DNA of 64,000 nt from positions 2,709,825-2,773,824 of the forward strand of contig NZ_KB910516.1 of the NCBI RefSeq assembly GCF_000372825.1, read 5' to 3'. The notes below the pieces were generated by a model. That model was not told where the DNA came from. It was given only the letters and a program-made list of their open reading frames with translations, and did not search any database. The DNA comes from Methylobacterium sp. 77 (GTDB taxonomy: Bacteria > Pseudomonadota > Alphaproteobacteria > Rhizobiales > Beijerinckiaceae). Within the stretch, counting starts at the first letter, position 1. Each line of letters starts with the position of its first letter. Shown here piece after piece: positions 1-64,000 of the stretch. Both the position numbers and the translations under genes were made by a program.

Positions 1-500
1 TTGGGCTGCCCGCCCCCCGGTCCGTCCGGCATCGGCAGCGCGCCGATCTGGACCTCGAACGCCCGCTCGGTGGGAACCCGCGTGGTGTAGAGCGTCTTCA
101 GCGCCGCGCCGGTACGCAGCACCTCCTCGATCCCGTCGAGCACGTCCGGCGTCCTGAGAGCGAAGGAGAGCGGGTGCTTGAGTTTCAGTGCGGGCAGCAG
201 CGTGCGAGCGGCGGGATTGACCTCGATCACCACGCTGCGCCGGTCCACCAGGATCACCGGATCGGGAATGTTGGCGAGGAGCGCCTCGGCGATGGAATGG
301 CGCTCGCGGGTGGTCGCCTCGGGCAATGCGACCATGCGCGGCCGGCTCAGGCTGCCGACGAGACCGCCGGCAATCATCGCCCCCGCGCCCGCCGCGATGG
401 TCAGGACGTCGAGATCGCCTCTCACGCCGGCGACCGAGATCATGGAAGCAGCGGCGAAACCGGCGCCGGTCCAGGCCGATCTGCGCGCACCGCGGGCCAT
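1..500 (-). CDS. Sensor histidine kinase, N-terminal part (PhoR-like), cut by the window edge
   Basis: Reading back from an ATG at 500, an open frame runs off the left end, giving about 166 residues. The first ~60 residues hold two short hydrophobic, glycine/alanine-rich stretches that look like a membrane anchor. They are followed by a PAS-type stretch with the signature NIPDPVILVDRR and an NPAARTLLP segment. This arrangement, a short anchor followed directly by PAS, is typical of PhoR-type phosphate sensor kinases of Rhizobiales. The HisKA and ATPase domains would lie outside the window, so kinase function is inferred. It is the last visible gene of the minus-strand block, 30 bp after the membrane protein gene. 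Confidence 0.7.
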   Translation of the reverse strand, partial: MARGARRSAWTGAGFAAASMISVAGVRGDLDVLTIAAGAGAMIAGGLVGSLSRPRMVALPEATTRERHSIAEALLANIPDPVILVDRRSVVIEVNPAARTLLPALKLKHPLSFALRTPDVLDGIEEVLRTGAALKTLYTTRVPTERAFEVQIGALPMPDGPGGGQP

Positions 501-530
501 CGCCTAACGCTCCGTGGCCTGAACCATCCG

Positions 531-1718
531 TCAGGAACCGCTGGACGCGGATGGCGAGGGCCGGCGCAGGCGCCGGACGATTTCATAGACCCCGAGCATC
601 GCCAGGGCGACGATGAAGGGCACGAGGTAGTAGCAGACCCGGAACAGCAGCAGCGAGCCGAGAACCTGGTCCCGCGGCAGGCTCGACAGAGCGAGGAGGA
701 TGGTGGCCTCGAACACCCCGAGACCTCCCGGCGCGTTGGAGGCGATACCGAGCATCGCCGCCAGCACGTAGACGCCGACGAAGGTGGTGAAACCGATGGT
801 CGTGCCGGCCGGCAGCAGGACATAGAGCGTGGCCGCGGCCGCGCAGACGTCGCCGATGCCGACTACCATCTGGCTCATGGACACCGTGGCGCCGGGCAGT
901 TCCAGCGACCAGCCCTTGACCCTGACATGGCGGCGCTTGAGCGAGACCCAGCCGAGATAGCCGAACACCATGAGCAGGGCGGCGAACCCCACGCCCTGGT
1001 TCAGGCGGATACTGGTGAAGGTGAGTGCAGCCAATTGCCCGGCCTCGACCACGAGACTGAGGCCGAGGACCACGCCCATGCCGAGCCAGAAGGTGAAGCC
1101 GGCAATGACCGTCAGAGCCGCGATCTTGGCCGCGCTGAGGCCCTTCTTCGAGTAGATCCAATAGCGGATCGTCCCCGCCGTCAGGAGCGGGAAGCCCAGG
1201 GTGAAACTGACGGCGTAGCTGGTGAAAGAGGCGAGCGCCGTCGTCCTGTAGGGGACTTTGATCTTGAGCTGGCGCAGGGCGAGCGCGTCGTAACAGGTGA
1301 GGAAGAGGTAGCTCACGCCGACGAACAGGAAGGCGAGACCGAGCTGTTCGCCCGTGGCCGCCGTCAGCGCCGCGTGCAGTTCGGCCCACGTCACCTGCTG
1401 CGAGAGCTTCCACAGCACGCCGAGCGACACGGCGAAAATGACGATGCTGGCGGCGGTGCCGAGCCAAGTGTAGCGGTTCTTGTAGGAACGCTTGGGCGCG
1501 GGCGGCGCGCCATCCTCGACTTCAGCCGTCGTCACGGCGTCGGCCGCCTTCGATTCGGCCGGCCGCTGATGCTCTCCCACAAAGTTCATGTCGTCGGCGT
1601 CCGCCTCCGCCGGTCTTCCCGCTCGACCTCGACGGCGGCGTGGAATGGGACCGAGCTTTTGCCGGACCTCGGCCCGTGCCCCGGCATTTAGGGTCTTTGT
1701 GTCCGGAAGGCCAGTCAT
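531..1718 (-). CDS. Lysylphosphatidylglycerol synthase-type transmembrane protein (UPF0104/YbhN-like)
   Basis: This is a 395-residue protein. The first ~80 residues are polar and charged (RRRRGRAGR), and the rest holds about eight hydrophobic segments. The order and motifs (FTLGFPLLTAGTIRYW, a late APGGLGVFEA loop) match the membrane half of MprF/YbhN proteins (LPG_synthase_TM). The cytosolic aminoacyl-transferase half of MprF is absent, so lysyl transfer is not expected. Members of this family are thought to move or bind lipids. Its ATG overlaps the stop codon of the preceding UDG-like gene, so the two are probably translated together. A role for it in exporting the product of the upstream cluster is speculation. 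Confidence 0.8.
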   Translation of the reverse strand: MTGLPDTKTLNAGARAEVRQKLGPIPRRRRGRAGRPAEADADDMNFVGEHQRPAESKAADAVTTAEVEDGAPPAPKRSYKNRYTWLGTAASIVIFAVSLGVLWKLSQQVTWAELHAALTAATGEQLGLAFLFVGVSYLFLTCYDALALRQLKIKVPYRTTALASFTSYAVSFTLGFPLLTAGTIRYWIYSKKGLSAAKIAALTVIAGFTFWLGMGVVLGLSLVVEAGQLAALTFTSIRLNQGVGFAALLMVFGYLGWVSLKRRHVRVKGWSLELPGATVSMSQMVVGIGDVCAAAATLYVLLPAGTTIGFTTFVGVYVLAAMLGIASNAPGGLGVFEATILLALSSLPRDQVLGSLLLFRVCYYLVPFIVALAMLGVYEIVRRLRRPSPSASSGS

Positions 1719-2371
1719 CCGCCCTCTTGAGTTGGTGACGGCCGTGGCCGGAGCAGGATCGCGGACGCCTCGTACAGGCCCGCGCGGATCCGTTCGGCGA
1801 CCGCCGGGGACGTACAGACATAGGTCGGGCTCGGATGCGGAACGGCGATGACCGGCATCTCCGGCCGCAGGTGCCGGAGCGGTTCGCGCGACAGGCCGGC
1901 GACACGACCGGCGAGGACGACGACGTCGAGCGACGGAAGCAGCTCGATCAACGGGGCGAGATAGGCGGCGGCCGTCGCGATCTCGGCCTTCCGCGGGGCT
2001 CGGTTGAGGGCACCGGGCGCGTGGATGACCCAGGGGACCGCGTTCCAGATGAGGCTGTGGCGCCGGGCAATCCCTGACTCCGCCAAGAACCGGAACAGGT
2101 TGGCGGCGGTCCCGGTGGGGTTGTCGCGCGAGACGAAACCGGTGCGGCCGATGCTGGGGCCCGGCGTCTCCAGCAACAGGAGCAGCCGTGCCTCGGTCCC
2201 GCCATCGAGCGGATCGGGCTCCGGTACATCCGACGATCGCTCTTTCGCGATCCTCCGCGCCAGCCTGCGCAGAGGATGAAGGCGCTCCGCCTCGAGAAGG
2301 GAGCGGCGACGTGCGACCTGCTCCGGATCGGCGAGGCTCTTCGGCCGGTCCGGATCAGGGTCGGGAAGCAT
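1715..2371 (-). CDS. Uracil-DNA glycosylase-superfamily protein
   Basis: The 218-residue protein carries the two blocks that define the UDG fold. Near residue 68 is LLLLETPGPS, which takes the place of the water-activating motif, followed by an SRDNPTGTA segment. Near residue 177 is HPSPTY, the DNA-intercalating loop. These features suggest removal of uracil or related damaged bases, or a UDG-like fold with another role. The start codon lies 17 bp inside the end of the deacetylase gene and the stop overlaps the next ATG, so it sits in the same transcription unit as the carbohydrate genes. That is an odd place for a repair enzyme. Substrate and family number cannot be fixed from sequence alone. 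Confidence 0.78.
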   Translation of the reverse strand: MLPDPDPDRPKSLADPEQVARRRSLLEAERLHPLRRLARRIAKERSSDVPEPDPLDGGTEARLLLLLETPGPSIGRTGFVSRDNPTGTAANLFRFLAESGIARRHSLIWNAVPWVIHAPGALNRAPRKAEIATAAAYLAPLIELLPSLDVVVLAGRVAGLSREPLRHLRPEMPVIAVPHPSPTYVCTSPAVAERIRAGLYEASAILLRPRPSPTQEGG

Positions 2372-3128
2372 GATCCTCGAACACGGCTGCCGCTTCGCCA
2401 GGAAGCACGCCGGAGAGGCGGAATCGCTCAGACCGTGCCTCGTCGGCGAGACGGCGCATCAAGCCATCGACGCCGCCGAACTGGTATCCGAGTTGGGTCC
2501 CATAGGCGGCGCAAGCTCGCCCCTTCCGTGCCTCGGCGCTCACGGAATAGTGAATCGCACGCTCGGGCAGAGCTGCGAAATCGGACCCGAAAGGCTCCTT
2601 TGGCTCAGCGTGCCGGACCGTGTACGGGAAATCCCGCCACCACAGGATGGGAGCGTCCATCCGCACGCTGCCGAGGGCCCGGACCAACTGGACGTGGTCG
2701 ACATGGCCTCCCACAGCCTGAGGGGCGAGGACGAGATCCGGCGCGACGTCGCGGACGAGCTGCGAGATCGCATCCGAGAGGGCGGCGACGATGGCATCGT
2801 CATCGCGCGGACCGGCGAACAATTCCTTGGGCGAGCTGTAGCCGCGATGCGGCGCTTCCCGGAACGGCAGATGCAGGGGCGGCGCGATGCCGAGAGCGTC
2901 CGCCGCCCGGCGATCCTCCTCTCGCCGAAGGGCCATGTAGTCGATCTCGGGTCCCAATCCCTTGTCGGTCTGGCAGGCCAGGGCGAAGCCCTTCGGATCG
3001 GGGACGGAGGCGGTGAAGATCGTCGCCATCACCACCCGCCAGCCGGAATCGGCCAGGGTCGCGAGGGTGCCGCCGCAGGAAAAGGCGGCATCGTCGAGAT
3101 GAGGCGAAAGCGCGAGGGCGACGGGCAT
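2355..3128 (-). CDS. PIG-L (LmbE/MshB-like) N-acetyl-sugar deacetylase
   Basis: The 257-residue protein opens with the zinc motif LSPHLDDAAFSCGG at residues 7-20, a variant of the family's HPDDE, and later has GGHVDHVQL, which gives the third zinc histidine. PIG-L enzymes remove the acetyl group from N-acetylglucosaminyl groups linked to inositol (MshB, PIG-L) or malate (BshB). The gene follows the GT4 gene by 2 bp. A GT4 followed by a PIG-L enzyme with an inositol-phosphate synthase in the same operon repeats the MshA/MshB logic of mycothiol synthesis. Activity on a GlcNAc-inositol substrate is inferred from this context. The Leu in place of Pro in the first motif is a small deviation. Confidence 0.87.
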   Translation of the reverse strand: MPVALALSPHLDDAAFSCGGTLATLADSGWRVVMATIFTASVPDPKGFALACQTDKGLGPEIDYMALRREEDRRAADALGIAPPLHLPFREAPHRGYSSPKELFAGPRDDDAIVAALSDAISQLVRDVAPDLVLAPQAVGGHVDHVQLVRALGSVRMDAPILWWRDFPYTVRHAEPKEPFGSDFAALPERAIHYSVSAEARKGRACAAYGTQLGYQFGGVDGLMRRLADEARSERFRLSGVLPGEAAAVFEDHASRP

Positions 3129-3130
3129 GG

Positions 3131-4354
3131 TCAGAGAAGGTGCGGCTCTGCGCGGAACCGGCAGTTCGGATCATGTGGCAGGGTGTCGGCGAAATCCGTC
3201 CTTGGCCGCTCGCCGACCACCTCCGCATAGATCTCCATGATCTGGCGACCGACGGCATTCCAGGAATAGACGCGGCGGCATTCCTCCAGGCCATCGTGTG
3301 CGAGCTGTCGGCGCAGCCGCTCGTCCTCGATGACGCGCTGAAGCGCATCCGCCAGAGCGGGAACATCGCCGGGATGGACCAGGAGACCGTTCTCGCCGTC
3401 GCGCAGGCAGTCGGACACGCCGACCGCATGGGTCGAGACCACGGCCAAACCCGCCGCCATGGCCTCCAGGATGGTGTTGGAGAACCCCTCCGCATAGGTC
3501 GGCGACACGAAAACGTCCGCCTGCCGGTAGAGGTCGGGCACGGTGTGATACTCGGCGTAGCCGGTGAAGCGGATCGAGGCCTCTGAGAAATTCAGCTCGG
3601 CCGCGCGAGCCTTCGAGGAATCCACGTCAGGCCCGATGCCGGAAATCACCGCCTCGAAGGGCGTGCCGCGCGCGCGCAGCAGGCCGAGGGCGTCGATGAA
3701 GTCGAGCACGCCTTTCCGGCGATCGACGCGGCCGTGATAGAACAGCCTGACCGGCCCTTCGTGCCCGGCAGGACCGGGAGTAAATCGCGTCGTGTCCACC
3801 GCGCCCGGCACGATGGTGAAGCGATCGGGGTCCGAGCCCAGCCGGTCGCAGACCTCGCCCACGAAGGAGCGCCCGCCGATGAGAAGCGCATTGGCATGGG
3901 CCAGGACCTCGCACATCGCCACGCGATGGGTCTCACAGCAGGAACCGACCCAATGGCCATCGCCGCCCTGGATCGAGACGACGTTCGGAATGCCGAGCCG
4001 CTTCGAGGCGAGGAGCGTCGCCCAACCAGTCGGGTAGCCGTATTGCGCATGCAGCAGATCGAAAGGGCGCCTGTCGTGCTCGGCGACGATGGTGTCGACC
4101 ATCGTTTCGATATCGCGCTCGAAATCTCCGCTCGCCTGCTCGCCCAGCTGCTCGAGGCCGACGACGCGCACGCCCGGGACCGCGGGAGGAGGGCCGCCGC
4201 CATAGACGCGGGTGCCGAATTCATCGCCCCGGTACTGGCTGATCATCGTCACGTCGTGGCCGGCATCGACGAGTTCGCGCAGCAGGTTCTGCGCGTAGAC
4301 GCTCATGCCGGAAATCGCCGGGAAGTAGCGGCGGCTGACGAAGCAGATCCTCAC
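3131..4354 (-). CDS. GT4-family glycosyltransferase (MshA-like context)
   Basis: This 407-residue GT-B enzyme has the N-terminal glycine-containing loop (RRYFPAISGMSVYAQNLL), a central phosphate-binding FYHGRVDRRKGVLDFIDA stretch, and the retaining-GT4 signature EGFSNTILE (E-x7-E) near residue 297. A Cys-Cys-His cluster (GSCCETH) near residue 140 is unusual. It starts with GTG, and its first bases overlap the stop of the TIM-barrel gene. Together with inositol-phosphate synthase and a PIG-L deacetylase, the natural guess is transfer of a sugar such as GlcNAc from a UDP donor to an inositol phosphate, as MshA does. Donor and acceptor are not shown by the sequence itself. Confidence 0.88.
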   Translation of the reverse strand: MRICFVSRRYFPAISGMSVYAQNLLRELVDAGHDVTMISQYRGDEFGTRVYGGGPPPAVPGVRVVGLEQLGEQASGDFERDIETMVDTIVAEHDRRPFDLLHAQYGYPTGWATLLASKRLGIPNVVSIQGGDGHWVGSCCETHRVAMCEVLAHANALLIGGRSFVGEVCDRLGSDPDRFTIVPGAVDTTRFTPGPAGHEGPVRLFYHGRVDRRKGVLDFIDALGLLRARGTPFEAVISGIGPDVDSSKARAAELNFSEASIRFTGYAEYHTVPDLYRQADVFVSPTYAEGFSNTILEAMAAGLAVVSTHAVGVSDCLRDGENGLLVHPGDVPALADALQRVIEDERLRRQLAHDGLEECRRVYSWNAVGRQIMEIYAEVVGERPRTDFADTLPHDPNCRFRAEPHLL

Positions 4355-5196
4355 GCGCTCACCCCGGCCTTGTGGTTGCGGCAGGTCCGAAGATAGTCGA
4401 GCGATGTCGGCACCATCACGTCGGCCCGGTGGCTCTCGCGGGAGAGCTCGACGCAGACGAGACGCTGGAAGCCTATGGCGTCGAGGGCGTCGAGCACGCC
4501 GGCGACATCCATGTCGCCTTCGCCGAAGGGCAGATGGATGTGCTCGCCCCGCGCCATGTCCTCGATCGCCACGGTGCCGATGCTGTCGGCGAATTCCGTC
4601 ACCGCCTGCGCCGGTTCACGCTCGCCGGTGACGAGGCAATGGCCGGTATCGAGAGCAAGCCGCAGCCCTTCGATCTTCAAGGCGGCGAAGTCGTCGAGGG
4701 TCTCGATCAGCATGCCGGGTTCCGGCTCCAGACACGCGACGACACCGTGCTCGCGGGCATAGGCGACGATCTCGGCGACGCCGTCGGCGAGCCAGAGCCG
4801 AGCCTCGTCGCGATCGATCCCGGGTTTCGGCACGCCCGCCCAGAACGAGACCGCCTCGGAATGCAGGATGACGGCGATGTCCACCGCCCGTTTCAGGAAG
4901 CCGATGCGCCGGGCACGCCCCGAGGCGTCGCCGCTCACGAGCGTCGGCTCGTGCTTGGCCTTCGGATCGAGGAGGAAGCGGGCGCCCGTCTCGATGACGC
5001 TGCCGAGACCGAGCCGCTGCAACCGGCTCGACACGCGCTGAGTCTCCTGGACCCAATTCTCCGCGAAGGGATCGAGATGGTGGATGTCGAGGGTCAGGGC
5101 CACGCCCTGGTAGCCGGCATCCGCGATGAGATCGATCGCGTCGTCCAGGCGGTGGTTGGCGGTGCCGTTGGTGTTGTAGGCGAAGCGAAGACTCAT
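4351..5196 (-). CDS. Sugar phosphate isomerase/epimerase-type TIM barrel protein (AP endonuclease 2 family)
   Basis: The 281-residue protein reads as one xylose-isomerase-like TIM barrel. The strands GYQGVALTLDI, ACLEPEPGM, LALDTGHC and LVCVELSRESH supply the usual Glu/Asp/His metal ligands of the family. Members include the inosose enzymes IolE and IolI, hydroxypyruvate isomerase and EboE-like proteins. Its start overlaps the stop of the YcaO gene and its stop overlaps the GT4 start, so it clearly belongs to the cluster. Next to a Gfo/Idh/MocA oxidoreductase and an inositol-phosphate synthase, an inosose or keto-sugar isomerase or dehydratase is a reasonable inference. Confidence 0.82.
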   Translation of the reverse strand: MSLRFAYNTNGTANHRLDDAIDLIADAGYQGVALTLDIHHLDPFAENWVQETQRVSSRLQRLGLGSVIETGARFLLDPKAKHEPTLVSGDASGRARRIGFLKRAVDIAVILHSEAVSFWAGVPKPGIDRDEARLWLADGVAEIVAYAREHGVVACLEPEPGMLIETLDDFAALKIEGLRLALDTGHCLVTGEREPAQAVTEFADSIGTVAIEDMARGEHIHLPFGEGDMDVAGVLDALDAIGFQRLVCVELSRESHRADVMVPTSLDYLRTCRNHKAGVSA

Positions 5197-6779
5197 GCCG
5201 CCCTCCCCTGCTGCTCGAGACGGAACGGCGCATGATGCGATTCCGGCTCGCGGTAGAGCGGGTAATGCCGTCCGACGATGTCGTCCGCCAGCGCCACGTC
5301 GAAAAGCGGCTGGCCGCCGAGACGGTCCAGGGCCTCGGGCGTGAGGCGCACCGGCAGCTTCGTCTCGCTCGCCTCACCGAACGAGATCAGCGGGTGATCA
5401 CGTTCGATCAGTTTGGCGGCGTTGCGCTCACCAATGCGGTGATAGCTCATCGTCTCGACTTCCAGCCCCGGCACGATAGCCTTGACCACGCCGACGCTTC
5501 CACCCGGCGGCGAGCACTCGATGTAGAGAACGTCGAAACCGGCCCCTTCGAGGCGCTCGCGGGCGATACGTCCGCGGGCATGGCCATCGGGAGCCGCGGT
5601 GGTCGGCAAATCCGAGAAGGCCTTGGTGCTGCGCTCAGAATAGACCGTCTCCTGAAGGACGTCACGTAGGCCTTCCGGGGGCAGGACGATCCATTCGAGC
5701 ATCGCCTTGAGAGCGCGGCTCTCTTCCAGATCGAGGCTCGGCAGGGCCTTTTGGATGAAGGCGTTGACGTAGCCCGGCGGGGTCACCCGCTCGGCGAAGC
5801 TCAGCGGACCGTGGCCGAAGGCCTTGCGGACACGTGCGGCCTGGAATTCGAGGAGCGCCTTTCGCATGGCCCGCTCGCGGTCCGGGTCGCAGGCCTCTCC
5901 GCAGGCGGAAAGGGCCACGGGGACCGGTGCGTCGGCGGGGTTCCGGTCGTAGCCGACCACGTAGATGTTGGTCAGGCCGAACTGGTCGGTGGCGAATTTC
6001 GGCAGCGCTCTGATGCCGAGTCCGTCGAGGCGATCCAGCATCGCCCGGTTCTCGGGGCCGATCCCGTCGAGATCGAGCATCACGCCCTGGTCGAGGGCCC
6101 GGAACAGCAGGCCGTTGCCATCGCGCTGGAGCAGTTCGAGCAGGCCGTGGCCGAGGGCGAAATCCACGTCCGGCCCGGCACCGAGGCCGTTGGTGATGAG
6201 GTTGGTGAAAGGCTTGTAGCCCTCCGACAGCTCGAAGTAATCGGTGGCCGCGATGTCGAGGGGCATCAGCACGGTCTCGCCGGTGCGCGCGCGGATGCTC
6301 GGTGTCCATTCGAGCACCGTATCGCGGTCGACCGGGGAGCCGGCGGGCAGGCACAGGGTCAGAGGATCCGCGACCGAACCGGCACCGAAGACCTTCGCGA
6401 GATCATGATACGTGCCCCGCTCCTTCTTGCGCGGCATCACCGCGAGCGAGGGCATCAGGTTCTCGGCGATCTCCGCCACTGCGCCGATCAGCGCCTCATC
6501 GTCGGTGGCGCCGTAGCCGATGCCGCTCGGCATGGCTCCGACGAAGAACGGGTCGTCGAGGAACAGCGAGACGAACCAGACCGGGATGCCTGTTCGGTCG
6601 AGGGGCGCGAGCGGAAAGCCGACGATGCGGCCCTTCGGTAGGATGTCGAGATAGGCGCGGACCGGCTCGGGCAGCGAAGAGGGCAGGCCCTCGACGATCC
6701 GTGCGCCACCGTGGCTGTAGGCGCGCGGCGCCTTGATGCGCGGATCGCGAGCCCTGGCGTCCTGGTCGTGTTCGTTCAT
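5193..6779 (-). CDS. YcaO-domain ATP-dependent enzyme
   Basis: The ATG at 6779 gives 528 residues; an in-frame TTG at 6788 is possible, but a GGGAAG ribosome site fits the ATG better. The core carries YcaO landmarks. NGLGAGPDVDFALGHGLLE matches the ATP/Mg-binding SNGLAAG...EALLHGLLELIERD block. ACGEACDPDRERAMRKALLE matches the second conserved helix. YcaO enzymes use ATP to activate backbone amides, for azoline, thioamide or amidine formation, although a few act on non-peptide substrates or have no known substrate. No TfuA partner, E1-like protein, dehydrogenase or precursor peptide is visible nearby. The flanking genes all handle sugars or cyclitols, so a small-molecule substrate is my inference. 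A 162-bp gap precedes it, so it may have its own promoter. Confidence 0.85.
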   Translation of the reverse strand: MNEHDQDARARDPRIKAPRAYSHGGARIVEGLPSSLPEPVRAYLDILPKGRIVGFPLAPLDRTGIPVWFVSLFLDDPFFVGAMPSGIGYGATDDEALIGAVAEIAENLMPSLAVMPRKKERGTYHDLAKVFGAGSVADPLTLCLPAGSPVDRDTVLEWTPSIRARTGETVLMPLDIAATDYFELSEGYKPFTNLITNGLGAGPDVDFALGHGLLELLQRDGNGLLFRALDQGVMLDLDGIGPENRAMLDRLDGLGIRALPKFATDQFGLTNIYVVGYDRNPADAPVPVALSACGEACDPDRERAMRKALLEFQAARVRKAFGHGPLSFAERVTPPGYVNAFIQKALPSLDLEESRALKAMLEWIVLPPEGLRDVLQETVYSERSTKAFSDLPTTAAPDGHARGRIARERLEGAGFDVLYIECSPPGGSVGVVKAIVPGLEVETMSYHRIGERNAAKLIERDHPLISFGEASETKLPVRLTPEALDRLGGQPLFDVALADDIVGRHYPLYREPESHHAPFRLEQQGRAA

Positions 6780-6941
6780 GTCCGTCAACTTCCCGGTTGC
6801 TCCCGCCGAACGTCCCTACCCTGAGGTACCGCGTCAGCGGCTTCGAGGAAGGCCTCAAGACCCCGCCCGCGCACTGGACGTCTCCTTCGACGCCGCCACG
6901 AATGGCGACATCACGGAGTCGGACAGCGGGAAGGACGTCCC

Positions 6942-7991
6942 CTATGGACGAAGTCCTGTTCTCGAAATCGGCGGCGGCTCGCCACCGCCCGATCCGCATT
7001 CATAAGCCCGCGCCAGAAGGCGCATCGTATGCAGGTCGCGCTCGGCACTGTACGCGTCGCGCTCACCAGGGCGACGCAAGGCCGAGCCGAAGGCGCGGAC
7101 CTGCTCGAGGAAGGGCGAGGCCTCCGCGTCGAAGGGAATCGCCTCGACCTGCCCGCTGGCACCATCGGTGACAGTGAGGGTGCCGCCGGCCACCTGTCCC
7201 ATCGTGTCAATGGCGGTGAGCGCGCCCTTGGTCCCGATCACTTCGAGGCGGCGGCGCGGCAGCGCATCCGGGCAATTATAGGCGACATGGAGGTTGGCGA
7301 GGATGCCGGAGGCGGTGCGGCCGATGAGGAGCGCGCCGTCATCGACCGCGTAATTCTGAGCCCTCGCCTGGGTCAGCGCAGCGATGTCCGCGATGGATTC
7401 ATCGAGCAGGAAATCCACGAGGTCGATGCCGTGGGGCGCGAGATCCATGAGAGCGCCGCCGCCGGCCTTCACCGGATCGATGCGCCAATTGTCCTGGCCG
7501 ACAAACGAAGCCCAGGCCCGGTCGAGCCAGCAGGCATAGACGATGCGGATGGTGGTCACCGCGCCGATGCGGCCCTGCCGGATCGCCTCGCGCATGGCCC
7601 GGTGAGCCGGGTGATGGCGCTGGTCGAAAGCGGTGCCGTAGAAGATGCCGCCATGCCGGACCGCCGCGACCATGGCTTCGGCGTCGAGGAGCGATGCCGC
7701 CATCGGCTTCTCGCAGAGAACGGCCTTGCCCGACGTAGCCAGGGCCTCGACCGCCTCGCGATGAAGGTGATTGGGAGTCGCCACGTAGACCGCTTCGACC
7801 TCGGGCTCAGCGAGCAATCCGGCGAGATCCGGAAAGGCCCGCGCGCCTTCCGCCTCGGCGGCCGCGCGGGAGGCTTCACCGGGGTCGGACACGGCGACCA
7901 GCCGATGTCCCGCCGCGCGGATGCCCGGTGCCATGTAATCGCGTGCGACCCAGCCGTAGCCGACGATGCCCCAACCGATGGAGTCGCTCAT
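6942..7991 (-). CDS. Gfo/Idh/MocA-family NAD(P)-dependent oxidoreductase
   Basis: This protein of about 349 residues has a Rossmann start (GWGIVGYGWVARDY) and the family's catalytic-site motif CEKPMA near residue 95. A central PVKAGGGALMDLAPHGIDLVDFLL stretch provides the conserved Asp and His of sugar dehydrogenases. Family members oxidise or epimerise sugars and cyclitols, including myo-inositol 2-dehydrogenase. The ATG at 7991 shares bases with the stop of the methyltransferase gene (TGATG), and a GTG lies one codon upstream. In this cluster an inositol or amino-sugar oxidation step is plausible but unproven. Confidence 0.88.
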   Translation of the reverse strand: MSDSIGWGIVGYGWVARDYMAPGIRAAGHRLVAVSDPGEASRAAAEAEGARAFPDLAGLLAEPEVEAVYVATPNHLHREAVEALATSGKAVLCEKPMAASLLDAEAMVAAVRHGGIFYGTAFDQRHHPAHRAMREAIRQGRIGAVTTIRIVYACWLDRAWASFVGQDNWRIDPVKAGGGALMDLAPHGIDLVDFLLDESIADIAALTQARAQNYAVDDGALLIGRTASGILANLHVAYNCPDALPRRRLEVIGTKGALTAIDTMGQVAGGTLTVTDGASGQVEAIPFDAEASPFLEQVRAFGSALRRPGERDAYSAERDLHTMRLLARAYECGSGGGEPPPISRTGLRP

Positions 7992-9175
7992 CACCAGCGC
8001 TCCGGCAGGTCGACGAACTCGCGGCGACGGACGCGATCCTCGTGCGGGGATTGATCGCCGCCAACCCAGTCCAGGGTCTCGGGGCCTTCCGAATGCAACG
8101 GATAGGTCACTCGGGGCGCGTATTCGGCCTCGTAGCGTTCCGACGGCCAGGTGACGGCATAGCCGCCCGCCGGATCGGGCTCATAGAGAGGGTTGAGCCG
8201 AAGGGCCGTCCCCTCATTCGGCCATGTCAGCCCATCGAGGATGGCACGCGGCGCCGGCCGCATCCCAGCGCCGGCCACCACCGAGAAAGCCTCGACATGG
8301 CGCAGATCCGTCGGGCGCTGCGGCGAGGGAGCGCGTCTCTCCACGAGGGCGCGGGTGAGTTCGTCGTCGTCATAGACGAGGCCATCCGGAAACAGCTCCT
8401 CGATCTCATCCGCCGAGACGGCGCGACCGGCCGAGAAGCCCGGCCGTTCGGCGTTGTGGATGTGGCTGAGAACGAGCCAGCCATCGTCGCCGGCATTGTG
8501 GCGCAGGCATTCGAGCACGCCCGGCTTGTCGTCGAGGAAGTAGAACGCGTCGTTGCACACCACGAGATCCACAGGGGCGCCGGGGATCGGCCAATGCGGC
8601 GATCCGGCATCGAAACAGACGAGCTGAGCCTTGTCGCCGACGACCCAGTGCCGCGCGACCCAGAGCTTGGCAAAGACAACATCGGCCCCGGCCACCTTGA
8701 CGCCCCGCGCCTGCATCTCACGCAAATAGTGTCCGATGCCGCAGGCGAATTCGAAGACGCAGACCGGATCGTTCCAATGCGCCTCGAGAAGCGTCAGGCC
8801 GGCGAGGAAGGTGGGATCGGTCCATCGATGCAGGAAATAATCTCCGACCCGGCCCCAACCGAGCAATCGCACGGCGTCCCTGAGACTCGCCTTGTCGCGG
8901 TCCCGCACGAGGCCATGGAGATCGAGCGGGTCGGCCGGCGGGCCGGTCCACCATTCGTCCTGGTCGCCAAGCAATCCCTCCAACGCGAGATCGGTCCGAC
9001 CGTCGTCGAGCAGGGCGAGCGTCGCCGCCACCAATTCGTCTCGGCCAGTTCGGAGATAGGGAATCCCATCGATCACGGGCCAGCGCGCATGGGTCACGAC
9101 ATCGCGCAAGGAGTGCGGCGTGTCGGATTTGAGCGGATGTCCAGATTCCGGGGAGAGGAGTTCGAATGGGATCAT
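7991..9175 (-). CDS. Class I SAM-dependent methyltransferase
   Basis: This is a 394-residue protein. A ~120-residue N-terminal segment of unknown role precedes the methyltransferase core. The core has motif I VFEFACGIGHYLREM, the acidic end of strand 2 (VAGADVV) and motif IV VDLVVCNDAFYFLDD. The ~120-residue C-terminal tail is rich in Arg, Pro and Tyr and is not part of the core. It follows the HD gene by 31 bp with a GGGAGG ribosome site and overlaps the oxidoreductase. The product may be O-, N- or S-methylated; the sequence does not say which. The long extensions suggest a dedicated subfamily rather than a housekeeping enzyme. Confidence 0.82.
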   Translation of the reverse strand: MIPFELLSPESGHPLKSDTPHSLRDVVTHARWPVIDGIPYLRTGRDELVAATLALLDDGRTDLALEGLLGDQDEWWTGPPADPLDLHGLVRDRDKASLRDAVRLLGWGRVGDYFLHRWTDPTFLAGLTLLEAHWNDPVCVFEFACGIGHYLREMQARGVKVAGADVVFAKLWVARHWVVGDKAQLVCFDAGSPHWPIPGAPVDLVVCNDAFYFLDDKPGVLECLRHNAGDDGWLVLSHIHNAERPGFSAGRAVSADEIEELFPDGLVYDDDELTRALVERRAPSPQRPTDLRHVEAFSVVAGAGMRPAPRAILDGLTWPNEGTALRLNPLYEPDPAGGYAVTWPSERYEAEYAPRVTYPLHSEGPETLDWVGGDQSPHEDRVRRREFVDLPERW

Positions 9176-9206
9176 GAGATGCCTCCCATCCTGCCGCAGG
9201 GGACCG

Positions 9207-10130
9207 TCACGGGATTCGCATATCCCTGAGGACTCGGTCGTGAAACCCCTTTACCGGGCCCGCATGGACCAGCTCCATCTCGTCGAGCACCGTCTCCATA
9301 GTCAGCGAGGCTGCCCGAAGGTGCTGGGCGATCTGCAGGACACGGTCGATGCAATCGGCGGCATGGAAGGTGCGACCCTCTGCCGTGGCATCGTCGGGTA
9401 GCACCGCTCGCGCACGCTCGACGCTGTCACGCAACGGCGCGTCCAACTCATCGAGCGCCCATTGCGTCGTACGCGCCATGATCGGACCGAGATGGCCGCC
9501 AAGCAGCATTTCACCGGTAAAGCCGGCATCCGGCATCGCCGCATTATGGAAGTGGTGGCTCATCGCTGCGAGGAAGACGAGAGCCGGATCAGCTCGGTAG
9601 AACGGACTGAGGACGACGCCGTATACCGCCACCATCAGGCAATGTTCGGAATGGTTCTCGGGCGGCTCAAGGAGGATGCGCGCCTTGCCGGGACAGGTCA
9701 CGCCCGCCCGAGGCTGGTGGTTCAGCGCTGCGACAAAAGCGGGCAGGTGACCGGGAAGCACGGCCTCGCCATGGCGAAGCGCCTCGGCGAGGCGCGCCTT
9801 CAGCTCCGGATCGACCGCAGAGGCAACGGCATCGAGCCCGGCGGTGAGAACGTCGCCGATCTCGGCTTCGCCAAGGCCGGTCGATGCGAGGAAGGCCGCG
9901 TCGAGATCGCACAGCCGGGATGCCGCGAGGGCCTTGGCGGTGATGTCGAACGCCACCGTTTCCGGATCCGCGCCCCCGGTCAGCGCCGACCAACCCTGCG
10001 CAAACAGCCGCTCAGCGATGGAGCCGATGCGGCCGGCCGAATGCACGCGTTTGAGGTCGTTGAGTTCGACGAACAAATCGCGCAACGCGAAGGGGGCGGC
10101 CATGCCGCCCCCCGTATCGGACGTGGTCAT
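9207..10130 (-). CDS. Divergent HD-superfamily hydrolase
   Basis: This is an all-helical protein of 307 residues. Its ATG at 10130 overlaps the stop of the inositol-phosphate synthase gene. Histidine-rich blocks resemble an HD metal centre: ENHSEHCLM near residue 160, AAMSHHFHNA near residue 190 (where HD appears as HH), and HAADCIDRVLQIAQH near residue 270. HD proteins are usually phosphohydrolases, though the fold also includes inositol oxygenase. Directly after an inositol-phosphate synthase, removing a phosphate from the glycosylated inositol (the missing MshA2 step of mycothiol) or oxidising the ring are both conceivable. The family assignment rests on pattern spacing only. Confidence 0.55.
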   Translation of the reverse strand: MTTSDTGGGMAAPFALRDLFVELNDLKRVHSAGRIGSIAERLFAQGWSALTGGADPETVAFDITAKALAASRLCDLDAAFLASTGLGEAEIGDVLTAGLDAVASAVDPELKARLAEALRHGEAVLPGHLPAFVAALNHQPRAGVTCPGKARILLEPPENHSEHCLMVAVYGVVLSPFYRADPALVFLAAMSHHFHNAAMPDAGFTGEMLLGGHLGPIMARTTQWALDELDAPLRDSVERARAVLPDDATAEGRTFHAADCIDRVLQIAQHLRAASLTMETVLDEMELVHAGPVKGFHDRVLRDMRIP

Positions 10131-11320
10131 TGCCGCACGCCGAGCCAATCGAGCAGCATGTGCTGCTGCTTGCCGAAATCGTGCTCTGGGCCGTGGCCGT
10201 TCGCGACCATCGGCGCCTTGAAGAACGAGGACAACTGCTCTTGCGGGCCGCTCTCGCCGCGCTTCTTGGCGAGGTCGAGCACGCGGGCGATCTCGATCAC
10301 CAGCGGGGCGGCCAGGATGGAATCCTTGCAGAGAAAGTTGACCTTGATCTGCATGCGCTGGCCGAGGAAGCCGGTGACGTCGATGTTGTCCCAGGCTTCC
10401 TTGTCGTCGCCGCGGGGCCGGTAGTAGTGGATGTGGACCAGATGGTCCTCGACCGGATAACCGAGGATCGAATCCAGCACCGTACCCTTGGTGTTGAGCT
10501 TCGACTGCAGCGAATCCTTGTCGTTGAGGGCGAGACCGTCACGGTTGCCGAGGATGTTGGTCGAGAACCAACCGTCCACATGCAGGGCGCGGGCCTTGAG
10601 CGCCGGTGCTAGCACCGTCTTCATCATGGTCTGGCCGGTCTTGCCGTCCTTGCCGGCGAGCGGCACGCCCATCTCGCGGGCGAGTTCGAGCAGGGCCGGC
10701 ACGTCGGCAGCGACACTCGGCGTGAAGTTGGCATAGGGCACGCCGCTCTGGATCGCCGCATAGGCGTAGAGCATCGCGGGGCTGATCGATTCATCGCTCG
10801 CATCGAGACCCTTCTCGAAAGCGTCCCGGGAGTTCAGGGCCGGCGCATCGAGGTCGGGCCAGCGCTCGGTGGAGGCGAGATTGATCACGACGACGTCGTC
10901 GAGATTGCTCTCAAGACGGAAGCGACGGAGGTCGTTGGCGATGACCGACACCGCCTCGCGGTGATCGGCGGCGACGATGCGGTTCGCACCTTCGATGTTC
11001 TTGCAGAACTTGGCGCTACCCACCGCCGGCCAAGGCTTGATGCCCTTCAGCACCTGGGCGCCATTTTCGATATCCTGCTTGGTCAGCACGCCGTGGCCGG
11101 TCGCGGCGGAGGCGAGGTCATCGTCGTTCAAGTCCCACCCACCGAAGACGAGGTCCTTGTAATCGGCCAATCCTGCGACCGAGAGGCCGGCAAGAGGCAA
11201 TCCGTCGAGGCGGTTCGATCCGGATTTGATCATCTCGATGCCGGCGATGGCGGTGGTGGCGACGGCGCCACCCATACCGACGAAGGCAACGCCGACACGG
11301 CGACCGGTCTGCATGCTCAT
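10127..11320 (-). CDS. ino1: myo-Inositol-1-phosphate synthase (inositol-3-phosphate synthase)
   Basis: The 397-residue enzyme converts glucose 6-phosphate to inositol phosphate using bound NAD. It has the Rossmann stretch VAFVGMGGAVATTAIAG and the strongly conserved active-site run GKDGKTGQTMMKTVLAP. DGWFSTNILGNRDG, ILGYPVEDHLVHIHYY and MQIKVNFLCKDSILA follow. These match bacterial inositol-phosphate synthases closely, so this is a confident call. It is the first gene of the minus-strand block; a GAAGGAAG ribosome site lies upstream of the ATG at 11320. Such enzymes are common in actinobacteria and archaea but sparse in alphaproteobacteria. It implies that the neighbouring GT4 and PIG-L enzymes work on an inositol scaffold. 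Confidence 0.93.
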   Translation of the reverse strand: MSMQTGRRVGVAFVGMGGAVATTAIAGIEMIKSGSNRLDGLPLAGLSVAGLADYKDLVFGGWDLNDDDLASAATGHGVLTKQDIENGAQVLKGIKPWPAVGSAKFCKNIEGANRIVAADHREAVSVIANDLRRFRLESNLDDVVVINLASTERWPDLDAPALNSRDAFEKGLDASDESISPAMLYAYAAIQSGVPYANFTPSVAADVPALLELAREMGVPLAGKDGKTGQTMMKTVLAPALKARALHVDGWFSTNILGNRDGLALNDKDSLQSKLNTKGTVLDSILGYPVEDHLVHIHYYRPRGDDKEAWDNIDVTGFLGQRMQIKVNFLCKDSILAAPLVIEIARVLDLAKKRGESGPQEQLSSFFKAPMVANGHGPEHDFGKQQHMLLDWLGVRQ

Positions 11321-11480
11321 TGGGATAAGGCTTCCTTCAGTGGGCCTGTTCAGGCGTTGTCTCCGGCCCGCGAGAGCCGACCTTTCAGGCCCATCCTAAC
11401 TGGTCTCCGGACGATCCGTTCCAACCCCGGCCAGGACGCCTTTTTGACGCGGTTGGGCTGAACCGGGACCGAACGTTTCG

Positions 11481-11519
11481 TTAAAATATCGTTAAATCAT
11501 AGCCTTAACCGTTCCTTAA
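11481..11519. promoter_or_regulatory. Two CtrA-type TTAA-N7-TTAA boxes
   Basis: In the 316-bp gap between the divergent ino1 and lytic transglycosylase genes, two exact TTAA-N7-TTAA elements occur at 11481-11495 and 11505-11519. Their starts are 24 bp apart. This is the full CtrA consensus of alphaproteobacteria, repeated on the same helix face range. They lie about 120 bp upstream of the transglycosylase start and 160 bp upstream of ino1. Cell-cycle control of the transglycosylase is the likely meaning. The rest of the gap shows no gene. Confidence 0.6.
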
Positions 11520-11636
11520 GCGTGCCACGCTTGAATCACGGAGCTGTCCCAATGTGGTCACAGCTCCCGGCGAGATGTCCTCTCGCTGAACTGATCGAAG
11601 CCGCGTCCTAGAACGCCGCGGCACGAACAAGGAACA

Positions 11637-12818
11637 ATGATGGGGCTTTTCCCGGAGCCGGCGCTCTGCGCCGACGACGTGCGCCGTCTCGTGCCCAACG
11701 AGACCCTCGACGATGCGGAGATGGTCGCCTGGCTTCAGCCCGGCACCGTGCGCCGCACAGGACGCGCTCGCGGAAAGACATCGATAAAGAATATACTTGC
11801 GAAGATCGCGATCGGCCTGCTTCTCGGGTCCGGGCTTCCGCAGAATGCCTTGGCACCGGCCGCGACCGCCCATGACCGTATCGACGAACGGGCGTTCGTC
11901 GCCAACGATCTGACCTCCGCGACTGTCGATAAACCCTCCGATTGGGAAGGAGTTCCCCTCCTCGATCAAGAACCTGCGACGGCGAGCCTGATCGAAAACG
12001 ACCTCGCGTCACTTCCGCAGGGTCGCGACGGCACCGGCCGCGACATCCTCCGCTTCGGCGATATGACCGTGCCGCGTGACATCGTCGAGACGATCCTGAA
12101 GGCCTCCACCGAAACCGGCGTCGATCCGGTCTACATGATGGCGCTCGCCGACAAGGAATCGAGCTTCTCGACGACTGTGAAGGCCGCGACATCGTCGGCG
12201 GAAGGCCTGTTCCAGTTCCTGTCCGCCACGTGGCTTGAACTGATCAGGACCTACGGCGCCCGCTATGGGCTCGAGACCGAAGCCAATGCGATCACCGGGC
12301 GCGGCAGCGCCATCACGATTCAGGATGACGCCACGCGCAGCCGCGTGCTGCGCCTCCGGCAGGACCCCTATGTCGCGGCCCTCATGGCCGGCGAACTGAT
12401 CAAGCGCGACCGTGCCCGCATCGAGCAGCGCATCGGCCGCGAACTGAAGACCTCGGAACTCTATCTCGCCCATTTCCTCGGCACGTCGAGCGCCGGAAAG
12501 TTCCTGGCGCTGAACAGCGACAACCCGGACAAGGTCGCCAAGCAGGCATTCCGTGCCGCCGCCCGCGCCAACCGCAGCCTGTTCACCGAGAAGGCCGGCA
12601 AGCATCGCCGCAGCCTAACCGTGGCGGAAGTCCGCGAGCGTCTCGGCGACATGATCGACCGCCGGCTCGATCAGTACGAAGGCGTGACCGCCCTGGTCTC
12701 ACCCGAGCCGAAGACCGAGGTGTCGACGTCGGAGATCGGCCCCGCCTCGGAGCCGCGCCCGATGGAAATCGCGGCCAAGCGCGTCCACGTGACCGAGGCG
12801 CTCGCACCGGCCGAGTGA
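11637..12818 (+). CDS. Lytic transglycosylase (SLT domain protein)
   Basis: The 393-residue protein has a polar ~45-residue N-terminus and one hydrophobic segment near residues 50-72, suggesting a membrane anchor or an uncommon signal. From about residue 150 comes a lysozyme-like SLT domain. The proposed catalytic Glu is residue 174 in ADKESSF, followed by AEGLFQFLSATW. It should cleave the glycan strands of peptidoglycan from the periplasmic side. The start follows AAGGAACA, and a second ATG comes immediately after it. Upstream lie two CtrA boxes, pointing to use at a set stage of the cell cycle. The C-terminal ~90 residues are charged and look disordered. Confidence 0.85.
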   Translation: MMGLFPEPALCADDVRRLVPNETLDDAEMVAWLQPGTVRRTGRARGKTSIKNILAKIAIGLLLGSGLPQNALAPAATAHDRIDERAFVANDLTSATVDKPSDWEGVPLLDQEPATASLIENDLASLPQGRDGTGRDILRFGDMTVPRDIVETILKASTETGVDPVYMMALADKESSFSTTVKAATSSAEGLFQFLSATWLELIRTYGARYGLETEANAITGRGSAITIQDDATRSRVLRLRQDPYVAALMAGELIKRDRARIEQRIGRELKTSELYLAHFLGTSSAGKFLALNSDNPDKVAKQAFRAAARANRSLFTEKAGKHRRSLTVAEVRERLGDMIDRRLDQYEGVTALVSPEPKTEVSTSEIGPASEPRPMEIAAKRVHVTEALAPAE

Positions 12819-13454
12819 GCGCCCGGCAATGGACTCTCGGCGGGACCTCAGCTCCCGCGAGCCTGGTGTCGGATGCATCTTCCGATTCGACGTTTCATCG
12901 ATCGTGGCGGCGAAACCGGCCCGGACGTTAGATTGCCGCGCCGCTTCGCCGACTTGAGCGGGCACGATGCAGACTGACCGTTGATTCGACGATCGTCGCT
13001 CGATGGAAGAGACACTCCACGCATCGGACGCGTTTTTTGGCTTTGGCTTCTGTTGTCAAGCACCGGCTGCAGGCTAGTACAAAGTCATCCGGGCCAAAGC
13101 TTCGGTTTTTAGCGAGAATATCTTCAGCTATCGCTACCGATTTGGCTGAGCATAAGCCGTAAAGCAGCAAGTCTTTCTCTAATAATCCTATGTTCGGCCG
13201 ACAGGGTCATTGTCGTTCGGCCAGAATTCGTCATTTTCGCGGGTGACTCATCCTGCGGCTCCGTTGAGATTGGAGTTTTGGCGCCCACGTGTCGTTCATT
13301 CTGACGTCACCCTGCGCTGAGCCAAAAAATTCGCCTTGACATTGATGATGGCGATCATAATTCATGCGCGATGATGATGGGTGTCATCAAAAACGCGGAT
13401 CCCGCGATCTGACCCTGGCGAAGACGATGGCAGGGTAGAAGGCAAGGCGAAGAC
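12819..13454. other. Intergenic region without a convincing gene
   Basis: This 636-bp gap is lower in GC between about 13070 and 13370 than its surroundings. A minus-strand frame of 80 codons (12928-13170) contains two Cys-x2-Cys pairs, but it has no ribosome site and no family resemblance, so I do not call it. The last 120 bp hold the putative promoter and operator of the following SDR gene. Confidence 0.5.
13336..13389 (+). promoter_or_regulatory. Putative promoter with two related palindromes upstream of the SDR gene
   Basis: A consensus -35 hexamer TTGACA sits at 13336-13341, though the best -10 match (CATAAT, 13356-13361) is spaced too closely. Overlapping and following it are two related inverted repeats: ATGAT-GGCG-ATCAT at 13345-13358 and TGATG-GGTGT-CATCA at 13375-13389. 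They share the half-site GATGA/TCATC, as expected for a dimeric repressor of the promoter. No regulator gene is adjacent. Confidence 0.35.
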
Positions 13455-14276
13455 ATGGCCAAAGCAAGTACGCAGCAGAAGACCGCGTTTCTCACGGGAG
13501 CCTCCAGCGGCATCGGCAAGGCGGCAGCCTTAGCGCTGGCGCAGGCAGGCTTCCGGGTGATCGGCACGAGCCGCAAGGCGGCGCCCGGTGAGATTCGCGA
13601 CGGCATCCGACTGATCGCCTGCGATGTCACGTCCGACGCCTCCGTCGCCGCGGCCGTCGCGCAAGCGCATGCCGAGCTCGGCCGCATCGATCTCCTGGTC
13701 AACAATGCCGGGTTCGGTATCTCGGGCGCGGCCGAGGAAAGCTCGATCGATCAGGTCCGGGCCCTCTTCGACACCAACGTCCTAGGCGTCGTCCGGGTGA
13801 CCAATGCGGTTCTCCCGATCATGCGCCGCCAGGGCAGCGGCCGCATTCTCAACGTCGGCTCGGGACTCGGCGTGATCCCGGCGCCGTTCAACACCCATTA
13901 TTCAGCGACGAAACATGCGCTGGAAGGCTATTCCGAGTCCCTGGACCATGAGGTTCGGGGGTTTGGCGTGCGGGTCCTGGTGATCGAGCCGGGAGCGACC
14001 AGCACCGCGTTCGAGGCCAGCACCGTTGCCGCCGATGCGCCGCTGACCGATTATGCCACGCTCCGCGCGAGATACGATGTGGCCTATACGAAGGCCATGA
14101 AGACGGCCGACACGCCGCAAAGCGTGGCCGAGACCATTGTGCGCGCGGCGGGCGACACCACACCGCGCCTGCGATACGCCTCCGGCAAAGCCGTGCGACA
14201 AGGTTCGTTTGCCCGTCGGTTTCTTCCGCGGTCGCTCTTCGACAAGGTGCTGCACGCCCAATTCGGGCTGGCCTAA
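13455..14276 (+). CDS. Short-chain dehydrogenase/reductase
   Basis: The 273-residue classical SDR carries the cofactor loop TGASSGIGKA at residues 14-23, NNAGFG near residue 86 and the catalytic YxxxK pair at Tyr149 and Lys153 with an upstream serine. It is therefore an NAD(P)H-dependent oxidoreductase of about the usual length plus a ~25-residue C-terminal tail. The substrate cannot be read from sequence. It is a monocistronic gene with its own promoter region and two palindromes upstream, suggesting induction by a small molecule. The start is preceded by AAGGCGAAG. Confidence 0.88.
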   Translation: MAKASTQQKTAFLTGASSGIGKAAALALAQAGFRVIGTSRKAAPGEIRDGIRLIACDVTSDASVAAAVAQAHAELGRIDLLVNNAGFGISGAAEESSIDQVRALFDTNVLGVVRVTNAVLPIMRRQGSGRILNVGSGLGVIPAPFNTHYSATKHALEGYSESLDHEVRGFGVRVLVIEPGATSTAFEASTVAADAPLTDYATLRARYDVAYTKAMKTADTPQSVAETIVRAAGDTTPRLRYASGKAVRQGSFARRFLPRSLFDKVLHAQFGLA

Positions 14277-14596
14277 GCCGCCCCGTTCCAGGGTGAAATC
14301 AGCTCGGCCGAGGCTTTGGCGGATGGGGAGACGCCACGGATCCGCCTGCGCAAAGAACTGCGCAGGCTCATCCCGCGAAACTCGAAACGACCGCCTCGGA
14401 CTCAACGCGGGAAGACGGAACCCATTGTTCCCGCGCGTCCGACAACCGTGGGCGTCCGATGCGTCCCGAGGGCGGACGGGAACGGCGTAGCTTTGGCGGC
14501 GGGAGATGGTTTAGAACCGGCCTGACCGCCCCGAGGCGTTCCTGCATCGACGCTCTCCCGGGACCGGACTTCACCACAACCCCGCTCGGGCCTCCG
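14277..14596. other. Intergenic region upstream of the PBP gene
   Basis: The 320-bp gap is GC-rich. Open frames cross it, but they are continuous with or antisense to the PBP reading frame and have no recognisable content. It probably holds the PBP promoter and leader. I see no RNA gene or terminator in it. Confidence 0.4.
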
Positions 14597-17086
14597 ATGA
14601 ATCCTCTCGACCCGGACCGCCCGAGCCACGAGAGGCCGGACCCGACCAAATCCGATCCGCAACATTGCGAGACCGAAGAGACGCGGGCCGCCGCCCGCGA
14701 GGCCGCCGCGGCCGCCAAGGTGCTCGGCCGCCAGCTCGGCGTGCTGGCGGCCGGTGCCGCGCGCAGGGCCGGACGCCGGGCGGCCGGCGCGGCGCGGGCC
14801 GCCGGACCCGCCTGGCAGGGTTTCGCCGGCCGGTTCCGGTCCCGCACTTCGGACCCCGCCGTCGCGCGGCCGGGCGCGCCCCTCGCGGACGCATCGCCCG
14901 AAAAATCCCTCGTCGGACGCCTGCGCCGTCGCCCCCTGGTGGCGGCGCTGCTCGCCCTCGTGCTGCTGCCCCTGGCCCTTCTCGCCGGCCTCGTCCTCTA
15001 CAGTTTCGCGACATTGCCGCCGCTGGGCGGAGTCGTGCCGGAAGGGGGACAGCGCGCCCTCACAGTGGAAGCGGATGACGGCCGGGTCTTCGCCACGCGC
15101 GGCGCGTTCCAGGGCCAGAAGCTGACGGCCGCCGACATGCCAGCCCATCTCGCCCAGGCCGTGGTCGCCATCGAGGACCGGCGATTCTACTCGCATTGGG
15201 GCATCGATCCGCGTGGATTGCTGCGGGCGCTCTGGCGCAACACGGTGAGCGGCGGTGTGCGCGAGGGAGCCTCGACGATCACACAGCAATATGTCCGCCT
15301 GACCTCCCTGACCCAGGAGAAGACGCTTCGCCGCAAAATTCAGGAAGCGTTCCTCGCCCTGCGCGTCGAGAGCACGATGTCGAAGGAGGACATCCTCCTC
15401 GGCTATCTGAACACGGCCTATTTCGGTGCCGGCGCCTATGGGATCGACGCTGCGTCGCGGCGCTATTTCGGCAAGGGCGCGAAGGCGCTGACGCTTCCCG
15501 AGGCCGCGATGCTCGCCGGCCTCGTCCGGGCGCCGTCGCAGCTCGCCCCGACGCGCAATTTCGGCGGCGCCAAGGAGCGCGCCGACATCGTGCTGCAGAC
15601 CATGGTCGAGACCGGCGCGATCAGCGCCGTGGACGCGGACAAAGCGAGAGCCCAGACGATCACCCTACGCACGCCGCCCGAGACACCGCCCGGCACCAAT
15701 TACTTCCTCGACATGGTGGCGGCCGATGCCAAGCGCCTGTCGGACACGCCCGGCGACGTCACCCTGCGCACCACCCTGAACCTCGATCTGCAGAGTCTGG
15801 CGGAAGGCGTCATCGCCCGGCGCCTCGACGCGGAAGGGGCGAAGAAGAAGGCGAGCCAGGGCGCCATGGTCGTCCTCAGCAAGGAGGGCGCGATCCTCGC
15901 CATGGTCGGAGGGCGGGATTACGAGGACAGCCAGTTCAACCGTGCGACCCAGGCCAAGCGCCAGGCCGGCTCGTTGTTCAAACTCTTCGTCTACCTTACC
16001 GCCTACGAGAAGGGCCTGACGCCCGACACCGTGCTCGTGGATCGGCCGATCCAGATCGGCGATTGGGAACCCCAGAACGCGAGCGGCCGCTTCCGCGGCG
16101 CGGTTCCCCTCCGCACCGCCTTCGCGCAATCGATCAACACCATCGCCGCGCAGCTCGCCGACGAGGTCGGCATGGCCTCCGTCATCGACACGGCCCGCAA
16201 GCTCGGCGTCACCTCCGATCTACCCAACGTGCCGAGCCTCGCGCTCGGTTCGGCCGAAGTGAGCCTGCTCGAGATGACGCGGGCCTATGCCGGCGTTCTG
16301 GCGAGCGCCCAGCCCCTCGACAGCTACGGCGTCCACGCCATTCGCGGGACCGGACCGGATCCACTCTACCTGCGCCCGGACGCCAAGCCGACGGTGCCGC
16401 TGCCCGGTGAAAGCCGCGCGATGATGCTCGACTCGCTCCAGGCGGTGGTCGATAGCGGGACAGGGCGGGCCGCACGGATCGCCAATATCGCGGTGGGCGG
16501 CAAGACCGGCACGACCCAGGATTACCGCGATGCCTGGTTCGTCGGGGTCACGCCGGACCTCACCGTCGGCGTGTGGATCGGCAATGACGACAATGCTTCG
16601 ATGAACAAGGTCGGCGGCGGCGACCTGCCCGCCGCGATCTTCAAGGATTTCATGCAGCGCGCCAACGCGCAGATGGCGAGCCGGCGCAAGCGCCCCTCCG
16701 CCGCCCGCGCCGAGCCGGCTCCGGCCAAGGAGACCGTCGCGGCCGGCGCCCTGCGCGGCGTGCCGGAGGTGATCGATACCGGAACCCTGTCGTTCCGAGG
16801 CCGGACGGTGCGCCTCCTGGGTGTCGATGGCGAGCGCGGTGCCTTGGCACGCCAGCTCGCGCGCTACCTGCGCAGACGGGAAGTCGTCTGTTCGCAGGCG
16901 GCGACTGGCGCGGCCGACGAGCCCGCGCCCCAAGGCCTGCGCTGCCAGATCGACGGCGACGACCTCGCATCACTCATCCTCACCGCCGGCGGCGCACGCG
17001 CGGCCGACAATGCGCCGTCCGACCTCCTGGCGGCGGAGGAACAGGCCCGCTCCGAACGCGCCGGGTTGTGGCGGCGCGAGCGCTGA
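14597..17086 (+). CDS. Class A penicillin-binding protein (PBP1A type) with C-terminal nuclease-like domain
   Basis: I start at the ATG at 14597 (829 residues); an upstream in-frame ATG at 14459 would add 46 residues lacking PBP features. An Ala/Arg-rich cytosolic tail leads to one membrane segment (about 113-140). The glycosyltransferase domain has its catalytic Glu in VAIEDRRFYSH near 190. The transpeptidase domain has SLFK at 459-462, SIN at 512-514 and KTGT from 636. It polymerises and cross-links peptidoglycan. From about 725 to the end is an extra domain resembling the staphylococcal-nuclease OB fold (GRTVRLLGVDG, AEEQARSERAGLWRR) that lacks an obvious catalytic triad. This fusion is unusual. 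Confidence 0.92.
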   Translation: MNPLDPDRPSHERPDPTKSDPQHCETEETRAAAREAAAAAKVLGRQLGVLAAGAARRAGRRAAGAARAAGPAWQGFAGRFRSRTSDPAVARPGAPLADASPEKSLVGRLRRRPLVAALLALVLLPLALLAGLVLYSFATLPPLGGVVPEGGQRALTVEADDGRVFATRGAFQGQKLTAADMPAHLAQAVVAIEDRRFYSHWGIDPRGLLRALWRNTVSGGVREGASTITQQYVRLTSLTQEKTLRRKIQEAFLALRVESTMSKEDILLGYLNTAYFGAGAYGIDAASRRYFGKGAKALTLPEAAMLAGLVRAPSQLAPTRNFGGAKERADIVLQTMVETGAISAVDADKARAQTITLRTPPETPPGTNYFLDMVAADAKRLSDTPGDVTLRTTLNLDLQSLAEGVIARRLDAEGAKKKASQGAMVVLSKEGAILAMVGGRDYEDSQFNRATQAKRQAGSLFKLFVYLTAYEKGLTPDTVLVDRPIQIGDWEPQNASGRFRGAVPLRTAFAQSINTIAAQLADEVGMASVIDTARKLGVTSDLPNVPSLALGSAEVSLLEMTRAYAGVLASAQPLDSYGVHAIRGTGPDPLYLRPDAKPTVPLPGESRAMMLDSLQAVVDSGTGRAARIANIAVGGKTGTTQDYRDAWFVGVTPDLTVGVWIGNDDNASMNKVGGGDLPAAIFKDFMQRANAQMASRRKRPSAARAEPAPAKETVAAGALRGVPEVIDTGTLSFRGRTVRLLGVDGERGALARQLARYLRRREVVCSQAATGAADEPAPQGLRCQIDGDDLASLILTAGGARAADNAPSDLLAAEEQARSERAGLWRRER

Positions 17087-17277
17087 TAACAATCCTCCAG
17101 GCGGTCCGGCTCCAGAGAAGCCATACACGGTCGAGGCTGCTCAGGCCGCCCGATTGCGCCGGTTTGTCCATCCCTGGATTGTAAACTACTCCACGCATGC
17201 TATCTTTAGTTGCTGTTTTTCACGCATGTGATTCTCAGAGGTATCTGAGATATTCAGCATCGAAGGGTGAATTTGCA

Positions 17278-17985
17278 ATGGATGTCCTGACCGTTCAAAA
17301 AACTTTACAGTATCAGGGCATAAACCCCGGCGATATCGACGGCATATGGGGTAGAAAGACGGTCGCTGCAGTTAAGTTATTTCAAAAAGTGCGAGGCTTG
17401 CAAGTCGACGGCATTGTCGGTCCTGTAACGGCACAAGCGCTATTCGGCATCGTTCCGAACACGTCGACCGGCCAGCACGAGACGAATGCCGGACCCCTGG
17501 TCTGGTATCAGGAAGCCGTGGATCTCATCGGCATTCGAGAGATCCCTGGTCGAGCCTCGAACGAAGACATCATCAAATGGGCCGTCAATCTGAATATCGA
17601 CTTCCAGAATGACGATATACCATGGTGCGGTCTATTTACGGCCCATTGTATTGGGTCAACACTTCCCGATGAAGTTCTGCCGAAGCATCCACTGCTCGCG
17701 CGAAACTGGGCAAAATTCGGCGATAGCTGTACTCCGCGAAAAGGAGCGATCCTCGTGTTTTGGCGAGGACAACCGAACGGCGTCTTCGGCCATGTTGGAT
17801 TCTATAAAAGCGAGGACGACGATGCGTTTCACGTCCTCGGCGGGAATACGAACAACTCCGTCAGCGTTGCGCGTATCGCAAAAAGCAGACTGATCGATTC
17901 ACGCTGGCCTCGTACAGCGTCGAGCATCAGTGGAGACATCGTTCATACGTCGACGAATGAACCGTTCTCGCATAACGAAGCATAG
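17278..17985 (+). CDS. Peptidoglycan-binding and TIGR02594-type amidase/endopeptidase (lysin-like)
   Basis: This 235-residue protein has two parts. Residues ~3-60 form a PG_binding_1 domain (LQYQGINPGDIDGIWGRKT). A CHAP/NlpC-like TIGR02594 domain follows, with Cys117 in DIPWCGLFTAHC and His172 in VFGHVGFY. It should cut peptide bonds in peptidoglycan. The ATG at 17278 follows a GAAGGGTGA ribosome site. No signal peptide is seen, as in phage endolysins that need a holin. Codon use is clearly more AT-rich than in its neighbours, which suggests transfer, probably from a prophage. No holin or other phage gene is adjacent, so it appears stand-alone. Confidence 0.82.
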   Translation: MDVLTVQKTLQYQGINPGDIDGIWGRKTVAAVKLFQKVRGLQVDGIVGPVTAQALFGIVPNTSTGQHETNAGPLVWYQEAVDLIGIREIPGRASNEDIIKWAVNLNIDFQNDDIPWCGLFTAHCIGSTLPDEVLPKHPLLARNWAKFGDSCTPRKGAILVFWRGQPNGVFGHVGFYKSEDDDAFHVLGGNTNNSVSVARIAKSRLIDSRWPRTASSISGDIVHTSTNEPFSHNEA

Positions 17986-18093
17986 AACATCGTCTCGAAC
18001 GATAAAAACGGGGATCCATAAGATATTGGTCCCCGGCAGGAATCTATAACATCGCTCCGGACAGGAAAATATACGACGACCCTGAAGTGCTAC

Positions 18094-18130
18094 AAGGCTC
18101 ATTCGACAGTAATTGAGTCGGATGAGCCTT
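18094..18130 (-). repeat. Inverted repeat downstream of amn
   Basis: AAGGCTCAT (18094-18102) pairs exactly with ATGAGCCTT (18122-18130), and the inner CGAC/GTCG bases can extend the stem. It lies 27 bp beyond the amn stop codon. There is no T-run on either side, so it may be a transcript-stabilising hairpin rather than a classic terminator. Confidence 0.5.
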
Positions 18131-18156
18131 GGCGGCAGCTTATCGCGTCGCCATTT

Positions 18157-19650
18157 TCAACGGAACGGCGGCTCGTCGAAGCTCCGTAGCTTGCGCGAAT
18201 GCAAGCCATGACGGTCGGCGCGCAGGATATCGAGGGCCGACAGTCCGATGAGCAGGTGCTCGGCAACCGCCCGCTCATAGAAGGCGTTGGCCGCACCCGG
18301 CAGCTTGATCTCACCATGCAGCGGCTTGTCGGAGACGCAGAGGAGCGTGCCGTAGGGAACCCGCAGCCGATATCCCTGCGCCGCGATGGTGCCGCTCTCC
18401 ATGTCGACGCCGATGGCTCGGGACAGGTTGATCCGTCGCCTTTCCTGGCTGAATCGAAGTTCCCAATTGCGGTCGTCATAGGTGACCACCGTGCCGGTGC
18501 GCAGGCGACGCTTCAGATCCTCGGGGGTCTCGCCGGTGACGTTGGCGGCCGCAGCCTGGAGCGCGAGTTGAACCTCCGCCAGGGCCGGCACCGGCACGTC
18601 CGGCGGCACGAGCTCGTCGAGGATGCGGTCACGGCGCAGGTAGCCATGTGCGAGGACGTAATCGCCGATGGTCTGCGACTGACGTAGGCCGCCGCAATGA
18701 CCGACCATGAGCCAGCAATGCGGGCGCAACACCGCCAAATGGTCGGTAATCGTCTTCGCGTTCGACGGCCCGACGCCGATATTCACCAGCGTCGTGCCCT
18801 GCATCGACCCGTCGGGGCCACGCGCCACGAGGTGATAGGCCGGCATCTGGAACTTGTGCCAGGGCGAGGCGGCGATGAGGCTCGCCGGATCGATGCTCGC
18901 CGCCTCCTCCCGCGAGACGGAGATGCCGCCCGGCAGGATCATGCGCTCATAGCCGTCCTTGCCATGAGCGAGTTGCTCCAACCCATGCCGGATGAAGCCG
19001 TCGACGTAGCGATGGTAGTTGGTCAGCAGGATCCAAGGCTGAACGTCGCGCCAGTCGCAGCCGGTATAGTGAACCAAACGGCGCAGGGAGTAATCGACCC
19101 GGATCGCGTCGAACAGCGCCAACGGTTTCGGCTCCTCGGGGGGGGCCACCCAAAGACCATCGGCGATCTCGTCTCCGACCACGGAAAGCAGCGGCACGGG
19201 GAAGTAGGTCGCCAGATCGCGTGGTGTGATGCCGTTGCCGGAAAGGTTGGCTCCCGGCTCCAGCACGTAGGGGTAAGGGATTTCCTGCGCACTCAAGCCG
19301 ACTTCGAGGGCTGCGCCGTAATCCTGCACCAGCGGCGTCAGTTGTTCGAGCAGATACGCTCTGAAATGCGCAGGCTGCGTCACGGTCGTCGCGTAGGTCC
19401 CCGGCGACTGGAACTTCGCCGTCGCACGGGCGAAGCGGGGGATCGGCCCGGCCGGGTGATAGGTGATCCGCAATTCGGGATAGCGGAACTGAAGCCGTTC
19501 GGCGTGGTCCGGAGCGGGGCCACCGGCGAGGTAGCGGGTCAGAGCCGCCTGAAGTGAATGAATTGCACTCGCATACAAGGCGGCGAGACGGTCGACGGCC
19601 GTCTCGGCATCGCCCACGGATTCCATCGGTCGCCATTCGCTGGTTGTCAC
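18157..19650 (-). CDS. amn: AMP nucleosidase
   Basis: AMP nucleosidase splits AMP into adenine and ribose 5-phosphate, tuning the adenylate pool. I choose the GTG at 19650, preceded by AGGAGAG, giving 497 residues (the E. coli enzyme has 484). An N-terminal regulatory region of ~200 residues is followed by a phosphorylase-like catalytic domain. That domain contains VNIGVGPSNAKTITDHLA, MVGHCGGLR and the late AIGVDMESGTIAAQGYR, with the nucleobase/ribose-binding Met-Glu. The match covers the whole family length. The gene is alone on the minus strand, facing the lysin-like gene. Confidence 0.92.
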   Translation of the reverse strand: MTTSEWRPMESVGDAETAVDRLAALYASAIHSLQAALTRYLAGGPAPDHAERLQFRYPELRITYHPAGPIPRFARATAKFQSPGTYATTVTQPAHFRAYLLEQLTPLVQDYGAALEVGLSAQEIPYPYVLEPGANLSGNGITPRDLATYFPVPLLSVVGDEIADGLWVAPPEEPKPLALFDAIRVDYSLRRLVHYTGCDWRDVQPWILLTNYHRYVDGFIRHGLEQLAHGKDGYERMILPGGISVSREEAASIDPASLIAASPWHKFQMPAYHLVARGPDGSMQGTTLVNIGVGPSNAKTITDHLAVLRPHCWLMVGHCGGLRQSQTIGDYVLAHGYLRRDRILDELVPPDVPVPALAEVQLALQAAAANVTGETPEDLKRRLRTGTVVTYDDRNWELRFSQERRRINLSRAIGVDMESGTIAAQGYRLRVPYGTLLCVSDKPLHGEIKLPGAANAFYERAVAEHLLIGLSALDILRADRHGLHSRKLRSFDEPPFR

Positions 19651-20461
19651 GGTCTCTCCTCGAAAGGCTACGTCCTCAAGGGCGACAGGCCGCGCATGCC
19701 CGCCGACCATTTCACCTCCGAGACTTACACCGACAGACCGGCCGGTGCGACCTCATTCCTGAAAGGTCCACGCTTTGCATCCATAACCGAGAGAAATTTC
19801 ATAGCCGACTTTTACTTTGACGGCGGAGAACTTTACGCTGGTCAAATCAATTTTTGACAATGCATTTAAAAATGCGATAGATTGCGGTCAAATATCACCT
19901 ATTCGTTGTATTATGGGCATGATGAGTATGTATATTCATATGATATTTTGTTAATAACATTCCATACATTTTCTAACCAAATCATGGAGTACAAACAGGA
20001 TCGCGTCATCGGAATTGCGAGAGCCTGTTCGACATCACGGGCTGAGTTTTCGCTGTTCCTGATTGGCATCGCGCAGGGCTGGCTGTGGCAGCCTGCATGT
20101 CGGCCTCCGCCGCGTCGATCGCCCTTCCGCGAAACCGCCAGTGGGTTTGCCGGTACCGTGCAGGTGTCCTGGTTCGCAAACACCGCTTTTACCGGGGACG
20201 TACGGATGGTCCGCGATGGTGCCATGATCGTAAACGCGAAGATGAGCTTCGCCACGCTGGTAGGCACCGGCATCGATCCCGTGGCCGGCTTTACCAAGAT
20301 CCCCGTTTTGGCGAACCGACGACCGTCCCTCATCTCCTGAACGCGTTGCTCCACGGCTTGACGACGCATCGTCCTTCGACTTGCGAACCGGGCCGAGTTG
20401 GTCGACATGCTCCGTCGGAACGGCTCGGACATTCGTGCCGGGCGACGTCTCTCCAAATCCG
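19651..20461. other. 811-bp region without a confident gene, with an AT-rich core
   Basis: The stretch 19800-20000 is strikingly AT-rich for this genome. From about 20060 to 20340 the plus strand shows a segment that reads like an export signal (LAVAACMSASAASIA). In a different frame comes VSWFANTAFTGDVRMVRDG. This could be a decayed exported-protein gene broken by a frameshift, but no family is recognised. I see no insertion-sequence ends. Confidence 0.35.
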
Positions 20462-20980
20462 ATGCGCATGATGATCGACGAAATCGACCGGCGGCCCGGC
20501 GAGGAAACCGTGGCGCTGCCCGCCTCTTATGATGCCGGGCTCTACTTCATCGGCCGTATCCGTACGCCATGGGCGACCCGCGCCGAGTGCCCCAAGAACG
20601 GGCTCCAGACCGACGCCGTCTGTACCCTGCAGGTGGATGCCGCCTACGCTCCCGGATTGCAGAACGCCGATGGGGCGAGCCACCTGATCGTGCTCTACTG
20701 GATGGATCAGGCCGCGCGCGACATCGTTCGCCAGAGGCCGCGCCACACGGAAGGGAGCCGCGGCACCTTCTCCCTCCGATCGCCGGCACGCCCCAATCCC
20801 ATCGCGCTCTCGGTGGTGGAACTCCTCGGCATCGACGGCACGACCTTGAGTGTCAGGGGTCTCGATTGCCTCGACAAGACGCCGCTTCTCGACATCAAGC
20901 CGTATTACGCCACGACGGATTCACGGCCGGGTGCCACCGTCGACAGGGCCGGGACGGTCGGCAAGATCAAAGGTTCCTGA
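20462..20980 (+). CDS. trmO: tRNA (N6-threonylcarbamoyladenosine37-N6)-methyltransferase TrmO-like (TsaA family)
   Basis: About 172 residues form the TsaA/TrmO beta-barrel. GLYFIGRIRTPWATRAECPKN is the conserved start of the family. HLIVLYWMDQA and GTFSLRSPARPNPIALSVVEL carry the SAM-binding RSPxRPNPI signature, and LDIKPYY closes the fold. TrmO N6-methylates t6A37 in tRNAs reading ACY codons. Several Met codons cluster at the beginning (20462, 20468, 20471), so the exact start is uncertain. Its TGA overlaps the ATG of the SGNH hydrolase gene. Alphaproteobacterial members of this family are sometimes short, as here, and may differ in substrate. Confidence 0.85.
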   Translation: MRMMIDEIDRRPGEETVALPASYDAGLYFIGRIRTPWATRAECPKNGLQTDAVCTLQVDAAYAPGLQNADGASHLIVLYWMDQAARDIVRQRPRHTEGSRGTFSLRSPARPNPIALSVVELLGIDGTTLSVRGLDCLDKTPLLDIKPYYATTDSRPGATVDRAGTVGKIKGS

Positions 20981-21678
20981 TGCGTCTACCAATAGTCGCC
21001 GCCATCGCGCTCACGGCCCTCGCCGTCGGCGGGGTGATCGGATGGCAGATTCACGTTCCGAAGCTGAACGCCCTGCTCTACGCAACGAACCGCCTCATCG
21101 TGGTCCAGGTCCATCTCGACGAGGCGCCGCCGGACTACATCCTGGTCGCGGGCGATTCCCAGGCCGAGTTGCAGAGTACCAGCCAGCGCATCTGTGGCCT
21201 CGAACTCGTCAATGCCGGCGTCAACGGGGCGAGCGCCGCGATCTACGCCGACCTGCTCGATCGCGTGACCGTGCCGACGCGGCCTCGCGCGGCGGTCCTG
21301 ACAATCGGCACCAACGACCTCTTCACGAAGAGCGACCCGCGCTCGGCCGAGGGCATCGCACGGTTCGAGCAATCCCTCGCACGGATCGTCGGCAAGCTGC
21401 GGGGCGTGACCGATCGCGTAGTGGTCACGGCCGTCCCGCCGTTCAACCGCAAGGCGGCCACCAAGCTCGATGCCGAGGCGGTCGGCGTCTATTCCGCACG
21501 CATCCGCGCCTTCTGCGAGCGGAGCGGCTGCGCCTATGCCGATCCGTTCGCCGACCTGCGCGATGGCGACAGCGGGTACGCCGTCGCCGGTGCTTTACGC
21601 GACGACCTGCATATTGCCGGCTATCGCCGCGTCATGCGCGCGCTCGAGCCGGCGCTCTGCCCGGCATCGGCGCCCTGA
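20980..21678 (+). CDS. SGNH/GDSL-type hydrolase, membrane-anchored or exported
   Basis: The protein has 232 residues. An N-terminal hydrophobic segment (IVAAIALTALAVGGVIGW) serves as signal or anchor. It is followed by SGNH blocks: AGDSQAEL (nucleophile Ser), NAGVNGAS, LTIGTNDLF and a terminal DDLHIAGYR carrying the Asp-x2-His pair. It probably hydrolyses an ester in the periplasm; the substrate is unknown. The start ATG overlaps the trmO stop (TGATG), so the two are co-translated. Its stop abuts the stop of the convergent RND gene with no gap. Confidence 0.82.
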   Translation: MRLPIVAAIALTALAVGGVIGWQIHVPKLNALLYATNRLIVVQVHLDEAPPDYILVAGDSQAELQSTSQRICGLELVNAGVNGASAAIYADLLDRVTVPTRPRAAVLTIGTNDLFTKSDPRSAEGIARFEQSLARIVGKLRGVTDRVVVTAVPPFNRKAATKLDAEAVGVYSARIRAFCERSGCAYADPFADLRDGDSGYAVAGALRDDLHIAGYRRVMRALEPALCPASAP

Positions 21679-24600
21679 TCACGCGTGACCATGCGCGGCG
21701 GTCGCGCTCTGGGCGTCGCCTTTCGGCCGATCCCCCTTCGGGGCCTTGATCCGGTACCAGCCGACATACAGGGCCGGCAGGAAGAACAGCGTCAGGAACG
21801 TCGCCGCGATGATGCCGCCGATCATGGAATAGGCCATCGGCCCCCAGAAGACTTCCCGCGCGATCGGGATGAGGGCGAGGCTCGCCGCTCCGGCCGTGAG
21901 CAGGATCGGCCGCATCCGGTGGCAAGTCGCCTCCACAACCGCGTCCCAGGGCGCCATGCCCTCGCGGTCGTACTCGTCGATCTGCATCACCAGAATCACC
22001 GAGTTGCGGATGATGATGCCGATGAGTGCCAGCACGCCGAGGATGGCGACGAAGCCGAGCGGCTTGCCGAAGGGAAGCAGGATCGCCACCACGCCGATGA
22101 GCCCGAGCGGGGCCACGCTCGCCACCAGAAACAGCTTCTGGAAGCTCTGGAGCTGAATCATCAGGAACATCGCCATGGCGAGCAGCATCACCGGCGCCAC
22201 CGCCGCGATCGGCCCGCTGCCCTTGGCGCTCTCCTCGACAGCACCGCCGACAGCGAGGGTATAGCCGTCGGGCAGCGTCTTCTCGAAGGCCTTGATGGCC
22301 GGATCGAGCGCATTGACGATGGTCGGCGCCTGGGTGTCGTCGATGATCGCGGCCCGCACCGTGATCGTCGGGAGCCGGTCGCGGCGCCAGACGATGGGCT
22401 GTTCGAGCTCGTAGCTCACGGTGGCGAAGGCGAGGAGCGGGACGACGCTGCCGTTCGACAACGGCACCTGCAGGCTCTGCAGCGTCTCGATGGAGTTGCG
22501 CTCGGCCGCCTGGGCGCGGCCGATGACGTCCACGAGATAGATCGAGTCGCGGACCTGGGTGATCGAGCGGCCGCCGACGATGCCGTTGAGCAGGCCGGCG
22601 ATGTCCTCCGAGGTGACGCCGAGCTGGCGCGCCTTGTCCTGGATGATGTCGACCTTGAGCACCTTGCCCGGCTCGTTCCAATCGAGGTTCGGAAGGCCAA
22701 CATTCGGGTTCGAAGCGACGATGTTGCTGAGCTGGAGCGCGAGGCCGCGCACCTTCTGCAGGTCGGACCCGCTGAGCCGGTACTGGATCGGGCGGCCCAC
22801 CGGGGGCCCGAGATCGAGGGAGTGGACGAACACGTCGGTGCCGACGAAGTCCTTGGCCGCCAGCGCCTCGAACTTCGCCATCATCTTGTCGCGCGCCTCC
22901 AGCGACGAGGTCACGACGATGATCTGGCCGAAGAAGGCGTTGCCGAGTTGCTGGTCGAGGGGAAGATAGAAGCGCACCGCGCCCTGCCCAACATAGGAGC
23001 TCCAGCGCAGGATGTCGGGATCGCCCTTCAGCGTCGCCTCGAACCGGTCCATCTGCGCCTTGGTCTCGGCGATGCTGGCATTCTGCGGCAGCGTCATGTC
23101 CACGAGGATCTCGGGACGGTCCGAGGCCGGAAAGAATTGCTGCTGCACGAACTGGATGCCGTAGAGCGACAGGCCGAGGAGGCCGATGCAGAAAGCCACC
23201 GTGACCCAGCGAAAGCGCATCGCCGGAAGCAGCATCGCGCGGAAGGTGCGGAGGAGGAAGCTCGGGCGGTCGTGATGTTTCTTGATCGTCTTCGGCAAGA
23301 GCTTGATGCCGATGAGCGGCGCGAACAGCACCGCGACGACCCAGGAGACCAGCAGCGAGGCGGCGATGACCACGAACAGGCTGTAGGTGTACTCGCCCGC
23401 CGCCGAACCGTTGAAGCCGATGGGCAGGAAGCCGGCGACGGTGACGAGGGTGCCGGTCAGCATCGGGAAGGCGGTGGAGGTGTAGGCGAAGGTCGCCGCC
23501 TTCTTCAGCGTGTCGCCGACCTCGAGCCGCGCGACCATCATTTCCACGGTGATCATCGCGTCGTCGACGAGGAGGCCGAGCGAGATGATGAGGGCGCCGA
23601 GCGAGATGCGCTGAAGCGTGACGCCCATCACCTGCATCACCACGAAGACCACGGCGAGGACGAGGGGAATCGAGAACGAGACCACGAGCCCCGCGCGCCA
23701 GCCGAGGCTGATGAAGCTCACGGCGAGCACGATCACCACGGCCTCGATCAAGGCCTTGGTGAAGCCGCCCACCGCCTCCTCGACGATCTTCGGCTGGTCC
23801 GAGACCAGATGGATTCCGACACCGTAGGGTAGTTCACCCTCGAGCTTCTTCATCCGCGCCTTGAGGTCGTGTCCGAAGGTGAGGAGGTTGCCGGAGGGCT
23901 GCATGGCGATGGCGAGGCCGATCGCCGGCTGGCCGTTGAAGCGGAACAGGTTGGTCGGCGGATCGGTGAAGCCGCGCGAGATCTCGGCGACGTCCGACAG
24001 GCGGAAGAAGCGGTCGTTCACCCGCAGGTTGACGGTCCGCAGGCTGTCCTCGGAAACGAACTGGCCGCCGACCCGCACGGAGACGCGCTCCGGCCCGGCC
24101 TGGATCACGCCGGAGGGGGCAATGGCGTTCTGGGCCTGCAGGGTCTTGATGACGGCGGCCTGATCGACGCCGAGACCGGCGAGCTTGCGGGTCGAGAAGT
24201 CGAGGTAGATCGCCTCGTCCTGGGCGCCGAGCAGCTGCATCTTGCCGGCGTTATTGACCTTCTTCAGGTCAGCCCGCACCCGCTCCACGTAGTCGCGAAG
24301 CTGGCGCATGGAGACGCCATCGGCGGTGAAGGCGTAGACGTTACCGAACACGTCGCCGAACTCATCGTTGAAGAACGGTCCCTGTATTCCCTGAGGGAAC
24401 GTATTGGCGATATCGCCGATGCGCTTGCGGACCTGATAGAAGATGCCCGGGATGGTCTTGGGCGGCGTCGTCTCGCGCAATTGCACGAACACCGTCGTCT
24501 GCCCCGGCACGGTGTAGCTCCGGCTGAAATCGACGGCATCGATCTGCTGCAACTCCTTCTCGATCCGTTCGGTGACCTGATCGAGGGTGTCGCTGATCGT

Positions 24601-24771
24601 GGCGCCGGGCCAGCGCGCCTGCACGATCATGGTCTTGATGGCGAAGGGCGGGTCTTCCTCGCGCCCGAGCTTCTCGTAGGCGAGGAAGCCCGCCACCATC
24701 GAGATCAGCATCAGGAACCAGACGAAGGAGCGATGCTCGAGCGCCCATTCGGACAGGTTGAAGTTCTTCAC
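21679..24771 (-). CDS. RND efflux transporter permease (AcrB/HAE1-type)
   Basis: The 1030-residue protein has the RND plan: one membrane helix, a large periplasmic loop, a block of helices, a second loop and a final helix block. LGREEDPPFAIK is typical of the first loop. The conserved Asp-Asp proton-relay pair lies in the fourth helix (LGLLVDDAMITVEMMVARLE). It forms a trimer in the inner membrane and pumps substrates out by proton exchange. It is preceded in the operon by two periplasmic adaptor genes, the nearest 63 bp upstream. No outer-membrane channel gene follows, so a TolC-like protein elsewhere must complete it. Confidence 0.93.
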   Translation of the reverse strand: MKNFNLSEWALEHRSFVWFLMLISMVAGFLAYEKLGREEDPPFAIKTMIVQARWPGATISDTLDQVTERIEKELQQIDAVDFSRSYTVPGQTTVFVQLRETTPPKTIPGIFYQVRKRIGDIANTFPQGIQGPFFNDEFGDVFGNVYAFTADGVSMRQLRDYVERVRADLKKVNNAGKMQLLGAQDEAIYLDFSTRKLAGLGVDQAAVIKTLQAQNAIAPSGVIQAGPERVSVRVGGQFVSEDSLRTVNLRVNDRFFRLSDVAEISRGFTDPPTNLFRFNGQPAIGLAIAMQPSGNLLTFGHDLKARMKKLEGELPYGVGIHLVSDQPKIVEEAVGGFTKALIEAVVIVLAVSFISLGWRAGLVVSFSIPLVLAVVFVVMQVMGVTLQRISLGALIISLGLLVDDAMITVEMMVARLEVGDTLKKAATFAYTSTAFPMLTGTLVTVAGFLPIGFNGSAAGEYTYSLFVVIAASLLVSWVVAVLFAPLIGIKLLPKTIKKHHDRPSFLLRTFRAMLLPAMRFRWVTVAFCIGLLGLSLYGIQFVQQQFFPASDRPEILVDMTLPQNASIAETKAQMDRFEATLKGDPDILRWSSYVGQGAVRFYLPLDQQLGNAFFGQIIVVTSSLEARDKMMAKFEALAAKDFVGTDVFVHSLDLGPPVGRPIQYRLSGSDLQKVRGLALQLSNIVASNPNVGLPNLDWNEPGKVLKVDIIQDKARQLGVTSEDIAGLLNGIVGGRSITQVRDSIYLVDVIGRAQAAERNSIETLQSLQVPLSNGSVVPLLAFATVSYELEQPIVWRRDRLPTITVRAAIIDDTQAPTIVNALDPAIKAFEKTLPDGYTLAVGGAVEESAKGSGPIAAVAPVMLLAMAMFLMIQLQSFQKLFLVASVAPLGLIGVVAILLPFGKPLGFVAILGVLALIGIIIRNSVILVMQIDEYDREGMAPWDAVVEATCHRMRPILLTAGAASLALIPIAREVFWGPMAYSMIGGIIAATFLTLFFLPALYVGWYRIKAPKGDRPKGDAQSATAAHGHA

Positions 24772-24834
24772 GGGCAGCTCTCGCGTGACGCTGTTCGGAT
24801 CGGCGCAGCTCGGAAAAGGGCTCTTGCGGCACCA

Positions 24835-25920
24835 CTATTGTGGTTTGTCGGCCAGGCGGACGCGCTGACCCTCGCCGAGGCTGCGAGCACCGGCGAGCAC
24901 CACGCGCTCGCCCGGCTTCAGACCTTCGGTGATGGCGACGCGATCGTCGTTCCGCTCGGCCACCGTGACGTCGCGCCGGGACACGGAATCCCCTGCCTCG
25001 TTCACGATCCAAACCGCGCTCCGTCCATCGGATTCGAACAATGCGGTGGCCGGCAGCGGAAACCGCGGTTTCGTGTGGCGCGACAGCCCGACGGTGATGG
25101 TGGAGCCGAGTCGGAAGGCGTCCGACGGGTTGAGCAGGGTCATCCGGATGCGCCGCGTGCGGGTCTGCTGATCGGCGAAGGGCGAGATCTCGCGGACCTT
25201 TCCGGTCGCCGTCACGTCGGGAGCGCTCTGAAGCGCCACGGCGAAGATCGCATCCTTCGGCATGGCTCCCACGAGGTCCTCGGGGATATCGACCACGGCC
25301 TCGCGCTCCTCGGGACGCGCCAGGGTCGCGACCGCCTGTCCGGCCGACAGGACCTGTCCCACCTCCGCGCTGCGGACGGTGACGACGCCGTCGAAATCGG
25401 CATGCAGCTCGGTATAGCCCATCTGGTCGCGGGCCTTCTGCAGGTTCGCCTGCGCCTGGGCGAGACGGGCCTGGGCCGTGTCTCGGCTCGCGACCGCGCT
25501 GTCGAGCCGCGCCTGCGTGACGTTGCCGTTGGTCATGAGCCGGCGCTGCCGGGCCTCGGTGGCATTGGCGTTCTCCGCCTGCCCCATCGCATCGGCGAGG
25601 TCGGCTTCCGCGCGTGTGAGCGCGAAGCGCGTCACCACCGGGTCGAGCGCGGCGATACGCTGCCCCTTCTTCACCACGTCACCCATCGTCACGTCACGGG
25701 CGATCATGCGGCCGGCGATCTGGAAGCCGATCTCCGACTGGTAGCGGGGCGCGACGAATCCGGCGAAGGGCCCGAACAGGATCGTCTCGACGGGCTTCGC
25801 CACCGTGTAGAGAACGGGCCGTACCGGCGCCGGGCCGGCATCCTCCTCAGCGGCGTGGCAGGCAGCGAGGGCGGCAAGAGTGGCCGCGATCACGACGAAG
25901 CGGGCACCGGCGCGGATCAT
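24835..25920 (-). CDS. RND efflux periplasmic adaptor (membrane fusion lipoprotein)
   Basis: The 361-residue protein begins with a lipoprotein signal whose lipobox is LAAC. It then shows the barrel, lipoyl (GRMIARDVTMGDVVKKGQRIAALD), long alpha-hairpin and mirrored lipoyl (LHADFDGVVTVRSAEVGQVL) order of HlyD/MexA adaptors. It links the RND pump to an outer-membrane channel. Its ATG overlaps the stop of the other adaptor gene. Having two tandem adaptors suggests a heteromeric adaptor ring, as described for some VexF-like pumps. Confidence 0.9.
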   Translation of the reverse strand: MIRAGARFVVIAATLAALAACHAAEEDAGPAPVRPVLYTVAKPVETILFGPFAGFVAPRYQSEIGFQIAGRMIARDVTMGDVVKKGQRIAALDPVVTRFALTRAEADLADAMGQAENANATEARQRRLMTNGNVTQARLDSAVASRDTAQARLAQAQANLQKARDQMGYTELHADFDGVVTVRSAEVGQVLSAGQAVATLARPEEREAVVDIPEDLVGAMPKDAIFAVALQSAPDVTATGKVREISPFADQQTRTRRIRMTLLNPSDAFRLGSTITVGLSRHTKPRFPLPATALFESDGRSAVWIVNEAGDSVSRRDVTVAERNDDRVAITEGLKPGERVVLAGARSLGEGQRVRLADKPQ

Positions 25921-27050
25921 CGAACGATCTCCTCGGCAACGGAGACCGTCTGGCCCGGCCTGAGGAACTGGATCCCGGCGATCACGACCTCCTCGCCCGG
26001 CTCGACGCCACCGGACAGGGCGATCGTGTTGGGCGAGTAGCGGTCGATGGTGACGATGCGCGGGGCGACCTTGCCGCTGGCCGGATCGCGGACCCAGACC
26101 GCCGGGCCGTTCTCCCAGCGATAGAGCGAGGACCAGGGCAGGACGATCGCGGATTGCGGCCGGAACTTGCCGGTGCCGATGACGATGGAACCGAGGGTCA
26201 TGGCGGAGGGGGTATCCTTGAGCCCGACCTTCACCCGAACCGTCCCGGAGGCGGAATCGACGCTCGGCGAAATCTCGCGCACGGTGCCCACGGTCTGCAC
26301 CTTCGGGTCCGCCTGCAGGGTGATACCGACCTCCTTGCTCTCGGGAGGGGTCGCCAGCACGGCCTCGAAGACGTTGAACACCGCATCGCGCGGGCCATCC
26401 TCGGCCATCGTGAGGACGGTCTGGCCGGCCTGGACCACCTGCCCGACCTCGAAGCTGCGGCTCAGGACGATGCCGTCGACGCCCGCTTTCAGATCGGTGT
26501 AGGAGAATTGCTCCTGGGCCGTGCCGAGAGCCGCCTTGGCGGAATCCACCGACGCCTGGGTCGTGCGCAATTGCTGCTCGGCATCGTCGTAGCTCGGCCG
26601 CGTGGTGTAGCCGCTGGAGAGCAGCATCTCCTGGCGCTTGAAGTTGACCTTGGCCTGGGTCAGCAGCGCCTCGGCCGAGGTGAGCGCGGCCTGAGCGTTG
26701 TTGAGATTCGAACGCTGCTCCTGCGGATCGAGCTTGGCGAGAACCTGATCGGCGGTGACATGGTCTCCGACCTCGACCAGACGGGTGGCGATCTTGCCGT
26801 TGTTGCGGAAGGCCACGTTCACCTGCGACTGAGCCTGGATATCGCCGGTGAAGACGAGATCGGCGGAGATGGTGCTACGCTCGGCCTTCGCCGTCCTGAC
26901 CACCGCGACGCTCTGCTTCGCCGCGCCCGCAGCGGTCGGGCTCGCCGCTTCCGTCGCATGCGCGGGAATGCCGAGCATGGCGACGACACCGATCATGACG
27001 ACGGCCCGGGCGGTGCGGACCCGGCGAACGGACTTGGTCAGACCAGACAC
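25917..27050 (-). CDS. RND efflux periplasmic adaptor, first gene of the pump operon
   Basis: The 377-residue protein starts with GTG at 27050. The signal peptide (MIGVVAMLGIPAHA) appears to be cleaved without lipidation, unlike that of its partner. The lipoyl half-motifs IATRLVEVGDHVTADQVLAKLD and TDLKAGVDGIVLSRSFEVGQVV flank a coiled hairpin. It is the promoter-proximal gene of a three-gene operon reading away from the TetR gene, which probably represses it through the palindrome in the shared intergenic region. Confidence 0.9.
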   Translation of the reverse strand: MSGLTKSVRRVRTARAVVMIGVVAMLGIPAHATEAASPTAAGAAKQSVAVVRTAKAERSTISADLVFTGDIQAQSQVNVAFRNNGKIATRLVEVGDHVTADQVLAKLDPQEQRSNLNNAQAALTSAEALLTQAKVNFKRQEMLLSSGYTTRPSYDDAEQQLRTTQASVDSAKAALGTAQEQFSYTDLKAGVDGIVLSRSFEVGQVVQAGQTVLTMAEDGPRDAVFNVFEAVLATPPESKEVGITLQADPKVQTVGTVREISPSVDSASGTVRVKVGLKDTPSAMTLGSIVIGTGKFRPQSAIVLPWSSLYRWENGPAVWVRDPASGKVAPRIVTIDRYSPNTIALSGGVEPGEEVVIAGIQFLRPGQTVSVAEEIVR

Positions 27051-27107
27051 TGCAATCCCGTTCCGTTAAAGCTCTATCGAACCCTATCCCTATCGGCTAT
27101 CTTACCG

Positions 27108-27121
27108 ACCGTCCAGACGGT
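27108..27121. promoter_or_regulatory. Putative TetR operator between regulator and RND operon
   Basis: ACCGTC-CA-GACGGT is a perfect 14-bp palindrome centred in the 82-bp divergent intergenic region, 12 bp before the regulator start. ACCGTC/GACGGT half-sites of this spacing are typical of TetR-family operators next to RND pumps. Binding would be expected to block both promoters. Confidence 0.6.
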
Positions 27122-27132
27122 TTTTAGCGAGA

Positions 27133-27738
27133 GTGAATCAGATGGTGAAGCCGCGCACACGGCGCGAGGACCGGGCGAGCATCATCCTCGATGCGGCAGA
27201 GAGCCTGATTCGGCGTTCGGGCACGCGCACCCTGACGATCGATGCGGTCGCGACCGAGGCGAGCTTGAGCAAGGGTGGAGTGCTGCACCATTTCGCATCC
27301 AAGGACGCACTGATTTCGGCGCTCGCCGAACGCAAGCTCAAGGAGATCAAGGAGGGCATCGCCCGGCACGAGGTCGCACAGGGGGCTGGCCCCTCGGCCC
27401 TGCCCCTGGCCCTGATCGCCCATGCTCGCGAGGTCTATGCCGACGAGGAGGGATTTCCGCGAGCGCTTCTTCTCGCCTCGGCGGAGAACCCGGAGGCTTT
27501 CGCCGGCTTCAACGCCTTTCTCAGCGAGCGGCTCGCCGGATTGGAGAAGATCGAACGATGCCCGGGGATCGGCGCCGCGCTGGTCTTCTCGACCCTGGGC
27601 CTGCTGATCACCCGGACCTTGGGCTTCCATTCCATGGAGGGGCCGCAACTCGAGCGGCTGTTCGACGGCCTCGAGAAGGTGGCACGCTCGGTCACGGAGG
27701 GTGAGACGCCGACGACGGACACCTGCGGCTCGGATTGA
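27133..27738 (+). CDS. TetR/AcrR-family transcriptional regulator
   Basis: The 201-residue protein starts at GTG 27133 (ATG 27142 is an alternative). The N-terminal helix-turn-helix reads ILDAAESLIRRSGTRTLTIDAVATEASLSKGGVLHHFASKDAL, the usual TetR DNA-binding pattern. The C-terminal ~130 residues form the ligand-binding part and resemble the TetR_C_37-like group. Its divergent position and the shared palindrome make it the likely local repressor of the efflux operon. The inducer is unknown. Confidence 0.9.
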   Translation: MNQMVKPRTRREDRASIILDAAESLIRRSGTRTLTIDAVATEASLSKGGVLHHFASKDALISALAERKLKEIKEGIARHEVAQGAGPSALPLALIAHAREVYADEEGFPRALLLASAENPEAFAGFNAFLSERLAGLEKIERCPGIGAALVFSTLGLLITRTLGFHSMEGPQLERLFDGLEKVARSVTEGETPTTDTCGSD

Positions 27739-27744
27739 CGATCG

Positions 27745-28644
27745 TCAGACCAGGGCCGCCATGGCCTGGAAGACGATGGCGTGGCGGGCGGCGAGCGCGT
27801 CGATGTCGCTGGCATAGCCGCCACCGATGACCGCGACGAGGGGGATGCGGCGGCGGCGCGCCTCGCCGACGACGTAGCGATCGCGCGCATGCAGGCCGGC
27901 ATCGGTCAGCGACAGACGTCCCAATCGGTCGTCCGCATGGGGGTCGACCCCGGCATTGTAGAACACGAGGTCCGGGGCGAGGCCGTCGAGGAGGCTCGGC
28001 AGATGCGCCGCGAGGATCGCGGCATAGCCGGCATCGTCCACGCCGTCTCGCAAGCCGATATCGAGATCGCCGGCGATCTTGCGCGTCGGATAATTCTTCT
28101 CGGCATGAATCGAGAGCGTGAACAGGTCCGGCGACCCGGCGAGGCAATCGGCGGTACCGTCCCCCTGATGCACGTCGCAATCGACGACGAGGGCCCGCCG
28201 GATCGTGCCCTCCGCCTGGAGCGCCAGGGCCGCGATGGCGACGTCGTTGAACAGGCAGAAGCCGGCACCGGTCTCACGCCGCGCATGATGGCTGCCGCCA
28301 GCTGCACTTCCGGCGAGACCGTATTCCAGAGCCAGGCGCGCCGCGGCGAGTGTGCCGCCGGCGGACGCGCGCGAACGGGCGACGACGCTCTCATCCACCG
28401 GCAGGCCGATGTTGCGCTCGATCTCCCGCGACACCGAGCAGGACAGGATCGCCTCGACGTAATCCGATCGGTGCGCGCGCCTCAGCAGAGCCGCGTCGGC
28501 CGGCTCCGGCCTGACGAAGCCGGCGGGCGCCAGACCGAGCTGCACCAGCGTCTCGGCGAGGCGCCCGTATTTCCGCATCGGGAAGCGATGCCCGTCAGGC
28601 AGGACGGCTTGATAGGCCGGATGGACGACGATGGGCGGGATCAT
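27745..28644 (-). CDS. Histone-deacetylase-family protein
   Basis: The 299-residue protein has the zinc-dependent arginase/deacetylase signature. GGSHHARRETGAGFCLFNDVAIAA holds the catalytic His-His pair. DCDVHQGDGT holds two zinc ligands, and YNAGVDPHADDRLG the third. Bacterial members deacetylate acetylpolyamines, acetoin-related substrates or proteins; the natural substrate here is not known. Its start overlaps the stop of the oxidoreductase gene upstream, and its stop lies 6 bp from the convergent tetR stop. Confidence 0.9.
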   Translation of the reverse strand: MIPPIVVHPAYQAVLPDGHRFPMRKYGRLAETLVQLGLAPAGFVRPEPADAALLRRAHRSDYVEAILSCSVSREIERNIGLPVDESVVARSRASAGGTLAAARLALEYGLAGSAAGGSHHARRETGAGFCLFNDVAIAALALQAEGTIRRALVVDCDVHQGDGTADCLAGSPDLFTLSIHAEKNYPTRKIAGDLDIGLRDGVDDAGYAAILAAHLPSLLDGLAPDLVFYNAGVDPHADDRLGRLSLTDAGLHARDRYVVGEARRRRIPLVAVIGGGYASDIDALAARHAIVFQAMAALV

Positions 28645-29588
28645 GCCAGATCGGCGATCATCCGCGCGGCCAGCGCGGCGCCGCTGTCATAGGCGGCCTC
28701 CACCCTCGGGCCGAGGCACCAGTCGCCGCAGGCGCCGAGCTTGAGCGAGGATTCGTAGATGCAATCCTCGTTCAGGGCCGTCTCGACGAGGGCATAGCGC
28801 CAGCGATGGGCACTGGCATGAATCGGCCTCACCGCGGTTCCGAGGCTGGTCTCGATGGCCCCGACGAGGATCCGGGTGACCTGCTCCCGCGTCTCTTCGA
28901 GATGCGCACGCGACCATTCCGGCGTGGCGTGGACGACGACCTGGACGGTTTCGGCCGAACGGCCCGGCTTGCTGTCCTCGCGGAACATCTGAGCGATCGC
29001 CCCGCTCCCGTCGCTCAAGGGACCAGCCTGCAACGGGCAATCCCGCTCACAGGCGAGCATCAGCGACCAGCAAGGCGCGTAGACCGGCACATCCAGGCCC
29101 GGCAGTGCCAGGCCGCTCGCTTTCATGAGTTTTGCGACCTGGGGAGACGGGAAGCTCACGGCGACCGCATCGAAATCATCGTCTTCGGCGCCTTCCGCGA
29201 TCGCGAGGCGCCAGACGCCGTCCGTCCTCTCGATTCGCGTGACGGTCCGGTCCGAGCGCGTATCGATCCCTTCGAGGAGATCACGCACCGGGGCGGTCAT
29301 TCCCGGGATGCCGACAGATCCGCCCAGCGCATCCCAGGCGCCGGCGACACCTCGCCGGGTCCAGTCGGCCAGACGCTCGCTGAAATTCGCGCCTTGCGCA
29401 CGCATGAACTGGGCGCCGTGGTCGAAGGCGAGACCGGAATCGGCGACGCGACGCGTGGCCATGCGGCCGCCGATGCCGCGGCCCTTGTCGAAGACGGTGA
29501 CGCCGAGACCCGCCTCGATCAACCGCCGGGCGGCCACCGCTCCCGATATCCCCGCCCCCAGAACGGCCACGCGCTTCGTCTGGCCCAC
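28641..29588 (-). CDS. FAD-dependent oxidoreductase (renalase-like)
   Basis: I place the start at GTG 29588, preceded by a GAGGAAGGGAA ribosome site, giving 315 residues. Residues from ~5 hold the dinucleotide-binding VAVLGAGISGAVAARRL, then GRGIGGRMATRR and FDHGAQFMRA. These are hallmarks of the renalase/NAD(P)-binding-8 oxidoreductases. The C-terminus has the FAD-contact block CGDWCLGPRVEAAYDSG. Renalases oxidise misfolded or wrong-isomer NAD(P)H. It is translationally coupled to the deacetylase-family gene. Confidence 0.86.
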   Translation of the reverse strand: MGQTKRVAVLGAGISGAVAARRLIEAGLGVTVFDKGRGIGGRMATRRVADSGLAFDHGAQFMRAQGANFSERLADWTRRGVAGAWDALGGSVGIPGMTAPVRDLLEGIDTRSDRTVTRIERTDGVWRLAIAEGAEDDDFDAVAVSFPSPQVAKLMKASGLALPGLDVPVYAPCWSLMLACERDCPLQAGPLSDGSGAIAQMFREDSKPGRSAETVQVVVHATPEWSRAHLEETREQVTRILVGAIETSLGTAVRPIHASAHRWRYALVETALNEDCIYESSLKLGACGDWCLGPRVEAAYDSGAALAARMIADLA

Positions 29589-29718
29589 GCCGTTCCCTTC
29601 CTCGCCAGGGGAGCCGACCGGCTCCGCACCTCTGTCATACGACTGAAACAGCCCACCTGTTAGGGCCTTGGACGTGGACAGGTTCCGTCGGGTGGCGGAT
29701 GCCCGGAGGAATTGCGGC

Positions 29719-30879
29719 ATGATCGGCAGCATCGAGACCGGCGCGATCGTCGCGCTCTCGCTCTGTGCCGTGCTGACCCTGGTCAACCTTCTCAGCGTCG
29801 CCATCGCCGCATGGCGGATCGGTCGTCACCGCGGCGCCCCGAGCTTTCCCACCGCCGCGCCGATGTCCCTGGTGCGCCCGGTCTGCGGCCTCGAAGCCTT
29901 CAGCGAGGAGATGCTCGAGCGCGGCTTCACTCTCGCCCATCCGGATTACGAGCTGATCTTCTGCGTCGCCGACGGCCGCGACCCGATCATCCCGCTGCTG
30001 CATCGCCTGATGGCGGGCCATCCGGCGATACCGGCGCGGCTCATCATCGGCGACGAGCGCATCAGCGACAATCCGAAGCTCAACAATTGCGTGCGCGGCT
30101 GGGAGGCGGCCCGGCACGAATGGGTGGTGCTTGCCGATTCCAACGTGCTGATGCCGCCCGACTACCTCCAGCAGCTTCAGGCTTCATGGCGCCCCGATAC
30201 CGGGCTCGTCTGCTCGACGCCGATCGGCGCACGGCCGAGCGGGTTCTTCGCAGAACTCGAATGCGCCTTCCTGAATACCCTCCAGGCCCGCTGGCAATAT
30301 ACCGGTGAGAGCCTCGGCCTCGGCTTCGCGCAGGGCAAGAGCATGCTCTGGCACAAGCCCTTCCTCGACGCGAATGGCGGCATTCGGGCGCTCGCCGCCG
30401 AGATCGCCGAGGATGCGGCGGCCACCAAGCTCGTGCGCGCCGCCGGCAAACGCGTCCACCTCGTGTCGTCGCCTTTCGAGCAGCCTCTCGGACAGCGGGC
30501 GTTTCGCGAAGTCTGGTCGCGGCAGGTGCGCTGGGCACGGTTACGCCGGGTCACCTTCCCGCACTTCTTCGCACCCGAGATCGGCTCGGGCGCGCTGCTG
30601 CCCTTCACCATCGCCGCTCTCGCCGTCCCGACCCTGCCGGTTGTCGTCGGCGTCGTCGCGATGGCCACGCTCTGGTACGGGGCGGAATACGCGCTGGCCG
30701 CTCGCGCCGGCTGGCACCGCTCACCCCGCCTCCTCCTCGCCTTCCTGCTCCGCGACACGGTCCTGCCCGTCATGTGGCTCAGCGCCTGGATGCAGAGCGC
30801 CATCGTCTGGCGCGGGAACGCCATGGACATCCGCCCGAAAGAAACGACGCGCCTACGTGCCCGCGCCGAGGCAGCATAG
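29719..30879 (+). CDS. Membrane glycosyltransferase, GT21/ceramide-glucosyltransferase-like (HpnI-like)
   Basis: I choose the ATG at 29719, preceded by CGGAGGA, giving 386 residues. One N-terminal membrane helix is followed by a GT2-fold catalytic domain with FCVADGRDP, VVLADSNVLMPP and the lipid-glycosyltransferase motif RQVRWARLRR, a (Q/R)xxRW variant. Several C-terminal helices follow. Such enzymes glycosylate ceramide or hopanoids; HpnI adds GlcNAc to bacteriohopanetetrol in cyclitol-ether hopanoid synthesis. No hpnJ or hpnK gene is next to it, so the exact lipid is open. Confidence 0.83.
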   Translation: MIGSIETGAIVALSLCAVLTLVNLLSVAIAAWRIGRHRGAPSFPTAAPMSLVRPVCGLEAFSEEMLERGFTLAHPDYELIFCVADGRDPIIPLLHRLMAGHPAIPARLIIGDERISDNPKLNNCVRGWEAARHEWVVLADSNVLMPPDYLQQLQASWRPDTGLVCSTPIGARPSGFFAELECAFLNTLQARWQYTGESLGLGFAQGKSMLWHKPFLDANGGIRALAAEIAEDAAATKLVRAAGKRVHLVSSPFEQPLGQRAFREVWSRQVRWARLRRVTFPHFFAPEIGSGALLPFTIAALAVPTLPVVVGVVAMATLWYGAEYALAARAGWHRSPRLLLAFLLRDTVLPVMWLSAWMQSAIVWRGNAMDIRPKETTRLRARAEAA

Positions 30880-30918
30880 AGGACGAGATCCCCATTTCGC
30901 ATTTGGCGATCCGCGCGT

Positions 30919-30935
30919 TCGGCAGCACTCTTGCT
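30919..30935 (+). promoter_or_regulatory. Sigma-54-like -24/-12 promoter upstream of the ethanolamine permease gene
   Basis: The 17 bases at 30919-30935 contain GGCA and TTGCT with exactly 10 bases between the -24 GG and the -12 GC, as in sigma-54 promoters. They differ from the extended consensus at three of the less critical positions. Start of transcription would be near 30947, 34 bp before the permease ATG. Sigma-54 control fits uptake of a nitrogen source. Confidence 0.35.
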
Positions 30936-30980
30936 TGGCCGTTGCACAACGGCCTCTCGTGCCGACGGCGGGAACCCATC

Positions 30981-32357
30981 ATGCAAACCGAATCCACCGG
31001 CCTCCATAAAGGCCTGAACGCGTTCCACCTCTGGGGCATCGCCGTCGGCCTCGTGATCTCGGGTGAGTATTTCGGCTGGAGCTATGGCTGGGCCAGCGCC
31101 GGCACGCTCGGCTTCCTGGTCACGACGGTTTTCATTGCGGCGATGTACGTCGCTTTCATCTTCAGTTTCACCGAACTCACCACGGCAATCCCCCAGGCCG
31201 GCGGTCCCTTCGCCTATAGCAAGCGCGCCTTCGGACCGATCGGCGGCTGCATCGCCGGCTACGCCACGCTGATCGAATTCGTCTTCGCGCCTCCCGCCAT
31301 CGCCCTCGCCATCGGCGCCTATCTCAACGTCCAGTTTCCGGGCCTCGACCCGAAACACGCGGCGCTCGGCGCCTACCTGATCTTCATGACCCTCAACATC
31401 ATCGGCGTGCAGATCGCCGCCACGTTCGAATTGTTCGTCACCATCCTGGCGGTCGCCGAACTCCTCGTCTTCATGGGCGTCGTCGCCCCGGCCTTCAGCT
31501 TCAGCAATTTCGCCGCCCACGGATGGGCCGGCGAGTCGACCTTCACGCTGGCGTCCATCGGCGGAATGTTCGCGGCCATCCCCTTCGCGATCTGGTTCTT
31601 CCTCGCCATCGAAGGCGTCGCCATGGCCGCGGAAGAGGCGAAAGATCCCAAGCGCACCATTCCGATCGCCTACATCACCGGCGTCCTGACGCTCACCGTC
31701 CTCGCCTTCGGGGTGATGATCTTCGCCGGGGGTTCGGGCGACTGGCGGACCCTGAGCAACCTCAACGATCCCCTGCCCCAGGCGATGAAGACGGTGGTGG
31801 GCGAGTCAAGCGGTTGGCTTCACATGCTGGTCTGGCTCGGCCTGTTCGGCCTCGTGGCCTCGTTCCACGGCATCATCATGGGCTATTCGCGCCAGATCTT
31901 CGCTCTCGGCCGCGCCGGCTACCTGCCCGGCTTCCTCGCCAAGGTGCATCCACGCTTCCAGACCCCGCATGTGGCGACGGTGGCCGGCGGCCTCGTCGGC
32001 ATCGCAGCGATCTACAGCGACAACCTCATCGAGATCGCGGGGCAATCCCTGACGGCGAGCATCGTCACGATGGCAGTGTTCGGCGCGCTCGTGATGTACG
32101 GCATGAGCATGGCCGCCCTGTTCAAGCTGCGTCGGAGCGAGCCCGATCTGCTGCGTCCCTACCGGGCGCCGTTCTTCCCTGCCGCACCGGCCTTCGCCCT
32201 GGCCATGGCCGCGATCTGCTTCGTGGCCCTGGTCGTGTTCAATCCCGTGATCTTCGTGATTTTCCTCGCTGTGATGGCGGTCGCCGTCCTCGCCTCGCAT
32301 TTTCTGGCGAAGCCGACACTTGCCGCCCCCACCACGACGTTCGATCCGGCCATCTGA
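30981..32357 (+). CDS. eat: Ethanolamine permease (APC superfamily)
   Basis: The 458-residue transporter has about twelve hydrophobic helices and the APC-family beginning GLNAFHLWGIAVGLVISGEYFGWSYG. Further blocks PQAGGPFAYSKRAFGP and FFLAIEGVAMAAEEAKDPKRTIP are typical of ethanolamine permeases. It imports ethanolamine by proton symport. The start ATG at 30981 has a GGCGGGAA ribosome site. A class I glutamine amidotransferase follows by 46 bp. No ethanolamine ammonia-lyase is in the window. Confidence 0.87.
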   Translation: MQTESTGLHKGLNAFHLWGIAVGLVISGEYFGWSYGWASAGTLGFLVTTVFIAAMYVAFIFSFTELTTAIPQAGGPFAYSKRAFGPIGGCIAGYATLIEFVFAPPAIALAIGAYLNVQFPGLDPKHAALGAYLIFMTLNIIGVQIAATFELFVTILAVAELLVFMGVVAPAFSFSNFAAHGWAGESTFTLASIGGMFAAIPFAIWFFLAIEGVAMAAEEAKDPKRTIPIAYITGVLTLTVLAFGVMIFAGGSGDWRTLSNLNDPLPQAMKTVVGESSGWLHMLVWLGLFGLVASFHGIIMGYSRQIFALGRAGYLPGFLAKVHPRFQTPHVATVAGGLVGIAAIYSDNLIEIAGQSLTASIVTMAVFGALVMYGMSMAALFKLRRSEPDLLRPYRAPFFPAAPAFALAMAAICFVALVVFNPVIFVIFLAVMAVAVLASHFLAKPTLAAPTTTFDPAI

Positions 32358-32403
32358 AACGCGAGCGCTCGCATCGAGGCCCGGCATTGCCCATAAGGCG
32401 GAG

Positions 32404-33102
32404 ATGAAGATCGGAATCATCGAGGCGGGCGCGCCGCCCGCCCGTCTGGCCGGAGCCTACCCATCCTACGGCCGTATGGTGCAACGGCTCATCGGCGGCG
32501 AGGCGGACGTCGTGACATTCTCGGTGGCGGAGGGGCAGCTGCCCACATCCACGGCGGGGTTCGCTGGATTCGTCGTCACCGGATCCGCGGCGGGCGTCTA
32601 CGACGACCTGCCGTGGATCGGTCCGCTCAAGGACTTCCTCGGCAGCGTCGATGGCCGCGCCAAACTCGTCGGCCTCTGCTTCGGGCACCAGGTGATGGCG
32701 GCGGCCTTCGGCGGCACGGTCGAGAAATCCGAGAAGGGCTGGGGCATCGGGCTCCACAGCTACGATATCTTCGAATCCGCAGAATGGATGAACGATGCGC
32801 GGCGCGTCTCGGTCCCGGCCATCCATCAGGATCAGGTGATCGTTCCGCCGGACGACGCCCGCATTCTCGGCGGCAACGCCTTCACGCCCTACGGGATCCT
32901 GTCCTACCCCGAACGACGGGCGATCTCGTTCCAGGTCCATCCCGAGTTCGAGTCCGATTACGCTACCGCTCTCATCGCCGGACACCATCCGTCAGTGCCT
33001 CACGACGAGATATTTCGGACGGCCGCTCTCACGTCTCTGCGAGAGCCCAGCGACGCACCCCGCGTCGGCGGCTGGATACGCCGCTTCCTGCGATCGCCGT
33101 GA
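32404..33102 (+). CDS. Type 1 glutamine amidotransferase (GMP-synthase-like GATase domain)
   Basis: The 232-residue single-domain class I amidotransferase has the nucleophile elbow GLCFGHQVMAAAFGG with its Cys near residue 98 and the His-x-Glu pair in QVHPEFE near residue 180. Stand-alone members hydrolyse glutamine or gamma-glutamyl amides. Downstream of an ethanolamine permease a role in gamma-glutamyl-amine breakdown, as with PuuD, is possible but inferred. The start ATG at 32404 follows AAGGCGGAG. Confidence 0.85.
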   Translation: MKIGIIEAGAPPARLAGAYPSYGRMVQRLIGGEADVVTFSVAEGQLPTSTAGFAGFVVTGSAAGVYDDLPWIGPLKDFLGSVDGRAKLVGLCFGHQVMAAAFGGTVEKSEKGWGIGLHSYDIFESAEWMNDARRVSVPAIHQDQVIVPPDDARILGGNAFTPYGILSYPERRAISFQVHPEFESDYATALIAGHHPSVPHDEIFRTAALTSLREPSDAPRVGGWIRRFLRSP

Positions 33103-33145
33103 CGGGAAGCCGAAAAACGCAGATGGTTAGGATTGCGGCGGCGAA

Positions 33146-33232
33146 TGGTGCGGGCGGTCGGAATCGAACCGACACTCTGTCACCAGAACCGGATTTTGAG
33201 TCCGGCGCGTCTACCAGTTCCACCACGCCCGC
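33146..33232 (-). tRNA. tRNA-Leu (CAA)
   Basis: The minus strand folds into a complete type II tRNA. The acceptor stem is GCGGGCG/CGCCCGC, and the D arm contains TGGTAGACGC. The anticodon stem is CCGGA/TCCGG with loop CTCAAAA, giving anticodon CAA. A long variable arm of the leucine type and the T arm GGTTCGATTCC follow. The 3' CCA is encoded at 33146-33148. It reads UUG codons. Confidence 0.95.
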
Positions 33233-33386
33233 AACATTCGCGTCATGGCACAGGATCGCGCGGACGGCCAGTGTCTTGCGGGAGGGTTTTGCAGGGAGAC
33301 CGTGCCGCGGTGGTTCCGGCTCGCAACCTGGACCGGGTTGTGCTCAAAGGGCCTCGCGCCTTCCCCTATCGGATAGAAGCTGATTC

Positions 33387-33968
33387 ATGATCCGCCGCCT
33401 CTACGAGTGGATACTCGCGCTCGCGGGCAAACCGTCGGCCCCTTACGCGCTCGGTGCGGTGGCCTTCGCGGAGAGTTCGTTTTTCCCGGTCCCGCCCGAC
33501 GTGATGCTGGTGCCGATGGCGGTGAGCCGGCCCGACAAAGTCTGGTTCTACGCGACGATCACCACCCTGTCGTCGGTGGTCGGCGGCCTGCTCGGCTATG
33601 CGATCGGAGCGCTGCTCTACGATTCCATCGGGGTCTGGCTGTTCTCCGTCTACGGGCTGACCGACAAGGCCGAGAGCTTCCAGGCCTCCTATGCGCATTA
33701 CGGGCATTGGGTGATCCTGCTGAAGGGCCTCACGCCGATCCCGTTCAAGCTGGTGACGATCACCTCGGGCTTCGCCCATTACGACCTGCTCTGGTTCGTC
33801 GTGCTGTCGCTGATCACCCGAGGCGCGCGTTTCTTCCTGCTCGCCGGGCTTCTCAAGCGCTACGGCGTTTCCATCCGCGCCGTCCTCGACCGGCATCTCA
33901 ATGTCGTCGCGGCCATCTCGGTGGCCGTCATCATCCTCGGCTTCGTCCTGTTCAAGGTGCTGCTGTGA
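33387..33968 (+). CDS. YqaA/DedA-type (VTT domain) membrane protein
   Basis: The 193-residue inner-membrane protein has VTT/SNARE-associated features. FAESSFFPVPPDVMLVPM is the re-entrant loop, and YGHWVILLKGLTPIPFKLVTITSGFA is the second conserved loop with its Gly-x-Pro. This family is implicated in lipid scrambling and membrane homeostasis. It ends in a GTGA overlap with dsbB, so the two proteins are made together. Confidence 0.85.
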   Translation: MIRRLYEWILALAGKPSAPYALGAVAFAESSFFPVPPDVMLVPMAVSRPDKVWFYATITTLSSVVGGLLGYAIGALLYDSIGVWLFSVYGLTDKAESFQASYAHYGHWVILLKGLTPIPFKLVTITSGFAHYDLLWFVVLSLITRGARFFLLAGLLKRYGVSIRAVLDRHLNVVAAISVAVIILGFVLFKVLL

Positions 33969-34456
33969 TCGATTATTCGTCCCTTCTCCGCCTTCGCCGC
34001 GCCGCGCTCGCCGTCCTGCTCGGCTCTGCGCTGGCAATCGCGGGTGCGCTCTATTTCCAGTTCGTGCTCGGCTATGTGCCGTGCAAGCTCTGCCTCACGG
34101 AGCGCCTGCCCTATTATGCCGCGATGCCGCTGGCGATCCTGGCGTTGTTCGCGCCCGAACGTCTGACCCGCTTCATTCTCGGAATCGCTGCGCTCGGCCT
34201 GATCTACGGAGCGGGGCTGAGTGTCTACCATGCGGGCGCCGAATGGGCGTGGTGGGCCGGCCCCTCCGATTGCGGCGGCGGCAGCGGCGCCAATCCGAGC
34301 GATGTCGGCGATTTCCTCGACACGCTGAAGGCGACGCGGGTGGCGGATTGCTCTACCGCCGCCTGGCGTTTCCTCGGAATCTCGCTCGCCGGCTGGAACG
34401 CGGTCGTCGCCTTCGTCCTCGCATCCATTGCCGGAACGGCGGCGCTCAAGCGCTGA
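33965..34456 (+). CDS. dsbB: Disulfide bond formation protein B (DsbB)
   Basis: The 163-residue protein starts at GTG 33965, inside the stop of the upstream gene. It has four hydrophobic helices, the first periplasmic pair PCKLC (Cys-x2-Cys) and a second pair formed by SDCGGG and VADCST. DsbB re-oxidises DsbA using quinone, so it links periplasmic disulfide formation to the respiratory chain. Confidence 0.9.
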   Translation: MIDYSSLLRLRRAALAVLLGSALAIAGALYFQFVLGYVPCKLCLTERLPYYAAMPLAILALFAPERLTRFILGIAALGLIYGAGLSVYHAGAEWAWWAGPSDCGGGSGANPSDVGDFLDTLKATRVADCSTAAWRFLGISLAGWNAVVAFVLASIAGTAALKR

Positions 34457-34468
34457 GAGGATCAGACC

Positions 34469-34978
34469 TCAGTTGAGGTCGTCCGGCAGGGAAGGAAGCG
34501 GGGCGACGTCGATTCCTTCCTCGATCAGCGCTCGCGCTTCGGAAGGACTGGCCTCGCCGTAGATCGGCCGCGAGGTCACCTCTCCGTAATGCATCCGGCG
34601 GGCCTCTTCGGGGAACTGGCGACCGACATCGTCGGCTGTCCGGGTCACATGCTCGCGGACCGCGCGCACCAGGGCGCGCAACTGCCGCTCCGGTTCAGCC
34701 ATCACCGGCATGGTCGTCGGCGGTGTCGGCGCGGGAACGGTCGACGCATTCGACGAGGCCTCCGGCGCCGAACCGACGGGTGCAGGAAGTTTGGAGACGG
34801 GCGGTCGGGAGACGGGCTTGGCCACTGCCGGTGACATCATGGCCTTGGCGACCTTGGTGGAACCGCAGATCGGGCACTCCACGAAACCGCTTCTGGCCTG
34901 ATCGTCGTAGGAGCCGCTGGAGCGAAACCACCCCTCGAAATCGTGCCCGTGCTCGCAGACGAGCGTATAGCGGATCAT
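34469..34978 (-). CDS. DUF1178 family protein
   Basis: The 169-residue protein shows the DUF1178 plan. Its N-terminus IRYTLVCEHGHDFEGWF is followed by a zinc-ribbon-like CPICGST, where the first half of the metal site is CEHGH. A Pro/Ala-rich linker comes next. The conserved C-terminal block is DDVGRQFPEEARRMHYGE...RPIYGEAS. Its function is unknown. It follows the nitrilase gene by 25 bp and belongs to the grxC-nitrilase-DUF1178 operon common in alphaproteobacteria. Confidence 0.88.
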   Translation of the reverse strand: MIRYTLVCEHGHDFEGWFRSSGSYDDQARSGFVECPICGSTKVAKAMMSPAVAKPVSRPPVSKLPAPVGSAPEASSNASTVPAPTPPTTMPVMAEPERQLRALVRAVREHVTRTADDVGRQFPEEARRMHYGEVTSRPIYGEASPSEARALIEEGIDVAPLPSLPDDLN

Positions 34979-35003
34979 CGGCGGGAACGAGCCAGTCGCA
35001 TCG

Positions 35004-35879
35004 TCAACCCGCCTGACCTACGCGTTCCACCGTGAAGGGGCGCGCATGTTTGAGGGCGGGGATCCGTCCCCGAGCCTCGGTGACGCGGGCGAGGTCGATC
35101 TCGGCCAGGATCACACCCGGCTCGGCCCCGCCGGCATCCGCCAGCACCTTGCCCCACGGATCCACGATGATCGAATGACCATAGGTCTCACGGCCGTCTT
35201 CATGGCGACCGCCCTGAGCCGCCGAGATCATGAACGAGCCTGTCTCGATGGCGCGGGCGCGGTGCAGGACATGCCAATGCGCCTCACCCGTCTGCTTGGT
35301 GAAACAGGCCGGCGCGCTGAGGATCGTCGCGCCAGCTTCCGCCAGGGCCCGGTAAAGGGCGGGAAAACGCAGGTCGTAACAGATCGCGATTCCGAGAGGA
35401 GCCCAGGGGGTCTCGGCGACGATGGCGCAGGCCCCACCCGTGTAGGTGTTGGATTCGCGCCAGCGCTCGCCGTTGGGAAGGTCGACATCATACAGGTGAA
35501 GCTTGTCGTAGGTGGCGGTGATCGCGCCTTGTGCATCGATCAGAAACGCCCGGTTCGCGATCTTGTCGCCGTTCCGGACGGCAAGGGAACCGATATGGAC
35601 GACGATGCCCTGCTCGCGCGCGATGTCGCGCAGGGCCGACAGGGTCACGTCCTCGTCCTGTTCGCTCACATTGGCGAACAGGCTCGCCTTGTCCCGCACC
35701 ACCAGCGACGTCATTTCCGGCGTCTGGACGTAATGCGCTCCCTGAGAGGCAGCCTCGCGCACGAGGGCGACGGCCGCATCGCGGTTGGCGAGCGGATCGC
35801 ATCCGGAACGCATTTGAACACAGGCCGCCACGAAGCAAGGCTCGGCCTTGTCAGACCCCGAAAACGAACCGTCGCTCAT
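35004..35879 (-). CDS. Carbon-nitrogen hydrolase (Nit/omega-amidase branch)
   Basis: The ATG at 35879 overlaps the grxC stop and gives 291 residues. The nitrilase catalytic triad is visible: Glu in QTPEMTSL, Lys in YDKLHLYDVDLP and Cys in AICYDLRFPALYR. This branch includes Nit1 and Nit2 enzymes that hydrolyse deaminated glutathione or alpha-ketoglutaramate. Operon linkage to glutaredoxin favours the deaminated-glutathione repair role, which is inferred. Confidence 0.9.
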   Translation of the reverse strand: MSDGSFSGSDKAEPCFVAACVQMRSGCDPLANRDAAVALVREAASQGAHYVQTPEMTSLVVRDKASLFANVSEQDEDVTLSALRDIAREQGIVVHIGSLAVRNGDKIANRAFLIDAQGAITATYDKLHLYDVDLPNGERWRESNTYTGGACAIVAETPWAPLGIAICYDLRFPALYRALAEAGATILSAPACFTKQTGEAHWHVLHRARAIETGSFMISAAQGGRHEDGRETYGHSIIVDPWGKVLADAGGAEPGVILAEIDLARVTEARGRIPALKHARPFTVERVGQAG

Positions 35880-36148
35880 GGTTGGGCCATCTGCGTCGCG
35901 AGCAGCGAACCGAGCTTGCCGGACCGGTCGAGGGCGTAGAGGTCGTCGCAGCCCCCCACATGCGTCTCGCCGATGAAGATCTGGGGCACGCTGGTCCGGC
36001 CGCCCGCACGCTGGGTCATGGCGAGACGAGAACCCGCGATCTTCTCGACGTCGATCTCGGAGAAGGTGACGCCCTTCTCCCGCAGCAAGGTCTTGGCGGC
36101 GGTGCAATAGGGGCACCAGGCTGTCGTGTAGATGGTCACCGGAGGCAT
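35876..36148 (-). CDS. grxC: Glutaredoxin 3
   Basis: The 90-residue protein has the dithiol active site TAWCPYCTAAK, the cis-Pro block SVPQIFIG and the glutathione-binding GGCDDLYAL. It reduces disulfides and mixed glutathione disulfides in the cytosol. It is the first gene of the operon with the nitrilase and DUF1178 genes. Confidence 0.95.
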   Translation of the reverse strand: MPPVTIYTTAWCPYCTAAKTLLREKGVTFSEIDVEKIAGSRLAMTQRAGGRTSVPQIFIGETHVGGCDDLYALDRSGKLGSLLATQMAQP

Positions 36149-36263
36149 ATTGGCAGATGTCCCGCTTCACTCCCCTCAGCATATAGGGGACCGGCTGGAA
36201 TCTTCATACCGTCAAGGCATGCGCCCGCCGCGAAACGTCTTATCCGGTACCGGCTGAGCCCGC

Positions 36264-36620
36264 TCAGGCAGCCAGCAGCTTTTCGACCTCGTTGACCAGA
36301 TCGCGCAGGTGGAAGGGCTTGGAGAGCACCTTCGCATCCTTCGGAGCTTTGGAATCGGGGTTGAGGGCCACAGCCGCAAAGCCCGTGATGAACATCACCT
36401 TGATGTCCGGATCGAGTTCGGTGGCGCGGCGCGCCAGCTCGATCCCGTCCATCTCGGGCATCACGATATCGGTGAGGAGCAGTTCGAAGGGCTCTTCGCG
36501 CAACCGATTGTAGGCCGACAGGCCGTTGTCGAACGACAGCACATCATAGCCGGCGTTCTGCAGCGCCTTCGCGAGAAAGCGGCGCATGTCGTTGTCGTCT
36601 TCCGCCAGGAGGATCTTCAT
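36264..36620 (-). CDS. cpdR: Response regulator CpdR
   Basis: I start at ATG 36620 (118 residues), because the frame upstream of it has no receiver features. It is a single receiver domain with acidic pocket AEDDND, phosphoacceptor Asp in LLTDIVMPEMDG and Lys in LSKPF, and no output domain. The length and the C-terminus match CpdR, which in its unphosphorylated form primes ClpXP to degrade cell-cycle substrates. Two CtrA boxes elsewhere in this window fit the same circuit. Confidence 0.88.
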   Translation of the reverse strand: MKILLAEDDNDMRRFLAKALQNAGYDVLSFDNGLSAYNRLREEPFELLLTDIVMPEMDGIELARRATELDPDIKVMFITGFAAVALNPDSKAPKDAKVLSKPFHLRDLVNEVEKLLAA

Positions 36621-36827
36621 CGATCGGCGTCCCGCACCCTTGAGTCGTTGTGTTCTTTTCATAAAGCGCAGGCTTGGTAAACAAGGTGTTGAGATCGGTG
36701 CTCGGACGGAGTGCCCGGTGGCACATCGATGGATTGGGGACGGGGCGTGTCACAGTGGACACGTCCCTTTCCACACCGCAAAGTGGCGCCCTGCGTTTTC
36801 CTGCCGCTCCGAGGCGCCCACGCTGCG

Positions 36828-37736
36828 ATGACACAGCCCCACCCTCGCCTGCCTGCGACGCATTCGGGAGATTTTTCGCCGCCCTTCGTCATCGACGAGC
36901 CGACGGAACATACGCTTCCGTTCGTTTTCAACACGCCTCATTCCGGAGCGGTCTATCCGAAAGCTTTCCTGGCCGCGTCGCGACTCGATGCGCTGGCCCT
37001 CAGGCGCTCCGAGGACGCCTATGTCGACAGGCTTTTCGCACCGGTGGTCGATCTCGGCGCGCCGCTGATGCGCGCGAATTTCCCACGGGCCTATCTCGAC
37101 GTGAACCGGGAGCCCTACGAACTCGACCCGCGCATGTTCGACGGTCGGTTGCCGCCCTTCGCCAACACGCGATCGATGCGCGTCGCCGGCGGTCTCGGGA
37201 CCGTGCCGAGGGTGGTCGCCGACGGCCAGGAGATCTACCGCACCCGGCTCCCGGTCGAGGAGGCGGTGACGCGGATCGAGGAACTCTACAAACCCTACCA
37301 CCGCACCTTGCGCGGCCTCGTCCAGCGCACCGCACGTGTCTTCGGCCACGCCATCCTGATCGACTGTCATTCGATGCCGTCGTCCAGCCTGCTCCGCGAG
37401 GAGGATACCAAGGCGGAATTCGTGCTCGGCGACCGATTCGGCACGAGCTGTTCGCCGGTCCTGATCGCGGCGTTCGAGCACCATTTGCGCGCGCGCGGCT
37501 TCCGCACCCTGCGCAACAAGCCCTATGCGGGCGGCTTCATCACCGAGCATTACGGTGAGCCGAATATCGGCCGCCACGCGCTGCAGATCGAGATCAATCG
37601 CGGGCTCTACATGAACGAGGCGAACCTCGCGATCACGCAGGGCTTCTCGGACCTGGTCTGGATGCTGCGCGAGGTGGTCAAGGCGGTGGCCGAAGAGATC
37701 GACGACCTGACGCCGCGTCGGATGGCAGCCGAGTAG
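36828..37736 (+). CDS. N-formylglutamate amidohydrolase
   Basis: The start at ATG 36828 yields 302 residues; the in-frame region upstream is not conserved-looking. The family blocks FNTPHSGAVYP, PRAYLDVNREPYELDP, LIDCHSMPS and ALQIEINRGLYMNE supply the zinc-binding His and Glu and the substrate Arg. It hydrolyses N-formyl-L-glutamate to formate and glutamate, the last step of one histidine breakdown route. No hut genes are adjacent. The released formate could feed the formate dehydrogenase encoded further right. Confidence 0.9.
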   Translation: MTQPHPRLPATHSGDFSPPFVIDEPTEHTLPFVFNTPHSGAVYPKAFLAASRLDALALRRSEDAYVDRLFAPVVDLGAPLMRANFPRAYLDVNREPYELDPRMFDGRLPPFANTRSMRVAGGLGTVPRVVADGQEIYRTRLPVEEAVTRIEELYKPYHRTLRGLVQRTARVFGHAILIDCHSMPSSSLLREEDTKAEFVLGDRFGTSCSPVLIAAFEHHLRARGFRTLRNKPYAGGFITEHYGEPNIGRHALQIEINRGLYMNEANLAITQGFSDLVWMLREVVKAVAEEIDDLTPRRMAAE

Positions 37737-37823
37737 GTACGGGCTGAGGAACGACACGTGGTGGCTTGCTCGCGACGTGTCACATCGCCGAGACCGGTCG
37801 CTCACGCGGAACCGATCGACCAA

Positions 37824-37851
37824 CAAAAAAAGGCCGCTCCGAAGAGCGGCC
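37824..37851 (-). terminator. Rho-independent terminator of galU
   Basis: On the minus strand GGCCGCTC-TTCG-GAGCGGCC forms a perfect 8-bp stem closed by a UUCG tetraloop, followed by seven T residues. It lies 187 bp after the galU stop. The rest of the 301-bp gap 37737-38037 shows no gene. Confidence 0.85.
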
Positions 37852-38037
37852 CGAAGTCTAGGGAGGAAACGCCCAAGAAGGGCTACGGGACCGCGACGCC
37901 ATCGCGATCTCGCAATGCACAAAGTAAAGTGCGTCGCACAAAACGCAAGGGTATTTCGTCGCCGAAAGGCTGCGCGGTGTGCATGCCTCGCCCGCGCCTT
38001 GCGCACCGAACGGCGCAGCTTGCAGGGCTCGGTCGTT

Positions 38038-38910
38038 TCATCCCTGGATATCCTTGAGCAGGCGGGCGATCTCAGCCTTCAATGGCTCCGCCAGATCTTT
38101 GCGCTGGAGCGCATAGGCGATGTTGGCGGTGAGGAAGCCGAGCTTGGAACCGGTATCGTAGGTTCGGCCCTCGTAATGCATACCGAAGAACGACTGCTTC
38201 TCGGCGAGCTTGATCATCGCGTCGGTGAGCTGGATCTCGCCGCCTGCACCCTTCTCGCCATCTTCGAGGATCGAGAAGATTTCCGGCTGAAGAATGTAGC
38301 GCCCGGAGATGATGAAGTTGGACGGCGCCGTGCCCTGTTTGGGCTTCTCGATCATGCCGTTGATCTCGAAGGTCTGACCATAGGTCTCGCCGACGCCGAC
38401 GATCCCGTATTGGTGGGTCTCCTCCGGCTTCACTTCCTCCACGGCGATGACGTTGCCGCCATGACGCTCGTAGGCCGACAGCATCTGCTGCATGCAGCCC
38501 TTGCTCAGCATGTCGGGCAGCAGCACGGCGAAGGGCTCGTCGCCGACGATCTCACGCGCGCACCAGACCGCATGGCCGAGGCCGAGAGGCGCCTGCTGAC
38601 GGGTAAAGCTGGTCTGGCCGGCGGCCGGCAGGTCGCGCTTCAGTTCCTCATAGATCGCGTCCTTGCCGCGCTCCTGCAGCATGCGGTCCAGTTCGAAAGC
38701 GACATCGAAATGGTCTTCGATGACCGCCTTGCCGCGGCCCGTCACGAAGATGAAATGCTCGATTCCGGCTTCTCGCGCCTCGTCCACCACATGCTGGACG
38801 ACGGGTCTGTCGACCACGGTGAGCATTTCCTTCGGAACGGCCTTGGTCGCGGGCAGGAAGCGGGTACCCAGGCCTGCGACAGGCAGGACGGCTTTACGAA
38901 TCGGTTTCAT
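38038..38910 (-). CDS. galU: UTP-glucose-1-phosphate uridylyltransferase
   Basis: From ATG 38910 the protein has 290 residues. [25 protein letters not shown] is the nucleotide-binding signature, with the catalytic Lys later in GMIEKPK and LTDAMIKL. GalU makes UDP-glucose for envelope polysaccharides and lipids. It stands divergent to galE, which converts UDP-glucose to UDP-galactose, so the pair shares a control region. The terminator described at 37824 ends its transcript. Confidence 0.95.
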
Positions 38911-39132
38911 CAAGCGGGACCCGGTCTCTTGAAAGTGGTGGGAACAACCCGGAGGCCAAGAACGATAGCACGTTGCCGTGATCGAGCGAGCAAGAACGAA
39001 ACCATATCCACGGTCGACGCGGCACACTCCACGGGTGACGCGACAGACTGACCGCAGGATCACGGGGATCGTTTTCGGTGTATCGTCCGCAGAAGTCGCG
39101 AGCGTGCGTGTCTGGAGAGCGAAGGGGGAACG

Positions 39133-40125
39133 ATGGCGGTTCTGGTCACGGGCGGCGCCGGATATATCGGCAGCCACATGGTTCTGGCTCTCCTGGATGC
39201 CGGCCACGACGACATCGTCGTCATCGACGACCTGTCGACGGGTTTCGATTGGGCGCTGCCGCCCGAAATCACCCTGGTCGTCGGAGACGTATCGGATCAG
39301 GCACTGGTCAAGCGGGTCATCGCCGAGCATGGGGTCGACACGCTGGCGCATTTCGCCGCCAAGATCGTCGTGCCGGATTCGGTCGCCGACCCGCTCGGCT
39401 ACTACCTCTCGAACACGGTCAAGACGCGGGCGCTCATCGAGGCGGCCGTCGAGGGCGGGGTGAAACACGTCATCTTCTCCTCCACCGCCGCCGTCTACGG
39501 CGAGCCCGACATCGTCCCGGTACCGGAGGATCTCCTCACTTCGCCGATCAATCCCTATGGCCGCTCGAAGCTGATGAGTGAGTGGATGATCGCGGACGCG
39601 GCCAAGGCGCACGGCTTCACTTACGTCATCCTGCGCTACTTCAACGTCGCTGGCGCCGATCCGCGCGGGCGCAGCGGTCAATCGGCCGCCAATGCCACGC
39701 ACCTCATCAAGGTCGCGACACAGGCCGCGCTCGGCCGGCGCAGCCATCTCGAGGTGTTCGGCACGGATTACCCGACCCGCGATGGGTCCTGCCTGCGCGA
39801 CTACATCCAGGTCTCCGATCTCGCCGAGGCCCATCGCGTGGCGATCGCGTATCTGCGTTCGGGCGGAGCGAGCCTGACTCTCAATTGTGGCTACGGCCGA
39901 GGGTACTCGGTTCTCGAGGTGATCGAGGTGGTCAAGCGGATCTCGGGACGCGACTTCGAGGTCAGGCTGTCACCCCGCAGGCCCGGCGACCCGGCACAGA
40001 TCGTGGCGAAGGCCGACCGTATCCGTAACGAGTTGGGGTGGCAGCCGCGCTATGACGATCTCGACGGGATCGTGGGCCAAGCCCTCGCCTGGGAAGAATC
40101 ACTGGCTCGGCGCAACCGCACGTGA
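39133..40125 (+). CDS. galE: UDP-glucose 4-epimerase
   Basis: The 330-residue extended SDR begins with [18 protein letters not shown]. It carries [10 protein letters not shown] and the YGRSK Tyr-x3-Lys pair, then [10 protein letters not shown] and [13 protein letters not shown], all standard for GalE. It interconverts UDP-glucose and UDP-galactose. GAAGGGGGAACG precedes the start. The stop overlaps the GTG start of the transglycosylase gene. Confidence 0.95.
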
Positions 40126-41366
40126 AGACGAGCGTCTACGCCGCCATCGCCGTCTCCATCCTCCTTGCTGCCGAAGCGACGGCGCAGGAGGCGGGGCGCC
40201 CAACTCTGCCAGCGAAATCGAATTCGTCCGCAAAACAGGATGGGGCGGCGAGCGCCTCGTTTCGCAGCTTCGTCGATGGATTGAGGGCCGATGCGGAGGC
40301 GAGAGGGGTCACCTCAGCGACCTTCGACGCGGCCTTTCGCGGCATTTCCTCCGCCGATGCCAGCGTTCTGGCCAGAACCAAGGCGCAGGGCGAGTTCGGG
40401 CGGCCCGTCTGGGATTACCTCGTCGGCGCGGTATCGACCGGTCGGATCGCCCGAGGCCAATCCCAGGCCGCGCGCCTCTCGGAGACCCTGGCGGCCATCG
40501 AGGCACGGACGGGGGTGCCTCGATGGATCGTTCTCGCCTTCTGGGGGGTCGAGTCGGATTTCGGCGCGAGCGGCGGTACCGTGCCGACCATCCGAGCCTT
40601 GGCGACCCTGGCCCAGGCGGGTTTTCGCGGCACGCTGTTCCGCAACGAGCTGCTCGATGCGCTGGCCATCCTTCAGCGTGGCGACATCGCGCCGGAGGCA
40701 ATGAAGGGCTCATGGGCCGGCGCAATGGGCCAGACGCAATTCCTGCCATCGACCTTCCTCAAACACGCGGTCGATTTCGATGGGGACGGACATCGCGACA
40801 TCTGGCGCTCGGAGGCCGATGCCCTCGCCTCCATCGCCGGCTATCTCCAGTCCCTCGGCTGGAACCCGGGCCTGTCCTGGGGCTATGCGGTCTCGCTTCC
40901 CGCCGGCTTCGACCTGACACGGTACCGGGCGGACCTGTCCGATTTCGCCAAGCGCGGCGTCCGCCGGAATGACGGCGAGGCTCTGCCGGCATCGGGCCAG
41001 GCGAGCCTGTTCCTGCCCGGCGGTGCCGGTGGCCCGGTGTTTCTGATCACCGATAATTTCGAGGTCGTCCGGGCTTACAACACCTCCGATTCCTATGCGC
41101 TCGCGGTGGGGCATCTCGCCGATCGCCTCGCGGGCGGGCCGCCATTGACGGCTCCCTGGCCGAGCAATGCGGCTCGTCTCGACAAGGCGGGCCTGCAATC
41201 CCTGCAGAACGGACTCGCCGCGCGAAACCTCTATGCCGGCGACGCCGATGGCCGGGCCGGGCCGAAGCTGCGGGAAGCCGTCCGCCAGTACCAGATCAAG
41301 GAGGGGCTGACTGCGGACGGCTATGCCACGCCGGCCCTTCTCGAGCACCTGACCGCACGCCCTTAG
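40122..41366 (+). CDS. Lytic murein transglycosylase, MltB family
   Basis: The 414-residue protein starts at GTG 40122 within the galE stop. It has a signal peptide (VYAAIAVSILLAAEATA). The catalytic domain carries Glu in AFWGVESDFGA and the GAMGQTQFLPSTFLKHAVDFDGDG block of MltB enzymes. The last ~60 residues are a peptidoglycan-binding domain (LYAGDADGRAGPKLREAVRQYQ). It cleaves murein glycan chains to anhydro-muropeptides. Operon coupling to galE is probably only for expression. Confidence 0.9.
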   Translation: MKTSVYAAIAVSILLAAEATAQEAGRPTLPAKSNSSAKQDGAASASFRSFVDGLRADAEARGVTSATFDAAFRGISSADASVLARTKAQGEFGRPVWDYLVGAVSTGRIARGQSQAARLSETLAAIEARTGVPRWIVLAFWGVESDFGASGGTVPTIRALATLAQAGFRGTLFRNELLDALAILQRGDIAPEAMKGSWAGAMGQTQFLPSTFLKHAVDFDGDGHRDIWRSEADALASIAGYLQSLGWNPGLSWGYAVSLPAGFDLTRYRADLSDFAKRGVRRNDGEALPASGQASLFLPGGAGGPVFLITDNFEVVRAYNTSDSYALAVGHLADRLAGGPPLTAPWPSNAARLDKAGLQSLQNGLAARNLYAGDADGRAGPKLREAVRQYQIKEGLTADGYATPALLEHLTARP

Positions 41367-41390
41367 ACGCCGCAGGGATCGTCGGCTAGG

Positions 41391-42863
41391 ATGGTCACCG
41401 TTCTCGTCCTTTCCGTCGATCACCCGACAGGTCGCAGTGTGGCATCAAGGATCGTCAAAGATTGTTCGCGCGTCCGCGAAGTTGCGGGACTCGTAGGCGC
41501 CGCCATCCTGCGCGTCGGTTTCCTGGCCATCTTCGCGGCCCCCCTGCTCTTCGCGTCAGGTCCGTCCGCCATCGCGCAATGGGGAGATTCCTACGACACC
41601 CCTCGGAGCGACCCCTATTACGCTCCGCGCCGCCGCTCCCGCGACGAGGGCGATTACAGCAACCGTCAGGCAAACCGCCGATACTCCCCTCCCCCCCAGG
41701 AAGCACCACGGCAGTTCTACTGGCCCTGGGAGGAACGGCCGCAGCAGGCACAACCGAATCCGGCTCCCACACCATCTGCGCGACCGGCGCGGCCGCGTGC
41801 GCCGACGATCGGGGAGAGCCAGCGTTCCTACACGAGGAGGCCTCGTCCCGCCCCCGTGATCGCCCAACCGAAGCCGGTCCAGCCGAAATCCGAGCCCTCG
41901 ATCCGCATTGCGGTGTTCGGGGATTCGCTGGCGAGCTATCTCGGCCGTGGCCTCGACGACGTGTTCGAGGAGAATTCCGATGTGGCAATCCTCGACCGTT
42001 CGAAGGCCGATAGCGGTCTCGTGCGAAAGGACGTGGTCGACTGGCCAAAGGCCGCGGAAGATTTTCTGAAGACGAACCCGAAAGTCGCCTACGCCCTGGT
42101 GATGCTCGGCGCGAACGATCGCCAGCCGATCCGTGAAGGGTCCGAGAGCGTGGATCCCGGGACGGAGCGTTGGCGCGACCTCTATCGCGACCGTGTCGAT
42201 GCTCTGGCGAAGGTCTTCGCCAGCCAGAAAATTCCGTTCATCTGGGTGGGAGCTCCGCCGATGCGCAGCGAGTCGCTGACGAAGGATATCGCCACGATCA
42301 ACGACCTGATCCGCGACCGTGTCGCGAAAGCGGGCGGGACCTACGTAGATATCTGGCCGGGCTTCGTCGACGACCGCAACCGCTTCACCATGTCCGGCCC
42401 CGATCTGGAGGGCCAGGAGGCGAAGCTACGGACCGCGGACGGCGTGCATTTCACCAAGGCGGGCGCTCGCAAAGTCGCGCATTTCGCCGATGTCGAACTC
42501 AAACGCCTCATGGGCTCGAACTCCACGGAGGCACCGGCCGTCGCGCCCGTGGCGACGGTTCCGGGGCCGATTCTCGATGGCGAGGCACCGAAGCTCGACG
42601 ATACCGCCGCGATCGATCGCCAGATCACCGCGATGCTGCCGAGCCTGCCTGAGCCGCCCGGCATCCCCGCTTTGCCCGTGAAACCGCCGGCGGGGCCCAT
42701 CATTCCCTTGGGACGCGCGGAAGTAACCCCCGGCGGTGGGCTGATCAGCGGCAGGCCGCGGGATGGCGATGCGTCGGGAAATGTCGAACGGGTGCTTCAG
42801 CGCGGCTCGGCGCCCGTGGCGCAGCCGGGACGGGCCGACGATTTCAAATGGCCGCCGGGCTGA
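41391..42863 (+). CDS. DUF459 SGNH-hydrolase-type periplasmic protein
   Basis: The protein has up to 490 residues; a GTG at 41439 is an alternative start that leaves the signal (LRVGFLAIFAAPLLFASGPSAIAQ) intact. A ~100-residue Pro/Arg/Gln-rich linker follows. The DUF459 domain carries AVFGDSLASYLGRGLDD, MLGANDRQPI, WVGAPPMRSE and DGVHFTKAGARKVA, giving Ser, Gly, Asn and His of the SGNH set. The tail is Pro-rich and disordered-looking. The family is suspected to modify acyl groups on envelope glycans. It follows the transglycosylase by 24 bp. Confidence 0.85.
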   Translation: MVTVLVLSVDHPTGRSVASRIVKDCSRVREVAGLVGAAILRVGFLAIFAAPLLFASGPSAIAQWGDSYDTPRSDPYYAPRRRSRDEGDYSNRQANRRYSPPPQEAPRQFYWPWEERPQQAQPNPAPTPSARPARPRAPTIGESQRSYTRRPRPAPVIAQPKPVQPKSEPSIRIAVFGDSLASYLGRGLDDVFEENSDVAILDRSKADSGLVRKDVVDWPKAAEDFLKTNPKVAYALVMLGANDRQPIREGSESVDPGTERWRDLYRDRVDALAKVFASQKIPFIWVGAPPMRSESLTKDIATINDLIRDRVAKAGGTYVDIWPGFVDDRNRFTMSGPDLEGQEAKLRTADGVHFTKAGARKVAHFADVELKRLMGSNSTEAPAVAPVATVPGPILDGEAPKLDDTAAIDRQITAMLPSLPEPPGIPALPVKPPAGPIIPLGRAEVTPGGGLISGRPRDGDASGNVERVLQRGSAPVAQPGRADDFKWPPG

Positions 42864-42958
42864 ACGCCCTCACGCTGCGGCACCTTTGGGCCACGAGATC
42901 TCTCATCCCCGGACTGGCGGACCGGATAAGCACCCGGCCCGCCCTTGCGACATAACTC

Positions 42959-44392
42959 TCAGCGGGGAAGGACGCTCGAGCCCATGAGGGCCTCGTCGAT
43001 GGACCGCGCGGCCTGGCGTCCCTCTCGGATTGCCCAGACCACGAGGGATTGGCCACGGCGCATGTCGCCGGCGGCATAGATCTTCTCGTTCGACGTGCGG
43101 TAATCGACTTCGTTGGCAGTGACATTGCCGCGCTTGTCCATCGTCACGCCGGATTCCTCCAGCAGGCCCTTGCGGAGCGAGCCAGCGAAACCGATCGCCA
43201 GGAAGACGAGATCGGCCGGCAGGGTGAATTCACCGCCGGGGACCGGCTGGCGCTTCTCGTCCACGCGGGTGCAGACCACACCGGTGAGCTTGCCCTTCTT
43301 GTTCCCCTCGAGGCGCAGCGTGGCAGCCTGGAACTCGCGCTCCGCGCCCTCCGCCTGACTCGACGAGGTCCGCATCTTGGTCGGCCAGTACGGCCAGACC
43401 GAGAGCTTGTCCTCGCGCTCGGGCGGACGCGGGCGGATGTCGAGCTGCGTCACCGACAGGGCGCCCTGGCGGAAGGAGGTGCCGACGCAATCCGACGCCG
43501 TGTCGCCGCCACCGATCACCACGACGTTTTTGGCGGTGGCGAGGATCGGCAGCTCGCCGTTGCCCGGCATCGGCTCGGCACCGACCCGGCGGTTCGACTG
43601 AACGAGGAATGGCATCGCGTAATGCACGCCGGACAGATCCTGGCCGGGAAGCTCCGGGTTACGCGGGTCTTCCGCGCCACCGGCGAACAACACGGCGTCG
43701 AACTCGGCGGTGAGTTCGTCGAGTGGCTTCGTGACACCGACATTCACGCCGTAATGGAAGGTCACGCCTTCCGCTTCCATCTGCTTCACGCGCCGATCGA
43801 TATGGCGCTTCTCCATCTTGAAGTCGGGGATGCCGTACCGAAGGAGTCCGCCGGCCTTCGGCTCGCGCTCGAAGACGTGGACGTCGTGGCCGACGCGGGC
43901 GAGCTGCTGAGCCGCCGCCATCCCGGCTGGCCCGGAGCCGATGACGGCGACCTTCTTGCCCGTGCGGGTCGACGGGATTTCCGGCTTGACCCAACCGTTG
44001 TTCCAGGCGCGGTCGGCGATGGCCTGCTCGATCGTCTTGATCGCGACGGGCTGGTTCTCGAGATTGAGAGTGCAGGCCTCCTCGCACGGCGCCGGGCAGA
44101 CGCGGCCGGTGAATTCCGGGAAATTGTTGGTCGAGTGCAGGTTGCGAGCCGCCTCCTGCCAGTCCGACTGGAAGACGAGCTCGTTCCAGTCTGGAATCTG
44201 GTTGTGCACGGGGCAGCCGGTCGGGCCGTGGCAGAACGGAATCCCGCAATCCATGCAGCGCGCGGCCTGTTTCTTCAGGTCGTGCTCGTCGAGGGGCAGC
44301 GTGAATTCGCGGAAGTGCCGCACGCGATCCGCAGCGAGCTGATACTTCTGCTCCTGCCGATCGAATTCGAGGAAACCCGTGATCTTGCCCAT
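42959..44392 (-). CDS. gltD: Glutamate synthase (NADPH) small subunit
   Basis: From ATG 44392 the protein has 477 residues. N-terminal iron-sulfur ligands appear in CMDCGIPFC and CPAPCEEAC, the FAD site in [18 protein letters not shown], and the NADPH site in [15 protein letters not shown]. The end matches the family. It passes electrons from NADPH to GltB for conversion of glutamine and 2-oxoglutarate to two glutamates. It is the last gene of the glt operon and is separated from gltB by a GST gene. Confidence 0.95.
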
Positions 44393-44496
44393 CGTGACCG
44401 TCTTTCGCGAGTCTGTCTGATCCGTTGAGCGGAGCGTGACCGGCCCGGTCCGCCTCAGCCCGTTTTCCGTTTCGTGTCGCCCGGTGCCGTCGCCGT

Positions 44497-45099
44497 CTAA
44501 CCCGGTTTCGTCTCGTGAGCGCCTCGACCGAAAGTCTCCGCGCAACGGGTGAGCCAAGCCCGGATCGCCGGCCGCGGTGCCAGGTCGAATCCGCCCTCGT
44601 CCGCCCATTGCGTATAAGCGAACAACGCCACGTCGGCGACGCTGATCCCCCCGCCTACCAGCCACGCCGCCCCGCCGAGGTGCCGCTCCATCAGGTCGAG
44701 GGCCGCCTCGCCGCGCGTGACCCGGGCCGGATCGCGCGCATCCTTCGGCTTGCCGAGATAGCGCATCTCGAACCTGCAGACCGCGATGGCCGGCTCGTGG
44801 CTGTACTGTTCCCAGAACAGCCACGCGTCCATTTTCGCCGCGAGGAACGCATCCTCGGGGATCAGTACGCTGTCACGGGCGAGATAGCGGATGATCGCGT
44901 TCGATTGAGCGAGACACCGCCCGTCCTTGAACTCGACCCCCGGCACCTGCCCCGCCGGAAAGCGGGTCAGGTAATCCGGTGTCCGGCTCTCGCCCTTGAG
45001 GATATCGACCGGCACCCAATCATAGGCGAGGCCGAGATGATCGGCGACGATCTTCACCTTGAGGCAATTGCCGGAGACGAGATCGCCGTAGACCCTCAT
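44497..45099 (-). CDS. Glutathione S-transferase family protein
   Basis: From ATG 45099 there are 200 residues. The thioredoxin-like N-terminal domain carries the glutathione-contact blocks GQVPGVEF and [12 protein letters not shown]. The helical C-terminal domain has [24 protein letters not shown], the N-capping box of GSTs. The substrate is unknown. The gene sits 7 bp after gltB and 104 bp before gltD, so it must be co-transcribed with glutamate synthase, which is unusual. Glutamate as glutathione precursor gives only a loose link. Confidence 0.88.
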
Positions 45100-45106
45100 G
45101 CCGCCC

Positions 45107-49819
<4,713 letters not shown>

Positions 49820-50469
49820 AACCCTTCAGCCTCGTTCGCCCGTGCCCGCATGCGAGCATGTTTCATGCCCGAATGCCAATCGGCACTCAGGCTCCTCCCT
49901 CGACGCGGTCGGATTCGGGCAGGGTCTTCGGTGAGGAAGTGCCCGCTATCCGCGGGCTCGTCGCCGGCTTGAGATCAAGCCGTACGGGCCCGGATCGCCG
50001 CGATGGCGACCGGCTTGGAATCTCGTTTCTTCGTGAGATCCAACACCCGTTCGAGACCTTCCACGTTCCTCGAAAACACCTTGTCCTCGGAGCCGACTCG
50101 CCTCCGGAACACCCTGCCGAAAATGGGACAGCCGTACTGTCCTAATTAAGGAACCTGACAGATTTTAAACGGTCCAGCAAGAGGCACGAAGGCGCGATGG
50201 ACAGGATTGAGGCGCATTGCGACTCTGCGAGCGAGAAGACGCTGACCGTTGAGCCAGATCCCGACGGCGGATCATAGAGACCACGCAAGCCCTGACCATT
50301 ATCGGTCGCCCGCGACTTGCCCTGCTTCACCCGCAATCCCGCCCCAATCAGGCGGTCTAACCGGCTTCGCCAAGCACAAGCGGCATGCGGGGTGATGGAC
50401 CGCACGGAGACTTCCGTAGACCTGCGCCAACAGTGGGCTACGGAAAACGAACATTTAAGACGAGGCATC
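49820..50469. other. Intergenic region between gltB and an exported protein gene
   Basis: This 650-bp gap between divergent genes includes an AT-richer patch around 50140-50170. Open frames on both strands between 50142 and 50469 have no recognisable family and lack good ribosome sites. It must carry the glt promoter and the promoter of the gene at 50470. I see no RNA gene or insertion-sequence end. Confidence 0.4.
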
Positions 50470-51441
50470 ATGACATCGAGCCGCAGGGCGCCTGTGCGCT
50501 CATCGACGATCGGCCTGACGATGCTGGCCGGGTTCATCACCCTGTCGGCACTCGGCACGACCTCCGCTCAAGCCCAGTACGGCTACGAGCCGGATGTGCT
50601 CCTTCCTCCTCGGGCCGTCGTCTGGCGCCTCAACGATCGCGGATTCACCGAGGTGACGCGACCGCGATTCGACGGTCGGTCCTATGTGGTCGAGGCGACG
50701 GGCCCATACGGCGACAGGGTGCGACTCTTCGTCGATGCCCGCGACGGAGCCGTCCTCGACCGCCAGCGCCTCGGTGCGCCGATCCAAACTGCGCCGGTTC
50801 GCGTCGCCCGTCCGGCACCCGGCTACGGCTGGACGGAAGAGGACGAACAGCCTCGCCGGCCGGCCCGCGAGGCGGAACGATTGGTCCCTCCCGGCGTGAT
50901 CCCGAACGGCGATGGCGTCGTCCGGCAACCGCGCTTCGACGTCGCGACCCGCCCGGAAGCGTCCGTTCGCTCCGAGGCGTTGGACCGCAATCCGCAAGGT
51001 CTCAACCCAGATACCAAAAATGGGGCGACCCGAAACGGGAGCGATGCGAGAAGGCCGACCGAACCGCCTCCGGCCCGCAAGGTCTCCAAGCTGACCCCGC
51101 CAGTAAAAGCCGCCGCGCCCAGGCTCGCCCCCGAAGCCCCTCGCCCCGAGGAAGCCACGCGTCCAGCAGCGGCGGCCGCACCTTCCACGCCCGAGAAAAA
51201 CGAGCCGCCCGTCGCGGCGATCGAACAGCCGAAGCGTGAACCCTCGACTCCGGCCGCGAACCAGCCGCGCAGCGACACCGCGCAGGCGCCGCAAGGCACG
51301 TCAGGCCAGGGCTCGTCCGGCAAGGCGCAGGCCTGGAGCGATCCGCCGACGGAGAAGAAGGCCGTCCGGGTCATCGGCGGCGCGACAATCGTACCGGGTG
51401 CGACCGACAAGGATCAGGCAGGCGACCGTTCGGCGGAATAG
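50470..51441 (+). CDS. Exported proline/alanine-rich protein of unknown function
   Basis: From ATG 50470, with GACGAGG just upstream, there are 323 residues. A clear signal peptide (MLAGFITLSALGTTSAQAQ) comes first. A small folded-looking part (~residues 38-100) includes LLPPRAVVWRLNDRGF and SYVVEATGPYGDRVRLFVDARDG. That part resembles the PepSY-like or DUF-type domains of Rhizobiales envelope proteins. The rest, about 200 residues, is Pro/Ala/Arg-rich and disordered, so it may span the periplasm. I do not recognise the family. A strong terminator follows. Confidence 0.7.
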   Translation: MTSSRRAPVRSSTIGLTMLAGFITLSALGTTSAQAQYGYEPDVLLPPRAVVWRLNDRGFTEVTRPRFDGRSYVVEATGPYGDRVRLFVDARDGAVLDRQRLGAPIQTAPVRVARPAPGYGWTEEDEQPRRPAREAERLVPPGVIPNGDGVVRQPRFDVATRPEASVRSEALDRNPQGLNPDTKNGATRNGSDARRPTEPPPARKVSKLTPPVKAAAPRLAPEAPRPEEATRPAAAAAPSTPEKNEPPVAAIEQPKREPSTPAANQPRSDTAQAPQGTSGQGSSGKAQAWSDPPTEKKAVRVIGGATIVPGATDKDQAGDRSAE

Positions 51442-51469
51442 CCGCCCTGCGACGGTCATCGGACCTATG

Positions 51470-51505
51470 AAAGGCGTCGGGCGGACAATGCCCGGCGCCT
51501 TTTTC
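51470..51505 (+). terminator. Rho-independent terminator after the exported protein gene
   Basis: AAGGCGTCGGGC at 51471-51482 pairs with GCCCGGCGCCTT at 51489-51500, with one mismatch, and a run of T residues follows. It sits 28 bp after the stop codon and in the convergent gap with the formate dehydrogenase operon. It may also act weakly for the opposite strand, where the flanking A-run reads as TTTC. Confidence 0.8.
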
Positions 51506-51546
51506 ATTGTTTCGATCGAGCGGCGCTTGAACACGCTGCTCCGTGA

Positions 51547-51840
51547 TCAGCCGGCGTCGCTGGCACCGGCACCCTGGAGGTGCGGATCGCTGGTGGACGC
51601 GCGGATCGGGCTGTTGCACTCGTGATGGGTCGACGTAATCGCCTGTAGCGCCAGCGGATCGAGACCGCTTCCCTCGGTGGGGCCATGGGCTTCCAGGGCA
51701 CGACGCATCTTCGGCGTCCAGAACGCCACGATGTGCTTGTGGATGCCGGCGACGGCCTCGTCATCCGGATAGGACCTGAAGAAGCTGGCGATCTGGTTCG
51801 CCATGCGGACGAGCTTGTCGTTGGTGGTCAGGGCGCTCAT
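51547..51840 (-). CDS. fdsD: NAD-dependent formate dehydrogenase delta subunit
   Basis: The 97-residue protein matches FdsD: LVRMANQIASFFRSYP, then IHKHIVAFWTPKMRRALEAH near the middle. The C-terminal ~30 residues are loosely ordered. FdsD is a small accessory subunit needed for active soluble formate dehydrogenase. It is the last gene of the operon, 42 bp after fdhD. Confidence 0.9.
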   Translation of the reverse strand: MSALTTNDKLVRMANQIASFFRSYPDDEAVAGIHKHIVAFWTPKMRRALEAHGPTEGSGLDPLALQAITSTHHECNSPIRASTSDPHLQGAGASDAG

Positions 51841-51882
51841 GGTACTGGCTCTGTCGACGGGAGGAGGATCGGCCGCGCGCAG

Positions 51883-52740
51883 TCAGCGGTCGGCGGCGAG
51901 AAGGAGGCGATCGCGGCCCGAGAAGACCGTGAGTGTGTCCGATCGGGCAATGGCGCAGAGCGTCATGTCGTGCAGGCGCGCCCGGTCGATGGCGAGCGAG
52001 GTCGGTGCGGAGATCGCGACCAGGACGGCCGCTCCGAAGGTTGCGGTCTTTTCCACCATCTCGAACGAACACCGGCTGGTGATGACGACGAAGCCATCGC
52101 TCGCATCGGTCCCGGCCCGCATCAGCGCTCCGATCAGCTTGTCTAGTCCATTATGGCGGCCGACATCCTCGCGCACCGCCAGAAGATTGCCCTGCCGGTC
52201 CGCCCATGCCGCGGCGTGGACGGCGCGGGTGGTGTGATTGAGAACCTGCGCCTCGCCCATCCCGAGCAGAGCGCGCTGGATCGACGCGATCTCGATGAGC
52301 TGAGCGGCATGGGCCCGCGGCTCGGCCTTGGGCAGGGCCGCGAGATCGTCGATGCCGCAGACACCGCACCCGGTGCGCCCGCTGATGGCGCGTTTCCGGG
52401 CCAGATGTTCACGCAGCCGTCCGGGAGCGAGATCGACGATGAGGCGCAGGCCGCCGTCTCCGTCCTCGACCCGCACCGACCGGATCTCCTCGGCCGCCTC
52501 GACGATTCCTTCGGTGAGGCTGAAACCGTAGGCGAAATCAACGAGGTCCGAAGGCGTCGTCATCATGACGGCGTAGGGTACGCTGCCGTAGATCAGGTTG
52601 ACCGGCATCTCGACGGCGAGATCGCGATGCCCCTCGCGGGGCGCCGGGTCCTCGTAGGCGACGACCAGCGTCGGAACGCGCCGGCTCGTCGGAGCCGGTG
52701 CGTCAGTCTCGTTCAAAGCGTCGCGTTCACTCGGCAGCAT
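51883..52740 (-). CDS. fdhD: Formate dehydrogenase accessory sulfurtransferase FdhD
   Basis: The 285-residue protein contains the FdhD signature RTGCGVCGI, with the two cysteines that carry sulfur from IscS to the molybdenum cofactor. REDVGRHNGLDKLIG and ITSRCSFEMVEK are also present. Sulfuration of the bis-MGD cofactor is essential for formate dehydrogenase activity. The start overlaps the end of fdsA by 14 bp, so the chaperone is made together with its client enzyme (fdsC position of the operon). Confidence 0.93.
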   Translation of the reverse strand: MLPSERDALNETDAPAPTSRRVPTLVVAYEDPAPREGHRDLAVEMPVNLIYGSVPYAVMMTTPSDLVDFAYGFSLTEGIVEAAEEIRSVRVEDGDGGLRLIVDLAPGRLREHLARKRAISGRTGCGVCGIDDLAALPKAEPRAHAAQLIEIASIQRALLGMGEAQVLNHTTRAVHAAAWADRQGNLLAVREDVGRHNGLDKLIGALMRAGTDASDGFVVITSRCSFEMVEKTATFGAAVLVAISAPTSLAIDRARLHDMTLCAIARSDTLTVFSGRDRLLLAADR

Positions 52741-55588
52741 TCAATTGCGTCGCGATTCTCGTGAGGGAGAAGTCCTCTTCGTAGAACTTCGCCTGCCAAT
52801 CCGACGGCCGGTTGGTCCGCCGCACCTGCACCGCCGTCACCTTGTATTCGGGGCAGTTGGTGGCCCAGTCGGAGTAGTCGGTGGTGATGACGTTGGCGCC
52901 GGTCTTGGCATGGTGGAACGTGGTGTAGACCACGCCCGGCTGCATGCGCTCGGAGACGATCGCCTTCAAGGCGATATCGCCCGAGCGGCTTTCCAGGGCC
53001 ACGAGATCGCCGTCGAGGATGCCGCGAACCTCTGCGTCGAACGGGTGGATCTCCAGCACGTCCTCCTCATGCCAGCGCGAATTCTCCGTGCGGCGGGTCT
53101 GAGCGCCGACATTGTACTGCGACAGGATACGGCCGGTAGTGAGGATGAGCGGGAAGCGCGGACCCGTGCGCTCCTCGGTCGCCACGTATTCGGTGATCAT
53201 GAACTTGCCGAGACCGCGCACGAACCGGTCCACGTGCATCATCGGCGTTCCGTTGGGAGCGTCGTCGTTGCACGGCCACTGGATCGAGCCCAGTTCGTCG
53301 ATCTTGGTGAAGCTCACGCCCTTGAAGCTCGGAGTGAGCGAGGCGATCTCGTCCATGATCTCGCTCGGATGCGAGTAGTTCATGGGATAGCCCAGAGCAT
53401 TCGAGAGCAGCATCGTGCCCTCCCAATCGCCGACGCCCGACAGCGGCGGCATCACCTTGCGCACGCGGGAGATGCGGCGCTCGGCATTGGTGAAGGTGCC
53501 GTCCTTTTCCAGGAACGAGGCGCCCGGCAGGAAGACGTGGGCGTATTTGGCGGTCTCGTTCAGGAAGATGTCCTGGATGACGATGCACTCCATCGCCATC
53601 AGGCCAGCCGTCACGTGGTGCGTGTCGGGATCGGACTGGGCGATGTCCTCGCCCTGGATGTACATGCCCTTGAAGGCGCCATCGACGGCCTCGTCGAGCA
53701 TGTTGGTGATGCGCAGGCCCGGATCCTTGTCGAGCGAGACGCCCCAGAGCGTCTCGAAGATCTCGCGGGTGGCATCGTCCGACACGTGGCGGTAGCCCGG
53801 CAGCTCGTGCGGGAACGAGCCCATGTCGCACGAGCCCTGGACGTTGTTCTGCCCGCGGAGCGGGTTCACGCCGGCACCCAGCATGCCGATATTGCCGGTG
53901 GCCATGGCGATGTTGGCCATGCCCATGACCATGGTCGAGCCCTGGCTGTGCTCGGTGACGCCGAGACCGTAATAGATGCCGGCGGCCCCACCCTTGGCGT
54001 AGAGGCGCGCAGCACCACGGAGTTCAGCGGGATCGATCCCGGTATAGCGCTCCTGGGCCTCCGGCGAATGACGCTCGTCGGCGACGAATCGAGCCCATTG
54101 TTCGAAATCGCCGAGATCGCAACGCTCGCGGACATAGGCCTCGTCGACGAGGCCTTCCGTGACGATGACGTGAGCCATCGCGTTGATGAAGGCGACGTTC
54201 GATCCGGGCTTCAGGGGCAGGTGGAAGTCGGCCTGGATGTGGGGCGACTTCACGAGGTCGATCTTGCGCGGATCGGCGACGATCAGCTTGGCGCCTTCAC
54301 GCAGACGCTTCTTCATGCGCGAGCCGAAGACGGGGTGACCATCGGTCGGGTTGGCACCGATGACGAGGATCACGTCGGAATGCGCGACCGAGGCGAAATC
54401 CTGGGTGCCGGCCGAGGTGCCGAGCGTCGACATCAGGCCGTAGCCGGTGGGCGAGTGGCAGACGCGGGCGCAGGTATCGACGTTGTTGTTGCCGAAAGCG
54501 GCGCGCACCAGCTTCTGGACGAGGTAGGCCTCCTCGTTGGTGCAGCGGGACGATGTGATGCCGCCGACCGAATCCTTGCCGTACTTGGCCTGGATGCGCT
54601 TGAACTCGGAGGCTGCGCGATCGATCGCGACCTCCCAAGAGACTTCCTGCCAGGGGTCCGTGATCTTGTCGCGGATCATCGGCTTGGTAATGCGGTCCTT
54701 GTGGGTGGCGTAGCCGTAGGCGAAGCGGCCCTTGACGCAGCTATGGCCTTCATTGGCCTTGCCGCCCTTGTACGGGACCATCCGCACCACGCGGGTGCCC
54801 TGCATCTCGGCCTTGAACGAGCAGCCGACGCCGCAATAGGCGCAGGTGGTGATCTCGGAATGGTCGGGCTGGCCGTGATCGATGATCGACTTCTCCTGGA
54901 GCGTCGCCGTCGGGCAGGCCTGAACGCAGGCGCCGCAGGACACGCATTCCGAGTTGAAGAAATCGGTCGGCCCGGCGGCAACGCGGCTGTCGAAGCCGCG
55001 GCCGGAAATCGTCAGGGCGAAGGTACCCTGCGTCTCTTCACAAGCGCGGACGCAGCGGTTGCAGACGATGCATTTCGACGGGTCGTAGGTGAAGTACGGG
55101 TTGGACGTATCCTTGGCGAGATACTGGTCCGAGGACGGCTTCACGTGGTTGGCGCCGTCATAGCCGTAGCGCACGTCGCGCAGGCCGACCGCGCCGGCCA
55201 TGTCCTGCAACTCGCAATCGCCGTTGGCGGCGCAAGTCAGGCAGTCGAGCGGGTGATCGGAGATGTAGAGCTCCATCACACCCTTGCGCAGCTTGGCGAG
55301 CTTGTCCGTCTGGGTCGAGACGACCATGCCGTTCTCGGCCGGCGTGGTGCAGGAGGCCGGCGTTCCGCGCCGTCCCTCGATCTCCACGAGACACAGCCGG
55401 CAGGAGCCGAAGGCCTCCAGCGAATCGGTAGCGCAAAGCTTCGGGATCTGCGTCCCGGCATGCATCGCCGCCGCCATCACCGAGGTACCGGCGGGAACGG
55501 TCACGCTCATGCCGTCGATGGTGAGCGTCACAGTCTGCTCGTTCACCCGGATCGGGGTGCCGTAATCGATCTCTTTGATGAGGGCCAT
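52727..55588 (-). CDS. fdsA: NAD-dependent formate dehydrogenase alpha subunit (molybdenum catalytic subunit)
   Basis: The 953-residue protein has a NuoG-like N-terminus. It carries a 2Fe-2S ferredoxin domain (CATDSLEAFGSCRLC), the His-Cys cluster (HPLDCLTCAANGDC), and two 4Fe-4S sets (CIVCNRCVRAC and CVSCGACVQAC). A third set (CAYCGVGCSF) opens the catalytic part, where the proposed Mo ligand is Cys in CARVCHSPTGYG; there is no selenocysteine codon. It oxidises formate to CO2 and passes electrons to FdsB/FdsG. It corresponds to the Mo-type soluble enzyme (Fdh2 in Methylobacterium extorquens). The gene follows fdsB by 13 bp. Confidence 0.95.
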   Translation of the reverse strand: MALIKEIDYGTPIRVNEQTVTLTIDGMSVTVPAGTSVMAAAMHAGTQIPKLCATDSLEAFGSCRLCLVEIEGRRGTPASCTTPAENGMVVSTQTDKLAKLRKGVMELYISDHPLDCLTCAANGDCELQDMAGAVGLRDVRYGYDGANHVKPSSDQYLAKDTSNPYFTYDPSKCIVCNRCVRACEETQGTFALTISGRGFDSRVAAGPTDFFNSECVSCGACVQACPTATLQEKSIIDHGQPDHSEITTCAYCGVGCSFKAEMQGTRVVRMVPYKGGKANEGHSCVKGRFAYGYATHKDRITKPMIRDKITDPWQEVSWEVAIDRAASEFKRIQAKYGKDSVGGITSSRCTNEEAYLVQKLVRAAFGNNNVDTCARVCHSPTGYGLMSTLGTSAGTQDFASVAHSDVILVIGANPTDGHPVFGSRMKKRLREGAKLIVADPRKIDLVKSPHIQADFHLPLKPGSNVAFINAMAHVIVTEGLVDEAYVRERCDLGDFEQWARFVADERHSPEAQERYTGIDPAELRGAARLYAKGGAAGIYYGLGVTEHSQGSTMVMGMANIAMATGNIGMLGAGVNPLRGQNNVQGSCDMGSFPHELPGYRHVSDDATREIFETLWGVSLDKDPGLRITNMLDEAVDGAFKGMYIQGEDIAQSDPDTHHVTAGLMAMECIVIQDIFLNETAKYAHVFLPGASFLEKDGTFTNAERRISRVRKVMPPLSGVGDWEGTMLLSNALGYPMNYSHPSEIMDEIASLTPSFKGVSFTKIDELGSIQWPCNDDAPNGTPMMHVDRFVRGLGKFMITEYVATEERTGPRFPLILTTGRILSQYNVGAQTRRTENSRWHEEDVLEIHPFDAEVRGILDGDLVALESRSGDIALKAIVSERMQPGVVYTTFHHAKTGANVITTDYSDWATNCPEYKVTAVQVRRTNRPSDWQAKFYEEDFSLTRIATQLNAAE

Positions 55589-55601
55589 GGGTCGCGCCTC
55601 C

Positions 55602-57161
55602 TTATTCAGCCGCGACGGACATCGGTCCGCGCTTCTGGAAATCCTCGGGGAAATGGGTGATCGCGCTCATGACGGGCATCGGCGTGAGCCCGCCCATGGC
55701 GCAGAGCGACCCATCGGTCATGACGTCGCAAAGGTCGGCCACGACGGCGAGATTCTCGGTCGGCCGGATGCCGGCAATGACCTTGTCCATCGTCTCGACG
55801 CCGCGCGTCGCGCCGATGCGGCAGGGGGTGCACTTGCCGCAGGATTCGACCGCGCAGAACTCGAAGGCGAAGCGGGCCTGCTTGGCCATGTCCACGGTGT
55901 CGTCGAACACGACGATGCCGCCATGGCCGACGAGGCCCTTCTTGGCCGCCATCGCCTCGTAATCGAGCGGTGTGTCGAGCAGGTGATCGGGGAAGTAAGC
56001 GCCGAGCGGGCCGCCGACCTGCACCGCGCGGACCGGACGGCCGCTCATCGTGCCACCGCCGAAATCCTCGATGATCTCGCGCAACGTGATGCCGAAGGCG
56101 AATTCGATGAGGCCGCCATGCTTGATGTTTCCGGCAAGCTGGATCGCCAGCGTACCGAGCGAGCGGCCCATGCCGTAATCGGCGTAGGCCTTGGCGCCAT
56201 GCTCGAGGATGTAGGGCACGGCCGTGAAGGTCATCACGTTGTTGACCAAGGTCGGCTGGCCGAGAAAACCCTTCAGCGCCGGGATCGGCGGCTTGGCGCG
56301 GACGATACCGCGACGGCCTTCGAGGCTCTCCAGAAGCGAGGTCTCCTCGCCGCAGATATAGGCCCCTGCGCCGAGCCGGACTTCCAGATGGAACGCCTTG
56401 CCCGAGCCCATCACGTCGGCCCCGAGGAAGCCTGCCTTTCCGGCATTGACGATCGCTTCCTTCAACGTGGCGAAGGCCTGCGGGTATTCGGAACGCAGAT
56501 AGATGTAGCCGCGCGTCGCGCCCGTCGCGATGCCGGCGATGGTCATGCCCTCGATGAGGTTGAAGGGGTCGCCCTCCATCATCATCCGGTCGGCGAAGGT
56601 GCCGGAATCACCCTCGTCGGCGTTGCAGACCACGTATTTCTGCTCGCTCTTGGCGAGCATCACCGTGTTCCACTTGATACCGGCCGGGAAGCCGGCACCG
56701 CCCCGACCGCGAAGGCCCGAATCGCGCACCTGCTCCACGATGCCGGCGGCATCGAGCTTCAGCGCCGCGTCCAGCCCATTATAGCCGCCGTGCGCCCGGT
56801 AATCCTCCACCGAGACCGGATCGACCACGCCGCAGCGGTGGAAGGTCAGACGCTGCTGGCGGGCGAGATAGGGCATGTCCTCGGGTTTGCCGAGGCGAAG
56901 GGCATGGTCGGCGCCGCTGACCAGGCCGGCGTCGAGAAGGCTGTCCACATCGCCGGGCGTGACCGGGCCGTAGGCGATGCGTCCTTCGGGAGTCGCCACT
57001 TCGACCATCGGCTCGAGCCACAGCATCCCGCGCGATCCCGTGCGGACGATGGTGACGTCGAGGCCGCGGCGTTCGGCGCCGGCGAAGATCGCGCGGGCGA
57101 CGCGGTTGGCGCCAAGACCGAGCGCGACGGCGTCGCGCGGAACGTAGATGGTGATGCTCAC
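55602..57161 (-). CDS. fdsB: NAD-dependent formate dehydrogenase beta subunit (NuoF-like diaphorase)
   Basis: The 519-residue protein begins with a ~100-residue thioredoxin-like extension. The NuoF body follows: RGRGGAGFPAGIKW (NADH/FMN loop), CNADEGDSGTF (FMN), YICGEETSLLESLEG, and the 4Fe-4S ligands SCGKCTPCRIG with a late Cys. It transfers electrons from the iron-sulfur chain to NAD+. The start overlaps fdsG (ATGA). Confidence 0.95.
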   Translation of the reverse strand: MSITIYVPRDAVALGLGANRVARAIFAGAERRGLDVTIVRTGSRGMLWLEPMVEVATPEGRIAYGPVTPGDVDSLLDAGLVSGADHALRLGKPEDMPYLARQQRLTFHRCGVVDPVSVEDYRAHGGYNGLDAALKLDAAGIVEQVRDSGLRGRGGAGFPAGIKWNTVMLAKSEQKYVVCNADEGDSGTFADRMMMEGDPFNLIEGMTIAGIATGATRGYIYLRSEYPQAFATLKEAIVNAGKAGFLGADVMGSGKAFHLEVRLGAGAYICGEETSLLESLEGRRGIVRAKPPIPALKGFLGQPTLVNNVMTFTAVPYILEHGAKAYADYGMGRSLGTLAIQLAGNIKHGGLIEFAFGITLREIIEDFGGGTMSGRPVRAVQVGGPLGAYFPDHLLDTPLDYEAMAAKKGLVGHGGIVVFDDTVDMAKQARFAFEFCAVESCGKCTPCRIGATRGVETMDKVIAGIRPTENLAVVADLCDVMTDGSLCAMGGLTPMPVMSAITHFPEDFQKRGPMSVAAE

Positions 57162-57631
57162 GACTTCATCTCCGTCAGAGCCGATTCCAGAGAATCGGCG
57201 GTGAGACGGGCGAGCGGCTCGTCATCGACCAGGGCGCCCGGACCGTTGGCACAGAGGCCGAGGCAGTAGACCGGCTCCACCGTGATCTGACCGTCCGGGG
57301 TCGTCCCGTGCCAATCGATGCCGAGGCGCGCGAGGATGTCGGCGTGAAGAGCATCCGACCCCATGGCCTGACAGGCCTCGGCCCGGCACAGCTTGACCTG
57401 GTGCTTGCCGGAAGGAGCGCGGCGGAAGTCATGGTAGAAGGTGATGCAGCCATGCACCTCGGCCCGAGACAGATTGAGCGCATCCGCGATCAACGGAACG
57501 GCGCCCTCGTCGACGTAACCGAAGGCCTCCTGCAAGGCATGGAGGATGGGGAGCGTAGCGCCTTCGAGATGCGTATGGTCGGCGATGATGCCGGCCGCCC
57601 GCTGCGCGCTCCAGGGCTCGTGCTGCAGCAT
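57158..57631 (-). CDS. fdsG: NAD-dependent formate dehydrogenase gamma subunit (NuoE-like)
   Basis: The 157-residue protein is of the thioredoxin-like 2Fe-2S type. LHALQEAFGYV and ITFYHDFRR form the helical start. The cluster ligands are in LCRAEACQ and YCLGLCANGP, giving the Cys-x4-Cys and Cys-x3-Cys pairs of NuoE. It is the first gene of the fds operon, whose promoter lies in the 141-bp AT-rich gap before the LysR gene. Confidence 0.93.
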   Translation of the reverse strand: MLQHEPWSAQRAAGIIADHTHLEGATLPILHALQEAFGYVDEGAVPLIADALNLSRAEVHGCITFYHDFRRAPSGKHQVKLCRAEACQAMGSDALHADILARLGIDWHGTTPDGQITVEPVYCLGLCANGPGALVDDEPLARLTADSLESALTEMKS

Positions 57632-57772
57632 TGTTCCTACCCAGATGACCTTGTTGTCATTCCAAGGTGGTATATCTCCGACCGTGAATCAATCGCGCGG
57701 TTCGGTCACTCGACAATGCTTTTTTGTTATAATTCCATTGTGCGCTGCAAAAACGCAGCGTGACGCCCAAGC
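57632..57772 (-). promoter_or_regulatory. Probable fds operon promoter region
   Basis: The 141-bp gap is clearly AT-richer than its flanks. On the minus strand a -10-like TATAAC lies at 57726-57731. An inverted repeat CGCTGC/GCAGCG (57743-57760) stands just after the LysR stop. Imperfect T-N11-A sites of the LysR type can be drawn in it, but none stands out. The regulator presumably binds here in response to formate. Confidence 0.4.
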
Positions 57773-58681
57773 TTAGAGTGAGGCGATGTCGTCGGCGACG
57801 GTAGGAGCGATGGCTTGCGCCTCGACGATCAGAGCTGCGCAAAGCGGCGTCATCGGATCCCTCTCGGGCACAACGAGGCCGATCATGTGGCTGACATCGG
57901 GTTCTCCGATGGGAACAGACCGGACGCGTTCGCTCAGGCGGAAGCTGTCGGCGAGGACCGCCGGCATCACGCTCGCCCATTTCGCCGTGCGGACATGGGT
58001 CAGAAGCACGATCATCGAGTTCGACTGCAGCAACGGCTCCGCGTCCCGACCCGCATTGTGAAGATGCCCATCGATGATGCGACGGTTCTGCATGTCGGGG
58101 GTCAGAAGGCAGAGCGGCAGATGCCCGACCTCCTCCCAACTCACCGAATCCCGCATGCCGTAGACACCGTCGATGGCGGTCAACAGACGATAGCGCTCAC
58201 GATAGAGCGGCACGGCGATGACTTTCCCGAGCGGTTCGTTCTCGAGATAGGTGATGCCGGCATCGATCTCGTGGTCGGCGATCCAACGGCCGATCTCGCC
58301 CGAGGTCGCCGACTGGACGGAAAAGCGCACGTCGGGATGGCGAGCGCGGAACGGTGTGGTCAGAGAAGCGACGATCGGTGTCGCGGTGGGAACCGCGGCG
58401 ATGCGCAGGGTGCCCGACAGCCCCCGGCGCAAATTCGCCACCTCTTCACGCATGGCGCGCGCATCACCGACGATCCGGCGTGCCCAGTCGAGCACTCGCT
58501 CGCCTTCCGGTGTGAACCCCTGGAAGCGGGATCCGCGCTCGACGAGCAGGACACCCAGCCTCTCTTCGAGCTGTTTCACTCCGGCCGAGAGCGTTTGTTG
58601 AGAGACGTTGCAGAATTGCGCCGCGCGGCCGAAATGCCGCTCGCGCGCAAGGGCGAGGATGAATTCGAGCCGCTCGATCAC
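57773..58681 (-). CDS. LysR-family regulator, probable activator of the formate dehydrogenase operon
   Basis: The 302-residue protein has the winged helix-turn-helix HFGRAAQFCNVSQQTLSAGVKQLEERLGVLLVER and a substrate-binding domain starting LRIAAVPTATPIV. It reads in the same direction as fdsG, one gene upstream; in several other bacteria this regulator gene is likewise adjacent (fdsR). Its position makes control of fds by formate or a C1 signal the best guess. The co-directional arrangement means read-through could create a feedback loop. Confidence 0.88.
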   Translation of the reverse strand: MIERLEFILALARERHFGRAAQFCNVSQQTLSAGVKQLEERLGVLLVERGSRFQGFTPEGERVLDWARRIVGDARAMREEVANLRRGLSGTLRIAAVPTATPIVASLTTPFRARHPDVRFSVQSATSGEIGRWIADHEIDAGITYLENEPLGKVIAVPLYRERYRLLTAIDGVYGMRDSVSWEEVGHLPLCLLTPDMQNRRIIDGHLHNAGRDAEPLLQSNSMIVLLTHVRTAKWASVMPAVLADSFRLSERVRSVPIGEPDVSHMIGLVVPERDPMTPLCAALIVEAQAIAPTVADDIASL

Positions 58682-59126
58682 CGACGGGACCTTATCCTGT
58701 CCATCCCCAGATCATGTCCCTGAAGTCCGTCCCTCGCAGAGACCTCACGCGTCGAGGTCGTGCGACCGACGGCCCTCCATAGCGGAAAAGGCGATATACT
58801 GGCGAGCAATTCGACTCCGAAGCACGCGGCAAGACAAATTTAAGTTCGGCCGGAGGAAAATTCATTTTGAATTCCCTTTGGAACGCCGCTTCCCACCCAG
58901 CCGCACTCCGGGGATAGGCACGTCCATGCGACGCTGTTGCGGTTGCGCCATCGGCGTCCATGTGGTCTGACACCGGCAATGGCGGCCCGGATTTCAAGCC
59001 CGAGGTCCGCCTTTCCCGTTGAGCAACGACTTGTCCCGTCAAGCTTGGGACTTGCGCGCGACGCCAAAAGTCGCAAGACGCTTCGGGACGACGAAGAACG
59101 CTACTAAGGGGAGCCACGAGAGGCAC
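58682..59126. other. Upstream region of the cytochrome oxidase operon
   Basis: The 445-bp gap separates the divergent LysR and ctaC genes. The stretch 58790-58870 is AT-richer and may hold one of the promoters. Near the end, CTTGCG (59051-59056) and CGCAAG (59072-59077) can pair in the ctaC leader. No gene is evident. Confidence 0.4.
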
Positions 59127-59978
59127 ATGCGGACCACGCAGGCGCAACATCGGTCATCATGGGGACTTGCTGCGGGCGCTCTTGCTGCGCTCGGCACCAC
59201 CCTCGTATCCTCCGCTGCCCTGGCGGCTGGCATCGGCCAGCCCGAGCCGTGGCAGATGGACCGTCAGGTCGCCGTCACTGAGAACGCGCGGGACATCCAC
59301 ACGTTCGAGCAGGGGATGCACTGGCTCTCCTTCGGCATCTCGGCCTTCGTGCTGGGCCTGATCATCTACTGTGTCTTCAAGTTCAACGCGAAGGCGAACC
59401 CGGTCCCGTCCAAGACGACTCACAACACCATGATCGAGGTGGCCTGGACGATCGTCCCGGTCCTGATCCTGGTGGCGGTCGCCATTCCTTCGTTCCGCCT
59501 GCTGCGCACGCAGCTCTCCGATCCGAAGGCCGATGTCATCGTCAAGGTGATCGGCCATGCCTGGTACTGGTCCTACGAGTACCCCGCCGTGGAAAACGGC
59601 GGCGGCTTCACGTTCGACGCCAATATCGACGAAGACAAGCAGCCCAAGCTGCTCGGCACCGACAACGACATGGTCGTTCCCGTCAACAAGATCGTGAAGA
59701 TCCAGGTGACCGCAGCCGACGTGCTGCATTCCTGGGCGATGCCGTCCTTCGGCTTCAAGATCGACGCGATCCCCGGCCGCCTCAACCAGTTCTGGTTCAA
59801 GGCCGAGCGTGAGGGCACCTATCACGGTCAGTGCTCGGAACTCTGTGGCGCACGCCATGCCTACATGCCCATCACCGTGCAGGTCGTGAGCGAAGAGGCC
59901 TATGCGGCCTGGCTCGTCGAGGGGAAGACCAAGTTCGCCCGCCTCGACGACGGTTCGAAATTCGCGCAAGCCAAGTAA
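59127..59978 (+). CDS. ctaC: Cytochrome c oxidase subunit II
   Basis: From ATG 59127 the protein has 283 residues. A signal sequence (LAAGALAALGTTLVSSAALA) and two membrane helices (to ~residue 130) are followed by the cupredoxin domain. The CuA ligands are visible: His in DVLHSWAMP, Cys-x3-Cys and His in GQCSELCGARHAYMP, with Met. The aromatic run WYWSYEYP carries electrons from cytochrome c. First gene of the cta operon. Confidence 0.96.
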   Translation: MRTTQAQHRSSWGLAAGALAALGTTLVSSAALAAGIGQPEPWQMDRQVAVTENARDIHTFEQGMHWLSFGISAFVLGLIIYCVFKFNAKANPVPSKTTHNTMIEVAWTIVPVLILVAVAIPSFRLLRTQLSDPKADVIVKVIGHAWYWSYEYPAVENGGGFTFDANIDEDKQPKLLGTDNDMVVPVNKIVKIQVTAADVLHSWAMPSFGFKIDAIPGRLNQFWFKAEREGTYHGQCSELCGARHAYMPITVQVVSEEAYAAWLVEGKTKFARLDDGSKFAQAK

Positions 59979-60072
59979 GGGCTTTTGCCGACGCCGGCTG
60001 ACGGCATCGGCCGGATCGGACCCTTCACCGGGTCCGGTCCATTCGCAAATCGAGAGATTTAGAGAAACCTGA

Positions 60073-61716
<1,644 letters not shown>

Positions 61717-61723
61717 ATTGCGG

Positions 61724-61743
61724 TTGTTCTAGATTGTTCTAGA
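61724..61743 (+). repeat. Tandem 10-bp repeat after ctaD
   Basis: TTGTTCTAGA occurs twice head to tail at 61724-61733 and 61734-61743, seven bases after the ctaD stop. The second copy is part of the palindrome GTTCTAGAAC (61736-61745). It may be a regulatory or processing site, or a chance duplication. Confidence 0.5.
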
Positions 61744-61758
61744 ACGACCCTACGGATT

Positions 61759-61784
61759 GCGAGGACCGCGAGAGCGGTCCTCGC
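61759..61784 (+). terminator. Stem-loop terminator or attenuator between ctaD and ctaB
   Basis: GCGAGGACCGC-GAGA-GCGGTCCTCGC is a perfect 11-bp stem with a GNRA-type tetraloop, followed by TCTTTA. It should end or reduce transcription after ctaD, so the assembly genes ctaB-F-G would be made at a lower level than the structural subunits. Confidence 0.65.
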
Positions 61785-61887
61785 TCTTTACCGGATGCCC
61801 CTCGAGCGGAGGGACATCCCGCAAAGGGCGGCGCCAGAAACGGCGTGATCCGGACCCTGTCCAGACCGACAACAGCATCGGGTACCC

Positions 61888-62850
61888 ATGACGAGCCTGT
61901 CGAACAGCGTCTCCGCTGGCGCCGAGCCTCAAGATTTCGCGCCCGCACCGATGATGGTGGGCGGCGAAGTCTCGGATTTCTTCGCGCTCCTGAAGCCGCG
62001 CGTGATGGTGCTCGTGATCTTCACCGCCCTCGTCGGCATGGTGGTCTCGCACGTTCACATCCAGCCCGTCGTCGGCGTGATCTCGCTCCTGATGATCGCC
62101 GTGGGCGCCGGCGCCTCGGGTTGCCTCAACATGTGGTGGGACGCCGATATCGATGCGGTCATGACCCGCACCGCGACCCGCCCGATTCCCGGCGGCCGCA
62201 TCCAGCCCGGCGAAGCCCTCGCCTTCGGCATCGTGCTGTCGGTTGGATCGGTCCTGGTTCTCGGCCTTGCCTCGAATTGGCTCGCCGCCTCGCTGCTGGC
62301 CTTCACGATCGTCTTCTACGCGGTCGTCTATTCCATGTGGCTGAAGCGGGCGACGCCTCAGAACATCGTCATCGGCGGCGCAGCGGGCGCCCTCCCCCCG
62401 ATGATCGGTCAGGCCGCCGTCTCCGGTTCGGTCGGCATCGAATCGATCGTCCTGTTTCTCATCATCTTCATCTGGACGCCGCCGCATTTCTGGGCCCTCG
62501 CCCTGATCAAGGCCGGCGAGTACGCCAAGGCCGGCATCCCAATGATGCCGAACGTCGCCGGGCCGCAATCCACTCGCCGCCAGATCATCTATTACTCAAT
62601 CGTCCTCTTCCCGGTGGGTCTCGCTCCCGTGTTCCTCGGTTTCGGCGGCTGGCTCTACGGTGTCACCGCCCTCATCGGCGGTCTCGGGATGCTGGCCTTC
62701 AGCGTTCACGTCTTCCGCAACCGCGAGGGCGAGGCCGAGCGAAAGGCCGCCCTCGGCATGTTCGGCTTCTCGATCCTCTACCTGTTCCTCTTGTTCTCGG
62801 CCGTGCTCGCCGAACAGGGTCTCGGATTGTTCCGCCCGGTGCTCGCATGA
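61888..62850 (+). CDS. ctaB: Protoheme IX farnesyltransferase (heme O synthase)
   Basis: The 320-residue UbiA-type membrane prenyltransferase has the Asp-rich prenyl-diphosphate motif [21 protein letters not shown] near residue 85. The second motif comes later ([26 protein letters not shown]). It converts heme B to heme O, the precursor of heme A used by CtaD. The stop overlaps the ctaF start. Confidence 0.95.
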
Positions 62851-63020
62851 CCTCGATGCCGGAGAAATCCACGCCGCCCCGGCGGCTGACGCCGGAAGAG
62901 CTGCAACGTCAGCGCAAGCGCTCCATCGCCATCGCCGCCGTGCTCTTCGCCCTCGTGACGATCTTCTACGTCCTGACGATCGCGAAGCTCGGACCGCAAA
63001 TCCTCAACCGCCCCCTGTGA
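62847..63020 (+). CDS. ctaF: CtaF-like small oxidase assembly protein
   Basis: This small protein of 57 residues starts at ATG 62847 inside the ctaB stop. A basic cytosolic N-terminus ([16 protein letters not shown]) precedes one membrane helix ([19 protein letters not shown]). It occupies the ctaB-ctaG position of the short CoxF/CtaF protein of alphaproteobacteria. Its role in oxidase assembly is known only loosely. Confidence 0.82.
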
Positions 63021-63064
63021 CGCCGCCGAACCGGATGGTTCGCGCCGACAAGTCGGAAGTCATC

Positions 63065-63691
63065 ATGAGCGACATGCCCCCCAAGACGACCGGGAGGTCG
63101 AGCAGCCAGACGAACCGCAAGGCCTCGGTGACCGCCCTCGCTTGCGCGGGTCTGGCGCTCGGCATGATCGGTCTCGCCTTCGCGTCGGTGCCGCTCTACG
63201 ACATGTTCTGCAAGGCGACCGGCTATGACGGTACGCCACGGATCGGGCTCGCACCGACCGAGGTCGCCACGGACGACAGCATGGTCGTCCATTTCGACAC
63301 CAACGTCTCCTCGACGCTGCCCTGGCGCTTCATCGCGGAGACGCCGAAGATCGAGGCGCGCCTCGGCGAGACCAAGACGGTGTTCTTCCGCGTGAAGAAC
63401 ACCGGCACGACGCCGTCCACGGGGATCGCGACCTACAACGTCCAGCCTGGCCTGATGGGTAGCTTCTTCGTGAAGATCCAGTGCTTCTGCTTCAACGAGC
63501 AGACGCTCCAGCCGGGCGAGACGATGGATTTCCCGGTGGTCTTCTACATCGATCCTGCGGTGCGGGCGGATTCGAATACGGCGCATCTGCAAGAGATGAC
63601 CCTTTCCTATACCTATTTCGCCTCGAAGAACGGCCAGCCTACGGCCGCGCTCGCGACGGCGGACGGTCGGGGAGCGAAATCGAATTTTTGA
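63065..63691 (+). CDS. ctaG: Cytochrome c oxidase assembly protein CtaG (Cox11)
   Basis: From ATG 63065 (GGAAG upstream) there are 208 residues; an upstream in-frame ATG would add ten. One N-terminal helix (VTALACAGLALGMIGLAFASVPLYDMFC) is followed by an immunoglobulin-like periplasmic domain. The copper-binding Cys-x-Cys is in IQCFCFNEQTLQPGE. It delivers copper to the CuB site of CtaD. Confidence 0.95.
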   Translation: MSDMPPKTTGRSSSQTNRKASVTALACAGLALGMIGLAFASVPLYDMFCKATGYDGTPRIGLAPTEVATDDSMVVHFDTNVSSTLPWRFIAETPKIEARLGETKTVFFRVKNTGTTPSTGIATYNVQPGLMGSFFVKIQCFCFNEQTLQPGETMDFPVVFYIDPAVRADSNTAHLQEMTLSYTYFASKNGQPTAALATADGRGAKSNF

Positions 63692-63749
63692 GGCCGTCAA
63701 ATATTTTGGCGCGACGCATTTTCGATGCGCCAGAATTTTACGGTCTCAA
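63688..63749. repeat. Nested inverted repeat between ctaG and ctaE
   Basis: Outer arms TTGAGGCCGT (63688-63697) and ACGGTCTCAA (63740-63749) pair with one mismatch. Inner arms TTTTGGCGC (63704-63712) and GCGCCAGAA (63727-63735) pair with one mismatch. The outer arm begins within the ctaG stop codon. The long cruciform may be a transcript-processing hairpin, a weak terminator or a dispersed palindromic repeat. Confidence 0.6.
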
Positions 63750-63854
63750 GCGTGACAACACGGCGCCGTCCCGATTAAGGGTTCCGGTGTAGCCGAACAT
63801 TCAGAAGGTCATAGCCGCTCGCGGTACATGGCCCGGGTGAGGAGAAGAGTTCAG

Positions 63855-64000
63855 ATGGCCGAGGCGCACGCCAAGAATCACGATTTCCACATCTTGAGCC
63901 CGAGCCCTTGGCCGCTGTTGGGTGCCTTCTCCGGCTTCCTCATGGCTTTCGGCGCCGTGTTCTGGATGAAGAGCCTGCAGATCGGCACGCTCACCCCCGG
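63855..64000 (+). CDS. ctaE: Cytochrome c oxidase subunit III, N-terminal part (cut by window edge)
   Basis: The frame opens at ATG 63855, preceded by GGAGAAGAG, and continues past the right end, giving 48 residues. KNHDFHILSPSPWPLLGAF and the first membrane helix (GFLMAFGAVFWM) are typical of subunit III. The position after ctaG is the standard alphaproteobacterial order. Subunit III stabilises proton uptake by subunit I. Confidence 0.93.
   Translation, partial: MAEAHAKNHDFHILSPSPWPLLGAFSGFLMAFGAVFWMKSLQIGTLTP

Follow-up and report, generated by a model that had tools for sequence, protein, structure and literature searches.

A syntenic gene block with Ino1, GT4, PIG-L and YcaO genes in Methylobacterium sp. 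77 and distant bacteria, a candidate pathway to an inositol and amino-sugar metabolite

Gene content and organization of the locus

The window, a stretch of 64,000 nt of the Methylobacterium sp. 77 genome, carries close to one end a compact run of minus-strand genes:

10127..11320, minus strand: Ino1, myo-inositol-phosphate synthase, 397 aa (Pfam, PDB 7nwr, motifs)
9207..10130, minus strand: HD-domain protein with an extra N-terminal helical domain, candidate sugar/inositol phosphatase, about 307 aa
7991..9175, minus strand: SAM-dependent methyltransferase (MT), 394 aa (Pfam Methyltransf_23, 1.8e-10)
6942..7994, minus strand: Gfo/Idh/MocA oxidoreductase, sugar or inositol dehydrogenase type (Pfam)
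6780..6941, no strand: 162-nt spacer between Gfo and YcaO, site of an MBL-fold gene in most other lineages
5193..6779, minus strand: YcaO-domain enzyme, 528 aa (YcaO domain over cut-off)
4351..5196, minus strand: TIM-barrel sugar isomerase/epimerase (Pfam AP_endonuc_2, 8e-33)
3131..4354, minus strand: GT4 glycosyltransferase, 407 aa (Pfam Glyco_trans_1_4, 1.5e-34)
2355..3128, minus strand: PIG-L family deacetylase, 257 aa (Pfam PIG-L, 1.2e-17)
1715..2371, minus strand: UDG-superfamily protein (Pfam UDG, 9.2e-11)
531..1718, minus strand: MprF-type membrane protein, LPG_synthase_TM (Pfam, 3e-12)

The eight enzyme genes from Ino1 to PIG-L had been proposed in a first-pass annotation, and their strand and coordinates were confirmed, apart from the start of YcaO, corrected to the ATG at 6779; Pfam and NCBIfam gave the same families, except for the HD protein (see below). 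The same-strand run is longer than described there, continuing past PIG-L into the UDG-superfamily gene and then the MprF-TM gene, and a ninth enzyme of the set, the MBL-fold protein, had been missed. The genes are tightly packed, with overlaps of 4 nt between Ino1 and HD (ATG at 10130), 1-4 nt between methyltransferase and Gfo, 4 nt each at the YcaO/TIM, TIM/GT4 and UDG-like/MprF-like junctions and a further overlap between PIG-L and the UDG-like gene; the gaps are 31 nt (HD-methyltransferase), 162 nt (Gfo-YcaO) and 2 nt (GT4-PIG-L). When overlaps were compared among loci, gene starts were set by script; the own annotation of one locus (L117) has a 29-nt gap at the Ino1-HD junction.

The MBL homologue of this genome lies outside the window (G000:C1:402596-403426). 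Outside Methylobacteriaceae, 25 loci carry the MBL gene, and in 24 of them it immediately precedes YcaO. The spacer was considered as a remnant of this gene and rejected as such, the remnant search giving no convincing match (24 queries, best E 0.029 against a 162-nt database). One of its frames is free of stops and forms part of an ORF (6496-6999) overlapping YcaO out of frame. The family assignment of the MBL protein is weak (PqsE/GloB-like, 2e-4 to 0.03), and its retention in G395, the sole sampled Methylobacterium genome with no detectable YcaO, counts against a common pathway.

Conservation and distribution of the gene block

The gene block occurs in nearly constant order from Methylobacterium, where it is near-universal, to Myxococcus, Streptomyces and Hymenobacter. 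Seven core genes keep one order and one strand in 61 of the 63 loci holding all seven, 44 of these 63 being Methylobacteriaceae, a count that includes two MAGs titled Beijerinckiaceae (L097 and L103, YcaO 81-86% identical). The loci are the best 80 of 278 relatives, the first sequence being from G348, and the genome samples searched are subsets of their groups; the taxon breadth is thus a lower bound and conveys no frequency. Distance matrices of eight genes over 17 loci correlate with a mean r of 0.84, whereas shuffled matrices reached at most 0.055, the shuffle leaving shared species ancestry in. The synteny rules out a chance neighbourhood, and the earlier view of a true cluster is upheld; a lack of joint conservation in relatives, named in the first-pass annotation as a refuting result, was not observed. 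The set is not confined to this alphaproteobacterium or to Rhizobiales and is found in several phyla, over which it has probably spread in part by horizontal transfer. A phage-borne cluster was also considered and rejected: 16 viral-contig stretches matched a pattern and none encoded a relative. We found no published description of the block in the open-access PMC literature.

Conservation is not complete. Among 32 loci outside Methylobacteriaceae, MBL is missing from seven, Ino1 from 12 and MT from eight, and contig ends explain only part of these absences. GT4 is present in 74 of 80 loci (75 were counted, and a weak, unrelated 27% match in L115 was dropped), and YcaO occurs with no close GT4 relative in Aureimonas pseudogalii and in an Aurantimonadaceae MAG. 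Both the absences and the lone YcaO genes count against a common pathway. Family members were collected by scanning 32 loci chosen from those fetched, and the sequence sets used comprised 24 of 28 HD proteins plus that of the window (A2; L019, in two frames, L043, L058 and L081 were left out), 24 of 29 GT4 (A3), 22 of 24 MBL (A4), 29 of 30 YcaO (A5), 24 of 27 TIM (A6) and 18 of 24 MT (A7); L114, L116 and L117 were further dropped from A8 and A9, and L115 from the GT4 and Gfo motif counts.

Inositol, glycosyltransfer and deacetylation genes

Ino1 is a genuine myo-inositol-phosphate synthase, as first annotated. It exceeds the Pfam cut-offs for NAD_binding_5 (8.1e-63, 213.2 bits) and Inos-1-P_synth (2.6e-34, 118 bits), matches the Ino1 of PDB 7nwr at 4.1e-87, and has intact motifs, GKDGKTGQT and KEAWDN (conserved Lys/Asp) being near-invariant in 25 sequences. 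The PIG-L protein likewise appears to be an active deacetylase, with complete zinc motifs PHxDD (PHLDD) and HxDH in 28 of 28 sequences, and its nearest solved structures by sequence are the glycopeptide pseudoaglycone deacetylases 3dfi and 2x9l. The GT4 protein has conserved motifs of its own (HAQYGYP, SIQGGDGHWVG). Its grouping with exopolysaccharide enzymes, a concern of the first-pass annotation, was not observed: the best equivalog, EpsE, scores 103.8 bits, far below the cut-off of 400, and by such scores GT4 belongs to no known equivalog.

The mycothiol pathway consists of Ino1, MshA, a phosphatase, MshB, MshC and MshD. An inositol phosphate synthase, a GT4, a phosphatase candidate and a PIG-L deacetylase are opening chemistries shared with the block, to which the latter adds YcaO, Gfo, TIM, MBL and MT and a presence in several phyla. 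These opening moves are what speaks for a low-molecular-weight thiol pathway of mycothiol or bacillithiol type, a reading that is nonetheless very improbable. Ino1 reaches 53 bits against the mycothiol equivalog TIGR03450 (cut-off 638) and is closer to 7nwr-type Ino1, GT4 reaches 85.3 bits against MshA (TIGR03449, cut-off 462.5) and 72.1 against BshA (cut-off 273.7), and PIG-L reaches 33.3 bits against BshB1 (cut-off 182.5) with no match to the NCBIfam mycothiol models; these cut-offs rule out orthology with either pathway. The GT4-MshA match is mainly to the donor half, and the failure of the acceptor half to align counts against the proposed pathway. MshC and MshD are not among the conserved genes of the loci. 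The relation to mycothiol suggested earlier therefore stands as an analogy of logic. Moreover, the Hymenobacter cluster has a separate bshB1 annotated next to it, and the cluster is also present in Streptomyces, which make mycothiol. The lineages bearing it presumably differ in their thiols (glutathione, mycothiol or bacillithiol), an argument against a thiol buffer. Aminocyclitol pathways of the fortimicin/istamycin and kasugamycin type share the inositol-derived ring, glycosyltransfer, dehydrogenase and methylation, but the nine genes include no aminotransferase and do include YcaO.

Phosphatase candidate and ring-modifying enzymes

The HD assignment was confirmed by structure prediction, the model showing an HD domain and an N-terminal helical domain of about 120 residues. 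The protein itself has no match in Pfam or NCBIfam, and its orthologues give weak HD_3 matches below the Pfam cut-off. H159, H188-H189 and D255/D258 are conserved, with HH where the H..HD..D metal-ligand pattern has HD. This doublet and the extra helical domain distinguish it from the YfbR/HDDC2/OxsA phosphohydrolases; it is the candidate phosphatase of the cluster. The Gfo protein is nearest to Gfo6 xylose dehydrogenase (111.9 bits) and IolG (109.5 bits) in NCBIfam, both below cut-off, and the TIM barrel matches PDB profiles of UlaE, IolI, IolE, D-tagatose 3-epimerase and 3-keto-glucoside 4-epimerase; families missing from the fold lists were not taken as excluded. MT was not found in L043, L050 and L051 and is not annotated in the Hymenobacter locus.

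The YcaO enzyme and its substrate

A YcaO domain over the cut-off and a predicted YcaO fold place the enzyme in this superfamily, the best profile match and fold being the archaeal YcaO of M. jannaschii, MJ1094 (6pe3/6peu), with some 65 residues of the model, after about 460, beyond the match. The enzyme also matches the NCBIfam McrA-glycine thioamidation family, below cut-off; to our knowledge, no McrA substrate is to be expected in this host. Its ATP-site motif is ExxQR, with Q in 31 of 31 sequences, and the acidic pair of the canonical ExxER is not found; MJ1094 has at this position Glu, a Mg-binding residue. As far as we know, the YcaO enzymes characterised to date all have peptide or protein substrates, which counts against a small-molecule pathway.

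A quite unlikely alternative is that the target of YcaO is a protein or an unlinked peptide, as in RiPP or ribosomal-protein-like modification, and that the other enzymes glycosylate this product. Peptide or protein substrates are those described for known YcaOs in PMC13063428, and the two Aurantimonadaceae have YcaO alone. Such a substrate may be encoded elsewhere, but overlapping clusters (L057, L069, L117) leave no room for a precursor gene, small-ORF families in the 1.2-kb flanks of 19 loci did not extend past three Acetobacteraceae groups, and the nine genes include no TfuA, SagB, E1-like/SagC-type or peptidase family. YcaO also stays together with Ino1 and GT4 from one phylum to another. 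A RiPP with a linked precursor is ruled out by the overlapping genes and the small-ORF search, and no TfuA or E1-like/SagC-type partner is annotated in the L116 and L117 loci.

Proposed pathway

We regard as modestly probable a dedicated nine-enzyme pathway, with eight genes here and the ninth elsewhere in the genome, to an undescribed small molecule of inositol and amino sugar with a YcaO step, because of the co-conservation, gene order, overlapping genes, intact active-site motifs and predicted HD and YcaO folds. Ino1 would convert glucose-6-phosphate to inositol phosphate, GT4 would move an N-acetylhexosamine onto inositol or inositol phosphate, the HD protein would remove the phosphate and PIG-L would set the hexosamine amine free. 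Gfo and the TIM barrel could then oxidise and isomerise a ring carbon via a keto intermediate, and the methyltransferase, where present, could cap a hydroxyl. YcaO would use ATP to activate an amide carbonyl of the non-ribosomal scaffold and insert sulfur, nitrogen or an internal hydroxyl to give a thioamide, amidine or oxazoline, assisted by the Cys4-MBL hydrolase. If this is true, YcaO chemistry reaches beyond peptides and proteins, and inositol-glycoside assembly gains a candidate HD-type phosphatase. The conserved order of nine enzymes across distant bacteria suggests that the metabolite is of genuine use to its hosts.

Neighbouring genes and possible function

Eleven of 37 loci, all of them alphaproteobacterial, have a homologue of mdoH-type glucan synthases in the neighbourhood of the cluster, annotated as mdoH in Roseomonas. 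Together with the MprF-TM gene next to the cluster in Methylobacterium, and with GT4 and PIG-L being common in envelope pathways, this would suit sugar genes devoted to an envelope glycan, a glycolipid headgroup or periplasmic glucan decoration, with YcaO as a partner-protein modifier or tailoring extra. We consider this unlikely: the loci of Streptomyces, Myxococcus and Hymenobacter showed neither mdoH nor MprF as a neighbour, Ino1 is usually in the set, and the nine genes include no lipid- or polymer-handling family. The MprF-type gene, found in none of the 32 loci outside Methylobacteriaceae, is probably a lineage-specific neighbour outside the pathway.

The UDG-like gene is linked with the cluster in some alphaproteobacterial families. 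Relatives (E<=1e-15) occur in four of 372 class genomes, among them all three that are YcaO-positive, and in Roseomonas and Aureimonas an SPL-like gene adjoins the cluster or YcaO. That both neighbours repair DNA damage caused by a toxic, self-protected product is scarcely credible: the UDG-like gene is inside the locus in just four of the 32 loci outside Methylobacteriaceae, near-universal presence in a genus would be unusual for a toxin, and no transporter family was seen spanning the 37 compared loci, the families common to most groups being those of the nine genes and of frames on the strand opposite to them.

For the product of the nine-enzyme pathway, survival of desiccation, UV or dormancy is the most likely role, taken as a lead only, and the cluster in Methylobacterium, which is easily grown, would offer a genetic handle on survival of drying and UV in leaf- and air-borne bacteria. 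A bolder version, possible but on balance doubtful, holds that this is the first YcaO pathway with a substrate other than a ribosomal peptide or protein, giving a cross-phylum inositol-aminosugar class with a thioamide, amidine or oxazoline, whose makers are exposed to desiccation and UV (bacteria of phyllosphere, air, biocrust and lichen, and spore formers) and which is tied to spore-photoproduct-lyase and UDG-like proteins; by analogy with dipicolinic acid in endospores, the metabolite may then change or protect DNA when dry. SPL matched in 14 of 18 tested cases at E<=1e-10, two of them distant (26-28%), so that 12 of 18 were used and six lack a close copy; two of the 18 are the places where the link was first noticed. 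Its frequency in Streptomyces regardless of the cluster (42 of 150) counts against the link. A conserved SPL-MBL adjacency in Methylobacterium was rejected, 13 other MBL neighbourhoods having no SPL; in the genome of the window the two genes are 3 kb apart.

Gene content and organization of the cluster

The genome is a single contig of 4.66 Mb with one copy of YcaO, which lies in the following run:

11320 to 2355, minus strand: Ino1, HD-like protein (HD), SAM methyltransferase (MT), Gfo/Idh/MocA (Gfo), YcaO, TIM-barrel isomerase (TIM), GT4 and PIG-L

The eight minus-strand and mostly overlapping genes described in the first-pass annotation were recovered, five of the seven junctions being overlapping or at most 2 nt wide, with gaps of 31 nt between HD and MT and of 162 nt between Gfo and YcaO. 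Past PIG-L, the run is extended by a UDG-superfamily gene and then an MprF-TM gene. The best-scoring named match of YcaO is in M. marchantiae (94%), and the closest named match of HD is in M. bullatum (90%). An ORF of 167 aa (6496-6999, minus strand) spans the Gfo-YcaO spacer, overlaps the YcaO start out of frame, and is probably a GC-rich artefact.

The cluster very likely represents a real, conserved and undescribed pathway, whose product likely combines inositol and an amino sugar. No description of it was found in the open-access PMC literature, as judged from titles and abstract openings among the matches listed.

Distribution and synteny

Within the genus, 58 of 59 genomes carry YcaO; the counts are 9/397 for the order (all nine in the same genus) and 3/385 for the class, the third of these (G348) belonging to a different family. 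All eight genes occur in the same order in the 17 loci fetched first (17/17), including that of G348, where HD gives two overlapping matches in two frames (L019:5420-6306); the MT match is split in two pieces in locus L022. Searching named genomes with a YcaO alignment gave 278 relatives; of the best 80, 32 belong neither to Methylobacterium nor to MAGs closely related to it. They belong to Skermanella, Aerophototrophica, Acetobacteraceae (Pararoseomonas, Belnapia, Acidisphaera and Plastoroseomonas) and Aurantimonadaceae, to Corallococcus, Myxococcus, Pyxidicoccus and Streptomyces, and to MAGs of Isosphaeraceae, Gemmataceae and Chloroflexaceae. Ino1, HD, Gfo, YcaO, TIM, GT4 and PIG-L are found together in 63 of the 80 loci, 19 of them among these 32, incompleteness being due in part to contig ends. 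The co-occurrence that the first-pass annotation proposed to check holds, a single order and strand being kept in 61 of the 63 (exceptions L051 and L109, both among the 19).

The cluster is rare in Streptomyces, where YcaO was detected in 1/199 genomes, the centre genome itself, and it is plasmid-borne in Hymenobacter volaticus and Roseomonas haemaphysalidis. This patchy distribution, together with plasmid carriage, suggests horizontal transfer. In the H. volaticus plasmid (L116:10072-11120, 14341-15600), the annotation splits Gfo into two ORFs, and the GT4 match is in two pieces, reflecting decay or sequencing error; bshB1 directly follows PIG-L. Some Myxococcaceae loci contain two to three tandem YcaO matches (L042:5193-8198, L047:5181-8182, L045:266-4809; 50-53% to the query), possibly a split of subfunctions.

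Candidate substrates of YcaO

Published work describes YcaO chemistry on peptides and proteins (PMC13063428), a YcaO-made backbone amidine (PMC11002830) and one YcaO-containing Roseomonas gene cluster of azoline type (PMC8776678). A RiPP with a linked precursor is rejected here on gene overlaps in three loci and on a search for short ORFs in the flanks of 19. In three loci (L057, L069 and the R. haemaphysalidis plasmid L117) each gene overlaps the next from Ino1 through PIG-L with script-chosen starts, leaving no space for a precursor gene; the annotation of L117 itself has one 29-nt gap. The 1.2-kb flanks of these 19 yielded 499 short ORFs, none of whose families extended past three Acetobacteraceae groups. 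An unlinked peptide or protein is a possible substrate, and the chances that YcaO acts on an inositol/amino-sugar small molecule are about even.

A ninth gene and displaced members

An MBL-fold gene is present in 25 of the 32 loci, immediately before YcaO in 24 (all except L051). Pfam Lactamase_B was detected in three orthologues, two above and one below the cut-off, and the N-terminal C8, C11, C23 and C26 are invariant in 22 sequences. The seven loci lacking it are the three lone-YcaO loci of Aurantimonadaceae together with L041, L044, L048 and L043, the last with just a short MBL piece. No MBL gene precedes YcaO in Methylobacterium; a homologue lies elsewhere (G000:C1:402596 in the genome studied here, 41% identical) and is found in 59/59 genomes of the genus, including the one without YcaO. 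The locus of Aureimonas leprariae has Ino1-HD-MT-Gfo-TIM-GT4-PIG-L with MBL (71%), and its YcaO is located elsewhere. Because these genes are displaced and yet retained, the arrangement fits one function exerted in trans. However, A. pseudogalii and an Aurantimonadaceae MAG harbor YcaO and no close GT4 relative.

Neighbouring genes and habitats

A radical-SAM gene of the spore photoproduct lyase (SPL) family adjoins the cluster in R. haemaphysalidis (as annotated), lies 3 kb from MBL in the genome studied here, and in A. pseudogalii (L112:8740-9804, minus strand; 67% to the Methylobacterium one) is divergent from the lone YcaO (9983-11506). It was found in 0/13 other Methylobacterium MBL neighbourhoods. 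A close copy is present in 12 of 18 cluster-bearing genomes or records, uncorrected for kinship and including two cases through which the link was discovered and one Hymenobacter plasmid record searched without its chromosome. The rate in the class is 3/337, two of these bearing the cluster (kinship uncorrected); G348 has SPL but is not among the three, presumably not having been drawn. In Streptomyces, SPL occurs in 42/150 genomes regardless of the cluster. Relatives of the UDG-like gene (1715-2371) are rare in the class and track the cluster, being present in 4/372 class genomes at E<=1e-15, including all three YcaO-positive ones (kinship uncorrected), and inside the locus in just 4/32. Habitats of the hosts, in part as given in record titles, are air, leaf, biocrust, lichen and spores, and a stress role of the product is a lead.

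In 11/37 loci, all alphaproteobacterial (L019, L036, L037, L038, L044, L046, L048, L057, L058, L065 and L117), the cluster has a close neighbour homologous to mdoH-type osmoregulated periplasmic glucan synthases. Finally, genes resembling ABC sugar transporters, judged by eye from translations, adjoin the lone YcaO of Aurantimonadaceae (L061:4356-6169 and L112:11489-14659).
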